Shown here one piece after another: positions 1-31,095 of a stretch of DNA of 31,095 nt. Position 1 is the stretch's first letter. Each line of letters begins with the position of its first letter. Made by a program: the position numbers and the translations under genes. Location: the IMG/VR virus record IMGVR_UViG_3300042377_000090, positions 1 through 31,095 of that record. One strand, given 5' to 3'. The notes beneath the pieces were generated by a model. It was not told the DNA's origin and ran no database searches. It saw nothing but the letters and a program-made list of their open reading frames with translations. Source of the stretch: a virus.

Positions 1-104
1 TAAACACGAAATCAACAGAGCTTTTCAAAAGCATCAACACACATATGATTAACTACCAACTAGACTTTGAATACGCTTACGACACAATTAACTCAGTAGT
101 GTAA
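1..104 (+). CDS. 3' end of tail protein gene (partial; full copy at 30014-31060)
   Basis: The window opens inside the last 34 codons of the 348-residue tail protein encoded in full at 30014-31060. The first complete codon begins at base 3 and the TAA stop is at 102-104. The sequence is identical to the corresponding end of the full gene. The stop overlaps the ATG of the next gene by one base (TAATG), the tight spacing used throughout this phage. It is a cut gene created by where the circle was opened, not a decayed copy. Confidence 0.93.
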   Translation, partial: NTKSTELFKSINTHMINYQLDFEYAYDTINSVV

Positions 105-139
105 TGAATAGAAAGGTACAAGTATACATCGAAGGGCAA
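1..139. repeat. Left copy of terminal direct repeat
   Basis: Bases 1-139 are repeated at 30957-31095. The first 123 bases are identical. Three differences follow at 124, 130 and 136, all in third codon positions of the gene starting at 104 and all synonymous (Val, Ile, Gly codons). The repeat shows that the sequence closes on itself with a unit of 30,956 bp, as expected of a circular or circularly permuted phage genome assembled past its own start. A true short packaging repeat is possible but less likely, because the end falls inside coding sequence and the copies are not identical. Confidence 0.95.
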
Positions 140-2371
140 AGACTCGAACTGTTCAACGATGAGCAGATTCAGGTAACATCCACGCAACAAAATGTAGCAG
201 ACATATCAAAGACTTACACGGACTTTTCCCAGAGTTTTACCGTTCCTGCTTCGCCATACAACAATGCTATCTTACAACACTTTTATCAGAGTGATGTGGA
301 TGCGACAATTGACCACAACATTCGTAGAAACGCTTTTATTGAGATAGACTTAACTTTCTTTCGCAGAGGTAAAATGCAAATTGAAAAGGCACAACTAAAA
401 AACGGAGCAGCAGAAAGCTATACACTTAGTTTCTTTGGTGATGGTAAAACTTTACTAGATTACTTTGGAGAGGACTTGTTATCAGATTTAGATTACACAC
501 CTGTAAATCATCTTTACAACGGAACAGAAGTAAGAGCAAGAATCATTGACGGAACAAATGCTTACAATGTAAAATATCCTTTAATCAGTTCTAAAAGAAT
601 TTGGACGTGGACAGGTCAAACACCTACGACAATTACTCCAAGTTGGTTGACAATACCAACTGCTTCTGCTAATGACATACAAAAAAACGCAGGACACATT
701 CACTACAATGAGCTATTTCCTGCAGTAAGAGTTAAAAACATATTTCAGCAAATCGCATCGAAATACGGAGTTACGTTTAATGGAAACTTTCTAAATGATG
801 AGAGATTTACAAAGCTATTTTTGTGGTACAAAAACAAGAACGAAATGCAAGTATTATCTGAATCATATTTAGTTAATATGCAGTCAGTTACTACGCCAAC
901 AGGACTTTATGATTTAACGACGAGATTTGACACAACTTTAGACACGTTAAACGTAATTGAATTGTCGGGAGTTCTAAGTCACTTAATTGAGTTCAATGTA
1001 ACGTCTGCATCAACAGGAAATGATTACTACATTGATGTTTACCAAAATGGAAACTTATTTACTACGCTCGTAGGAAACGGAACAGGAACTTATACTGCTG
1101 ACTTCTTCAATCAGACTTCAGGTATTGATATCACATATCAGTTCAAATTGCGTGGTGCTACTGCGATGACACTTGGCACAACAATCAAATATTCAGTGCA
1201 ATATCTTTCAGGACTTGCGATAGTTTCAGAATCTGCGACGTGTACGAATGCATCACAAGTGATTGTCTTAAACACGGACTTGGCATCTATGTCGCCTACG
1301 ATGAAAGTAAGCGACTTCTTTAGTGGGATTTGTAAGATTTTCAATTTAACGTGTTACGCTACTTCTGAAAACACGTACCAACTCGAACCATTAGACGATT
1401 GGTATTCAGCAGGTGCGATTGTAGACATATCACAATTCACAGACGTAGATACTATTGACGTAGACAAGATGAAGCTCTACAAGAAGATAACGATGAAATA
1501 TCAAAACTCGGAATCATTCTTAAACAAGCAATTTAGTCAGTTATTTATGCGTGAGTATGGAGATACTTCTTATCAGTATTCTTACGATGGAGATGAGTTT
1601 ACCTTAGATGTACCTTTCGAGAACTTGTTACAGACAAAATTCACAGGAACTAATTTGCAAGTAGGTTACTCACTTAACAACGAGTTTGCTCCATATGTTC
1701 CTAAACCTATTCTACTTTATCAATACGACAATAAAGACGTAGACTTTCACTTTAACAACGGAAGCACGACAACTAACATAACAAACTACACGCCATTCGG
1801 GCAAGATCTTTACACGAACTTAACTGACTACACTTTAAACTTTGCTCCTGATATTTCCACGATTCTTAATGTTCCAGTGCAACAAACTTTATTCGGTACG
1901 TATTATTTTTCTTACCTGTACAATCTTTACAATTTAAAGCAGAGATTGATCAGCGTTAAAACGATTCTACCTATCGGGCTTTTGACAGGACTACGTTTAA
2001 ACGATAGATTGGTGATCAGAGATAAACGCTACATCATTAACTCGATGCAGTCTAATCTGACTACAGGCGAAGTAAACTTCCAATTGATCCTAGACTTCAG
2101 ACCGATGGTAAATGCTACACAGATACCAAACGTAGGAGTAGATGGAGGAGATATTGAATTAGCAATTGACTTTGTAAACGATACTTACTCAGCTTTAATA
2201 ACTTGCACAGATACAGATGTTACAATCACACCTAGTGAGATATTTGCACCTCAATTTGTCACAGTTACAATTCCTGCAGGAGCATCAGGCACGGTGTACG
2301 ATTTGAACGTTAGATATATATTGAACTCAGGAGTTACAGAAACACGAACAATAAACATAATACAAAGATGA
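104..2371 (+). CDS. Large tail/baseplate-like structural protein
   Basis: A 755-residue protein in the tail module, between another large tail protein and the tape measure gene. The N-terminal part (about residues 1-110) reads like a small-fold domain with a FTVPASPYNN segment, which I associate with Bacteroidetes phage tail proteins. The middle is rich in beta-strand-forming Thr, Tyr and Asn. The last 90 residues look like a separate Ig-like or carbohydrate-binding beta domain (residues about 665-755, ending NIIQR). No enzyme motif is visible. By position it is a distal tail or baseplate component, possibly the hub to which fibres attach. The exact role is inference. The ATG overlaps the previous stop (TAATG), and the TGA overlaps the ATG of the next small gene at 2368. 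Confidence 0.7.
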   Translation: MNRKVQVYIEGQRLELFNDEQIQVTSTQQNVADISKTYTDFSQSFTVPASPYNNAILQHFYQSDVDATIDHNIRRNAFIEIDLTFFRRGKMQIEKAQLKNGAAESYTLSFFGDGKTLLDYFGEDLLSDLDYTPVNHLYNGTEVRARIIDGTNAYNVKYPLISSKRIWTWTGQTPTTITPSWLTIPTASANDIQKNAGHIHYNELFPAVRVKNIFQQIASKYGVTFNGNFLNDERFTKLFLWYKNKNEMQVLSESYLVNMQSVTTPTGLYDLTTRFDTTLDTLNVIELSGVLSHLIEFNVTSASTGNDYYIDVYQNGNLFTTLVGNGTGTYTADFFNQTSGIDITYQFKLRGATAMTLGTTIKYSVQYLSGLAIVSESATCTNASQVIVLNTDLASMSPTMKVSDFFSGICKIFNLTCYATSENTYQLEPLDDWYSAGAIVDISQFTDVDTIDVDKMKLYKKITMKYQNSESFLNKQFSQLFMREYGDTSYQYSYDGDEFTLDVPFENLLQTKFTGTNLQVGYSLNNEFAPYVPKPILLYQYDNKDVDFHFNNGSTTTNITNYTPFGQDLYTNLTDYTLNFAPDISTILNVPVQQTLFGTYYFSYLYNLYNLKQRLISVKTILPIGLLTGLRLNDRLVIRDKRYIINSMQSNLTTGEVNFQLILDFRPMVNATQIPNVGVDGGDIELAIDFVNDTYSALITCTDTDVTITPSEIFAPQFVTVTIPAGASGTVYDLNVRYILNSGVTETRTINIIQR

Positions 2372-2523
2372 TAAAGAACATAATCGCAATGCTTACTATA
2401 GATAACTTCTACGGAATATCAGAGAACATAGACATCGCAAAAGGAAAGTATGCTTACACGACATCCTTTAGAAAAATGACACGTCAAGAAAGAAGAAAAC
2501 ACGCACTTAAAAAAACTAACTGA
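2368..2523 (+). CDS. Small basic protein between tail genes
   Basis: A 51-residue reading frame joined to its neighbours by overlapping stop and start codons: ATGA at 2368 with the gene before and TGATG at 2521 with the tape measure gene after. The first half contains a hydrophobic stretch (MIKNIIAMLTI). The second half is strongly basic (RKMTRQERRKHALKK). I do not recognise a family. The double coupling and the lack of any gap argue that it is translated. It may be a tail-assembly accessory or simply keep ribosomes running into the tape measure gene. Confidence 0.55.
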   Translation: MIKNIIAMLTIDNFYGISENIDIAKGKYAYTTSFRKMTRQERRKHALKKTN

Positions 2524-4397
2524 TGGCTGAAAAGAAAGTAATAGAATTAGATTTACAGACAAACTTAGGAAGTCTTAAAAGTCAGTTAAAACAAGCTCAA
2601 GCAGACGTTCAAACTTTATCCGATAAGTTCGGTGCAACATCCCAAGCAGCAGCAGAAGCAGCTAAGAAAGCAGCAGATTTAAAAGATAGAATCCAAGATG
2701 CAAAAGCGTTAACCGATGCCTTTAATCCTGACGCTAAATTCACTTCTCTTACACGTTCTATTGGTGGAGCATTAGATGGATTCCAAGCGTTTGAAGGTGC
2801 ATTAGGTTTAATTGGAGTTGAATCAGAAGACCTACAAAAAACGTTGTTGAAAGTTCAATCAGCAATGGCATTTTCTCAAGGTATTCAAGGAGCATTAGAA
2901 GCAAAGGATTCATTTATTCAATTAGGTGCAGTTGTTAAAAATACATTTAGTGCAATGACTACTGCAAGTAAAGCGTTTTTAGTAGGTGGTATTGGATTGA
3001 TTATTGCTGCTGTTGGATTAATAATTTCTAATTACGATGATTGGTTTGGAGCATCTAAAAAAGTAGCGGAGCAACAAAAAGTAATCTCAGAACAAGCAAA
3101 AGAACAACGTGAAAATATTGCTAAGGAATCAGGTGAGTTTGCAACTTTAATATCTAGACTTAAAAACACTAACGAAGGAAGTAAAGAACGTGCAGACTTA
3201 ATTAAAAAGATTAACGGACAATACGGAACTACTTTAAAAAACATTAAAGACGAAACTAAATTCCAAGAATCGTTAAACAAAGAATTAGCGTCTTACTTAG
3301 AATACCAAAAAGCAAAATATCAATTACAAAAAAACGAAGAGTTAATTGTTAAGAATCTTGAAAAACAAGATGAAATACAATCAAAAATAACTAAAGCTCA
3401 AAAAGATTTACCTGCATTAATTGAAGCACAGAAAAAAGCTCAAAAGGGTTTAAATGAAACTAATGCACAGGATACTAACATGGTTGCATTTTATGCTGAA
3501 AAAGTTAGGGAAGCAAAAGCAGCAGTAGCAGCTAAAAATAAAGAAATTAAACTTGAACAGGATGAATTAATTAAAGCAGAAAAACGATTCAATGCTTATG
3601 GTTCAGCTGCTAATAACGCAGCAAACAACGTAGACAAACTTACTAATAGCGGAACTAAATATGTTGAGCAAACTACGGACAAAGTAGATAAGGTAGAAGA
3701 AAACAACGACAAAGAATTTGAAAGCTATGATGCATTAGAATATAAAAAAGCTCAGCTATTAAAGCATTCAGAACTTACTTTACAAGGACACGTTAATGAA
3801 ACTGTAAGAATACAACAAGAAGCAGCTGAATACGAATTACTAATATTACAAGGTAAAGCAACGAAAGCTGCTCAAATAGATGAAGCGGCACATTCTAAAA
3901 AAGTAGAATTAGCAAAAGCAGGATTAAGTGCTATTGCACAAATAACAGAACTATTCGGAAAGAAAAGCGAGAAAGCAGCAAAACAAGCATTTAAGATACA
4001 AAAGGCTGCAAATATTGCATCAGCGTTAGTAACTACTTACCAAAGTGCAACTGCGGCTTACGCATCACAATTCACGCCATTACCTGATCCAAGTTCGCCT
4101 GTACGTGGAGCAATCGCAGCAGGTATTGCAATTGCATCAGGTTTAGCAAACGTAGCTAAAATAACTCAACAAAAATTTGAAGGTGGAACTCCTCCTGGCA
4201 ATAGTCCTCCTCCTAGTGATGCAGGTGGCGGTGGCACTGTTATATCTCCAAACTTTAACGTAGTTGGAAACTCAGGATTGAATCAACTTGGACAACTTCA
4301 ACAAAAACCAACAAAGGCTTATGTGGTTTCTGGAGATATGACAACTGCCCAAGCACTGGATCGTAACAGGATTGAAAATGCAACATTAGTACAATAA
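2523..4397 (+). CDS. Tape measure protein
   Basis: A 624-residue protein with the usual build of a tail tape measure. An Ala/Gln/Lys-rich coiled-coil N-terminus covers about residues 15-65. A hydrophobic segment that could cross a membrane lies at 151-169 (FLVGGIGLIIAAVGLIIS). A long charged helical middle covers 180-480, and a Gly/Pro-rich linker lies near 555-575. The protein sets tail length during assembly and in many phages helps DNA enter the cell. By the usual rule of about 1.5 angstrom per residue, it would fit a flexible tail of roughly 90 nm, which favours a siphovirus. It is encoded after the large tail proteins and just before the head protease, so the tail and head modules meet at its stop. 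Confidence 0.85.
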   Translation: MAEKKVIELDLQTNLGSLKSQLKQAQADVQTLSDKFGATSQAAAEAAKKAADLKDRIQDAKALTDAFNPDAKFTSLTRSIGGALDGFQAFEGALGLIGVESEDLQKTLLKVQSAMAFSQGIQGALEAKDSFIQLGAVVKNTFSAMTTASKAFLVGGIGLIIAAVGLIISNYDDWFGASKKVAEQQKVISEQAKEQRENIAKESGEFATLISRLKNTNEGSKERADLIKKINGQYGTTLKNIKDETKFQESLNKELASYLEYQKAKYQLQKNEELIVKNLEKQDEIQSKITKAQKDLPALIEAQKKAQKGLNETNAQDTNMVAFYAEKVREAKAAVAAKNKEIKLEQDELIKAEKRFNAYGSAANNAANNVDKLTNSGTKYVEQTTDKVDKVEENNDKEFESYDALEYKKAQLLKHSELTLQGHVNETVRIQQEAAEYELLILQGKATKAAQIDEAAHSKKVELAKAGLSAIAQITELFGKKSEKAAKQAFKIQKAANIASALVTTYQSATAAYASQFTPLPDPSSPVRGAIAAGIAIASGLANVAKITQQKFEGGTPPGNSPPPSDAGGGGTVISPNFNVVGNSGLNQLGQLQQKPTKAYVVSGDMTTAQALDRNRIENATLVQ

Positions 4398-4412
4398 AAT
4401 CGTTAGAAAGTT

Positions 4413-5003
4413 ATGAAAATAGTTGAATTAGTAATTGACGAAAAGGATTCACTCAGCGGAATTGACGCAGTTTCTGTAGTTCATTCACCTGCTATTGAAG
4501 AGAACTTTATCGCACTAGCAAAACACGAAATAGAACTCAAAGAAGTAGACGCTGAGAAAAAGATTATTATGGGAGCTGCATTAGTTCCTAACAAGCAAAT
4601 CTACCGAGTTAATCCTAAGACAAAAGAAGAATACTACATTTACTTTTCTGAGGACACCGTACGTCAAGCATCAGAGTTATTCTTAATGAACTCAAATCAA
4701 AACAACGCTACCTACGAACACGACAAGAAACTAAAAGGAATGTCAGTAGTAGAAAGTTGGATAATTGACGATAGTAAAACGGATAAAAGTCGATTTTATG
4801 GCTTTGATTTGCCAAAAGGAACTTGGATGATCTCGATGAAGGTAAACAACGATGAAGTTTGGAAAGACATAAAAGAAGGTAAAGTAAAAGGATTCTCAAT
4901 CGAAGGTTACTTTGCTGACAAGTTAGAAATGTCAATGTTAAGTGAAGAAGATTTATTAATTGAAAAAATCAAACAAATAATTATAGAAGATGAGCAAATT
5001 TAA
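4413..5003 (+). CDS. Prohead maturation protease, XkdF/S78-type
   Basis: A 196-residue protein matching the XkdF-like putative phage serine protease family (Peptidase_S78_2). Diagnostic segments are VVHSPAIEENF near residues 22-33, MGAALVPNKQIYR at 53-65, TYEHD at 100-104 with the likely catalytic His103, and GFSIEGYF at 160-167 with the likely nucleophile Ser162. It should cleave the scaffold and perhaps the capsid protein inside the prohead. The next genes encode a probable scaffold and the major capsid protein, the normal protease-scaffold-capsid order. The start follows the tape measure stop by 15 bases, with an A-rich leader and no Shine-Dalgarno sequence. The 3' end overlaps the next small gene by 14 bases. 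Confidence 0.85.
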   Translation: MKIVELVIDEKDSLSGIDAVSVVHSPAIEENFIALAKHEIELKEVDAEKKIIMGAALVPNKQIYRVNPKTKEEYYIYFSEDTVRQASELFLMNSNQNNATYEHDKKLKGMSVVESWIIDDSKTDKSRFYGFDLPKGTWMISMKVNNDEVWKDIKEGKVKGFSIEGYFADKLEMSMLSEEDLLIEKIKQIIIEDEQI

Positions 5004-5187
5004 AACACCAAGTTACTCTAGCCCTAAAGGTGGTCGAAGAGGATGTCTATGTGAAAACGGAAAATACTCAAGCAAATGTTGTGATGGAAGTTTACAAGCA
5101 CAGGGAATAGGAATGACTACAGGAACTGAAAGCGTTACGATAACAGTTGATTCAGGAGTAAGAACAACAGTACGTCAAAACGGATAA
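4990..5187 (+). CDS. Small Cys-rich conserved-type protein
   Basis: A 65-residue protein with a CLCENGKYSSKCCDGS segment (Cys19, Cys21, Cys30 and Cys31, by reading) followed by LQAQGIG and a beta-like Thr/Val tail. The four closely spaced cysteines suggest a bound metal or a compact knot. It starts inside the protease gene and sits in the capsid module. A minor head or decoration component would therefore fit, but I know no function for it. The segment resembles small proteins I have seen beside head genes of Flavobacteriia phages; that is memory, not a search. Confidence 0.6.
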   Translation: MSKFKTPSYSSPKGGRRGCLCENGKYSSKCCDGSLQAQGIGMTTGTESVTITVDSGVRTTVRQNG

Positions 5188-5235
5188 AAATACAACAAAA
5201 ATATAATAATAATCGTTCTAAAAATAAAAGCAAAG

Positions 5236-5580
5236 ATGGGATTAAACGAAGTATTTAAAAAAGTATCAGCAATTAACGAGGTAACAGAGTTGTCATCACA
5301 TAAGGTTGCATTAGGAGCTTTGCAAGAAATTGAAAAAGAATTAATAACTGCAAGTTCAGGAGCTATTAAATCAATTGAAATGGCAAAAGCAGCAATAAAA
5401 CCTGCTCAAACATCTTTGCAATTAAATAAACAATTACTTGCTAAACTTCAGAGTTTTACAAAACAAATAAAAGATTTAGGAATTACTACACCTCAAAAAG
5501 AAGTTGAAACAGGTATTACCCAAGTTAAAGAAAATATACAAGCTATTGATAATCTTATCAAAAACTTATTATCAATCTAA
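5236..5580 (+). CDS. Helical head-module protein of unknown function
   Basis: A 114-residue protein, almost wholly alpha-helical by composition (Lys, Glu, Gln, Ala, Leu, Ile; no Cys or Trp), with heptad-like spacing suggesting a coiled coil from about residue 20 to the end. It lies between the small Cys protein and the probable scaffold. An internal or scaffolding-associated role is likely, since soluble coiled coils are common there. A 48-base A-rich gap precedes the ATG. No family recognised. Confidence 0.6.
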   Translation: MGLNEVFKKVSAINEVTELSSHKVALGALQEIEKELITASSGAIKSIEMAKAAIKPAQTSLQLNKQLLAKLQSFTKQIKDLGITTPQKEVETGITQVKENIQAIDNLIKNLLSI

Positions 5581-5593
5581 ATAAAAACGAAAA

Positions 5594-6181
5594 ATGAAAA
5601 ATAGCACAATTAACAAAATCAAAGCACTTTTAGGAATGGAAGTGAAATTAGAGCAAATGATGTTAATCGATGGAACTACAATCCTAGAAGCAGACGCATT
5701 TGAAATGGATAACGAAGTTTTCATCGTAACAGAAGACGAGCAAAAAATTCCTTTACCAATTGGTGAATACGAATTAGAAAGCGGAATGATCTTAGTTGTT
5801 GCAGTAGAAGGAATTATTGCAGAGATCAAAGAAGCAGTAGTTGAAGAAGTTGCTCCTGAAGTAGAAGCACCAGAAGTAGAAGTTGAAGTAGAAGCTGAAG
5901 CTACATCTGCACCAACTGCAAAGAAAACTATCGAGTCAATCGTTAAAGAAACTTTCTTTTCAGAAATCGAAGCATTAAAAACAGAAAATAATGAATTGAA
6001 AGCTAAATTGGAATTGCTTTCTAAAGTTGACGAAGTTACAGAAGAGGTAACCGAACTTTCAGAAGAGCCTAAACCGATTAGTTTTAATCCTGAAAACACG
6101 AATGTAGTAGAGCCTTTCCGTTTTGAGAAAAACAGAAGTCGTTCAACTATCGATTCAATCTTTGAAAAATTAAACAAATAA
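5594..6181 (+). CDS. Probable capsid scaffolding protein
   Basis: A 195-residue acidic protein placed directly before the major capsid gene and after the protease, where the scaffold is normally encoded. Residues 1-75 form a small beta-rich domain. Residues 80-105 are a Glu/Val/Ala low-complexity run of repeated EVE and EAE units. A coiled coil covers about 118-150, and the C-terminus is short and basic (RFEKNRSRSTIDSIFEKLNK). A basic C-terminal helix that docks on the capsid protein is typical of scaffolds. The identity rests on position and build, not on a motif. A structural role in the mature head cannot be excluded. Confidence 0.65.
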   Translation: MKNSTINKIKALLGMEVKLEQMMLIDGTTILEADAFEMDNEVFIVTEDEQKIPLPIGEYELESGMILVVAVEGIIAEIKEAVVEEVAPEVEAPEVEVEVEAEATSAPTAKKTIESIVKETFFSEIEALKTENNELKAKLELLSKVDEVTEEVTELSEEPKPISFNPENTNVVEPFRFEKNRSRSTIDSIFEKLNK

Positions 6182-6205
6182 TTAACTAACAAACATTTTT
6201 AAAAA

Positions 6206-7162
6206 ATGGCAACTACAACATCAATTACAACTACTTACGCTGGAGAATTTGCAGGTAAGTACATCGCAGCAGCTTTATTGTCTGCACCAACATTGGACAA
6301 AGGTGGTATCACTATCGTTCCTAACGTAAAATTCAAACAAGTAATCAAAAGAGTAGCAACTGACGATATCGTTAAAAACGCTACTTGTGATTTTGATGCT
6401 ACATCTACAATTACTTTAACTGAGAAAATTCTTCAACCTGAGGAGTTCCAAGTTAACTTACAATTGTGTAAAAAAGATTTCGTTTCTGATTGGGAAGCAA
6501 TCTCTATGGGTTACTCTGCATTTGAAGTAATGCCGAAAAACTTCACAGACTTCTTATTAGCACACGCTGCTGAGAAAGTTGCTGCTGCAATGGAAACATC
6601 TATCTGGACAGGAGTTAACGCAACTGCAGGTCAATTCGCAGGTTTAATGACACAATTAACTACAGATGCTGCTTTACCTGCTGCACAAGAAATCGCTGCA
6701 GTTGGTGGTGGTGTTAATGCTTCTAACGTTATTGCTGAGTTAGGTAAAATCGTTGATGCTTGTCCTGCTGCTATCTACGGAAAAGAAGATTTAAGCATCT
6801 ATGTTTCTAACAACATTTACCGTGCTTATGTACGTGCTTTGGGTGGATTTGCTGCATCTGGAGTAGGTGCTAACGGATATGACAACAAAGGAACAAACCA
6901 AACATTGAATGACTTGTACTTTGACGGAGTTCGTATCTTCTTAGCTAACGGATTAGCTTCTAACACAGCTTTACTTGCTGAGAAATCTAACTTGTACTTT
7001 GCTACAGGATTGATGAATGATATGAACGAAGTGTCTGTCCTAGACCTCGCTCAAATTGACGGTTCGCAAAATATCCGAGTGGTAATGCGTTTCACGGCAG
7101 ATGCTAAATACGGTTTTGCTTCTGACGTAGTTACTTACGGAATCACAAACGCTGCTAACTAA
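6206..7162 (+). CDS. Major capsid protein, HK97-type fold likely
   Basis: A 318-residue protein following the protease and scaffold. It has the composition of a capsid protein (Ala, Gly, Thr, Val; few Lys; almost no repeats). Codon use is tidy, favouring AAC, GCT, GGT and TCT, which suggests very high expression. A helix-rich segment near residues 110-135 (NFTDFLLAHAAEKVAAAMET) resembles the spine helix of HK97-type capsid proteins. The C-terminal third is beta-rich with MRFTADAKYGFASDVVTYG. A strong Rho-independent terminator 20 bases downstream caps the transcript, as is common after capsid genes. The ATG at 6206 follows an A/T-rich leader without a Shine-Dalgarno sequence. Confidence 0.85.
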   Translation: MATTTSITTTYAGEFAGKYIAAALLSAPTLDKGGITIVPNVKFKQVIKRVATDDIVKNATCDFDATSTITLTEKILQPEEFQVNLQLCKKDFVSDWEAISMGYSAFEVMPKNFTDFLLAHAAEKVAAAMETSIWTGVNATAGQFAGLMTQLTTDAALPAAQEIAAVGGGVNASNVIAELGKIVDACPAAIYGKEDLSIYVSNNIYRAYVRALGGFAASGVGANGYDNKGTNQTLNDLYFDGVRIFLANGLASNTALLAEKSNLYFATGLMNDMNEVSVLDLAQIDGSQNIRVVMRFTADAKYGFASDVVTYGITNAAN

Positions 7163-7181
7163 TATTAACAGACAATAATTG

Positions 7182-7211
7182 AAAGGGGAGGTAAAGTGCC
7201 TTCCCTTTTTT
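7182..7211 (+). terminator. Rho-independent terminator after the capsid gene
   Basis: A 10 bp stem, AAAGGGGAGG (7182-7191) with CCTTCCCTTT (7199-7208), containing one G-U pair. It has a 7-base loop and a run of six T at 7206-7211. It should lower transcription of downstream genes relative to the capsid gene. Confidence 0.88.
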
Positions 7212-7234
7212 GTTTAATCTAAAAAAAACAAAAT

Positions 7235-7804
7235 ATGTGCGATATAACAACAGGTAGACTTGAGGTCTGCAAAGACGTAGTAGGTGGGATTGACGCTATC
7301 TACTTCATTAATTACGGAGATTACAACGCAGCAAGTGACGTAGTTTATACTGCTTCTACAGATACAATTGACACAATTGCTAACGTAACATCTCTTTACA
7401 AATACCAACTTAAAGGAACGAACACATTTGACCAAGTTATCACAACATCACGTGAGAACGGAACATCATTTGTTGAGCAAACTTTATCAGTAGTATTGAA
7501 AAAACAAGATGCTGCTACACACAAGACAGTTAAATTGCTTTCTTACGGACGTCCTAACGTAGTGATCAAAACACGTAACAACCAATTCTTCCTTGCAGGA
7601 TTAGAACACGGAATGGAGTTGACTACTGCTAACGTGTCTAACGGAACTGCAATGGGTGATCTAGTTGGTTACACTTTGACGTTTGTAGGTACTGAGAAAA
7701 TCTTAGCTAACCTTTTGGACGCAAATACTGAAACAGGTGCAACAGGACTTGTAGGAAATGCAACGGCCGTATTTGGAGCAACTACAACAATCGTTACTTC
7801 ATAG
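7235..7804 (+). CDS. Probable tail tube or other abundant structural protein
   Basis: A 189-residue protein flanked by terminators on both sides, as expected for a highly expressed structural gene. It opens with MCDITTGRLEVCKDVVGGIDAIY, where Cys2 and Cys12 are prominent. It continues with a beta-rich body containing TSRENGTSFVEQTL and GLEHGMELTTANVSNG. It looks like the small structural protein that follows the capsid gene in many Bacteroidetes phages and is most simply read as the major tail protein. A head decoration protein is the alternative. It sits within the head module rather than with the other tail genes, which is odd for a tail tube and keeps the call moderate. Confidence 0.55.
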   Translation: MCDITTGRLEVCKDVVGGIDAIYFINYGDYNAASDVVYTASTDTIDTIANVTSLYKYQLKGTNTFDQVITTSRENGTSFVEQTLSVVLKKQDAATHKTVKLLSYGRPNVVIKTRNNQFFLAGLEHGMELTTANVSNGTAMGDLVGYTLTFVGTEKILANLLDANTETGATGLVGNATAVFGATTTIVTS

Positions 7805-7826
7805 TTCTTTTTTAATAGCTTAATTG

Positions 7827-7854
7827 AAGGGGTGGCTTAGGTCATCCCTTTTTT
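7827..7854 (+). terminator. Rho-independent terminator after the tail tube-like gene
   Basis: An 8 bp stem, AAGGGGTG (7827-7834) with CATCCCTT (7843-7850), containing one G-U pair. It has an 8-base loop and six T at 7849-7854. The 3' arm and T-run share 14 bases (CATCCCTTTTTTAT) with the terminator at 13065-13092, so the two hairpins are probably related copies. Confidence 0.88.
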
Positions 7855-7891
7855 ATTTACAACAATATTGGAAATTCATCGTTTTAAAATT

Positions 7892-8224
7892 ATGATAGTA
7901 TTAACGCCTTCTACATCAGCTCAGACTTTTTCGTTTATTCCCAGATTTGAGAATTACACAACGATGACAATAACTGACGAAGAAACAAATGTAGCTCAAG
8001 TAGTAACGATTACAAGCTCAACTCAGGGTGGCTATGTAAACACGATAACTGCAACGTTTGCATTAAAGAACGACCATACTTACACATTACTATTATCTAA
8101 CGGAACAACCATTTGTCACAAGGATAAGATCTTCTGCACAAATCAATCAATCGCAACATTCTCCGTAAACAACGGACAATATACTTCTAATGCTACCACA
8201 AACACTTACATAGTTTATGAGTGA
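7892..8224 (+). CDS. Small beta-rich protein before the portal
   Basis: A 110-residue protein rich in Thr, Ser, Asn and Val. A frame opens earlier at a TTG (7868), but I chose ATG 7892: it is preceded by ATCGTTTTAAAATT, the same leader found before the ATG at 25838, and the skipped residues look unlike a protein start. The sequence (PSTSAQTFSFIPR, then alternating beta-like stretches) suggests a small structural protein. I do not know its function. The stop lies inside the portal gene (8 bp overlap), so the two are probably translated together. Confidence 0.6.
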   Translation: MIVLTPSTSAQTFSFIPRFENYTTMTITDEETNVAQVVTITSSTQGGYVNTITATFALKNDHTYTLLLSNGTTICHKDKIFCTNQSIATFSVNNGQYTSNATTNTYIVYE

Positions 8225-10001
8225 TAATCTACACATACTAAGCCTAAGTGCTTACACAACGCCTACAATTCAAGAATCCAAACGTGATAACTGGGTTGAA
8301 TACGGCGAAGACAATAATTACTATTCTTTCCTGATTGACAGATACACGAACTCAACCACGAATTCGGCTATTATAAACAACATAGCGAGACTTGTTTACG
8401 GAAAAGGACTATCTGCCTTAGACGCTAACAGAAAGCCTGCTGAGTACGCTCAAATGATGGCTTTATTCAGTAAGGATGATATACGTAAAATTATTGTAGA
8501 TCGTAAAATGCTAGGTCAATATGCGTGGCAAGTTCATTACAACGATAAACACGACAAGATCCTTAAAGCGTTTCATATTCCTGTAAACTTATTACGTGCA
8601 GAAAAATGTAATAAAGACGGAGAAATTGAAGCTTACTACTACTCTGACGATTGGACAGATGTAAAGAAATATCCACCTTTACGCATACCTGCTTTCGGAT
8701 TCTCAAATGAGAAAATAGAAATCGTTTACTTCAAGCCTTATTCAGTTGGGATGAAGTATTATTCTTACGTTGACTATCAAGGATCTTTACCTTACGCACT
8801 TTTAGAGGAGGAGATAGCGGACTATTTGATCAATGAAGTACAAAACGGATTCTCAGGAACTAAAGTCGTAAACTTTAACAACGGAGTTCCTACGGAAGAG
8901 CAGCAATCAATGATTACTTCTAAAGTAATGAACAAGTTGACAGGTTCACGTGGTCAAAAAGTGATTGTAGCCTTTAACGATAACCAAGAATCCAAAACAA
9001 CTGTTGACGATATTCCTTTAAACGATGCTCCAGAACATTACACTTACTTATCAGAGGAGTGTTTACGTAAGATTATGCTAGGTCACAATGTTACTTCTCC
9101 TTTATTATTTGGAGTTGCTTCATCAAATGGATTCAGTGCTAATGCAGATGAGCTTAAAAACTCTGCAATCCTGTTTGACAATATGGTTATTAGACCATTC
9201 CAAGAGGAAATTTTAGAATCAATTGATCAGATATTAGCATTCAACGGAATCAGTTTAAAATTATTCTTTAGAACATTACAACCTTTAGAGTTCACAGACC
9301 TTGAAAACACGCAAACTGCTGAAGAAGTAGTTGAGGAAACAGGAGCAGACGCAACTCAGTTAAGCAAAATGGACAACGAAATTGCAGATGAGTTAATTAA
9401 TTGTGGTGAGGTTGTAGATGAAAATTGGGTATTAATTGACGAATTTGAAGTTGACTACGACCAAGAGGATGAAATCGACTTAGAGATTGCAAACGCAAAC
9501 AAATCTAAACAATCTTTATTGTCTAAAATATACAATTTTGTAAGTACAGGTACTGCTAATCCTAGAGCTAAATCAGAACAAGACGCAGTAGTTGACGGAT
9601 TCAAGTTCATTACAAGATATCGTTACGAAGGTGGCGTAAAAGACAACACACGACCATTTTGCAGGAAGATGGTTGCTGCAAACAAAGTATATCGCAAAGA
9701 AGACATCGTTAGAATGGGTTCTCAGGTAGTCAACGCAGGTTGGGGTGCTAGAGGAGCTGACACATACGACATCTTCCTTTACAAAGGTGGAGGTGCTTGC
9801 CATCACAAATGGATGCGTCAAACATTTGTTGCGTTTGAACAAGGACGTGGAATAGACCCGTTAAGTCCTAATGCAAAAACAATCAGTACAAACAAAGCAG
9901 AGAAAGCAGGTTACCGAGTTAGAAATCCACAACAAGTTGCAATGCGTCCTGTAGATATGCCAAATCAAGGCTTTTTACCAACCAATAAACGATTTAACTA
10001 A
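8217..10001 (+). CDS. Portal protein with extra C-terminal metal-site-like domain
   Basis: A 594-residue protein. Residues about 25-360 read as a phage portal: SFLIDRYTNSTTNSAIINN, VYGKGL near 61-66, a region around 95-130 with QYAWQV and HIPVNLLRAEKC, and a helical stem and crown segment with FGVASSNGFSANADELKNS near 298-316. The portal is the dodecameric channel for DNA at one head vertex. Residues about 450-545 add a separate domain with RPFCRKM (Cys482) and GGACHHKWMR (Cys528, His529, His530). That spacing recalls the C-terminal part of Mu gpF-type head morphogenesis proteins. No separate gpF-like gene is visible, so the portal may carry this function as a fusion. The stop shares one base with the next ATG (TAATG). 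Confidence 0.78.
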   Translation: MSDNLHILSLSAYTTPTIQESKRDNWVEYGEDNNYYSFLIDRYTNSTTNSAIINNIARLVYGKGLSALDANRKPAEYAQMMALFSKDDIRKIIVDRKMLGQYAWQVHYNDKHDKILKAFHIPVNLLRAEKCNKDGEIEAYYYSDDWTDVKKYPPLRIPAFGFSNEKIEIVYFKPYSVGMKYYSYVDYQGSLPYALLEEEIADYLINEVQNGFSGTKVVNFNNGVPTEEQQSMITSKVMNKLTGSRGQKVIVAFNDNQESKTTVDDIPLNDAPEHYTYLSEECLRKIMLGHNVTSPLLFGVASSNGFSANADELKNSAILFDNMVIRPFQEEILESIDQILAFNGISLKLFFRTLQPLEFTDLENTQTAEEVVEETGADATQLSKMDNEIADELINCGEVVDENWVLIDEFEVDYDQEDEIDLEIANANKSKQSLLSKIYNFVSTGTANPRAKSEQDAVVDGFKFITRYRYEGGVKDNTRPFCRKMVAANKVYRKEDIVRMGSQVVNAGWGARGADTYDIFLYKGGGACHHKWMRQTFVAFEQGRGIDPLSPNAKTISTNKAEKAGYRVRNPQQVAMRPVDMPNQGFLPTNKRFN

Positions 10002-10501
10002 TGGCAGAAGCACTATTTATCACACGCGATGACATCGTTCGTTACACGGCTTTAAATGGCAACGTAGACACGGACAAGTTCATTCAGTTTATCAAGATCG
10101 CTCAAGATATTCACATCCAGAATTACTTAGGTACAAAGCTATTCCAAAAGTTACAAGCTGATGTTATCGCAGGAACTCTTGCAGGAAACTATCAAACGTT
10201 AGTTGTTACATACGTCAAGCCAATGTTGATCCATTGGGGAATGGTGGAATATCTTCCTTTCGCAGCTTACACAATTGCAAACAAAGGAGTTTACAAACAT
10301 TCATCTGAGAACTCAGAAAACGTAGATAAAAACGAAGTAGACTATTTACTAGAAAAGGAAAGAAGTATTGCTCAGAACTACACACAGCGATTCATTGACT
10401 ATATGGCATTTAATCAGACGTTGTTTCCTGAGTATCGTTCAAACAAGAACAACGATGTATTCCCTGATTCAATGAATAATTATGTATCTTGGTATATATG
10501 A
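10001..10501 (+). CDS. Head-tail connector protein, DUF6712-like
   Basis: A 166-residue mostly helical protein directly after the portal. It has ITRDDIVRYTALNGNVDTD, IQNYLGTKLF and VKPMLIHWGMVEYLPF. This matches the helical connector family (gp6-like; DUF6712 in Bacteroidetes phages) that docks on the portal and closes the head after packaging. The placement beside the portal supports the call. It ends with ATGA, so the next small gene starts within its stop codon. Confidence 0.62.
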   Translation: MAEALFITRDDIVRYTALNGNVDTDKFIQFIKIAQDIHIQNYLGTKLFQKLQADVIAGTLAGNYQTLVVTYVKPMLIHWGMVEYLPFAAYTIANKGVYKHSSENSENVDKNEVDYLLEKERSIAQNYTQRFIDYMAFNQTLFPEYRSNKNNDVFPDSMNNYVSWYI

Positions 10502-10602
10502 GAAAACGGATTAAGCTAGGTAATTACAAACCTAAAGAAACTAATGTAGAGAAACTTCGTGTTTTTCTCGCTAAACTAAATAAAACAACAGTGCAAAAAT
10601 GA
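10498..10602 (+). CDS. 34-residue basic small protein
   Basis: A very short frame (MRKRIKLGNY start) joined by ATGA overlaps both to the connector gene (10498) and to the holin gene (10599). It has many Lys and Arg and no cysteines. I recognise no family. Its precise double overlap suggests that it is translated, perhaps mainly to carry ribosomes into the holin gene and set lysis timing. Confidence 0.5.
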   Translation: MRKRIKLGNYKPKETNVEKLRVFLAKLNKTTVQK

Positions 10603-11024
10603 AAACCAATTTAACCTTATTAGCATTCTCCATTTGCACAATTTTAGCACCTGTTAAACCTTTAGTAATCATTGCAATTTTATCTATTATTTTAGATACG
10701 TGTTTTGGTATCTGGCGTTCAGTTAAAAAAGGAGGATGGAAGTCAATTCGTTCCCGTAGACTATCTCACACCATTTCTAAAACACTTTTGTACTCAGGTG
10801 CTATCGTTTTTGTGTTTCTGTTAGAAAAGTACGTTGTAGCCGATATTTTAGGACACTTCATTGCAATTGAATTATTGTTAACAAAAGCGTTTACTTTCTT
10901 CTGCGTTTACACGGAAATAAAAAGCATCAATGAAAGTTACTTCTCAGTTACAGGAGTTAATGTATGGGATAAGTTCAAATCATTTGCAAAAAGAAGTAAA
11001 GAAACCTTAGACGATTTAAAATGA
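10599..11024 (+). CDS. Holin
   Basis: A 141-residue membrane protein just before the endolysin gene. Hydrophobic segments lie at about residues 5-35, 62-80 and 88-105. A basic loop sits between the first and second (SVKKGGWKSIRSRR), and the tail is charged and probably cytoplasmic (WDKFKSFAKRSKETLDD). It resembles the phage holin family of the phi29/toxin-secretion type. The role is to form lesions in the inner membrane at a set time so that the endolysin reaches the wall. The stop overlaps the endolysin start (ATGA), which makes the lysis module a translationally coupled set. Confidence 0.8.
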   Translation: MKTNLTLLAFSICTILAPVKPLVIIAILSIILDTCFGIWRSVKKGGWKSIRSRRLSHTISKTLLYSGAIVFVFLLEKYVVADILGHFIAIELLLTKAFTFFCVYTEIKSINESYFSVTGVNVWDKFKSFAKRSKETLDDLK

Positions 11025-11584
11025 CACTAATAGAAAAATACGTTAAGTTCACAAAGAAGTGGGAAGGTGGACTATCTAGGGACAAATCAGATTCAGCATC
11101 TAGCTATCCGTGTCCAACTGCTTACAAGGGAAAAACGGGATATCACACAAATGCAGGAATAACTTACAAAGCGTGGGTATCTTTTTTCGGTACTGATAAC
11201 GATGCTCGTTTTTACTTAATGAACGCTGCTGATTGGTTTGCAATATTTAAGAAAGGTTATTGGGATGGCGTTCGAGGTGATGCTTACAACTCACAAAACA
11301 TTGCAATATTTGTTACAGGTATGGCGTGGGGAAGTGGCGTTAAACAAGCATCCAAATCTTTACAGGTTGCTATCAATCATTGTGGCTTACTTTGTACAGT
11401 AGACGGAATTATCGGAACAAAAACAATACTACTTGCTAACTCAATCGAACCTAAAAAACTATTTGACGCATTGACTGCTGAAAGAGAAAGATTCTTTTAT
11501 GCAATTGGAGTAGGTAAAAACGCTAAATTCTTGACAGGATGGTTAAACAGACTAAACGATTATCGATATACATTTCGACCTTAA
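11021..11584 (+). CDS. Endolysin, glycoside hydrolase family 108 type
   Basis: A 187-residue peptidoglycan hydrolase. The N-terminal KWEGG (catalytic Glu15) followed by LSRDKSD and GITYKAW is the signature of GH108 lysozyme-like muramidases. The second half (about residues 105-187), with LQVAINHCG, VDGIIGTKT and LTAERERFFYAIG, matches the predicted peptidoglycan-binding domain that accompanies GH108. There is no signal peptide, so it depends on the holin. Its last 46 bases overlap the next gene in another frame, a compact arrangement also seen for Rz-type spanin genes. Confidence 0.88.
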   Translation: MTLIEKYVKFTKKWEGGLSRDKSDSASSYPCPTAYKGKTGYHTNAGITYKAWVSFFGTDNDARFYLMNAADWFAIFKKGYWDGVRGDAYNSQNIAIFVTGMAWGSGVKQASKSLQVAINHCGLLCTVDGIIGTKTILLANSIEPKKLFDALTAERERFFYAIGVGKNAKFLTGWLNRLNDYRYTFRP

Positions 11585-11997
11585 TTTTATTAGGTTCGTG
11601 TTCTGCTAATTATCACATCACAAAAGCAATCAAAAAAGGCTACCGATGTGACGAAACTAGCGACACAATACAAGTTTCGACAATAGACTCAATTCCTTAC
11701 GTTTTAAGAGACTCAATTTATTGGGAGAAGGTAATTGTTCAGAAAGATACAATCGTTCGTTACAAGGCTTCTTTCGTGCCTAAAACACGATTCCTGACAC
11801 GTATTGAATACAAGTACAAAACAAAATACATAAAAGCAGAAGCTCAGAAGGTAAAATATCAAAACAAGTACATAACAAAAACGAAAGTTAATTGGTTATT
11901 TGTGATTATTGCATTCATTCTAGGAATATTAGTTAAGTTTACACTTAATGAAACCTTTAGAAGTAGGTTACAACTTCTCACTAAACTCTATAAATGA
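11539..11997 (+). CDS. Probable unimolecular spanin (lipoprotein with C-terminal TM)
   Basis: A 152-residue protein whose gene begins inside the endolysin gene. The basic N-terminus and hydrophobic stretch end in a lipobox-like LLGSC (residues 17-21), so Cys21 would be lipidated and anchored in the outer membrane. The periplasmic part (about 25-115) is rich in Lys, Tyr, Thr and beta-forming residues. Residues 118-136 (NWLFVIIAFILGILVKFTL) form a clear membrane helix near the C-terminus. One protein joining outer and inner membranes is the u-spanin design known from phage T1 gp11. Position after holin and endolysin supports the role of fusing the membranes in the last step of lysis. The call is by topology, since spanins diverge too much for motif matching. 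Confidence 0.72.
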   Translation: MVKQTKRLSIYISTLILLGSCSANYHITKAIKKGYRCDETSDTIQVSTIDSIPYVLRDSIYWEKVIVQKDTIVRYKASFVPKTRFLTRIEYKYKTKYIKAEAQKVKYQNKYITKTKVNWLFVIIAFILGILVKFTLNETFRSRLQLLTKLYK

Positions 11998-13031
11998 AAA
12001 AAGAATTTCGTTACCGATTGAAACCTGATGAAGCTGAAATAGTTAATCAGTACAGAGCAATCAAAAGAGAATCAAATCAACTAGGTTTAGACGATGGAGA
12101 TGTAAAACACGGATGGTTAAAATCTAAAAACGCATCATTGTTCTTTAAAAATCCAAACTTTAAACAAGCTGAGGAAGTAAATTACAAAGAGCTGCAGGAG
12201 TTAATCTTGCAAGACATCAAAGATTTCAAACCTGAATATCCAACTATCTTCCGTAATCCATCAACAGACGGACACTTGTTAGTAGTTGACCCTGCAGACA
12301 TTCACATCGGAAAGTTATGTGAAGCATTTGAGACAGGTGAAGACTACAACAATCAGATCGCAGTTAAAAGAGTAAAAGAAGGAGTGCAAGGAATCTTAGA
12401 CAAGAGTTCTGGATTCAATATTGACAAGATACTTTTTATCGGTGGAAACGACATCCTTCACATTGATACTCCAAAACGAACCACTACAGGAGGAACACCA
12501 CAGGACACGGACGGAATGTGGTACTCTAATTTTTTAATCGCAAAACAATTGTATGTTGATATCTTGGAAACTCTGCTATCTGTCGCTGATGTGCATTTTA
12601 CCTTTAATCCATCTAATCACGATTACACACACGGATTCTTCCTTGCGGATGTTATTCAGACGTGGTTTAGAAACTGTGATAATATTACTTTCGATTGTTC
12701 TATTGCTCATAGGAAGGGATTTTTATATGGGAAGAATCTAATTGGAACAACACACGGAGATGGAGCAAAACACGATCACTTACCTTTATTGATGGCTACG
12801 GAGTTTCCTCACGAATGGAGCTTGTCTAAGCATCGTTATGTTTATACTCACCACGTTCACCACAAGACAAGTAAAGACTACATTGGAGTAACTGTTGAAT
12901 CGTTGCGTTCACCCTCAGGGACAGACTCGTGGCATCACCGAAACGGTTACCAGCATTCACCTCAGGCAGTTGAAGCATTCCTGCATCATAAAGATTTCGG
13001 ACAAGTTTGTAGAATATCACATATCTTTTAG
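11994..13031 (+). CDS. Calcineurin-like metallophosphoesterase
   Basis: A 345-residue protein with the full set of metallophosphoesterase motifs: DIH (Asp102, His104), GGND (Asp153), SNHD (Asn208, His209), HGDG (His254) and HHVHH (His286-His290). The two-metal site should cleave phosphodiesters. Phage members with this layout resemble SbcD/Mre11-type nucleases, but the substrate is not visible. Residues 1-90 are a Lys/Glu-rich N-terminal extension. It is the last gene of the late unit, coupled to the spanin gene by ATGA at 11994 and followed by a terminator. A DNA nuclease placed with lysis genes is unusual. It could act in late DNA processing or break down host DNA. Confidence 0.8.
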   Translation: MKKEFRYRLKPDEAEIVNQYRAIKRESNQLGLDDGDVKHGWLKSKNASLFFKNPNFKQAEEVNYKELQELILQDIKDFKPEYPTIFRNPSTDGHLLVVDPADIHIGKLCEAFETGEDYNNQIAVKRVKEGVQGILDKSSGFNIDKILFIGGNDILHIDTPKRTTTGGTPQDTDGMWYSNFLIAKQLYVDILETLLSVADVHFTFNPSNHDYTHGFFLADVIQTWFRNCDNITFDCSIAHRKGFLYGKNLIGTTHGDGAKHDHLPLLMATEFPHEWSLSKHRYVYTHHVHHKTSKDYIGVTVESLRSPSGTDSWHHRNGYQHSPQAVEAFLHHKDFGQVCRISHIF

Positions 13032-13039
13032 TATATTTG
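13006..13039 (+). promoter_or_regulatory. Bacteroidota-type promoter-like site at the end of the late unit
   Basis: TTTG at 13006-13009 and TATATTTG at 13032-13039 are separated by 22 bases, near the -33/-7 consensus of Bacteroidota promoters. It would start transcription near 13046, yet a terminator stands at 13065-13092, so only a very short RNA of about 45 bases would result unless termination is overcome. It could be chance, as such sites are frequent in A+T-rich DNA. Confidence 0.35.
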
Positions 13040-13064
13040 CAGCTCATAGTTTTTTGGTTAGGTT

Positions 13065-13092
13065 AGGGGATGTCGCAAGGCATCCCTTTTTT
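13065..13092 (+). terminator. Rho-independent terminator ending the late transcript
   Basis: An 8 bp stem, AGGGGATG (13065-13072) with CATCCCTT (13081-13088), containing one G-U pair. It has an 8-base loop and six T at 13087-13092. It closes the head-lysis-phosphoesterase unit and shares its 3' arm and T-run with the terminator at 7827-7854. Confidence 0.87.
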
Positions 13093-13127
13093 ATGGGTAT
13101 AACCTGAGAATTTGAAATATTTTTAAG

Positions 13128-13320
13128 GCTTTACCCTTATTTTATGACAAGAATTTCACAAATTTGTCAAGTTTATGTGACAAAAAAATGGACATTCTAG
13201 CGGACATTTACCCTTGTTCTGTTTGTTTTATCGGACATTTACCATTATTCTATTACAAGAATGTAACATATTTACCCTTGTTTTGTTACAAACATTTGCC
13301 ACTATTTTGATTTATTGGCA
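13128..13320. repeat. Iteron-like direct repeats with nested inverted repeats
   Basis: Five related units have the consensus CATTTACCCTTGTTTTG. Their TTACC-like cores begin at 13131, 13208, 13239, 13272 and 13296 (the last is TTGCC). Later spacings of 31, 33 and 24 bases are near three turns of the helix. GGACATT occurs at 13190, 13202 and 13233. TGACAA and its complement TTGTCA alternate at about 13145, 13164 and 13177. TTACA-AGAA-TGTAA (about 13253-13266) and TTTGTTACAAA (about 13282-13292) are inverted repeats. Such a group is typical of binding sites for a replication initiator or a regulator. Nearby genes encode a DnaA-domain-IV-like protein and an O-like initiator. Confidence 0.6.
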
Positions 13321-13411
13321 TTTGTATATGTGGGAAAATCCTACTTTAATGTTATTTTACATATTATTTTATTCATAACTGGTTATTTAAGTGCCAAAAA
13401 CATATTATAAT

Positions 13412-13427
13412 GTAACTTTTAAGTTAC
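13412..13427. repeat. Perfect palindrome, likely protein-binding site
   Basis: GTAACTT-TT-AAGTTAC has 7 bp arms and a 2-base centre. The loop is too short for an RNA hairpin terminator and no T-run follows it directly. A dimeric DNA-binding protein is the more natural reader. The GTAAC half-site also occurs within the repeat cluster at 13263. Confidence 0.55.
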
Positions 13428-13559
13428 TTTTTATACGCTATCAGGTATAAATTAAGTATATTTCTTTACATTATATGTTTTTCCATACATCTCAAATGCC
13501 TGTAAAATCAAGCGTTTTAAAAATAATTGTAAAAAAAATGAAAATAATTGTTGAAAAAG

Positions 13560-13590
13560 TTTGCTAGTTAAGAAATAGTCTTTATATTTG
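13560..13590 (+). promoter_or_regulatory. Strong Bacteroidota-type early promoter
   Basis: TTTG (13560-13563), a 19-base spacer and TATATTTG (13583-13590) match the Bacteroidota -33/-7 consensus (TTTG, N19-21, TAnnTTTG). Transcription would begin near 13597, leaving a leader of about 30 bases with a long A-run before the ATG at 13628. It is the likely host-read promoter for the early operon. Confidence 0.72.
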
Positions 13591-13627
13591 TATATAATTA
13601 ATTCACAAACAAAAAAAAACAAAGGCT

Positions 13628-13798
13628 ATGAAAACTGCAACTTTTAAATTTTACGCAATGACTTCTGAAGGTTTAAAGTACACTATTGTTACTCGTCCAT
13701 TATTAATGGTCTTGAGTAGTGGTGGTATTTTAGTAGAAATGGAAGGTAAACCAAAAGGTAAATGTATTGCATCAGAAAACGTAATATCAATTAACTAA
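13628..13798 (+). CDS. Small early protein, first gene after the main promoter
   Basis: A 56-residue protein (start MKTATFKFYAM, end SENVISIN), beta-rich with two Gly-rich turns (SSGGIL, GKPKGK). It is the first gene behind the best promoter, so it should be expressed at once after infection. This is the usual place for host-takeover proteins. No family recognised. The leader ends in AAAGGCTATG, similar to the AAACGCTATG before the next gene. Confidence 0.6.
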   Translation: MKTATFKFYAMTSEGLKYTIVTRPLLMVLSSGGILVEMEGKPKGKCIASENVISIN

Positions 13799-13808
13799 TA
13801 AAAACGCT

Positions 13809-13976
13809 ATGAAAAAACAAGAAATGATTAAAGTAATGATTGCAGAGGAAAAGCAATTATGGAAAGAAATGATGGAGTGTATTGACAAACTAGGATTACA
13901 CGACACTATTACAGATTTTGCAGTTGCAAGATGGTCAGCTGTCAATAAATTAGTATGTAAACTTAGAGGACTATGA
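13809..13976 (+). CDS. Small helical early protein
   Basis: A 55-residue protein, Met/Lys/Glu-rich in the first half (MIAEEKQLWKEMMECIDKLG), with a short Trp-containing second half (FAVARWSAVNKL). It is probably a helical hairpin. Its stop overlaps the next start (ATGA at 13973). Function unknown; it belongs to the immediate early cluster. Confidence 0.55.
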   Translation: MKKQEMIKVMIAEEKQLWKEMMECIDKLGLHDTITDFAVARWSAVNKLVCKLRGL

Positions 13977-14170
13977 AAACACTAAACGAAAATCAAAAAG
14001 ACATTTTAGGCACAGTAGTAGCATTGTCTTTATTTTGGATTGTAATGGGTTATTTTACAGCTACGCAACCTGACTATAGCCAAACCAATAAAGCTCCGCA
14101 AAACGTAAAAAAACAAACCCAAAGTCCTGTATTAGAGAAATACGGAGAACTAATCACTAAAAACAAATAA
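13973..14170 (+). CDS. Small single-span membrane protein
   Basis: A 65-residue protein with one membrane segment at about residues 11-29 (ILGTVVALSLFWIVMGYFT), followed by a soluble Gln/Asn/Lys-rich tail that would face the periplasm or cytoplasm. Start and previous stop overlap by ATGA. Small early membrane proteins of this kind sometimes block superinfection, but nothing in the sequence proves that here. Confidence 0.55.
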   Translation: MKTLNENQKDILGTVVALSLFWIVMGYFTATQPDYSQTNKAPQNVKKQTQSPVLEKYGELITKNK

Positions 14171-14171
14171 G

Positions 14172-14513
14172 ATGAACAAATTCGAAATAACAGACTACAC
14201 GCTTTCAGCTTTTAATATGCACTTGGAATATGTGTACGGAGAATATTATTACGAAGTTCTTTGCGACTTTGATTGGTCAGATGATTGTACAGGACATTAC
14301 ACAGACTTTTCAGTTACTCCTTTGTCAGGTACGTTTTTTCACGAAACTACAGACGAAAAAGGAAACATTGAAATCACGGACGATTACAAGCAATGGCTAC
14401 AAGACAAAGTAAAGGAGTTCAGAAACCAAACGCTTTGGCTATACAACGAATCACTAGAAAAAATGCGTGATTTAGATACTGACGAACAAGATTGGAGTTA
14501 CTATGGTATTTAA
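14172..14513 (+). CDS. Acidic early protein of unknown function
   Basis: A 113-residue protein with a strong negative charge (DFDWSDDCTGHYTDF near residues 32-46; DTDEQDWSYYG at the end) and many aromatic residues. Its acidic, aromatic-rich surface is reminiscent of DNA-mimic proteins, which phages use against nucleases, but this is only a resemblance in composition. It starts one base after the previous stop. The next gene begins inside its 3' end. Confidence 0.5.
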   Translation: MNKFEITDYTLSAFNMHLEYVYGEYYYEVLCDFDWSDDCTGHYTDFSVTPLSGTFFHETTDEKGNIEITDDYKQWLQDKVKEFRNQTLWLYNESLEKMRDLDTDEQDWSYYGI

Positions 14514-14631
14514 ACTACAAAGAATGATTAAGTTCTGGAGAACAAAGTCATCGCACGAAACAATCAGAGGTACATTCAATGAGGAATTGTACAAAAGAAT
14601 TTGTGAAATAAAATTTAATCAGACCTTATGA
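14503..14631 (+). CDS. 42-residue basic protein
   Basis: A short frame (MVFKLQRMIKFWRT start) that begins 11 bases before the end of the acidic gene and ends in an ATGA overlap with the next. A second ATG at residue 8 is a possible start. It is basic, with one Cys and no recognised domain. The couplings on both sides support translation. Confidence 0.45.
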   Translation: MVFKLQRMIKFWRTKSSHETIRGTFNEELYKRICEIKFNQTL

Positions 14632-14861
14632 CACCAAAAGAAAAAGCAATAGAACTAGTTGATAAAATGGAAAAAGATTTCCAATATTTTGCAAGTAGAG
14701 AAATAGCAATTAAACACGCATTAATTGCAGTTGATGAAATGATACGATTTGAAAAAGCAAGTATTAATTTAATGAACGATTTTATGAAAGTAGTAAACCT
14801 AGGGTTTGATAGAAAAGGGTTTTATTATGAAGATGTAAAAAAAGAAATCGAAAAGTTATGA
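14628..14861 (+). CDS. Small helical early protein
   Basis: A 77-residue protein of alternating charged and hydrophobic residues, including KAIELVDKMEKDFQYFASRE. It looks like the short helical proteins of the type MTPKEKAIELVDKM that recur in Flavobacteriia phages, where several lie in a row. Function unknown. ATGA overlaps on both sides. Confidence 0.55.
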   Translation: MTPKEKAIELVDKMEKDFQYFASREIAIKHALIAVDEMIRFEKASINLMNDFMKVVNLGFDRKGFYYEDVKKEIEKL

Positions 14862-15070
14862 AATATTACTGGAGAATGAAAAACGGAAACTTAATTGATG
14901 TTGATCAAATGACTGAAACGCATTTACGCAACACGTTAAAAATGATTGTGAGAAATAGTCAGGTCAAAACAACTAAAACACGAATAGGAAACATAGAACA
15001 AAACTTTATGGAGGAAGTTTACCTAGAGTATGCAGACGAAGAAACACTAGAAAATTTTTACGGGTTTTGA
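14858..15070 (+). CDS. Small early protein
   Basis: A 70-residue protein beginning MKYYWRMKNGNLIDVDQMTE, which resembles the short WRMKNGxxIxVDxM-type phage proteins of unknown role. It is charged throughout and has no membrane segment. It overlaps the genes on both sides: ATGA upstream, and downstream a TTG start inside its TGA. Confidence 0.5.
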   Translation: MKYYWRMKNGNLIDVDQMTETHLRNTLKMIVRNSQVKTTKTRIGNIEQNFMEEVYLEYADEETLENFYGF

Positions 15071-15183
15071 GTTACAAGAGAAAAGAAAACTACGAAGCTT
15101 CGATGCTTGGAATAGCATTAAGTTTAGTGCTAGGAGCAGTGATAATTTTAGTATCAGGAATCATTAAATTATTTACGTTATGA
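15067..15183 (+). CDS. 38-residue membrane protein with TTG start
   Basis: A short frame starting at TTG (15067, overlapping the previous TGA as TTGA) and ending in ATGA with the next gene. The first 12 residues are polar and basic (SYKRKENYE). Residues 13-36 form one membrane helix (MLGIALSLVLGAVIILVSG). The TTG choice rests on the overlap; the ATG at residue 13 would remove the polar N-terminus. Small single-span proteins recur in this phage (13973, 21109, 21432). Confidence 0.45.
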   Translation: MSYKRKENYEASMLGIALSLVLGAVIILVSGIIKLFTL

Positions 15184-15332
15184 AATATAAACTAACTTAC
15201 AAGATAGGACTTGCAACAGTTCAAGAATGGATCTTTACTTCTAAAAGTTTATGCTATTGGAAGAAGATGGACTTAATCGAAACAGGACGATTCAATATGG
15301 GTAGCTTCTATATAGAAGAATTTAAATTTTAA
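15180..15332 (+). CDS. 50-residue early protein
   Basis: A short frame (MKYKLTYKIGLATVQEW start, end FYIEEFKF) with a mixed beta-like pattern and one Cys. It starts at an ATGA overlap with the small membrane protein and stops directly before the ATG of the DnaA-like gene. No family recognised. Confidence 0.5.
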   Translation: MKYKLTYKIGLATVQEWIFTSKSLCYWKKMDLIETGRFNMGSFYIEEFKF

Positions 15333-15746
15333 ATGATGAAAAACGATTTAATAGAAAGAGTAACGTACCTGATTGAAAGGGATGAACTCAATAAACGTAA
15401 CCGACAAAAGCATAACATCTACAAGAAGTGCTTTCTGATGGCACAACTACGAAAAGAGGAACTAACCTTTAACGAAATAGGATCATACTTTAATCAGCAT
15501 CACGCTTCAGTTATCCATAATATCCAAACGCATAAAAATCTAATGCAGTACAATAAAGACGAATACTTGGACGTTGTTAGAGAATACCAAGTGTTCCTAG
15601 TGAACTCAAAGTATATCCTGCAACCTAGAAACATCATAGACGATGTAAATGGTTGTACAAGTCTTTATAAGCTCCTGAGAGTTAAACGATGGATTGCAGA
15701 AGGACGATATAAAAATTTACAAGATGATGCAACTTTATTAGAATAA
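15333..15746 (+). CDS. DnaA domain-IV-like DNA-binding protein
   Basis: A 137-residue protein. Residues about 38-70 (LRKEELTFNEIGSYFNQHHA followed by SVIHNI) match the helix-turn-helix of DnaA domain IV, where a basic helix and a DHSTV-like signature, here HHASV at 56-60, contact the DnaA box. The AAA+ ATPase domain of DnaA is absent, so this protein can bind DNA but not open it alone. It may direct the phage initiator to the repeat cluster 2 kb upstream, compete with host DnaA, or act as a regulator. Two Met codons start the frame. The second one is equally plausible. Confidence 0.7.
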   Translation: MMKNDLIERVTYLIERDELNKRNRQKHNIYKKCFLMAQLRKEELTFNEIGSYFNQHHASVIHNIQTHKNLMQYNKDEYLDVVREYQVFLVNSKYILQPRNIIDDVNGCTSLYKLLRVKRWIAEGRYKNLQDDATLLE

Positions 15747-15753
15747 GTTTCGT

Positions 15754-15761
15754 TATATTTG
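15754..15761 (+). promoter_or_regulatory. Promoter-like -7 element before the candidate RNA
   Basis: TATATTTG matches the Bacteroidota -7 consensus TAnnTTTG and is identical to the -7 of the main early promoter. No good TTTG lies 19-23 bases upstream, only TTTA at a shorter spacing (15734-15737), so its strength is uncertain. It predicts a start at about 15768, just before the 5' arm of the RNA stem. Confidence 0.5.
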
Positions 15762-15767
15762 TGAAGA

Positions 15768-15856
15768 GTTGGCTCGACACCATAAACTCAAAGGAACTAT
15801 TGAAGCCTTATAATGAAACGAAAGTCGAGCCTCGTGGATTTATAGGGCTTTTTTTT
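15768..15856 (+). ncRNA. Candidate small RNA, about 89 nt, pseudoknot topology
   Basis: The gap between the DnaA-like gene and the next gene has no frame but strong secondary structure. GGCTCGAC (15771-15778) is the exact complement of GTCGAGCC (15824-15831). AAGCCTTATAA (15803-15813) pairs with TTATAGGGCTT (15840-15850), 11 bp with one G-U, followed by eight T. The arms interleave in the order a, b, a', b'. They would therefore form an H-type pseudoknot or two mutually exclusive folds, one of which is the terminator. A -7 promoter element ends six bases before the predicted start. This supports either an independent small RNA or an attenuator controlling the downstream replication genes. I know no family with this sequence. 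Confidence 0.6.
15803..15856 (+). terminator. Terminator hairpin at the 3' end of the candidate RNA
   Basis: An 11 bp stem (15803-15813 with 15840-15850, one G-U) with a 26-base loop and eight T at 15849-15856. The loop is long for a terminator and holds the 3' arm of the upstream stem (15824-15831), so the two pairings can compete. Confidence 0.68.
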
Positions 15857-15876
15857 ATGTTTAAAATTTATTTATT

Positions 15877-16086
15877 ATGAGAAGATTAGTGATTTACAAT
15901 TTAAAAGAATGTTTTGAGTTTGGTTTAACATTTAAAGATTTAGCAGAAATTGAGCAAATAGCGCAAAAGATAGAACCAGCTACACCTCAAATACTAGCAT
16001 TTAATTGCAGTTTTAATTTTATATCTGCTAAAATAGATAAGCTAGGTAAAATGACTTTGTATTATGAATTTAAAAGTCCTTTCTAA
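15877..16086 (+). CDS. Small protein before the replication initiator
   Basis: A 69-residue protein with Phe, Ile and Lys well represented and two Cys (residues 13 and 44). It follows a terminator, so its transcription depends on read-through or on control at that hairpin. The leader AATTTATTTATTATGA resembles the CAATTTATTATGA before the Erf gene. It shares one base with the next ATG (TAATG). No family recognised. Confidence 0.5.
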   Translation: MRRLVIYNLKECFEFGLTFKDLAEIEQIAQKIEPATPQILAFNCSFNFISAKIDKLGKMTLYYEFKSPF

Positions 16087-16742
16087 TGAGTGGATGGATT
16101 AAATTACACAGGAAGTTTTTAGATTGGGAGTGGTTTAATAAATCCGAAGCAGTACATTTGTTTTTATATATGCTGATAAAAGCTAATCACAAAGATGCTA
16201 AATGGCAAGGTAACGATGTTAAACGAGGTCAGTTTATTTCGTCTTTAGGTAACATTTCTAATGCTACTGGAATCAGTATTCAGCAAATAAGAACCATTTT
16301 AAAAAAGTTGGAAAAGACAAATGAAATCGAAGTAAAATCAACAAGCCAATTTACTATAGTAACTATCTGTAAATATGAATGTTACCAAGATGAAAACGAA
16401 ACTACTAACAAGCCATTAACAAACAATCAACAAACGACTAACAAACCATCAACAACAAACAAGAATGAAAAGAAAGAAAAGAATAATATATATAGCTTTT
16501 TAGATTCTTTAATTCAAAATGGATTTGATGAAAAATTATCAAGAGATTGGATGGAAGTTCGTAAGCAATTGAAAGCAGTAAATACAGAAACTGCATTTAA
16601 CGCATTTATGCTTCAGGTAGAAAAACACGGAGGTAATAAAAACGAAATACTAAAAAAATGTGTTGAGCGTTCTTGGAAAGGATTTAATCACACTTGGATT
16701 GAAAAAGAACACGACAAATTATTAGCAATCCTAAACAAATAA
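16086..16742 (+). CDS. Replication initiator / helicase-loader-like protein (lambda O-like)
   Basis: A 218-residue protein. Residues 1-100 read MSGWIKLHRKFLDWEWF, then ANHKDAKWQG, VKRGQFISSLGNIS and a winged-helix stretch TGISIQQIRTILKKLEKTNEI. This is the build of phage replisome organisers of the lambda O/DnaD type. A polar Asn/Thr/Lys linker (about 108-132) joins a C-terminal helical domain (about 135-215) that would contact the helicase. The helicase gene follows directly, 3 bases after the stop. It probably binds the origin, perhaps the repeats at 13.1-13.3 kb, and recruits the helicase. Confidence 0.72.
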   Translation: MSGWIKLHRKFLDWEWFNKSEAVHLFLYMLIKANHKDAKWQGNDVKRGQFISSLGNISNATGISIQQIRTILKKLEKTNEIEVKSTSQFTIVTICKYECYQDENETTNKPLTNNQQTTNKPSTTNKNEKKEKNNIYSFLDSLIQNGFDEKLSRDWMEVRKQLKAVNTETAFNAFMLQVEKHGGNKNEILKKCVERSWKGFNHTWIEKEHDKLLAILNK

Positions 16743-16745
16743 GCT

Positions 16746-17675
16746 ATGATACTAAAACAAGGAGATTCGTTACAATACCTACTTGATGTCAAGGATGGTA
16801 AAATTAAACAAGGATTGGGATTAGATTGCTTTTTAGATGAACACCTAAGATTCAAACCTAAACAACTAAACATCATTCTTGGACACGACAACGTAGGAAA
16901 AACGTACTGGATAAATTGGTACTTTCTTACACTAGCATTAAAGCACAATTTAACCTTCTGCATTTGGAGTGGCGAGAATCAGAAAGGTCAAATCCTTCGT
17001 GATATGATACAGATGTACAGAGGTAAACCATTCAAAGAGTTAACACATTCGCAAATCAGCGGAGATCTTGCATTCTTGGAACAATCATTTATGTTCATTG
17101 ATAACTCCAAACTTTACAAACCTGCTGATATCTTAAAGCTATTTACAGAAAGTGGAGCAGATGTAGGATTGATTGATCCGTTTACAGGACTTGATAGAGA
17201 AATGAGCTTTTCTGGTAATTACGAATTTATGAACCAAGCTAGACAATTTGTAAACCAAACAGGAATGACAATTTACATAAACACGCATCCAAACACGGAG
17301 AGTGGACGCACAGGAAACCTTTACGCAGAAGGCGAACTAAAAGGACACCTTAAAGCACCGTTAAAAGACCATATTGAAGGAGGTAAGGCATTCCTAAACA
17401 GATGTGATGATATGATTGTGATACACAGACTAATCAAGCACGAAACTTTAAAATACAAAACTTGGGTACAAGTAGAGAAAGTTAAGGATATGGAAACAGG
17501 AGGTAAACATACAGGAATGGATGAGCCTGTAGTTTGTGATTTTAACAAAGGAATTGGATTTGAAATACACGGAAAAGATCCTTTAAAACCATACAGGGTA
17601 AAAGAGCCTTTCCAAGCTAAAATTACAATGACAGAACAAAAGTTAAACGCATTAAACAACAAAGGATGGACATAG
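16746..17675 (+). CDS. DnaB/RecA-fold replicative helicase-like ATPase
   Basis: A 309-residue protein. The Walker A motif is GHDNVGKT (46-53) after LNIIL. Walker B is VGLIDP (140-145, Asp144). A sensor-type stretch TIYINTHP and a later Gly/His region (HIEGGKAFLNRCDDMIVIHR) follow. This is the RecA-like core of DnaB or KaiC-type helicases without an N-terminal primase-binding domain. It is shorter than host DnaB (about 470 residues). Together with the initiator gene upstream it should build the phage replication fork, using the host polymerase, since no DNA polymerase gene is present in this genome. Confidence 0.75.
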   Translation: MILKQGDSLQYLLDVKDGKIKQGLGLDCFLDEHLRFKPKQLNIILGHDNVGKTYWINWYFLTLALKHNLTFCIWSGENQKGQILRDMIQMYRGKPFKELTHSQISGDLAFLEQSFMFIDNSKLYKPADILKLFTESGADVGLIDPFTGLDREMSFSGNYEFMNQARQFVNQTGMTIYINTHPNTESGRTGNLYAEGELKGHLKAPLKDHIEGGKAFLNRCDDMIVIHRLIKHETLKYKTWVQVEKVKDMETGGKHTGMDEPVVCDFNKGIGFEIHGKDPLKPYRVKEPFQAKITMTEQKLNALNNKGWT

Positions 17676-17962
17676 GATTAAAACTACTTTACATTAAGGG
17701 ACTAATACAAAAGAACATTTGGAAAGTAAAGCTAACACGAGAAGAATTAGAAGAAAAGAAACCATCTGCAGTAGTGTACATAAACGGAGCAAAGGACACA
17801 GAGAACGATTTAAAGCAAGTTGAACAAGCAATACACGAACTAGAGACAGAACTACGCTTACAAGGCAGGGAAATCAACAGATGTCTACATATAAACGGAG
17901 AACTAAAAAAAAGAATTGAAGAACTGGAACACGAATTAAAATTTAAAAACGTAGAACTATGA
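17666..17962 (+). CDS. Coiled-coil protein downstream of the helicase
   Basis: A 98-residue protein that starts inside the helicase gene. From about residue 40 to the end it is one long charged helix (NDLKQVEQAIHELETELRLQ and IEELEHELKFK), a probable coiled coil that would dimerise. No enzyme motif. It could be an accessory of the replication complex by position only. Confidence 0.55.
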   Translation: MDIGLKLLYIKGLIQKNIWKVKLTREELEEKKPSAVVYINGAKDTENDLKQVEQAIHELETELRLQGREINRCLHINGELKKRIEELEHELKFKNVEL

Positions 17963-18207
17963 AACAGACAGCAGTAGAATTTTATTCTGAAAATGCAATG
18001 AAATTAGAGATTGAAAAATTAAAAGGTAAAATTTCAACAGGAGAAATGCTTAATAAATTATCAACTGTATTGATAGAAGCTAAAAAAATGGAGAAAAAAC
18101 AAAAACTTGAAAAGCAATTATTTATTGGTAAAGTATCTGAAATAATTGGATTTGATAAGACACTTGAATTATTAAAAGAATCAAAAAATCAAATAGAAAA
18201 ATTATGA
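17959..18207 (+). CDS. MKQTAVE-type small helical protein
   Basis: An 82-residue helical, Lys/Glu-rich protein. Its first seven residues, MKQTAVE, and the 21 bases encoding them are identical to the start of the gene at 21226. The gene at 21952 starts MKTAVEW. Beyond that the sequences part. It is one of a family of small proteins that recur in this genome and, by memory, in many Flavobacteriia phages. Function unknown. ATGA overlaps on both sides. Confidence 0.55.
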   Translation: MKQTAVEFYSENAMKLEIEKLKGKISTGEMLNKLSTVLIEAKKMEKKQKLEKQLFIGKVSEIIGFDKTLELLKESKNQIEKL

Positions 18208-18458
18208 GAAAAGAACACAAATTAGTTGCACTATGTGCAGTATTGCCTGTATTGGCAGATTGGATTGAAGATCTTAATGAACAATCAGTATTTAAACGAG
18301 ACCTAAAAAGAAAGGCAAATATATTAATGCAAGAAATCAGAAGAGTAGATAATCAAGTTTTACAGGTATACGGAGATAACAGAGAGCAAATCTACGAACA
18401 ACAAGTTGACTTGCAGATTAGATTTCGTCAATTTGTAGAATCAATAATTGTAGACTGA
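18204..18458 (+). CDS. Small helical protein before NinG
   Basis: An 84-residue protein, mostly helical, with segments KLVALCAVLPVLADWIEDLN and EQIYEQQVDLQIRFRQFVES. Its stop and the start of the NinG gene share one base (TGATG). No family recognised; it may take part in the recombination module that follows. Confidence 0.5.
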   Translation: MRKEHKLVALCAVLPVLADWIEDLNEQSVFKRDLKRKANILMQEIRRVDNQVLQVYGDNREQIYEQQVDLQIRFRQFVESIIVD

Positions 18459-18985
18459 TGCCGAGATGTAAAAACTGCAAACAAAAGTTTGAACCTATCC
18501 GTTTTTTACATAAATACTGCTTACAAGACGATTGTATAAGAGCATTTGTAGCTGAGGTAAAAGAGAAAACTTGGAAAGAAACGAAAACACGAATGAAGAC
18601 AGACCTAAAAACTACACAAGATTGGCTAAAGGAAGCACAGGTAGTATTTAACAAGTATATCAGATTAAGGGATGAAGGATTAAATTGTATTTCTTGCAAT
18701 AAACCAATACGAAAAGGAAATGTGGATGCAGGACATATGTGGAGTGCAGGAGGTCATAGCAACCTGCGTTTTAATGAATTTAATGTTAATGCTCAATGTT
18801 CAAGACCTTGCAATAAAGATAAGTCAGGTGACATAAATAATTATAGATTGGGATTTATTAAAAGATATGGAGCAGATAAATTAGCTGATTTAGATTCAAT
18901 AGCACATATAGAAAGAAAGTTCACGAAAGACGAGCTAAAAGAAATTATAAAAAAATATAAAGATTTGATACGAGATATGAAATAA
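18458..18985 (+). CDS. ninG: NinG/Rap-type recombination nuclease
   Basis: A 175-residue protein of the lambda NinG family. A zinc-ribbon-like N-terminus (Cys4, Cys7, Cys21, Cys26) precedes a helical linker. An HNH-like core follows: CISC (77-80), DAGHMWSAGGH (90-100, His93), LRFNEFNVNAQC (103-114) and CNKDKSGD (118-125). Lambda NinG/Rap acts on branched DNA in recombination. It fits here beside an annealing protein and a 5'-3' exonuclease, the phage's own recombination set. The length matches family members of about 200 residues. Confidence 0.85.
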   Translation: MPRCKNCKQKFEPIRFLHKYCLQDDCIRAFVAEVKEKTWKETKTRMKTDLKTTQDWLKEAQVVFNKYIRLRDEGLNCISCNKPIRKGNVDAGHMWSAGGHSNLRFNEFNVNAQCSRPCNKDKSGDINNYRLGFIKRYGADKLADLDSIAHIERKFTKDELKEIIKKYKDLIRDMK

Positions 18986-18998
18986 TGTTATATCTTTG
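18964..18998 (+). promoter_or_regulatory. Internal promoter-like site for the recombination genes
   Basis: TTTG (18964-18967) and TATCTTTG (18991-18998) with a 23-base spacer agree with the Bacteroidota consensus, though the spacer is long. Transcription would begin near 19005, shortly before the Erf ATG at 19021, and the gap between NinG stop and Erf start holds nothing else. Confidence 0.5.
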
Positions 18999-19020
18999 TA
19001 TAAACAAAAACCAATTTATT

Positions 19021-19539
19021 ATGAAACATTTATTTAAATCGTTGGCTGCGTTCCAACAAGAAGTACCAGTAATCCACAAAGCTACACAAGGCTATGGATA
19101 TTCTTACTCGGATTTACCGAAGATTTTTAGCGTTATCAATCCATTACTAAAAAAACACGGATTAGGATTCACTCAGTTAATTAACGAAGGAGATGTATTG
19201 ACGATTCTATTCCACGTAGAATCAGGAGAACAAATCCAAAGCTCCACAAACATTCCTCAGAACGTACAACTCAAAGGAATGAACGACTTCCAAGTTCTAG
19301 GTTCTGCAATCACTTACATTCGTAGATATGCTATCAGTTCAATGTTAGGATTAGTAACTGACAAAGATACTGATGCAAGTGGAGAGCAAGTAAAAAGCGA
19401 AACAAAGAAACAAGCTTTAGACGCTAAGAGATTCCAAGATGCAGTCAAAGCAGTAACGGAAGGAAAGATAACACGTGAATCTTTAGAGAGTAAATTCACG
19501 TTAACAGAAGGTCAAATCGATATACTAAACGCACTATGA
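19021..19539 (+). CDS. erf: Erf-family single-strand annealing protein
   Basis: A 172-residue protein. The frame opens at 18985, but that start lies inside the promoter-like site. ATG 19021 follows the promoter and an AATTTATT leader, and it gives the usual Erf N-terminus (MKHLFKSLAAFQ). The Erf core is clear: YSYSDLPKIFSVINPLLKKHGL, TILFHVESGE, and the conserved GSAITYIRRYAISSMLGL with DTDASG. Erf proteins form rings on single-stranded DNA and anneal complementary strands, allowing replication by recombination and genome circularisation. The exonuclease gene is coupled by ATGA, the typical pair. Confidence 0.88.
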   Translation: MKHLFKSLAAFQQEVPVIHKATQGYGYSYSDLPKIFSVINPLLKKHGLGFTQLINEGDVLTILFHVESGEQIQSSTNIPQNVQLKGMNDFQVLGSAITYIRRYAISSMLGLVTDKDTDASGEQVKSETKKQALDAKRFQDAVKAVTEGKITRESLESKFTLTEGQIDILNAL

Positions 19540-20207
19540 AAGTTAGATGCTCTGCTATAGGAAAAATTATGTCAGCACCTCGCAATAAGAGTGAGGTGCT
19601 TTCACAGACTGCAAAGACTTACATTCACGAGTTAGTCTTACAGGATAAATATGGAATCAGAAAAGAGTTCAGTTCACGTTACACAGACAAAGGTAACGAA
19701 GTAGAGAACGAATCAATCAACCTAGTTAATGAAGTTCTGGATGTAGGATTTATTTACAAGAATGAGGAGTCATTTCAGAACGATTGGATCACAGGAACAC
19801 CCGATGTAAACACGGAGCAAGTTCTACTAGACGTTAAAAGCTCTTGGGATGGTTCTACCTTTCCGTTTTTTGAGACTGAGATTCCAACTAAGGATTATTA
19901 CTACCAACTTCAAGGATATATGTGGCTAACAGGTAAACAACAGTCAATGCTATGTTACTGTTTAGTTGACACACCCGAACTAATGGTTGAGGATGAGATT
20001 AGACGAACTCACTGGAAGTTAAACCTAATGGAAGAAAGTTTAGATCTAAGAGATGAGATCCAAAAGAAACATATCTTTAGCCACATTCCAAAGAATCGCA
20101 GAGTTAAAGTATTCTACGTACAGAAAGACGAAGCAGTCATTGAAAGAATAAAAGAACAGGTAGAGCTTTGCCGAGAATATTACAACACCTTAATTAATTT
20201 CTTATGA
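19536..20207 (+). CDS. YqaJ/lambda-exo-type recombination exonuclease
   Basis: A 223-residue protein of the PD-(D/E)XK nuclease fold. Catalytic landmarks are GNEVE (53-57), GTPD (87-90, Asp90) and LLDVKSS (97-103, Asp99 and Lys101), followed by YYYQLQGYMWLTG, the helix after the active site that is conserved in YqaJ exonucleases. It should degrade one strand from a double-strand end to give single strands for the Erf protein encoded just upstream (ATGA overlap). It ends in an overlap with the GIY-YIG gene. Confidence 0.85.
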   Translation: MKVRCSAIGKIMSAPRNKSEVLSQTAKTYIHELVLQDKYGIRKEFSSRYTDKGNEVENESINLVNEVLDVGFIYKNEESFQNDWITGTPDVNTEQVLLDVKSSWDGSTFPFFETEIPTKDYYYQLQGYMWLTGKQQSMLCYCLVDTPELMVEDEIRRTHWKLNLMEESLDLRDEIQKKHIFSHIPKNRRVKVFYVQKDEAVIERIKEQVELCREYYNTLINFL

Positions 20208-20608
20208 AGCAATGTATTTTATGTAATCAAGAAACTGCTGTTGAAAGACATAGTTATTGTTTAAAATGTGTAAGAGAAAAACACAAAAAATACTACAGAG
20301 ATAGATACAAGTCTATGCCTTATAAAGGATGGATATATGTAATAACAAATACTGCTTGGGATGGTTGGGTAAAAATAGGTAGAGCAATAGACGTTGAAAA
20401 AAGACTTAAAAATTATAATGTATCATCTCCATTAAGAGATTTTGAAGTAGTTTTTTGTACAAGAGTAGATAATCCAGTTTTAATTGAAAGATATTTTTTT
20501 GAAACTTATGGAACAGAAAACAACGAATGGTTTAAAATATCAGCAGATGAAGCTATATATCAAATTAAAAAACTAAAAAATGAATATGAATCAGAAAATA
20601 GAGGATAA
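20204..20608 (+). CDS. GIY-YIG nuclease, T5orf172-like, with zinc-finger-like N-terminus
   Basis: A 134-residue protein. Residues 4-22 carry CILC and CLKC pairs (Cys4, Cys7, Cys19, Cys22), a probable zinc site followed by a basic stretch (REKHKKYYRDRYK). Residues 42-100 follow the GIY-YIG pattern: GWIYV for the first motif, GWVKIGRA with Arg60 for the second, and Glu95 or Glu100 as the metal ligand in LIERYFFE. T5orf172-type members are often mobile genes. It is inserted in the recombination module, overlaps both neighbours, and uses more A/T-ending codons than the exonuclease gene, which suggests it was gained separately. Confidence 0.75.
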   Translation: MKQCILCNQETAVERHSYCLKCVREKHKKYYRDRYKSMPYKGWIYVITNTAWDGWVKIGRAIDVEKRLKNYNVSSPLRDFEVVFCTRVDNPVLIERYFFETYGTENNEWFKISADEAIYQIKKLKNEYESENRG

Positions 20609-20864
20609 GATTGTTCTGCGTGTTCTTAGTCGATTCAGCGAACGTTCGCAAGCAGGAATAAACAAGTACAACACTACGCTAGAAAGAACTGATTTAAGCA
20701 CATTAGAATGGCTTACACACGCACAAGAAGAAGCAATGGACTTTGTGCTTTACTTGGAGCGACTCAAAGACGAATACAGAGGTAGCTTATTAACTAAAAT
20801 GGTAAAGCAATCGGAACAAGACGGATTGTATGAAGAAAATGTAAAACAAACAATGCCTAAATAA
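20580..20864 (+). CDS. Possible nucleotide pyrophosphohydrolase-like small protein
   Basis: A 94-residue protein beginning inside the GIY-YIG gene (ATG 20580; a second ATG at 20586 is possible). The segment RSQAGINKYNTTLERTDLST followed by LEWLTHAQEEAMDFVLYLERL resembles short phage proteins related to MazG/DUF5664-type dNTP hydrolases, with the EExxD-like acidic helix (Glu52, Glu53, Asp56) that would bind magnesium. A role in trimming the nucleotide pool would fit, but the match is by eye only. Confidence 0.45.
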   Translation: MNMNQKIEDKIVLRVLSRFSERSQAGINKYNTTLERTDLSTLEWLTHAQEEAMDFVLYLERLKDEYRGSLLTKMVKQSEQDGLYEENVKQTMPK

Positions 20865-20870
20865 ACACGG

Positions 20871-21053
20871 ATGAAAATAACAATCGAACAATACGAACAC
20901 AAAATCACCCACGAAGTACCTCATAACGATGTAACTCTAGACGAAGCTTTACAAATGATTGAAGGACTTTTAAAAGCTACTGGATATTCTTTCAGTGGGA
21001 ATCTTGAAATAGTGGATGAGTGGGTAGATAACGAAGAAACCTTTAAAGGATAA
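20871..21053 (+). CDS. Small acidic protein of unknown function
   Basis: A 60-residue protein with the pattern KITIEQYEHKITHEVPHNDV followed by a helix TLDEALQMIEGLLKATGYS. It looks like a small beta-beta-alpha protein. Similar short proteins occur singly among early genes of Flavobacteriia phages. Its end, EETFKG, shares the ACCTTTAAA bases seen at the end of the genes at 21226 and 21952. Confidence 0.5.
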   Translation: MKITIEQYEHKITHEVPHNDVTLDEALQMIEGLLKATGYSFSGNLEIVDEWVDNEETFKG

Positions 21054-21108
21054 GTCCCAATTTTTACCACATAAACTAAATAGAAATGATAACTAAACAA
21101 CAAGAACA

Positions 21109-21213
21109 ATGAAAAGAAATGAAGACACATCTATACTAACCATTTTTGTTATTGGTTTAATTGAACTTATAATAATCGGTATTGGTATCGGTATTTGGGC
21201 ATATACAATTTAA
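21109..21213 (+). CDS. 34-residue single-span membrane protein
   Basis: Start in the first copy of the linker repeat. The N-terminus is charged (MKRNEDTS), then one long membrane helix runs from about residue 9 to 31 (ILTIFVIGLIELIIIGIGIG). It ends at the TAA in the second repeat copy. A frame of eight codons (21086-21112, MITKQQEQ) runs into its ATG and may only be a coupling leader. Function unknown. Confidence 0.5.
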   Translation: MKRNEDTSILTIFVIGLIELIIIGIGIGIWAYTI

Positions 21214-21225
21214 ACAACAAGAACA

Positions 21226-21435
21226 ATGAAACAGACAGCAGTAGAAAAATTATTTAAGATTTGGTTAGAAAAAGAATACATAACAGACAATGAATGGTTA
21301 GAGGCAATTGAGCTAAACAAGAATCAGATAGTTGATGCAGTTGATACAACTATTGAAAGAATGAATGTGCTTGATAATTTCAGAACATTAAAAAACGGAG
21401 AACAATACTACAACGAAACCTTTAAAGAGCAATGA
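21226..21435 (+). CDS. MKQTAVE-type small protein
   Basis: A 69-residue helical protein starting in repeat copy 2. The N-terminus MKQTAVEKLFKIWLEKEYI and the C-terminus GEQYYNETFKEQ mirror those of the gene at 21952 (MKTAVEW..., DYYNKTFKQQEQ). The two are likely diverged duplicates. Small proteins of this build with a Trp near residue 13 are common in Flavobacteriia phages. Their role is unknown to me. The stop overlaps the next ATG (ATGA at 21432). Confidence 0.6.
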   Translation: MKQTAVEKLFKIWLEKEYITDNEWLEAIELNKNQIVDAVDTTIERMNVLDNFRTLKNGEQYYNETFKEQ

Positions 21436-21539
21436 GAGAGATATTAAATGCTATATTCTATTTTGTAATGGGATGTGCAGTTGGACATTTAATAGCCAAT
21501 TTAGTAATTAAAATAATAACCTTTAAACAAGACAAATGA
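21432..21539 (+). CDS. 35-residue membrane protein
   Basis: A short frame with a membrane helix from about residue 4 to 30 (ILNAIFYFVMGCAVGHLIAN), ending TFKQDK. The final codons (ACCTTTAAACAAGACAAATGA) are a degenerate form of the linker repeat. ATGA overlaps on both sides. Function unknown. Confidence 0.5.
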   Translation: MREILNAIFYFVMGCAVGHLIANLVIKIITFKQDK

Positions 21540-21703
21540 AAGAAACAACACTAGTACCTAATCAAACATTAAATGTTAGCGGGTATAAATTAGGAAACAC
21601 AACATTAGCAATGCCTAACAAACCAAAATGGATTCACAGAAAAATGATGAAGATATTTTTTGGAGTACAATGGGTTGATGAAACTAAACAACAAGAACAA
21701 TGA
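21536..21703 (+). CDS. 55-residue small protein
   Basis: Begins MKETTLVPNQTLNVSGYKLG, with a beta-like first half, a basic middle (KPKWIHRKMMKIFF) and the end DETKQQEQ encoded by the third linker repeat. Coupled to the gene before and after by ATGA. No family recognised. Confidence 0.5.
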   Translation: MKETTLVPNQTLNVSGYKLGNTTLAMPNKPKWIHRKMMKIFFGVQWVDETKQQEQ

Positions 21704-21939
21704 AAACAAAATATATCAAGACAGAAGACAAAGAGATTATTGTCTTTGGTGAAATTATGTTACATAGTGATTTTAAACATATGAATCCTATTTCAGCAGG
21801 ATTTATTTCTTTTGGAATAAACGAGGAAGGAAATCCAACTTGTAGGTGCTATGGAGAAAGTATATCTCTTGGTTTATCAAGTGATGAGGAAAAAGATACC
21901 TTTCTTGCTCAAAGTCAATTAGGATTTAGGTATTACTAA
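21700..21939 (+). CDS. Small protein with beta-rich build
   Basis: A 79-residue protein starting in repeat copy 3 (MKTKYIKTEDKEIIVFGEIM). It contains a conserved-looking His/Met segment (HSDFKHMNPISAGFISFG) and ends with SLGLSSDEEKD before a short aromatic tail. It resembles short phage proteins with a PxSAGFxxF motif whose function is unknown. It stops at the TAA in repeat copy 4. Confidence 0.55.
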   Translation: MKTKYIKTEDKEIIVFGEIMLHSDFKHMNPISAGFISFGINEEGNPTCRCYGESISLGLSSDEEKDTFLAQSQLGFRYY

Positions 21940-21951
21940 ACAACAAGAACA

Positions 21952-22176
21952 ATGAAGACAGCAGTAGAATGGTTAATAGATGAGTTATATAAACAAGGAA
22001 TAAGTTTATACACTCCCGAATTAATTGCAGAAGCCAACAAGTTATTTGAGAATCAGATAAAAGATGCTAATGAAGAGGGGTTTCATTCAGGTCAATCAAT
22101 GGCTCACAATGGAAAGTCTAAATTTGAATCACCAAAAGATTACTATAACAAAACCTTTAAACAACAAGAACAATGA
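21952..22176 (+). CDS. MKTAVEW-type small protein
   Basis: A 74-residue helical protein starting in repeat copy 4 and ending in copy 5. MKTAVEWLIDEL at the start and YYNKTFKQQEQ at the end relate it to the gene at 21226. The middle has GFHSGQSMAHNGK. It is a third member of the family that includes the gene at 17959. Function unknown. Confidence 0.6.
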   Translation: MKTAVEWLIDELYKQGISLYTPELIAEANKLFENQIKDANEEGFHSGQSMAHNGKSKFESPKDYYNKTFKQQEQ

Positions 22177-22526
22177 AGATAGACGTTGATGAGTTCAACC
22201 GAAAAGCAGAACATATTATTGAAACGGTAGTCAAACCACAAGTAGCAAAATACGAATTAAGTAAACAATTAAATAAATATAAAATGGAAAACAAGTTAAA
22301 CACGGGAGCAATCTTCAAAAACACGAACAAGAAAGCGGATAACCACCCCGACTACAAAGGAAAGGTAAACGTAAATGGTAAAGAAATGGAAGTTGCGTTA
22401 TGGGTTAAGCAAGGTAAAGCAGGATCATTCTTTTCTGCAGCATTCTCAGAGCCTTACGTTGCACCTGAGACAATGGAAAGAAGACCAGTAAGTGATGCAA
22501 TGGATGATTCCGACTTACCGTTCTAA
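22173..22526 (+). CDS. SSB-like protein with acidic DDSDLPF tip
   Basis: A 117-residue protein. The core (about residues 38-95) reads LNTGAIFKNTNKKADNHPDY followed by KGKVNVNGKEMEVALWVKQG and FFSAAFSEPY, a short beta-barrel-like pattern resembling DUF736-type small proteins. The last residues, MDDSDLPF, copy the acidic tip by which bacterial SSB recruits its partner proteins. This suggests a single-stranded DNA-binding protein of the phage replication and recombination system. The first 37 residues are a separate helix. An in-frame ATG at 22284 (MENKLNTG) would give the core alone, so two forms may exist. Confidence 0.6.
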   Translation: MKIDVDEFNRKAEHIIETVVKPQVAKYELSKQLNKYKMENKLNTGAIFKNTNKKADNHPDYKGKVNVNGKEMEVALWVKQGKAGSFFSAAFSEPYVAPETMERRPVSDAMDDSDLPF

Positions 22527-22747
22527 TGTACGTTGACGAGGGAGGATTGCGAAAGCAATTAGAGATGTTGCTTCGTACCAAAACACGAAACCAAATTGTG
22601 CAAGAGATAAAGTCAAACACAGGAAGATTCCACCAATACCAAATTGACAAGTTCCTGCAGGGAAAAGACGTTACATTATGTACAGTAGTCAAGCTAGACA
22701 ATTACGTCAGCAGAGAAATCTACTTAAACGATTTAGAGCCACTTTAA
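22526..22747 (+). CDS. Small HTH-like DNA-binding protein
   Basis: A 73-residue protein that shares one base with the previous stop (TAATG). The stretch TRNQIVQEIKSNTG followed by RFHQYQIDKFLQGKDVTLCT and VVKLDNYVSRE fits a Cro/XRE-type helix-turn-helix, in which QIDKFLQGKDVT is the turn and recognition helix. It is the last gene of the early unit, with a terminator across its stop codon. It could be the regulator that binds the palindromes at 13.1-13.4 kb, which is inference. Confidence 0.5.
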   Translation: MYVDEGGLRKQLEMLLRTKTRNQIVQEIKSNTGRFHQYQIDKFLQGKDVTLCTVVKLDNYVSREIYLNDLEPL

Positions 22748-22761
22748 CAGGTGGCTTTTTT
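22737..22761 (+). terminator. Rho-independent terminator ending the early unit
   Basis: A 6 bp perfect stem, AGCCAC (22737-22742) with GTGGCT (22751-22756), an 8-base loop and six T at 22756-22761. It begins inside the last codons of the HTH-like gene and separates early genes from the sigma-terminase unit. Confidence 0.82.
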
Positions 22762-22775
22762 ATTGTTGAAAACTT

Positions 22776-22810
22776 TTTGGCAACGTGATTAGATTTTCAT
22801 CGTAAGTTTG
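22776..22810 (+). promoter_or_regulatory. Promoter-like site before the sigma-like gene
   Basis: TTTG (22776-22779) and TAAGTTTG (22803-22810), spacer 23, lie between a terminator and the ATG at 22826. The -7 match is exact to TAnnTTTG. The location just after a terminator supports a real start. The spacer is at the long end of the range. Confidence 0.55.
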
Positions 22811-22825
22811 ATTAGAAATTAATCA

Positions 22826-23350
22826 ATGGACAAGCTCACATTATTAACTAAGCATCACAAAGATTGGGTCAAGGTAGTCAATAGCTTTGGTGAATACTTT
22901 TTTGCTGATGATATCGTGCAAGAAACATATTTAAAGATTCTTCGTTTAAATCATATAGACAAGATAGTTACGACAACGATTAACAGGAGTATGATGTGGT
23001 TAGTATTAAGAAGCGTTCACATTGACCATTTAAGACTACAGAAACACGATAAGGTAAGTTTAGATTTAATTTATAGTTTAAGCAGCGAGGACTCAATAGA
23101 AAGCCAACAAGCAATAAACAGAATAGACGAACTGATAGAAGAAGAAACAAAGAATTGGCATCACTACGATAAGATGTTATTTGACTTGTACAGAAAAACG
23201 GAGCTATCAATGCGAGAAATAGCAGAAGCAACTAACATACACTACACTTCTATCTTCCATACGTTAAAGAGATGTAAGAAAAGACTACAGGAAGCAGTAG
23301 GAGAAGATTACAGCGATTATTTGAATAAAGATTTTGAACTAATAAAATAA
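22826..23350 (+). CDS. Sigma-70-family-like transcription factor
   Basis: A 174-residue protein with the two domains of a short sigma factor. Residues about 13-75 (WVKVVNSFG, FADDIVQETYLKILRL, then WLVLRSVHIDHLR) resemble region 2. Residues about 117-156 (LYRKTELSMREIAEATNIHY then TSIFHTLKRCKKRLQEA) are a region 4 helix-turn-helix. It has no region 1 or 3, like an ECF factor. It is the first gene of a new unit that leads into the terminase and structural genes, so it probably directs host RNA polymerase to late promoters. No late promoter with a distinct consensus is evident to me. A DNA-binding role without core polymerase binding is the alternative. Confidence 0.7.
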   Translation: MDKLTLLTKHHKDWVKVVNSFGEYFFADDIVQETYLKILRLNHIDKIVTTTINRSMMWLVLRSVHIDHLRLQKHDKVSLDLIYSLSSEDSIESQQAINRIDELIEEETKNWHHYDKMLFDLYRKTELSMREIAEATNIHYTSIFHTLKRCKKRLQEAVGEDYSDYLNKDFELIK

Positions 23351-23352
23351 TT

Positions 23353-23526
23353 ATGAAGCACGTTTTAAAAGTATTAAATACATTTATCGGTCAAAAAAAA
23401 GAAGAAATTGAAAGAAAAGACCAAAAGATAAAAGAACTTTGGAATGAAAACTTTGAGCTAAAAAACGAAGTAAAAGTTCTAAGAAATGATTTAGCTGAAT
23501 TAAGTAAAGAACACTTTAAAAAATAA
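23353..23526 (+). CDS. Small coiled-coil protein
   Basis: A 57-residue protein, nearly all charged helix (KKEEIERKDQKIKELWNENF followed by ELKNEVKVLRNDLAELS), a likely short coiled coil. It starts 3 bases after the sigma-like gene and ends 4 bases before the next ATG. It could act as a partner of the sigma-like factor, but only position suggests that. Confidence 0.55.
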   Translation: MKHVLKVLNTFIGQKKEEIERKDQKIKELWNENFELKNEVKVLRNDLAELSKEHFKK

Positions 23527-23529
23527 ACA

Positions 23530-23901
23530 ATGGAAAAACGAACACCAAGAAAAAAAGCTACAGGTCTAGGTGACACTGTTGAGAATGTATTAGAGGCTAC
23601 AGGGGTGGCTAAAGTTGCCAAATGGATAATGGGTGATGATTGCAATTGCGAAGAACGTAAAGAAAAGCTAAATGCATTGTTTCCTTACAGAACTCCCAAG
23701 TGCCTAACGGAAGACGAACACACTTACTTAACAGAATCACAGGTATTAAACAAACAAACTTTAAAACCAAGTGAGCAGGATGCAATCTTAAAGATTTACA
23801 ATCGTATCTTTGGAATCAGCAGAGAGCCTACTTCTTGTGCTACTTGTTGGTTAGAAATTATCGATAAAATGCAAAAGGTATTTAACGAATACGCTGAGTA
23901 A
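23530..23901 (+). CDS. Conserved-type Cys-containing protein upstream of terminase
   Basis: A 123-residue protein. It begins MEKRTPRKKATGLGDTVENV and continues with CNCEERKEKLNALFPYRTPKCL and CATCW, giving five cysteines (Cys38, Cys40, Cys58, Cys102, Cys105) that may form a zinc site. The GLGDTVE...ATG...CxCxxRKxxLNxLFPY pattern is one I associate with genes just before the terminase in Bacteroidetes phages. Function unknown. It shares one base with the next ATG. Confidence 0.6.
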   Translation: MEKRTPRKKATGLGDTVENVLEATGVAKVAKWIMGDDCNCEERKEKLNALFPYRTPKCLTEDEHTYLTESQVLNKQTLKPSEQDAILKIYNRIFGISREPTSCATCWLEIIDKMQKVFNEYAE

Positions 23902-24089
23902 TGAAATACTATCTTATCGACCACGGAAACCAAATGCTCGAAGCTGCCAATGCAGTAACAGACCTTCTAACAAAGCAAGGATGTCACTACGTAGTTTACT
24001 TAACAGATGCAGATGGATTAATGTGCGTAGAAGAGATAAGCGAGAATGAATTTTTAGACCACTTTAAAAAGAACCAAAAAACGAAATAA
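23901..24089 (+). CDS. Small protein before the small terminase
   Basis: A 62-residue protein (MKYYLIDHGNQMLEAANAVT then DLLTKQGCHYVVYLTDADG), probably an alpha-beta fold. It begins at the last base of the previous stop codon and is followed 3 bases later by the terminase gene. No family recognised. Confidence 0.5.
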   Translation: MKYYLIDHGNQMLEAANAVTDLLTKQGCHYVVYLTDADGLMCVEEISENEFLDHFKKNQKTK

Positions 24090-24092
24090 GAA

Positions 24093-24503
24093 ATGGCAAA
24101 AGTAGGAAGACCAAGAAACCTAGATTCACCAGAACAACTAAGCGAACTATTCGACAAATACAAAGCAGACGTAAAAGCTAATCCAAGAATCAAAAGCGTA
24201 TTCGGAGGAAAGGAATTTGAAGAGAGAGCAGAGCCACTAGAAAGACCTCTAACATTAGAAGGATTTGAATTGTTTTGCTTTGACCAAGTAGGATGCGTTG
24301 AAGATTATTTTAGAAACAAAGATAAAAGATACAACGAATTTACCTCCATCTGTACGCGTATACGAAAAGCAATACGTCAAGACCAAATCGAGGGAGGTAT
24401 GGTAGGACAGTACAATCCATCGATTACACAACGTCTCAACGGCTTAACTGAGAAAGTTGAAAGCACGATTATAACAGAGCAACCATTGTTCCCTGAGGAG
24501 TAA
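24093..24503 (+). CDS. Terminase small subunit-like protein
   Basis: A 136-residue protein directly before the large terminase gene. It starts MAKVGRPRNLDSPEQLSELFDKYK, with PLTLEGFELFCFDQVGCVEDYFRNK and FTSICTRIRKAIRQDQIEGG, and ends with an acidic tail. This is the helical DNA-recognition build of terminase small subunits related to gp3-type DNA-packaging proteins. Its role is to bind the pac or cos site and load the motor. The two genes are separated by 2 bases. Confidence 0.78.
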   Translation: MAKVGRPRNLDSPEQLSELFDKYKADVKANPRIKSVFGGKEFEERAEPLERPLTLEGFELFCFDQVGCVEDYFRNKDKRYNEFTSICTRIRKAIRQDQIEGGMVGQYNPSITQRLNGLTEKVESTIITEQPLFPEE

Positions 24504-24505
24504 GT

Positions 24506-25666
24506 ATGTTTAAAAGAACGACTGCGATTAATAAGATTCTTTCGTTGAAAAAACGAATTAAGATAATTCAAGGAGGAACATCTGCAGGAAAGACATTCGG
24601 AATACTACCTGTGTTAATAGACAAGTGTGCTAAAGAGCCAAACCTAGAAGTTTCTGTTGTAGCTGAATCCATCCCTCATTTAAGAAGGGGAGCTTTAAAG
24701 GACTTTATCAAAGTGATGAGGTGGACAGGACGCTACAACGATGACAGGTTTAACAAGACGTTATTACGTTACGAGTTTGGCAATGGAAGTGTAATAGAGT
24801 TCTTCTCAGCTGATGACGCATCTAAACTCAGAGGAGCAAGAAGAGACATCTTATACATAAACGAATGTAATAACGTAAGCTTTGAAAGTTATAACGAATT
24901 ATCAATAAGAACTAAGCGAGAAGTGTTCTTAGACTTCAATCCTGCAAATGAATTCTGGGTACACAAGGAACTAAAAGACGAACCTGACTCAGACTTTATT
25001 ATCTTAACTTACAAAGACAACGAAGCATTAGACGAATCAATCGTAAGTCAAATAGAAAAGAACCGTGAGAAAGCATCAACGTCATCTTACTGGGCTAATT
25101 GGTGGCGTGTTTACGGACTAGGAGAGATAGGTAGTTTAGAAGGAGTAATCTTTAACAATTGGAAAACGATTGACACGATACCAAGCGATGCCAAGTTGAT
25201 AGGAATAGGACTTGACTTTGGATACACGAACGATCCTACCTCAGCAATCGAAATATACAATTACAACGGACAAAGAATAATCAATGAGATATGTTACCGT
25301 ACAGGAATGGTAAACTCAGACATTGCTAAGATCCTGCCTAACCACGTTACTATTTACGCTGATAGCTCAGAGCCTAAATCAATAGAGGAGATTCGTAGAT
25401 TCGGTAAGATGATTAAAGGAGTAACCAAGGGAGTTGACTCAATCAAGTTTGGAATTGACGTAATGCAACGACAAGAATACTTAGTTACCAGTGCGAGTAC
25501 AAACCTAATCAAAGAACTTAGAAGTTATTGTTGGAGCGTAAAGAAAGACGGAGAGAAAACAAACGTACCTATTGACCATTACAATCACGCTATTGACGCA
25601 TTGAGATATCACGAGATGGAAACACTAGGTTTAAAAAAGAACTATGGACAATACAACATCAGATGA
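24506..25666 (+). CDS. terL: Terminase large subunit
   Basis: A 386-residue DNA packaging motor. The ATPase part has Walker A GGTSAGKT (23-30), Walker B ILYINE (115-120, Glu120) and the coupling motif LDFNPAN (142-148). The nuclease part has an RNase H-like acidic set: Asp238 in GLDFGYTNDP, Asp286 in YADSSEP and Asp364 in HAIDALRYH. The length is near the lower end for large terminases, but both domains are complete. The start at ATG 24506 leaves 17 residues before the motor core. The last 23 bases overlap the next small gene. Confidence 0.92.
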   Translation: MFKRTTAINKILSLKKRIKIIQGGTSAGKTFGILPVLIDKCAKEPNLEVSVVAESIPHLRRGALKDFIKVMRWTGRYNDDRFNKTLLRYEFGNGSVIEFFSADDASKLRGARRDILYINECNNVSFESYNELSIRTKREVFLDFNPANEFWVHKELKDEPDSDFIILTYKDNEALDESIVSQIEKNREKASTSSYWANWWRVYGLGEIGSLEGVIFNNWKTIDTIPSDAKLIGIGLDFGYTNDPTSAIEIYNYNGQRIINEICYRTGMVNSDIAKILPNHVTIYADSSEPKSIEEIRRFGKMIKGVTKGVDSIKFGIDVMQRQEYLVTSASTNLIKELRSYCWSVKKDGEKTNVPIDHYNHAIDALRYHEMETLGLKKNYGQYNIR

Positions 25667-25823
25667 TCTTCCAATGATGAAAAGAGTAGTTGAGGACTAC
25701 ATCTATCAGCGTACAGGAAAACGAATTACAATAGTATTCGATGACGTAATGATGATACGCAGACACTTCCAAATGCTGACTGCAGCCTATGACATTATCC
25801 TAGTGCAACAAAACAAAAATTAA
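25644..25823 (+). CDS. Small protein between terminase and tail genes
   Basis: A 59-residue protein starting inside the terminase gene (MDNTTSDDLPMMKRVVEDYI start). A later Met at residue 11 is also possible. The body is an alpha-beta pattern with TGKRITIVFDDVMMIRRHFQ. No family recognised. It sits in the late operon, and a 14-base leader, ATCGTTTTAAAATT plus ATG, follows before the next gene. Confidence 0.5.
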   Translation: MDNTTSDDLPMMKRVVEDYIYQRTGKRITIVFDDVMMIRRHFQMLTAAYDIILVQQNKN

Positions 25824-25837
25824 ATCGTTTTAAAATT

Positions 25838-26605
25838 ATGAAGTTAGAAATTAACGTACCTTCAAGCCTAAGTGAAATACCACTTAAACATTACCAAGAC
25901 TTCCTAAAAGTTCAGGCAGATTCCAACGATGAGGAATTTGTCGCTCAGAAGATGATTGAAATCTTTTGTGGCATAACTCTCAAGGACGTAGTTAAAATGA
26001 AGCTAACGAGCTTAAATGAGCTAATAGCGCACTTCACACAGTTGTTTTCTGAGAAACCTAAGTTTCAAAATAGGTTTAAAATTACATCAGAAGAAGGAGA
26101 GATTGAATTTGGATTCATTCCAGAATTAGAGCAGATAAGTTTTGGAGAATACGTTGATCTAGAATCGCATCTTACAACTTGGGAAACATATCACAAAGCA
26201 ATGGCAGTTATGTACCGACCAATTATCAAAACACGGAAAGATAAATATGATGTTTTACCCTATGAGCCAAACAAAGACTTTCAGGAGTTAATGAAGTTTG
26301 CACCTTTGGACATAGTTATAGCAAGTAGTGTTTTTTTTTGGAGTTTAGGAAGCGAGTTACTAACGGCTACCCTGAATTATTTGGAGAACGAGATGAAGAA
26401 GAACACGAAGCTTACAACGACTTTTCAGAAACAACTCAATTTGCAAAACGATGGGGATGGTATCAATCAATATATGCAATCGCTCAAGGAGACATTACAA
26501 GATTCGATGAAGTTACCAATTACAAACTTACTAAATGTCTCACCTATCTCGTCTTTGAAAAGCAAAAAACAGACATTGAAAGAAGACAATTTGAACGCAA
26601 TTTAA
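25838..26605 (+). CDS. Probable tail assembly chaperone, zero-frame product (G-like)
   Basis: A 255-residue protein. The first 167 residues (MKLEINVPSSLSEIPLKHYQ start; FIPELEQISFGEYVDLE; FAPLDIVIASSVFF) form a helical domain of the type encoded before tail genes in Bacteroidetes phages. At bases 26331-26339 nine T in a row permit a -1 shift into the frame at 26338-26613. After that point the zero-frame tail is Lys/Thr/Leu/Asn-rich and less protein-like. This resembles the G/GT tail chaperone pair of lambda-like phages, in which a fixed share of ribosomes shifts frame. The identification rests on the frameshift site and the tail operon position, so it is moderate. Confidence 0.62.
   Translation: MKLEINVPSSLSEIPLKHYQDFLKVQADSNDEEFVAQKMIEIFCGITLKDVVKMKLTSLNELIAHFTQLFSEKPKFQNRFKITSEEGEIEFGFIPELEQISFGEYVDLESHLTTWETYHKAMAVMYRPIIKTRKDKYDVLPYEPNKDFQELMKFAPLDIVIASSVFFWSLGSELLTATLNYLENEMKKNTKLTTTFQKQLNLQNDGDGINQYMQSLKETLQDSMKLPITNLLNVSPISSLKSKKQTLKEDNLNAI
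26331..26340 (+). promoter_or_regulatory. Candidate programmed -1 frameshift site
   Basis: The zero frame reads GTT TTT TTT TGG. The nine-T run gives T TTT TTT, a canonical X XXY YYZ slippery heptamer, and a -1 step leads to TTG GAG in the downstream frame. The downstream frame has no ATG start and ends in an ATGA overlap with the next gene, so a shift is the simplest way to express it. Whether a stimulating RNA structure follows is not clear by eye. Confidence 0.72.
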
Positions 26606-26613
26606 AACGATGA
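26338..26613 (+). CDS. Frameshift extension of the tail assembly chaperone (T-like domain)
   Basis: A 91-codon open frame, -1 relative to the previous gene, overlapping its last 268 bases. It has no ATG and only a TTG inside the T-run, so it is probably made as a 258-residue fusion (167 + 91 residues). The sequence is rich in Trp, Tyr and Glu: QFAKRWGWYQSIYAIAQGDI and KLTKCLTYLVFEKQKTDIER. It looks like a genuine domain, and it ends in ATGA with the next start. The same 268 bases therefore appear to encode two proteins, or the zero-frame tail is only a by-product of unshifted ribosomes. Confidence 0.68.
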   Translation: MEFRKRVTNGYPELFGERDEEEHEAYNDFSETTQFAKRWGWYQSIYAIAQGDITRFDEVTNYKLTKCLTYLVFEKQKTDIERRQFERNLKR

Positions 26614-27260
26614 CAGGATTCTACGACATACTAGACAAACTTAAGTGGCACTTTGATAACGATGAGATTGTCAACACGGTAACGCAAGGAGACATCTTTC
26701 AGGTTGATCTTAACAAACAAACTATCTTTCCGTTAACGCACATAATGGTAAACAGTTCTACGTTATCAGATAACACGCAGACGTTTAATGTTTCAGTGAT
26801 TGCTATGGATATTGTAGACGTATCAAAAGCAGAACCACTTAATAACTTTGAAGACCGTGATAATGAACTAGATGTATTAAATACTCAGCATCACGTCTTA
26901 AATAGATGTTACCAACAAATGCTTCACGGTAATCTTTGGGATCAGCAATTCGTAGTAGAAACAGACCCTACGTTAGAACCATTTACAGAAAGATTCGAGA
27001 ACTTACTTGCAGGTTGGACGATGACATTCGATGTTACTGTTCCTAATGACATGACGATTTGCGACACAGGAAGCTATGCTCCTTACTGCTCACCTTCATA
27101 CGTTGTAAACACGAACGGAAGTTACTCAGCAACTATTCAGAGTGGAGAAACTCTTACGTTACCTGACACGACATTGAATCTACAAATAGACGGAACACAA
27201 GTAGCGACATCAACATTTGCAACTTTAAGCAATCAACTTATAAATTTAGTATGGCAATAG
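26610..27260 (+). CDS. Tail completion-like structural protein
   Basis: A 216-residue protein with an alpha-beta first part (MTGFYDILDKLKWHFDNDEI; FNVSVIAMDIVDVSKAEPLN; LNTQHHVLNRCYQQMLHGNL) and a C-terminal beta-rich domain from about residue 160 (NGSYSATIQSGETLTLPDTT). It matches the type of protein found between chaperone and fibre genes in Bacteroidetes phages and may cap the tail or join it to the connector. No motif gives the exact role. ATGA overlap before, 10-base overlap with the fibre gene after. Confidence 0.55.
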   Translation: MTGFYDILDKLKWHFDNDEIVNTVTQGDIFQVDLNKQTIFPLTHIMVNSSTLSDNTQTFNVSVIAMDIVDVSKAEPLNNFEDRDNELDVLNTQHHVLNRCYQQMLHGNLWDQQFVVETDPTLEPFTERFENLLAGWTMTFDVTVPNDMTICDTGSYAPYCSPSYVVNTNGSYSATIQSGETLTLPDTTLNLQIDGTQVATSTFATLSNQLINLVWQ

Positions 27261-29086
27261 ACATTAACATTCCATCACAGGTAAAGAACTACGCAAACCT
27301 AGCAGCGTTTCCTGCAACAGGTACGCTAAAAACAATCTTCATAGCAGAGGACACTAACAAGACATATCGTTGGACAGGTTCAGCATACGTTGAGATTTCA
27401 GCAAGTCAAGCAACTGCGTGGGGAACTATCACAGGAACGCTATCCGCACAAACGGACTTGAATACTGCATTGAGTGGTAAAGTCCCAACGACTCGCACCC
27501 TAACAATAAACGGAACTACACAAGACCTATCCGCAGATAGAACATTCACGATATCTACGGGAATCACAATCGGTACGACTGCAATCACATCGGGTACTAT
27601 TGGACGTGTATTGTTTGAAGGTACGGGAAATGTAGTGCAAGAATCAGCTAACTTGTTTTGGGATAATACGAATGGAAGGTTAGGGATAGGAACGAGTACG
27701 CCTAGTGTGCCTTTAGAAGTAAATGGAAATGTTAGAATCACACAATCGGGAAGCACAACATTCGGAGTTAACATAGCGACCACGGGTGGAGCTACTACAA
27801 TTACTCCAATATCAAGTACCTCAAATATTACTTTAATTAGTCAAAATTCAAATAGTTATTTATCGTTAGCACCTAGTTCAGTTGCTTTAGTTTCAAGAGG
27901 TGGAAATCTATTTGTAAACGCTTTAAATGTTTTGGCATTTGAAACGGGTGCATCAAGTACGGAAAGAGCAAGGTTCGCAACGACAACGGGAAATTTCCTC
28001 ATCAACACCACCACAGACGCAGGATTCAAGCTTGACGTTAATGGTACTGCGAGGGTGGTTAATGACCTATCATTAGGAACTACCTCAACGACGGGCGCAA
28101 ATATAATTGTAAATAGGTCAGCAGTTGGTTCAGCAGATTTATTAGCAAAATTTGATTTTCAAAGAAATAGTATATCAACGGGCTATATAGAGGCAAAATT
28201 AAACTCAAGTTTATTGGAATATGCATTCTATGCAAATGGACAAGACCACTTTAGATTAACAACATCTGCGGCTTCTTTTGGAAAATCTAATGGCTTAAGC
28301 AACATCCAAGTGTCTATTTGGGCAGCATCAAATCATTTAACATTAGGGAATCCAACAAGTGCAATCACCAACATTGATGCTATATTTCAATCAGGATATG
28401 GTGAAGTAGGTAAAATTCGAGTAATTAAAGGTGCTAATGCTACACCATCAGGGGCTATGGCTTTTTATACGCACAATGGAACTGCTTCTGTAGAAAATAT
28501 GCGTATTGCTAAGACAGGTAACGTCCTAATCAACACAACAACTGACGCGGGATATAAGCTTGATGTGAATGGGACTGCGAGGGTTAACACGCTGACAATC
28601 GGACTAGGTGGAGGACAAATTGCTACAAATACAACATTAGGATTTCAAGCAGGTGATGCAACGGCAACTGCAGGTGGTTCAACATATATCGGTTATCAAG
28701 CAGGAAATAAAAATACGGCAGGTTCAATTACGGCTATTGGACACACTTCAGCTTTGAATAATACAAGCGGGGATGGTATAACTGCAATCGGAGGAAGGGC
28801 ACTTCTTTCTAATACAACGGGTAATTATAACACTGCTTTAGGTTATAGTTCTTTGTTATCAAATACAACGGGCTCAAGCAATACTGCAATTGGGGTTGAT
28901 ACTAGTAGTGGTAATTTTACGGGTAGTGTAATTCTTGGACGTAATGCAACGGCAACTGCAAACAATCAATTTGTGGTGGGTAGTTCGGGAATAAACGCAG
29001 GAAGTGTAACAACTGAAGTCAACGTATCAACGCAAGTATGGAACGTAATTATAAACGGAGTAGCAAGAAAAATCTTATTAGCATAA
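27251..29086 (+). CDS. Repetitive tail fibre / receptor-binding protein
   Basis: A 611-residue fibre-like protein. The first 50 residues (FIAEDTNKTYRWTGSAYVEI) form an attachment motif. Residues 60-200 are Thr/Gly/Ile-rich beta repeats with RLGIGTSTPSVPLEVNGNV. A 23-residue unit, INTTTDAG(F/Y)KLDVNGTARV with its lead, occurs twice. Residues about 455-580 are YadA-head-like or pentapeptide-like repeats (NTALGYSSLLSNTTG, SSNTAIG). The C-terminus is short (VWNVIINGVARKILLA) and carries no S74 chaperone domain. It is likely a trimer that recognises the host surface. Codon use (ACGGGC, GCGGG runs) differs from neighbouring genes, consistent with domain exchange. Confidence 0.8.
   Translation: MAIDINIPSQVKNYANLAAFPATGTLKTIFIAEDTNKTYRWTGSAYVEISASQATAWGTITGTLSAQTDLNTALSGKVPTTRTLTINGTTQDLSADRTFTISTGITIGTTAITSGTIGRVLFEGTGNVVQESANLFWDNTNGRLGIGTSTPSVPLEVNGNVRITQSGSTTFGVNIATTGGATTITPISSTSNITLISQNSNSYLSLAPSSVALVSRGGNLFVNALNVLAFETGASSTERARFATTTGNFLINTTTDAGFKLDVNGTARVVNDLSLGTTSTTGANIIVNRSAVGSADLLAKFDFQRNSISTGYIEAKLNSSLLEYAFYANGQDHFRLTTSAASFGKSNGLSNIQVSIWAASNHLTLGNPTSAITNIDAIFQSGYGEVGKIRVIKGANATPSGAMAFYTHNGTASVENMRIAKTGNVLINTTTDAGYKLDVNGTARVNTLTIGLGGGQIATNTTLGFQAGDATATAGGSTYIGYQAGNKNTAGSITAIGHTSALNNTSGDGITAIGGRALLSNTTGNYNTALGYSSLLSNTTGSSNTAIGVDTSSGNFTGSVILGRNATATANNQFVVGSSGINAGSVTTEVNVSTQVWNVIINGVARKILLA
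27989..28057 (+). repeat. Internal repeat of the fibre gene, copy 1
   Basis: These 69 bases encode GNFLINTTTDAGFKLDVNGT plus ARV. The second copy is at 28517-28585, with several synonymous changes (for example GACGCA against GACGCG) and two amino acid changes. Long-standing duplication of a stalk unit is the likely origin. Confidence 0.85.
28517..28585 (+). repeat. Internal repeat of the fibre gene, copy 2
   Basis: Encodes GNVLINTTTDAGYKLDVNGT plus ARV, the second copy of the unit at 27989-28057. The region between the copies (about 175 residues) looks like an inserted receptor-binding segment and could be swapped by recombination between the repeats. Confidence 0.85.
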
Positions 29087-29102
29087 ACTTTAAACATAAA
29101 TA

Positions 29103-29369
29103 ATGGAAACACAAACAAACGGAGTAGCGATTCAACCAATCGTATACCCACTTAACGAAGGTACTGCGACACGATTAAGCGTACTTGTATTGAACTTTGA
29201 AACGACTGCAACGACTTGCACAACGTATTGGCAATTACTAACCGAAGAAGGTAAGATGTTAAGCGAAGACAATTACACGCTAACTGAGGAACAATTCTTA
29301 ACTTGGGGTACTGATAATTCAGTCGTGAACGAGTACGTTGCTGAAGCAATCGGAGTAGTAATCATCTAA
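29103..29369 (+). CDS. Small acidic protein after the fibre gene
   Basis: An 88-residue protein, Thr/Glu-rich, with VYPLNEGTATRLSVLVLNFE and a calmodulin-unrelated acidic middle. It follows the fibre by 16 bases. This is the usual place of a fibre assembly chaperone or a small fibre-cap protein. No motif settles the question. Confidence 0.5.
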   Translation: METQTNGVAIQPIVYPLNEGTATRLSVLVLNFETTATTCTTYWQLLTEEGKMLSEDNYTLTEEQFLTWGTDNSVVNEYVAEAIGVVII

Positions 29370-29379
29370 AACACGGACT

Positions 29380-29508
29380 ATGTTAACACTATCAGAAGAA
29401 CAAGTAAAGCAATTAGAAGCAATCTTAAGTGAGTTACCGATGAAGTTCGGAGTTCCAATCTTGAATATCTTAAACGAAGCTAGTAAACCAAAGGATGAAG
29501 CAGAGTGA
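29380..29508 (+). CDS. 42-residue helical protein
   Basis: A short frame (MLTLSEEQVKQLEAILSELP start, end KPKDEAE), all helical and acidic. It begins 10 bases after the previous stop and overlaps the next gene by 14 bases. Small helical proteins in this position are common in tail operons. Role unknown. Confidence 0.5.
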   Translation: MLTLSEEQVKQLEAILSELPMKFGVPILNILNEASKPKDEAE

Positions 29509-30013
29509 ACTTCAAAAGGAATTAGATAGGTTTAAAAACTTTGTCATCAGAGAATCGCAGAAGAACTTGCGTAAGCTAGGAAAAGACGGAGGTAAACTTT
29601 ACGATTCAATTGAAGGACGTGTTAAAGCGAATCCTAACTCTTTTGAAATGGAGTTCTCAATGGAGGAGTACGGAATCTATCAAGATAAGGGAGTTTCAGG
29701 TACTGAGAAGAAATACAATACTCCGTTTAAATACAAAAAAGGTAACAAGAATGCTCCACCTCCTAGGGCATTTGACAAATGGGTTGTAAGAAAAGGATTG
29801 TCACCTAGAACTAAAAGCGGAAAGTTCGCAAGTAGGACAGGAATTAAATTTGCTTTGTCTAGGTTCATACAGAAAAACGGAATCAAACCTAGCTTGTTCT
29901 TTACGAAACCATTTGAGAAAGCATACAAGAAATTACCACAAGATTTGGTAGACGCATTCGGAATAGACGCAATAAAATTATTTAACGATTCAATATATTT
30001 AACACAAAAATAG
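29495..30013 (+). CDS. HK97 gp10-like / minor tail protein
   Basis: A 172-residue basic protein. It has QSELQKELDRFKNFVIRESQ at the start, then LYDSIEGRVKANPNSFEMEF and MEEYGIYQDKGVSGTEKKYN. A Pro/Lys-rich middle follows, and the C-terminus has FFTKPFEKAYKKLPQDLVDA. The YxxYQDxGVSG pattern recalls HK97 gp10-type head-tail or tail terminator proteins, which attach the tail to the neck. It ends one base before the next ATG. Moderately sure. Confidence 0.58.
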   Translation: MKQSELQKELDRFKNFVIRESQKNLRKLGKDGGKLYDSIEGRVKANPNSFEMEFSMEEYGIYQDKGVSGTEKKYNTPFKYKKGNKNAPPPRAFDKWVVRKGLSPRTKSGKFASRTGIKFALSRFIQKNGIKPSLFFTKPFEKAYKKLPQDLVDAFGIDAIKLFNDSIYLTQK

Positions 30014-31060
30014 ATGGCAATTTTCGCACGTTCACCTTACATTCTAACAATCAACGAAACAGGACAAACTGCTTCAATGATCCAGATCTTTCTTTGGAAT
30101 GGAAACACGACTCCAATGCCTGCATCACCTGCTTACACACTAAGCAAACAAATACCTTCGTCAAGTTCACCTGCGACTTACTACGACTTATCTCCTTACA
30201 TCAGGGAGTTTATCAATCACAACGCATTACAAGCAATCACGACAAGTAACGCACCTACTCCTTCTGCTCAATGGTGCTGGATAGGAATCAAGACATTCAA
30301 GAAAACTACAGGTGGATTCGTTCAATTTGGATCAACATTAACTTACAGAGCTTACGAAGGGTACGGAAATTACACGGACGGAGCAAATCCTAATTTATCT
30401 AGAATCCATTTAGATGCAGGAACGTACAACTACTATCTTGACGGATCAGGAAACTACGGACATTTGACAATCGAAAACATTTCAGGAGATACAATCAAAT
30501 ACACGAACCTAGTTACAGGAGCTAACAATACTTCGTCTCTAGGAGCATTAAACGTACAAGACTACCCTAGAGTATACTCAACGTATTTAAGTGCAGGAAA
30601 CAAGGTAGAAATCATAAATGCAGGAAGCACGGTATGGACTGCAACCTTCCAACCAAAAGCAGAATGTAAATACACACCGATTAGATGCGACTTTGTAAAC
30701 AAATACGGTGCTTGGCAAACTGAGTGGTTCTTTAAAGCAAGTAACCGAGCAATCAACGTTGAAAACACGGAGTACAATTTAATGCCTGCAACTTATCCTA
30801 GTTACGATATTCAGGAAGGTCAAAGAAAAGTATTTAACACAAACGCAAAAGAACAAGTCAAGGTAAACACGGATTGGGTAAACGAAAGCTATTCTGAAGT
30901 CATTAAACAACTGATGTTAAGCGAAAGAATCTTACTAGACAAATCACCTGTGAAGATAAACACGAAATCAACAGAGCTTTTCAAAAGCATCAACACACAT
31001 ATGATTAACTACCAACTAGACTTTGAATACGCTTACGACACAATTAACTCAGTAGTGTAA
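30014..31060 (+). CDS. Tail structural protein (full copy)
   Basis: A 348-residue beta-rich protein (MAIFARSPYILTINETGQTA start; YDLSPYIREFINH; KTFKKTTGGFVQFG; LDGSGNYGHLTIENISGD; KTTYEFxxF-like ending in MINYQLDFEYAYDTI). It stands between the gp10-like protein and the 755-residue tail protein. I read it as a distal tail or baseplate component that pairs with the large protein. No enzyme motif is present. The stop shares one base with the next ATG (TAATG). The last 104 bases are also present at the left end of the window. Confidence 0.65.
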   Translation: MAIFARSPYILTINETGQTASMIQIFLWNGNTTPMPASPAYTLSKQIPSSSSPATYYDLSPYIREFINHNALQAITTSNAPTPSAQWCWIGIKTFKKTTGGFVQFGSTLTYRAYEGYGNYTDGANPNLSRIHLDAGTYNYYLDGSGNYGHLTIENISGDTIKYTNLVTGANNTSSLGALNVQDYPRVYSTYLSAGNKVEIINAGSTVWTATFQPKAECKYTPIRCDFVNKYGAWQTEWFFKASNRAINVENTEYNLMPATYPSYDIQEGQRKVFNTNAKEQVKVNTDWVNESYSEVIKQLMLSERILLDKSPVKINTKSTELFKSINTHMINYQLDFEYAYDTINSVV

Positions 31061-31095
31061 TGAATAGAAAGGTACAAGTTTACATTGAAGGACAA
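30957..31095. repeat. Right copy of terminal direct repeat
   Basis: This is the second copy of bases 1-139. It carries the last 104 bases of the tail gene at 30014-31060 and the first codons of the next gene. Identity to the left copy is complete through 31079. After that it differs at 31080, 31086 and 31092, each at a third codon position without changing the protein. It therefore looks like an allele from a related genome rather than sequencing noise. Confidence 0.95.
31060..31095 (+). CDS. 5' end of the large tail protein gene (partial; full copy at 104-2371)
   Basis: Twelve codons (MNRKVQVYIEGQ) of the gene given in full at 104-2371, cut by the end of the window. The protein is identical, but three codons differ at the third base. 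It is the same gene seen on the other side of the circle, read from a slightly different allele. Confidence 0.92.
   Translation, partial: MNRKVQVYIEGQ

Follow-up and report, generated by a model that had tools for sequence, protein, structure and literature searches.

A predicted kissing-hairpin RNA beside the replication genes of uncultured Bacteroidota phages

We have analysed a stretch of phage DNA of 31,095 nucleotides (the window) and describe an RNA from it, predicted through comparison with relatives, which is two hairpins, H1 and H2, locked to each other by loop-loop pairing between a sequence in the H1 loop (a) and its complement in the H2 loop (a'). That a structured RNA with kissing hairpins is real we regard, on the covariation presented below, as practically beyond doubt, and the RNA is very probably an independent transcript. 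In a subset of relatives a third copy of the H1-loop sequence (a'') precedes the start codon of the next gene. The explanation of the observations as a whole towards which we lean is that of a self-terminating kissing RNA, in which the H2 loop would be a specificity element that gates translation of the downstream gene.

The RNA and its surroundings in the window

The window is a 31-kb uncultured virus record from a tailed phage and holds nearly all of its predicted genes on the + strand. Its proteins include portal, head protease, tape measure, endolysin, exonucleases and terminase, together with a DnaD-like loader, a DnaB-like helicase/primase, NinG, an Erf-like protein and a sigma-like factor. 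The best isolate matches of the terminase are Flavobacterium psychrophilum phages, at 54% identity, and no integrase or repressor was recognised among the scanned window proteins. The RNA lies in a gap which the original prediction had called gene-free; indeed, no gene fills positions 15747-15876, where the only overlaps are short ORFs. This gap separates the gene of a DnaA-domain-IV-like protein from a 69-aa ORF, which is followed by a DnaD/O-like gene. The features of the region are as follows.

15333-15746, + strand: upstream gene, encoding a DnaA-domain-IV-like protein of 137 aa (Pfam Bac_DnaA_C, E 7.5e-6, below the curated cut-off, 26.3 vs 31.5 bits)
15754-15761, + strand: TAnnTTTG promoter box, TATATTTG, of Bacteroidota sigma-A type, with predicted start at 15766
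15766-15856, + strand: whole predicted RNA, about 91 nt, matched by covariance model R1
15766-15770, + strand: H1 stem, 5' strand, GAGTT (5 pairs, 3 changed on both sides, 100% paired in 21 sequences)
15771-15778, + strand: H1 loop sequence a, GGCTCGAC, pairing with 15824-15831 (6/8 pairs changed on both sides, 100% paired)
15785-15789, + strand: H1 stem, 3' strand, AACTC (covariation, RNAalifold)
15790-15803, + strand: linker, a conserved A-rich and TATT stretch common to both structural types
15804-15813, + strand: H2 outer (terminator) stem, 5' strand (10 pairs, 5 changed on both sides)
15818-15821, + strand: H2 inner stem, 5' strand, ACGA (4 pairs, 4/4 changed on both sides)
15824-15831, + strand: H2 apical loop sequence a', GTCGAGCC, kissing partner of a
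15832-15835, + strand: H2 inner stem, 3' strand, TCGT (covariation)
15840-15849, + strand: H2 outer (terminator) stem, 3' strand (covariation)
15849-15856, + strand: T run, completing the intrinsic terminator (at least 5 T in all aligned homologues)
15877-16086, + strand: downstream 69-aa ORF of unassigned function, with no third copy of a at its start site
16086-16742, + strand: DnaD/O-like replication protein gene (PHROGs phrog_2514, E 1.1e-31, DnaD-like helicase loader)

The sequence elements from which the original prediction had started are present. The 8-bp pair of a with a' is exact, the 11-bp pair between AAGCCTTATAA at 15803-15813 and TTATAGGGCTT at 15840-15850 is real and includes one G-U, and a TAnnTTTG element and a terminator with eight T stand at the two ends. 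The two arms inside the RNA are the sole copies of GGCTCGAC and GTCGAGCC in the window. Covariance model R1, which was built with the window sequence included, matched 15765-15854 at 95.8 bits (E 1.5e-17) and gave no other significant match in the window.

Comparison of relatives fixes the position of the putative promoter, since 101 of 106 distinct upstream contexts have the TAnnTTTG box 2-6 nt ahead of H1; the background frequency of the box is 0.85 per kb. In F. psychrophilum this box covers positions -12 to -5 (PMC9723704), and the +1 of the window RNA is therefore predicted at 15766, the first base of H1; the 3' end should fall within the T run. The U-G wobbles in the outer stem of H2 are compatible only with + strand RNA. 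An independent RNA of about 90 nt, one of the two possibilities originally proposed, is thus supported by the box at its 5' end and the terminator at its 3' end, and it is from these signals that we infer transcription itself.

Other parts of the window and of its relatives also contain features that we record here. Type I relatives have differing, unrelated ORFs, 55-75 aa in length, in the interval from the RNA to the replication gene (15877-16086 in the window), which gives it the look of a site where small genes are exchanged. The segment from 13130 to 13320 has few genes and carries 4-5 copies of TTTACCCTTNTTNTGTTACA/ATGACA repeats, which are possibly iterons of an origin or operator; a similar repeat occurs in contig L260. 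At 13060-13092, directly 3' of an exonuclease gene, a hairpin followed by T (AGGGGATGTCGCAAGGCATCCCTTTTTT) is likely an ordinary terminator.

Covariation of the helices among relatives

The folding energy of the single sequence is not outstanding (z -1.37) and was uninformative, and a generic terminator scan gave nothing at the element because of its long interrupted loop. It is the comparative evidence that places the element beyond chance. A search of IMG/VR with the upstream protein yielded 39 loci, all of which (39/39) carry a version of the RNA in the same gap, and the pairs of these RNAs covary. Since this first set of homologues was found by the neighbouring protein and not by the RNA, whereas the parser used for the type I members of a later alignment (A3) demanded complementarity, the unbiased claim for a/a' pairing rests on these 39 loci. 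They contain 28 distinct elements, with perfect a/a' complementarity in 27 and 7/8 pairs in the remaining one, from locus L030. The L030 element (5422-5523) looks chimeric, in that it joins an H1 loop of class CCTTCGAC to an H2 loop of class CATCCGAC, and it suggests recombination inside the RNA.

In an alignment of 21 type I sequences, all 27 pairs were formed in every sequence (100% of 567 cells), and 18 of the 27 had changed on both sides. The covariation score was 0.652, compared with 0.217 for shuffled and at most 0.087 for slid alignments, and RNAalifold independently recovered three nested helices, namely H1 and the inner and outer stems of H2. Between these last two is an internal loop rich in G and A. 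The a:a' pairing covaries across many loop classes. Further sequences were found by pattern and are thus preselected for parts of the motif; from the matches we removed by hand about 16 loci that were unrelated coding sequence. A second structural type (type II) follows the same plan with other loop sizes, the loops being exactly 6-7 nt in both hairpins; its stems covary, and its kissing counts are complementary by construction. The type II internal loop, AGTA/GAA, we take to resemble the loop E motif. An alignment of all protein-found elements (A5) was too diverse to be used for a collection scan.

The compensatory changes in homologues that the original prediction had named as its check are seen in both of its stems. 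It had overlooked two others, a 5-bp stem (H1) around the upstream arm and a 4-bp inner stem of H2 around the downstream arm, and these alter the interpretation. The interleaved pairing stands, as part of a structured RNA; a simple H-type pseudoknot without further stems does not, since covarying helices hold both arms, H1 enclosing the upstream one in its loop and the inner stem of H2 closing off the downstream one. A switch that works by the upstream arm drawing its partner away from the terminator does not agree with the observations either: the partner occupies the terminator's apical loop and is closed there by a covarying 4-bp stem of its own. Because both arms sit in loops of their own covarying hairpins, all four predicted helices are compatible with one another in a kissing-loop RNA. 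It is possible that the RNA governs read-through into the replication genes, as had been offered with the switch.

The family was found in well over a hundred uncultured phage contigs; the hosts of the carrier phages are Bacteroidota. Most elements are preceded by a homologue of the DnaA-domain-IV-like protein, with identities from 100% down to about 25%. Isolated phages gave no relative by blastn with five queries or by tblastn with the DnaA-like protein, and the type I pattern, the last letters of which excluded the loop class of the window, had no match in 84,980 bacterial and archaeal species genomes. The type II pattern gave 41 matches in bacterial and archaeal genomes, none of them with the structure. 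As originally stated, the RNA belongs to no named family: the window had no match in Rfam 15 at the gathering threshold, and at relaxed E-values the element and five relatives gave chance-level matches only, with none to C4. The family is absent from Rfam 15; a description elsewhere in the literature, of which our search covered part, is possible.

Copies of the H1-loop sequence at downstream start codons

No search pattern included sequence downstream of the RNA. Among 34 distinct type II elements, 33 have an exact repeat of the H1-loop sequence 0-4 nt ahead of the following gene's ATG, and part of the type I elements of class CCTTCGAC have a'' as CTTCGAC, 1-3 nt before the ATG. Comparison across 62 distinct pairs of loop class and start site, representing 15 loop classes, detected a'' in 20 pairs, and all 20 copies were cognate to the RNA upstream of them, with no non-cognate copy; 10,000 shuffles gave 2.0 on average and never more than 9. 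The kissing would then set specificity, as the exclusively cognate occurrence of a'' suggests.

The next gene is usually a replication gene, and a'' stands before unrelated replication-type proteins as well as NUMOD/HNH-type endonuclease genes; at least 8 different a'' sequences occur, and one downstream protein family was found with several a'' classes. Since the same a'' precedes unrelated proteins and one family has different a'', the third copy tracks the RNA and not the protein. Translation starts in F. johnsoniae are A-rich and low in structure, and translation there is sensitive to structure near the start codon (PMC6847099); a GC-containing loop copy at a start site is therefore unusual.

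Several observations were made at individual start sites and loci. At MAKDK-type genes that follow a type I RNA but lack a'', TTTTTGCA(G)ATG is a frequent start region; it is possibly what remains of GTTGCAG after a class swap and subsequent decay. In two loci (L011, about 1105-1122, and L042, at the second downstream gene) weak 6-nt cognate matches were noted just before a replication gene past a small ORF, too few to count. At three different places (L036:6517, L201:3387 and L149:4703) phages have a second RNA of the same plan, of class GTTACGG, directly before a NUMOD/HNH-type endonuclease ORF, in addition to a replication-site RNA of another class; the GTTACGG-class RNA and the endonuclease may constitute a mobile unit.

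In the window's own phage a'' is absent. No copy of GGCTCGAC was found beyond the RNA in the window or in the 7 related contigs that share its loop class (28-33 kb in 6 cases), which have two copies each, both inside the RNA. The CATCCGAC class likewise has no third copy, save for one isolated extra match in contig G003, and across 3042 start sites we observed no excess of third copies for classes lacking a''. A comparison of the window H2 loop with the phage's own start sites by RNAduplex gave no outlier target. Regulation based on a'' is thus not universal in the family, and in the window class, which has no other copy of GGCTCGAC, selection on complementarity acts on the RNA itself. In this phage the RNA most likely keeps its kissing structure and would serve as a small RNA of its own, as a terminator-attenuator upstream of the replication module, or as both; candidate roles are those of a small RNA with a host target, a terminator-attenuator and a competitor of other phages.

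Possible modes of action and relation to known systems

Under the explanation we favour, transcription would start at the TAnnTTTG promoter (about 15766 in the window) and stop at the T run after H2. The two hairpins would lock by a:a' pairing, H2 doubling as the terminator and its loop, a', serving as a base-pairing specificity element. In relatives that have a'', a' would pair either with the H1 loop, leaving the start site open, or with a'', covering it; the RNA would in this way gate translation of the downstream gene, with H1 as a built-in competitor. We judge such translational gating through a'', in the relatives that possess it, to be probable. A trigger that frees a' from H1 would be required, since the intramolecular kissing should normally win over a''. 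Because a'' is transcribed only once polymerase has gone beyond the terminator, it cannot influence termination in cis, and would have to act on translation or in trans. Repression is the simplest direction for the effect, in view of the sensitivity of F. johnsoniae translation to structure near the start codon and its preference for A-rich starts.

A leader terminator without a separate small RNA, which sets run-on into the replication genes through a ligand, protein or ribosome acting on the kissing, would also account for the phages without a''. With only about 10-25 nt from the end of the terminator to the next start codon, and with the promoter just upstream of H1, the layout is that of a classical leader. 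However, terminator and kissing pair are not mutually exclusive, we saw no conserved anti-terminator pairing, and such an attenuator would leave unexplained both the wide variation of loop identity and a'' itself, which is transcribed only after the termination decision; we think it unlikely as the sole function. A role for a':a'' pairing in activation, with the H1 loop or the terminated RNA as competing antisense, is less likely still. It has a counterpart in repZ of plasmid ColIb-P9, where a pseudoknot reportedly opens or recruits the start site and where a loop partner is reported to compete with pairing at the rep start site. The three-way geometry is alike in the two cases, with a loop, a loop competitor and a copy just before a replication initiator gene. 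Yet non-systematic inspection found no structure that hides the start site and that would thus need opening, and pairing 0-4 nt before the ATG should block the ribosome.

The identity of a and a'' could also be read as two sites for one phage protein, a translational autorepressor, the complementarity of a' being merely structural; autoregulation through operator mimics is common. We consider this very improbable. At least 8 a'' sequences stand before unrelated proteins, and DnaA-like neighbours more than 90% identical occur with different loop classes, so that a single protein could not follow a''; RNA-RNA pairing is favoured over a protein site by the same distribution, including the one family that is found with several classes. 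Scarcely credible, in our estimation, is a DNA element, either origin iterons or a single-stranded DNA fold of the kind proposed for the STAXI motif. The location beside replication genes, and a, a' and a'' as inverted and direct repeats, would suit it, but the U-G wobbles of the outer stem fit + strand RNA only, H1 comes exactly behind a promoter and H2 is followed by a T run, and repeat identity tracks no protein. A further extension of the translational account, which we regard as speculative and improbable, is a phage counterpart of plasmid incompatibility: each class would silence those replication genes, whether of its own phage or of a co-infecting one, before which the cognate a'' stands, and phages without a'', such as that of the window, would be producers that had escaped from their own control. 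Such typed competition or immunity is compatible with a spread of 15 or more loop classes, with classes having been swapped between genomes and with the lack of non-cognate a''.

Known systems share parts of this arrangement. The CI RNA of phage P4 has a segment complementary to repeats on either side of it in the same leader and acts in lysogenic immunity. The present RNA differs in its setting, with no integrase or repressor among the scanned proteins of the window and with the type I pattern absent from the bacterial genomes searched. The C4 RNA of phages P1 and P7 (RF01695) has three stem-loops, uses the two loops a' and b', and is released from a longer transcript by RNase P; C4 and c4-a1b1 motifs are listed in PMC2864571. 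Like C4, the RNA described here is a phage RNA on the strand of its putative target, and the variable loops of C4 pair with target mRNA and cover the ribosome-binding site (PMC5320573). A C4-like complementarity of the loop to the downstream start is present in 33/34 type II and some type I relatives, and is absent from the window phage. In contrast to C4, there are two kissing hairpins, one target-binding loop, a promoter of its own and an intrinsic terminator, with no match to RF01695, and the presence of a promoter immediately ahead of H1 speaks against excision by RNase P from a longer precursor.

In the I-complex plasmids, loop-loop kissing (RNAI/SLI) controls the replication initiator, and differences in the top loop set compatibility (PMC10724649). 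There, RNAI is an antisense RNA from the opposite strand, whereas the promoter, terminator and G-U pairs found here place the RNA on the strand of the downstream gene, with all parts on one strand and changing together in one molecule. The STAXI motif is likewise a pseudoknot near DNA-handling genes of mobile elements (PMC2864571), but it consists of pseudoknots repeated in tandem and possibly functions as single-stranded DNA; the present element is set apart from it by G-U pairs, a promoter and a terminator. In summary, the RNA works like C4 and like the kissing control of the I-complex, yet fails defining features of both.

The covariation is strong enough to settle the structure of the RNA, and the cognate third copy leads to a testable prediction, that one loop chooses between two identical partners to control phage replication. 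Control by small RNAs has been little explored in phages of Bacteroidota, where mRNAs are without Shine-Dalgarno sequences, and the many orthogonal loop classes of this family could serve as natural switch parts.
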